NCBI GenBank assembly: GCA_946007445.1
Contig: CAMGAL010000108.1
Location: 1-7,194, forward strand
Reading direction: 5' to 3'
From: an uncultured Mediterranea sp.
Lineage (GTDB): Bacteria; Bacteroidota; Bacteroidia; Bacteroidales; Bacteroidaceae
DNA: 7,194 nt
Shown here: positions 1 to 7,194 of the stretch, in pieces
How the letters are laid out: every line of letters starts with the position of its first letter
How positions within the stretch are numbered: the first letter of the stretch is position 1
Program-made: the position numbers and the translations under genes
Notes under the pieces: generated by a model
What the model was told of the DNA's origin: nothing
Database searches by the model: none
Seen by the model: only the letters and a program-made list of their open reading frames with translations

Positions 1-1
1 C

Positions 2-871
2 TGTTTAGGTGGCACCACTGTAACTTCCTGTAAGATAAAATCCGATTCCAGAGTAGCCGAAAGGCCTCGGCTGAAGCAGTGCTATTATGAATCTGTATCC
101 ATCAATCCTGAAAAGGCAGATACCACCATCTATGTAGATACCCTCCACTTCCAGTACGACGAGCGGGGCGTATGTCTCGTCACCGGGTATCGCTACGCAC
201 ACATGGATTACCATTACCAAGGCAACGACACGCTGGTAGTCAGCTGCTATGACCAAACTGATTCCTTGACGAGAATCTTTAGTCTGGCCCTCGACAGCGC
301 AAGCTATGGCACCTTCAAAAACGAACAGCTGCTGGGCAAGGGCATTCTACGATACGAAAAACCTTATATTGCACGCCGAGAGCACGACTGTCACTACGAT
401 GCACAGCACCGCGTACGGCAGATAGTGGACCGTTTCTATGAGGAAGATACGGACACGTTGTTGTGGGGTACAATCAATCAGTATTGCTACAACGAAGAGG
501 GATTGCTGGATTCTATTGTGCACCAGTTCCTGAACTCTCAAGGAGAGCCTCGGGTAAATGAAGGACCTCAACCTATGCACGCCTACTTCCATTCGTCCCG
601 TACAGAAGTCCCCTTCCAGGTGGGACACGTTATGCTGACTCCCTTGTCTGGTGTGCTTGATTTCCTTGATGACCCCTGCCTACCCGACTCTGTCATTGCC
701 GGTTGGAATGCGCGTCACAACCCCCAGGCATTCCTAGTATATAACACCTATGAATACAAGCACGACGACCGTCAAGTGCTGAGCGAGATTATCCACCGCT
801 ATTTCTTTGGCACACCGAATGACCTGCCCGACCTTGGCTACAGCCGCTATTATGGCTTTGTCTATGAATGA
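2..871 (+). CDS. 3' part of an unrecognised tyrosine-rich, probably exported protein
   Basis: The reading frame is open from the window edge (base 2) to a TGA at 869-871, giving 289 visible residues; the true start lies outside the window. The first internal ATG, at 203, is not needed as a start because the upstream residues have the same character as the rest. I do not recognise the family. The protein is rich in Tyr, Asp and His and contains loosely recurring segments of the kind 'YD..... V..I..R.Y' (for example FQYDERGVCLVTGYRY, HYDAQHRVRQIVDRFY, YCYNEEGLLDSIVHQF, YEYKHDDRQVLSEIIHRY). They recall the YD-type repeats of secreted or cell-surface proteins; that resemblance is inference. No catalytic motif or membrane segment is visible in the part present. 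The neighbouring downstream gene is a broken TonB-dependent receptor on the same strand, 36 bases away, so the two could once have shared a transcript. Confidence 0.75.
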   Translation, partial: CLGGTTVTSCKIKSDSRVAERPRLKQCYYESVSINPEKADTTIYVDTLHFQYDERGVCLVTGYRYAHMDYHYQGNDTLVVSCYDQTDSLTRIFSLALDSASYGTFKNEQLLGKGILRYEKPYIARREHDCHYDAQHRVRQIVDRFYEEDTDTLLWGTINQYCYNEEGLLDSIVHQFLNSQGEPRVNEGPQPMHAYFHSSRTEVPFQVGHVMLTPLSGVLDFLDDPCLPDSVIAGWNARHNPQAFLVYNTYEYKHDDRQVLSEIIHRYFFGTPNDLPDLGYSRYYGFVYE

Positions 872-907
872 AAAAAACAAAATGACTTCATCAATAAATA
901 ACTCATT

Positions 908-1161
908 ATGAAACGTACAACACTCTCATTGATTCTATTTTAGTAGGAATTTTCTTGTTGGGAGGGGTAACCAATCTTCATGCCCAATCCCTGCGTGGTG
1001 TCGTGACCGAAGCCGAGACCGGCGAACCCGTCATTGGCGCTGCCGTGGTGCAGAAGGGCACCACCATTGGTACCGTGACGAATGAGAAAGCTGTCAACCA
1101 GATGGCCTTGGTGTGCGCCCGTATGCTCAGCATGGAGGAGGCCAGCCGCTATGCCGGTGGT
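908..1161 (+). pseudogene. TonB-dependent receptor remnant (frameshifted, internally deleted, truncated)
   Basis: ATG at 908 begins MKRTTLSLILF, then stops at 941-943. One base earlier, the frame starting at 940 continues as LVGIFLLGGVTNLHAQ, completing a normal signal peptide. One T is therefore missing from the T run at 938-941. The text continues with LRGVVTEAETGEPVIGAAVV.KGTTIGTVT, the opening of the carboxypeptidase-regulatory-like domain that begins many Bacteroidota outer-membrane receptors. At about 1081-1095 it jumps directly to AVNQMALVCARMLSMEEASRYAGG, which in that receptor family is the start of the plug domain, so roughly the rest of the regulatory-like domain and linker is deleted. 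Homology ends at 1161, where the usual 'FDDPAR' continuation is missing and tRNA-terminator sequence begins. The whole beta-barrel is absent, so no receptor can be made. The frame stays open to 1266, but only by running through the tRNA gene. Confidence 0.85.
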
Positions 1162-1174
1162 TGTTGGTCGCTGC

Positions 1175-1211
1175 AAAAAAAACTGGAGGAAGTCTTGAAA
1201 AGACTTCCTCC
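1175..1211 (-). terminator. Intrinsic terminator of tRNA-His
   Basis: On the minus strand a perfect 12-bp stem (1200-1211 pairing with 1185-1196, arm GGAGGAAGTCTT) with a 3-base loop (1197-1199) is followed, after two bases, by eight consecutive T residues (1182-1175). It begins 8 bases beyond the tRNA 3' end, which is the position expected for a terminator of a single-tRNA transcript. The T tract lies only in the minus direction, so it is unidirectional. Confidence 0.93.
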
Positions 1212-1219
1212 GCTTGATG

Positions 1220-1293
1220 GGTGGCAGAAGGGACTCGAACCCTCGACATTCAGAACCACAATCTGACGCTCTAACCAACTGAACTACAGCCAC
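1220..1293 (-). tRNA. tRNA-His (anticodon GUG)
   Basis: The minus strand folds as a standard cloverleaf: acceptor GTGGCTG, D arm GTTC...GAGC, anticodon stem TCAGA / TCTGA enclosing loop TTGTGGT (anticodon GTG, histidine), and T arm GAGGG-TTCGAGT-CCCTT. A G at 1294, just before position 1, faces a discriminator C at 1220, the G-1:C73 pair characteristic of tRNA-His in bacteria. The full CCA end is not encoded (the next bases read C-A-T). The acceptor stem has an apparent U6:U67 mismatch (bases 1288 and 1226), and the T stem closes with a G:U wobble. It has its own promoter and terminator, so it is a monocistronic transcript. Confidence 0.95.
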
Positions 1294-1323
1294 CATGTTA
1301 AGGCGTTTCCCTTAATTGCGGTG

Positions 1324-1355
1324 CAAAGGTATGGATATTCTTCCATACTGCCAAA
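1324..1355 (-). promoter_or_regulatory. Bacteroidota-type promoter of tRNA-His
   Basis: On the minus strand a perfect -33 box TTTG (1355-1352) is followed, after 20 bases, by a perfect -7 box TACCTTTG (1331-1324, consensus TAnnTTTG), about 30 bases before the tRNA 5' end. An A-rich tract just upstream (1367-1373 on the other strand is all T) resembles an UP-type element. A 7-bp inverted repeat, GTATGGA / TCCATAC at 1329-1335 and 1342-1348, sits in the spacer and overlaps the -7 box. I see nothing else in the stretch up to the next gene at 1443. Confidence 0.85.
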
Positions 1356-1442
1356 CATTTTGGCCATTTTTTTATTTGCTATGCTGAATCTCCTCTGCAG
1401 CCAGCCTGTTCCCCGTGCCTATTGCCAGCCTTTTTTCTCTTG

Positions 1443-2558
1443 TTAGGGCTGTAGCAGACGCTCCGTGGCCTGTACGAAGCGCAGGGCACGGCTACGGGCT
1501 TCGGCGGGGAGGGCAGGGGGCAGGGAGTCGGTGCGTAGCAGCTGGAAGGAGCGTTGGCCAGTGAGCCGGGGGCGGGCTACCCAGACCAAGTGGGTGCGGT
1601 AGCTGCGCAGGTGGCAGTTGCCGTCTGGGTAGTGCCAAGCCTCATCGGTCGTGGGGCGGCTGATGAGGCAGGGAGTCCGTGGAAGGGCAGGTGGGGGAAG
1701 GGGCTGCTTTTCCAGCTCCAGGGTGACCACCAGTCCGCCGTCGGTGTGGGGTGCACTCATGTTGGAGAGGAAGTTGCCGAGGGAGTAGACCACGACATGG
1801 CGTTCCAGTCCGTCGCTGCACACCTCTACGGGTTGCACCACATGGGGATGCGAACCGATGATGTGGGTCACACCCTGGGCAAGCAGCCAGTCTGCCAGTT
1901 GGCGTTGCGCCGTGTTGGGCGTACGCTGATACTCCTCGCCCCAGTGGATGCAGACGATGAGGGCGTCGGGACGGAGCGAGCGGGCGTGGCGGATGTCGTC
2001 GGCCATGACGGTGCGGGCGATGTAGTCCACTACGTTGGGCGGGGTGACGCGGATGCCGTTGGTGCCGGAGGTGTAGTTGAGCAGGGCGATGCGGAAGCCG
2101 TTCTTCTCTATCAGCAGGGGCAGCCGCTCTTGCCGTTCCTCAGGGGTGCGGTAGGTGCCGAGGTGGGGGATGTGGAGTGAGTCGAGCAGTCGGATGGTGC
2201 GCTCCAACCCCTTGCGTCCGCGGTCCAGACAGTGGTTGTTGGCCGTGAGCAGCACGTCGAAGCCTGCCTCATGGATGGCGGTGAGGTACTCGTCGGGCGC
2301 ACTGAAGGCGGGGTAGCCCTTGTAGGGCAGGCCGCCGAGGGTGACCTCTAGGTTGCCAATCGCCACATCGGCTCCTTCGATGAGGGAGCGCACGGGGGCG
2401 AAGCAGGCACCGTAGTCGTAGCTTCCGTCCGGCTGACGCGCAGCATCTATCTGCGCCTGATGTTGCATCAGGTCGCCTGCAAAGAGCAGCGTCAGCCGCT
2501 TCTGGGGGAAGAGGGAGAGGCTGCTGCTGAGGAGGAGTGTCAGGAGGAGGGGGCGCAT
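1443..2558 (-). CDS. CapA-family exported metallophosphatase-like protein
   Basis: A 371-residue protein with a hydrophobic N-terminal signal peptide (about residues 1-19, cut likely near F-P-Q). After it comes the CapA / poly-gamma-glutamate-synthesis fold: LLFAGDLM (24-31, metal-binding Asp29), GNLE (68-71), LTANNHCLDRG (104-114), HWGEEY (205-210), GSHPHV (235-240) and VYSLGNF (257-263). These are the metal-site motifs of the calcineurin-like CapA domain, and the length fits. The family is named for Bacillus capsule export, but in Bacteroidota single-domain homologues usually stand alone. The physiological substrate is unknown, and no capB or capC neighbour is visible here. The region after residue 280 is Pro-rich and carries no recognised motif. 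The start at 2558 is chosen because it gives the signal peptide; no Shine-Dalgarno precedes it, as usual in this phylum. It lies 146 bases downstream of folD, across an inverted-repeat element, so read-through from the ffh-folD transcript is possible. Confidence 0.9.
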   Translation of the reverse strand: MRPLLLTLLLSSSLSLFPQKRLTLLFAGDLMQHQAQIDAARQPDGSYDYGACFAPVRSLIEGADVAIGNLEVTLGGLPYKGYPAFSAPDEYLTAIHEAGFDVLLTANNHCLDRGRKGLERTIRLLDSLHIPHLGTYRTPEERQERLPLLIEKNGFRIALLNYTSGTNGIRVTPPNVVDYIARTVMADDIRHARSLRPDALIVCIHWGEEYQRTPNTAQRQLADWLLAQGVTHIIGSHPHVVQPVEVCSDGLERHVVVYSLGNFLSNMSAPHTDGGLVVTLELEKQPLPPPALPRTPCLISRPTTDEAWHYPDGNCHLRSYRTHLVWVARPRLTGQRSFQLLRTDSLPPALPAEARSRALRFVQATERLLQP

Positions 2559-2573
2559 GGATTATTTTTGGGG

Positions 2574-2695
2574 GGAGATAAATGGAGATAAAGGCCGATA
2601 GTTATTTGTTATTGGGGAGATAAAGGCTAAAGGTTGCACCAGCTATACAAATAGAGAGTATTGGCCTTTATCTCCATTTATCTTCCTTTATCTCC
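2574..2695. repeat. Inverted-repeat element built of GGAGATAAA units
   Basis: Bases 2576-2596 and 2663-2683 form a perfect 21-bp inverted repeat separated by 66 bases. The unit GGAGATAAA occurs exactly at 2574-2582, 2584-2592 and 2616-2624 on the plus strand and at 2667-2675 and 2687-2695 on the minus strand, with a one-base-longer variant at 2677-2686 (minus). In a minus-strand transcript the first arm (2663-2675) could pair either with the outer arm or with the inner copy at 2616-2627 (12 of 13 bases), so two hairpins compete. The outer arm ends about 17 bases before the capA-like ATG. There is no T tract after the stem in either direction, so it is not a classical terminator. It fills most of the folD to capA-like gap; I see no convincing promoter there. 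Confidence 0.85.
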
Positions 2696-2704
2696 TCAAA
2701 AAAC

Positions 2705-3586
2705 TCATTGATAAATCTCCTTCTTTCCTGCCAGCAAGGTATTCTTCATCAGCGACACGATGGTCATGGGACCCACGCCACCGGGTACGGGAGTGATGAA
2801 CGAGCACTTGGGGGCTACCTCGTCGAACTTTACGTCGCCCGTCAGCTTGAAGCCCGACTTGCGGGTGGTATCGGGCACGCGCGTAGTACCTACGTCGATT
2901 ACCACGGCACCCTCCTTCACCATCTCTGCCTTCACGAAGTTGGGCTGACCCAAAGCGGCAATGAGGATATCCGCTTCCTGGCACTCCTTGACCAAGTCCT
3001 TGCTGCGGCTGTGGCACACGGTGACGGTGGCATCGCCGGGATAGGCTTTCTGCATCATCAGTGTGGCCATAGGCTTGCCCACGATATTGCTACGTCCCAG
3101 CACCACGCACTTCTTGCCTTGTGTCTCGATGTGGTAGCGCTTCAGCAGTTCGAGGATGCCGTTGGGGGTGGCACTCACGTAGCAGGGAAGTCCGATGGAC
3201 ATGCGGCCCACGTTGATGGGGTGGAAGCCGTCCACGTCCTTGCGGTAGTCGATGGTCTCGATGACCTTCTGCTCGGAGATGTGCTTGGGCAGGGGGAGCT
3301 GTACGATGAAGCCATCCACATCGGCATCTTCATTCAGTTCGCGCACCTTGGCCAGCAGTTCCTCCTCGGTGACATCGGCCTCGTAGCGGATGAGGCTCGA
3401 CTTGAATCCACACACTTCGCACGCCTTCACCTTGGCGGCTACATAGGTTTCGCTACCTCCATCGTGTCCCACCAGGATGGCGGCCAGATGGGGGCGCTTG
3501 CCTCCGTTCTTCACGATTTCGGCCACTTCTGCTGCAATCTCCTGCTTCACCTGCTCGGAGATGGCTTTTCCGTCAATCAGTTGCAT
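2705..3586 (-). CDS. folD: FolD: methylene-THF dehydrogenase / methenyl-THF cyclohydrolase
   Basis: This cytosolic bifunctional enzyme interconverts 5,10-methylene-THF, 5,10-methenyl-THF and 10-formyl-THF using NAD(P), supplying one-carbon units for purine synthesis and formyl-methionyl-tRNA. The 293-residue length is normal for the family. Visible motifs: YVAAK (48-52, with the catalytic Lys52 and active-site Tyr48 of the family), [11 protein letters not shown] (90-100, Gln96), [10 protein letters not shown] (116-125, Asp119), the Rossmann segment [12 protein letters not shown] (161-172), and [10 protein letters not shown] (266-275). All key residues are present, so it should be active. The ATG at 3586 matches the usual FolD N-terminus (MQLIDGK). 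It follows ffh by 26 bases on the same strand, implying co-transcription from the promoter at 4983-5012. Confidence 0.97.
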
Positions 3587-3612
3587 ATCTGTTCTATAGT
3601 TTCGATTATACC

Positions 3613-4938
3613 TTACTTTTTCATTTTGGGCATCATCATCTTGCCCATCTTGCTGCCCGTCACCATCTTCATCATCTTGCGCGTCTGGTCGAACTGCTTC
3701 AGCAGGCGGTTCACCTCCTGGATGTTGGTGCCGCTACCCTTGGCGATGCGCTGACGGCGGCTGCCGTTCAGGATTTCGGGGTTGGTGCGCTCCTTGGGGG
3801 TCATGGAGTTGATGATGGCCTCGATGCTCTTGAAGGCGTTGTCGTCGATGTCGATGTCCTTGATGGCCTTGCCTACGCCGGGAATCATGCTGGCCAGCTC
3901 CTTCAGGTTACCCATCTTCTTGATTTGCTGGATCTGCGACATGAAGTCGTTGAAGTCGAACTGGTTCTTCTGAATCTTCTTCTGCAGGCGCTTGGCTTCC
4001 TCCTCGTCGTACTGCTCCTGGGCGCGTTCCACGAGTGAAACGATGTCGCCCATGCCAAGGATGCGGTCGGCCATACGCGAGGGGTGGAACTGGTCGATGG
4101 CCTCCAGCTTCTCGCCCGTACCGACGAACTTGATGGGCTTGTTCACCACCGTGCGGATGGAGAGGGCGGCACCACCACGGGTGTCACCGTCGAGCTTGGT
4201 CAGTACTACGCCGTTGAAGTCCAGCCGTTCGTTGAACTCACGAGCCGTATTGACGGCATCCTGACCGGTCATGGCATCGACCACGAAGAGGATTTCGTCC
4301 GGCTGGATGGCCTTCTTGATGGCGGCAATCTCGTTCATCATCTCTTCATCGACAGCCAGACGACCGGCGGTATCGACGATGACCAGGTCATAGCCCTTGG
4401 CTTTGGCCTCCTGGATGGCGTGCTGGGCAATGGCTACGGGGTCTTTGCTGTCCAGCTCGCAATACATGGGTACGTTGATCTGTTCGGCCAGCACGCGCAG
4501 CTGCTCGATGGCAGCGGGGCGATAGACGTCGCAGGCCACCAGCAGCGGGCGGCGGTTCTTCTTGCTCTTCAGCATACGGGCCAGCTTGCCGGAGAAGGTG
4601 GTCTTACCCGAGCCTTGCAGACCGGACATCAGGATGACCGAGGGCTTGCCGATGAGGTTGAGTTCGGCGGTCTCGCCACCCATCAGTTTGGTCAGTTCGT
4701 CGTGTACAATCTTCACCATTAGCTGGCTGGGCTTCACGGCGGTCAGCACGTTCTGTCCCATGGCTTTCTCCTTGACGGTATCGGTGAAGTTCTTGGCTAC
4801 CTTGTAGTTGACGTCGGCATCGAGCAACGCCTTGCGCACGTCTTTCAGGGTTTCGGCTACGTTGATTTCGGTAATCTTGCCTTCGCCCTTGAGGATTTTG
4901 AATGATCTCTCTAATCTCTCGCTTAAATTGTCGAACAT
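3613..4938 (-). CDS. ffh: Ffh: signal recognition particle GTPase (SRP54)
   Basis: This is the protein subunit of the bacterial signal recognition particle. With 4.5S RNA it binds hydrophobic signal sequences on nascent chains and delivers ribosomes to FtsY at the membrane through paired GTP hydrolysis. In the 441 residues, the N domain (about 1-95) is followed by the G domain with G1 GLQGSGKTT (106-114), [11 protein letters not shown] (137-147), G3 DTAGR (189-193), G4 TKLD (247-250) and the GDTRGG segment (251-256). The M domain (about 315-441) has the RNA-binding helix-turn-helix [12 protein letters not shown] (393-404) and a methionine-rich C-terminus ([17 protein letters not shown]). All catalytic and RNA-contact motifs are intact. 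The ATG at 4938 gives the standard [10 protein letters not shown] start. A Bacteroidota promoter lies about 45 bases upstream, and folD follows closely, so ffh is the first gene of the transcript. Confidence 0.98.
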
Positions 4939-4982
4939 AGTTTATGATGGAATTTTTGTTGTAATGCTACTTTTTGAAGCTG

Positions 4983-5012
4983 CAAAAGTACAAAAAAAAC
5001 GTGATAGTCAAG
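4983..5012 (-). promoter_or_regulatory. Bacteroidota-type promoter of ffh-folD
   Basis: On the minus strand the -7 box TACTTTTG (4990-4983) matches TAnnTTTG exactly. A -33-like CTTG (5012-5009, three of four TTTG bases) precedes it at 18 bases, slightly shorter than the usual 19-21. Transcription would start near 4976, leaving a leader of about 38 bases before the ffh ATG. A run of eight T bases fills part of the spacer. The promoter sits in the 126-base gap after the sensor gene, so ffh need not depend on the sensor transcript. Confidence 0.7.
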
Positions 5013-5064
5013 CAATTCTTGCCCAAGAAGACGCAGAAAGCGTGTGTAAGGAGGCAAGCCGGAC

Positions 5065-7041
5065 TCAGGCGATGGGGTAGGTGAACTCCAGAAGGGCGCC
5101 TTGCGGAGTCTCTCCCCTCAGGATATACTCGCCTCCGAAGTGCTTGATGGTAAGGCGGTTGATGTCGTTTCGAATGGCCTTCTCGTAGCACTCCTTGCAG
5201 GGAGAGGCCAGGTGGGAACCCCAGATGCGGAAATGGAGCATGGTGCCTTCCAGCTCTACGTGGAGCTGCACTTGGCGAGGAATGTCGCCGTGCGGGCAGA
5301 GGGGATTGACCGCACTGCTCAGGCAGCTCTCTATCAGCTGCATCATCCGCTTGCCGTCGGTCTCTACCTGCTGGCTGGGCAGGTTGCATATAAAGGTAAT
5401 CTGGGTGGAGGGACGGTGCATCTGAACGGACGTGATGGCATCCCGACAGGTCTGTATCAGGTCGCACGGACCCAGCTGCCACTTGGTCATGTCAGCTTCC
5501 AGACGCGAGAGGTCGAGCACACTGTTGACCAACTGGATGAGCAGACCGGTATTCTCGGTGATGGTCTGTGCCGCACGTTGGCGCTCGTCGGCGCTGAGGG
5601 TAGAGTCGCTGGCCAGCTGTTGCGAGAGCTTCACCACCGTGTCGATGGGCTTGCTGATCTTTTGCCGGAGGTTGTTGAGGAAGAGTCCCTTCACCTCGTT
5701 GGCCTTCTCGCTCTGTCGGGTGGCCTCTTGCGTCTCCTGCTGCGCTTGGCTCAGGGCCTTGTGCAGGTGGCGGATGTGGCGGATGTAGAGGGCACAGACG
5801 GCCAAGAGGACGATGACCAAAATCAGAATGGCCCATTGGGTCTTCTCCCGTAAGTTGGCTTGGCGTATGAGAATCTGCTCCAAGTGGTGCTCGCGCTTAA
5901 TCTCCTCCACTTGCTCGTCGGAGATGACACTGTTGATGGAGTCTTGCCACTGCTGCGACTGCTTGAAGCAGTGTACGGCCTCCTTGTAGCGGCCCATCTG
6001 TTGCAGCAGCTCACCGCGGCGGTAGAGGCGGCCGGCCCACGTGGAGTTGCGCTCCCCGTGCCGGGCCTGATGGCTCCAGATGGTGGCGCTGCAGGCCAGT
6101 GCCTGCTCATAGGCACCGATGGCCTTGTAGTACTCGACGCAGACGCTCAGGAAGAGGTCCGCCGAAAGCAGGTAGGTCTGCTCGTTGAAGCTCCGGCGGA
6201 TTTGCTCCATGTACCGGCGGGCTGTGTCGTAGTCGCCTTGATGGACGTAGTAGAGCATGAGGTAGGACTCCGTGTAGATGAGCTGGGTGGAGTGGACAGC
6301 CTCACCGCCCAGCGAGGTGCGGATGTTGTCGTGTAGCATGGCCAGCAGCTCTTCGCCGTACTGCTTCAGCTCCTCCCACCGCTGGTGGTCGGCGCAGTGC
6401 TTCACTAGCGAGGCCAGGATATCGAGCTTCTGGCCGTCGGAGTCCAGTTGGGGAAAGAGGCGGTAGGCCTGTTGCAGAGCTTCATACTCCTGTTCCGGCT
6501 GATGGATGTCGCTGTAGGTAGCGGCCAGGCAGTAATAGGCAGACGCCGTCCCGTTGACCATCCCCTTTTCGGAGGCCTCTTGAGCCATTTCTCGGGCTTG
6601 CTGGATGGCATATTCGTATCGGTGTTGTTCGCTGTAGAGGCTGATGAGCAGTTCCTTGCCTTGGAAGTAGTGTTTCCATTGGCTGGTCTTCCGAGCAATC
6701 TGCAGGATGCGCTTCTGCCATACCTCGAGGCTGTCAATCTGCTCTTCGTTGTTGTAGCAGTGGAGCATCAGCATGTAGAGTCCGGTGCTCTCGCTACGCA
6801 GGTCGCCTTGCAAGCGGGCCTCGTCGATGAGCCAGCGCACGATTTGCGCATCCTTGGGGTCTTGCTGGAAGGCATAGGTCAGGTTGACCAGCGTTTTGAG
6901 ACGCGCGGAATCGTGCGGCATCTGGGGCAGCAACGCCAGGAGGCTGTCGCGGGCGTGGCCCTCGGCACGGAGGGGCAGGGTGTGCAGCCAGCCGAGCAGG
7001 CAGGCGCCTAGCAGCAGGAGCCGGTAGAGGTGGCGCTTCAT
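5065..7041 (-). CDS. TPR-type membrane sensor resembling a histidine kinase, catalytically degenerate (pseudokinase)
   Basis: This 658-residue protein has the layout of the Bacteroidota periplasmic-TPR sensor kinases. Residues 1-26 are a signal peptide or anchor. Residues about 30-370 are helical, with TPR-like repeats in the periplasm (for example YKEAVHCFKQSQQW at 352-365). A coiled linker follows, then one membrane segment at 403-420, a cytoplasmic coiled coil, HisKA-like helices (445-515) and an ATPase-like domain (about 525-658). The kinase core is degenerate. At the FLxNMSHEIRTPL position it reads FLNNLRQKISKPI, with Gln460 for the phospho-acceptor His. In the N box both Asn positions are Ser (572, 576). 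The DxGxG box reads W-G-S-H-L-A (607-612), and no GLGL box precedes GGEYILRGETPQGALLEFTYPIA (636-658). I infer a non-catalytic sensor or decoy. The ATG at 7041 is chosen for its signal peptide. It overlaps the upstream stop as ATGA, indicating translational coupling. The frame itself is intact, so degeneration is in sequence, not in reading frame. Confidence 0.9.
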   Translation of the reverse strand: MKRHLYRLLLLGACLLGWLHTLPLRAEGHARDSLLALLPQMPHDSARLKTLVNLTYAFQQDPKDAQIVRWLIDEARLQGDLRSESTGLYMLMLHCYNNEEQIDSLEVWQKRILQIARKTSQWKHYFQGKELLISLYSEQHRYEYAIQQAREMAQEASEKGMVNGTASAYYCLAATYSDIHQPEQEYEALQQAYRLFPQLDSDGQKLDILASLVKHCADHQRWEELKQYGEELLAMLHDNIRTSLGGEAVHSTQLIYTESYLMLYYVHQGDYDTARRYMEQIRRSFNEQTYLLSADLFLSVCVEYYKAIGAYEQALACSATIWSHQARHGERNSTWAGRLYRRGELLQQMGRYKEAVHCFKQSQQWQDSINSVISDEQVEEIKREHHLEQILIRQANLREKTQWAILILVIVLLAVCALYIRHIRHLHKALSQAQQETQEATRQSEKANEVKGLFLNNLRQKISKPIDTVVKLSQQLASDSTLSADERQRAAQTITENTGLLIQLVNSVLDLSRLEADMTKWQLGPCDLIQTCRDAITSVQMHRPSTQITFICNLPSQQVETDGKRMMQLIESCLSSAVNPLCPHGDIPRQVQLHVELEGTMLHFRIWGSHLASPCKECYEKAIRNDINRLTIKHFGGEYILRGETPQGALLEFTYPIA

Positions 7042-7194
7042 ACGGCTACCTCCTTTCTCCCTCCTTCGGGATGGAGGGGATGGGTGAAGTGGAAGCAGGC
7101 ACCTTGGTCGTAGTCCGGGTCTATCCTTGTGTGGAGTCCGTTGGGTTGGTTGTTGAGGTGGCTGTTGGAGAGAGGAAGTCAGCTGGAGATTGCG
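7038..7194 (-). CDS. C-terminal tail of an upstream sensor histidine kinase (partial, possibly frameshifted)
   Basis: The frame that ends with the TGA overlapping the pseudokinase ATG (7038-7040) encodes LPLSNSHLNNQPNG, then LHTRIDPDYDQGACFHFTHPL and a short tail (HPEGGRKEVAV). This has the form of the last strands of a histidine-kinase ATP-binding domain: a GLxLS-type box, an acidic D-P-x-Y turn and a G-A-x-F-x-F-T-x-P end. The ATGA overlap supports it as a real translated frame. However, an in-frame TGA lies at 7179-7181, only 46 codons from the end. One extra G near 7179 would join the neighbouring frame to give QSPAGLPLS, so a single-base deletion is plausible. Alternatives are a nonsense mutation, or that the frame assignment here is wrong. 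Only 157 bases are visible, so the gene's state cannot be settled. It would be the partner kinase of the downstream pseudokinase. Confidence 0.5.

Follow-up and report, generated by a model that had tools for sequence, protein, structure and literature searches.

A predicted receptor pseudokinase encoded in tandem with a histidine kinase in Mediterranea, and its family in gut Bacteroides and relatives

We analysed a stretch of 7,194 nucleotides (hereafter the window) from an uncultured Mediterranea sp., contig CAMGAL010000108.1 of assembly GCA_946007445.1, which encodes a membrane protein with the layout of a sensor histidine kinase and none of the catalytic motifs. From sequence comparison, this protein is probably a receptor pseudokinase, one member of a complex whose other member is the histidine kinase encoded directly before it, the two genes overlapping by 4 bases. 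Its dead relatives form a large family in gut Bacteroides and related bacteria. Since the dead genes almost always lie behind, or are sometimes fused to, a kinase of working type, they are likely the receptor half of a two-protein switch and not decaying genes. Histidine kinases are usually described as homodimers with sensing and catalysis on one chain, and this dead-live family would depart from that description. The partner, a deletion in the ATP lid, the family and the fusions are additions to the first-pass annotation of this DNA, which had described a sensor that kept the layout of a kinase and had lost its catalytic residues.

Architecture and lost motifs of the window protein

The gene and its parts are listed in Table 1. 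The first-pass annotation had reported an unbroken reading frame, Gln at the phospho-acceptor site, Ser at both N-box positions, an altered G box and no GLGL box, and these observations held on re-examination. The family alignment puts Q460 on the phospho-acceptor column, S572 and S576 on both Asn of the live partners' NLLINA, and G608-S609-H610 of the WGSHLA segment (607-612) on the first three residues of DTGCGI; a GLGL box is absent. That annotation had overlooked a deletion of 14 columns, which takes away the last residues of G1 together with some of the ATP lid. Where active kinases have His followed by an acidic residue, the window protein has Q460-K461, and it carries none of the N box, G1, lid and G2 signatures of an active HATPase_c domain. 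Searches with Pfam models gave a HisKA match (E 2.6e-4) under the family cut-off, and HATPase_c was not among the best 25 of 28 Pfam families (E up to 1.8). Among the 25 NCBIfam models listed for the protein, none reached its cut-off.

Table 1. Features of the pseudokinase gene and of its upstream partner, in window positions
Feature	Position	Strand	Basis
Pseudo-histidine-kinase gene, ATG start, 658 codons	5065..7041	(-)	Uninterrupted ORF and four close homologues
Residues 1-26, N terminus resembling a signal peptide	6964..7041	(-)	Read from sequence
Residues 27-399, helical repeat domain of TPR type, predicted periplasmic	5845..6963	(-)	
Single membrane segment, residues ~400-421	5779..5844	(-)	Hydrophobic stretch within model helix 352-478
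DHp (HisKA-like) helical hairpin, residues ~445-516	5494..5709	(-)	HisKA E 2.6e-4, residues 451-516
Gln460 codon, phospho-acceptor site	5662..5664	(-)	Column is His in live kinases
Residues 517-658, degenerate catalytic/ATP-binding domain lacking N box, G1 and G2, lid shortened	5068..5493	(-)	
N-box equivalent, Ser572 and Ser576	5314..5328	(-)	Aligned to NLLINA of live kinases
G1-box equivalent G608-S609-H610, then a 14-residue deletion	5212..5220	(-)	Aligned to DTG of DTGCGI
Upstream partner kinase gene, 3' end, cut by contig end	7038..7194	(-)	Frame IDPDYDQGACFHFTHPLHPEGGRKEVAV-stop, like the P0148 C terminus

The AlphaFold2 model of the window protein (mean pLDDT 85.5; pTM 0.57) has helical repeats at its N terminus and one long helix across the membrane segment; a DHp hairpin and, at the C terminus, an alpha/beta domain complete it. 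The hairpin and the GHKL-like alpha/beta domain are those of the HisKA/HATPase structural superfamily. Foldseek matched about 235 columns of the model to the kinase regions of HK853, WalK/YycG, RetS and DivL (E 1e-9 to 3e-7), and the RetS-GacS complex was also among its matches. With VIA-align, TPR and other repeat proteins fill the 50 entries listed for the model, and the absence of kinase regions from these entries is an effect of that list.

A family of dead kinases under purifying selection

We identified four close homologues of the window protein (651-663 aa; identity: 98, 71, 61 and 55%), all with full-length frames, in which the acceptor column reads Q, Q, Q and R, respectively. Ser572 is present in all four, and Gln is not invariant, the 55% homologue P0004 having Arg. 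Because the motif changes recur in homologues, they amount to far more than chance. The degenerate catalytic domain is 72 and 70% identical to that of the window protein in P0003 and P0004, against 55 and 49% for the TPR domain; P0002, the 71% homologue, displays the opposite pattern (degenerate catalytic domain: 51%; TPR: 75%). Across the protein, conservation is lowest over residues 1-26 in three of these four homologues; it peaks in the DHp hairpin for P0002 and P0003, which is not the case for P0004.

A scan of the genus returned a match at E 1e-60 or better in 42 of 158 genomes. The window's own genome holds two more full-length paralogues, with His then Ala at the acceptor site and without N and G boxes, and the Bacteroidales records that contain dead genes are mostly Bacteroides, Mediterranea and Prevotella. 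We labelled as dead those proteins in which the G1 motif is absent. Quantification of the acceptor residue in 119 non-identical dead relatives (nine dead ORFs shorter than 500 aa are omitted, and L120_3520, a live-type gene with a shifted frame, was removed) revealed H in 61, Y in 37, Q in 10, K in 3, T, F and N in 2 each, and D and R in 1 each. Ala follows the His in 55 of the 61 members that keep it. In the window's clade of six, the acceptor is Q or R throughout. On a FastTree tree, the 119 dead cores are split from 85 live and 17 other kinases by one branch (support 100), which calls for care as the tree contains long branches and its rows were labelled dead through G1 absence. On the FastTree tree of dead proteins, exchange between His and another acceptor residue requires at least four changes. 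The first-pass annotation had named a sister protein with intact His, N and G boxes as the case that would mark the gene as decaying; such a protein was sought and not found, the 61 relatives that keep His all lacking the live motif set.

Purifying selection, proposed earlier as a further check, was observed on the dead genes of the family, that is, on relatives and not on the window gene itself, whose nearest relative among the DNA sequences compared (L067) is about 40% identical to it. The median dN/dS of dead genes was 0.087 (0.035-0.235; 19 comparisons with dS <1.5, 25 loci), when compared to 0.059 for their live partners (19 comparisons); all of these come from the set of 60 stretches described below, where 41 of the 60 comparisons were dropped with dS ≥1.5 or no computable value. 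Within the dead gene, the values were 0.084 for the TPR part, 0.032 for the DHp part (18 comparisons) and 0.103 for the degenerate catalytic domain. The DHp part, presumably the contact surface, is therefore the most constrained. Interrupted dead copies do occur: L071 (genome G056) has an internal TAG, and L144 and L156 are split.

Tandem pairing with, and fusion to, a live-type kinase

The surroundings of dead genes were studied in two sets of loci, which are not independent because they share genomes. One comprises 60 stretches, most of them around full-length hits, picked by similarity to the window from a larger number of hits; the other was drawn from 74 loci and is confined to the 57 that belong to Bacteroidales. 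Dead genes were counted if they encoded 480 aa or more and were preceded by 1 kb or more of sequence. Homology to a live-type HisKA kinase immediately preceded these genes, on the same strand, in 59 of 59 cases in the first set and in 49 of 51 in the Bacteroidales set. Of 57 pairs in which both starts were called, 42 had a gap of exactly -4 bases, a 4-base overlap. Live genes were identified through the G1 motif; those aligned over the acceptor site and the N box keep both, the acceptor motif being HE-(I/V)-(R/K)-TPL, and most have GLGL. Some partners have shifted frames (L111/L176, L120/L162 and L177), and that of L115 has stops. In one exception, L155 of Bacteroides finegoldii (3444-5919), live-kinase homology was not found within 2.6 kb upstream of the dead gene. 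The core distances of live and dead proteins are correlated (r 0.88; 999 shuffles reach at most 0.30), a mirror-tree correlation that neighbouring genes would also show simply by being inherited together.

Individual loci differ in their arrangement. Upstream of the dead gene in L155 lies a 197-residue ORF without a Pfam match at E 1e-5. In L175 (3649-6705), the other exception, the order is reversed, and the dead gene is followed 12 bases on by a live kinase of 363 aa. In L153 of Bacteroides xylanisolvens (2651-8543), live, dead and live kinase-like genes overlap in a row; L100 seems to be alike, its third gene being cut by the end of the stretch.

In the window, a frame ending at 7038 reads IDPDYDQGACFHFTHPLHPEGGRKEVAV followed by a stop, and overlaps the pseudokinase start at 7038-7041. 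The upstream, overlapping partner is visible as far as the contig end, and its motifs lie beyond. P0148, a kinase of 614 aa whose motifs are intact (HisKA E 7e-16; HATPase_c E 2e-26; C terminus IDPDYNDGACFHFTHPIHPDDGRKEVAV), matches the 3' end of the window partner, which we judged by it to be of the long type described below; P0148 may be a neighbour of P0002, the longest contig measuring 4706 for both. At 7125-7194, some 23 partner codons depart from the P0148 sequence, with an in-frame stop among them, and the next 28 residues match; the divergent codons at the contig end are either an assembly-edge error or real damage. Another pair in the window's genome, on contig C66, has a short-type live partner of 357 aa without a TPR match. 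In genome G000, contig C222 ends inside a live kinase and C15 opens with the 3' end of a live kinase followed by a dead paralogue, so the two may be neighbouring contigs.

Six single chains join a live and a dead half (P0023 to P0028; 966-1139 aa; clusters of up to 240 members), and two fusion ORFs of 1092 and 1145 aa were found in one Mediterranea genome (L080; also L138). The live motifs are kept once in all six, and Pfam finds two HisKA and one HATPase_c domain in each of the two that were scanned, P0025 and P0028. In P0026-P0028, one of which is assigned to Prevotella by its source record, the dead acceptor site is likewise occupied by Gln; these three lie on a different branch from the clade of the window protein. 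The fused dead halves fall on three separate branches of the dead-protein tree, with unfused relatives on each. The AlphaFold2 model of P0025 (pTM 0.49) says nothing on contacts between the halves; Foldseek matched it to canonical kinases, which adds nothing on pairing since single chains are compared. A fusion query against 301 genomes of the family gave no match at E 1e-150, a threshold that was too strict, and matches in 22 of 301 at 1e-70. The longest of the latter, L221 and L225 from another genus of the family, were rejected as fusions: they are adjacent live-type and dead-type genes with one stop between them.

The argument of the first-pass annotation for retained function is strengthened by these results, namely conservation of the loss across the clade, purifying selection family-wide, pairing with a live-type kinase and live-dead fusions. 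Its suggestion that the dead sensor may modulate a live partner likewise gains from the near-universal pairing and from the natural fusions.

Division of labour, alternatives and known systems

In the arrangement that we favour, the TPR domain would bind a periplasmic signal, and dead and live DHp helices would pair with each other. Signal binding would then switch the live catalytic domain between phosphorylation of its own His and removal of phosphate from the regulator, and phosphate would pass on to a response regulator encoded elsewhere. We infer both the physical contact of live and dead proteins and this output from sequence; the natural fusions bear indirectly on the contact, and the live and dead proteins could each homodimerise instead. 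In the window's clade, the dead subunit would act through a change of shape and not through relay. Phosphate relay through a Gln-bearing dead subunit looks impossible and, since Gln or Arg takes no phosphate, autophosphorylation of the live subunit would need to take place within its own chain. The Gln-bearing fusions, in which an intact live half stands beside an acceptor-less half, favour self-phosphorylation of the live chain or live-live contacts between fusions. In HisKA proteins, the residue after the His serves as the base and the residue four after it serves phosphatase activity; HAIRVPL, the common dead motif, alters both positions with the His kept, so that relay through the dead subunit looks unlikely there.

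Among 55 pairs with an intact live gene, the live partner measured 346-382 aa in 14 and 521-696 aa in 41. The shorter partners are too short to contain a large sensor domain. As the live partner is long in 41 of the 55 pairs, the dead protein need not be the only sensor and, with both short and long partners present, its role may vary between pairs, from principal sensor in some to additional sensor in others.

Three single-sequence receiver queries found no receiver in the 57 Bacteroidales loci and detected 14 of 20 control regulators. A receiver profile, which detected 19 of the 20 control regulators of the window's genome, found receivers in 5 of the 57 loci, none of them a co-directional neighbour of the pair: L137 (where the stretch ends), L165 (in a hybrid kinase, two genes off), and L168, L170 and L173 (on the opposite strand). 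At E 1e-5, the window's genome has 20 receivers, none on contigs C108, C66 and C15. A response regulator as a neighbouring operon member was not found by the queries or the profile over the 57 loci. Because receivers are rare and never co-directional beside the pair, the regulator is probably unlinked in most loci. In L168, L170 and L173, which belong to a branch with the acceptor motif YEIRIPL, the opposite-strand receiver lies upstream (LytTR type in L168), and so does an opposite-strand ORF of 410 residues, FtsX/MacB-like in L168. The regulator upstream of the pair could be its partner in this branch.

Several characterised proteins resemble the family in part, and each offers another reading of the dead protein. 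RetS of Pseudomonas takes phosphate from GacS-P and thereby dephosphorylates it, according to the abstract of the report (PMC5992135), so that one sensor kinase alters another; tandem genes and fusions do not appear in that abstract. A brake in this manner, in which the dead protein pairs with the live kinase and blocks autophosphorylation until a signal frees it, is possible and rather unlikely. Both the RetS kinase region and the RetS-GacS DHp complex are among the Foldseek matches and a live-dead heterodimer that lacks the acceptor His would have no activity if autophosphorylation occurred in trans; however, the fusions tie the halves 1:1 with the live motifs kept, which is a poor fit to a permanent block, and the common 4-base overlap would favour equal production. 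DivL of Caulobacter is a PAS-domain pseudo-histidine-kinase that reads DivK~P and has Tyr at the acceptor site (PMC4211667). It likewise reuses the histidine-kinase fold without kinase activity, is among the structural matches of the window model, and shares its Tyr with 37 of the 119 family members. The corresponding reading, that a dead homodimer binds a response regulator, possibly phosphorylated, and informs the live kinase, is nevertheless doubtful: the receptor here is a TPR domain in place of PAS domains, the window protein has Gln and not Tyr, receivers occur in only 5 of the 57 Bacteroidales loci with none adjoining the pair co-directionally, and regulator binding alone would leave unexplained why a live kinase so constantly precedes the dead protein or is joined to it.

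FasB and FasC of group A Streptococcus are kinase-like proteins encoded in the same locus, for which a heterodimer model has been put forward in which the proposed pseudokinase FasC carries the sensing half (PMC12675982). The regulator FasA is encoded there as well. FasC depends on its His (H246), its own kinase domain being dispensable (PMC12675982). The two kinase-like genes in one locus and a pseudokinase with the sensing half are as in the present family, which differs in that a regulator was not found beside the pair, the ATP lid is partly deleted, and the window's clade has no His, this residue being kept only in other branches. It is quite improbable that the degenerate domain has some other activity, or that the His of HAIR-type members takes phosphate from the live partner as proposed for FasB and FasC. 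The His is indeed kept in 61 of the 119 members, but Ala follows it in 55 of these instead of the acid found in kinases, the window's clade carries Gln or Arg, and an alternative motif was not recognised in the degenerate domain. That the gene is a functionless, decaying kinase duplicate is hardly credible. All catalytic motifs are gone, the acceptor varies (H, Y, Q, K, T, F, N, D, R), interruptions occur in a few copies and the partner codons at the contig end look damaged; on the other side stand purifying selection that extends to the degenerate catalytic domain, a single clade, full-length frames in the four close homologues, and the retained pairing and fusions. A lone decaying kinase was rejected on the selection, pairing and clade evidence.

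Two further systems bear on the idea of a receptor pseudokinase working with a live kinase. In CheA3/CheA4 of Rhodobacter, kinase functions are split over two proteins that both contribute catalysis or phosphotransfer, and the architecture is that of chemotaxis CheA, unlike the window family. A ChrS mutant of Corynebacterium without a working catalytic domain heterodimerises with its live paralogue (PMC9491836); it carries a laboratory-evolved frameshift, whereas the present family is natural. The family differs from known pseudokinases in its size, its tandem or fused architecture, its lid deletion and its TPR receptor. In the partial literature covered, we found no prior description of pseudo-, tandem or periplasmic-TPR histidine kinases of Bacteroides or Bacteroidetes.

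On a broader scale, we consider the chances evenly balanced that an obligate heteromeric histidine kinase evolved in Bacteroidota. It would consist of a dead subunit with a periplasmic TPR sensor and a short lid, and of a live subunit that does all the chemistry and is sensor-stripped in some lineages. It would have radiated so that a genome holds several paralogous pairs, and on several branches the two parts would have merged into one chain. The family brings two questions within reach of experiment, namely whether heteromeric histidine kinases that are stable occur commonly and whether one catalytic subunit suffices for a DHp bundle to signal; the fusions are single-chain versions with fixed stoichiometry. 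Since proteins of Bacteroides named for HisKA can be non-catalytic receptors, counts of signalling genes may overstate the number of working kinases.

The remaining genes of the window were also recorded. The same-strand neighbours at 1443-4938 are ordinary (a capsule-synthesis-like PGA_cap protein, FolD and Ffh/SRP54). An open frame of 289 residues (2-871), cut by the contig start, has no Pfam match at E 1e-5. A short plus-strand ORF at 955-1266 contains LRGVVTEAETGEPVIGAAVVQKG, which we take to resemble the start of a TonB-dependent outer-membrane receptor; it breaks off beside a tRNA-His gene (1219-1293) and looks like a remnant.
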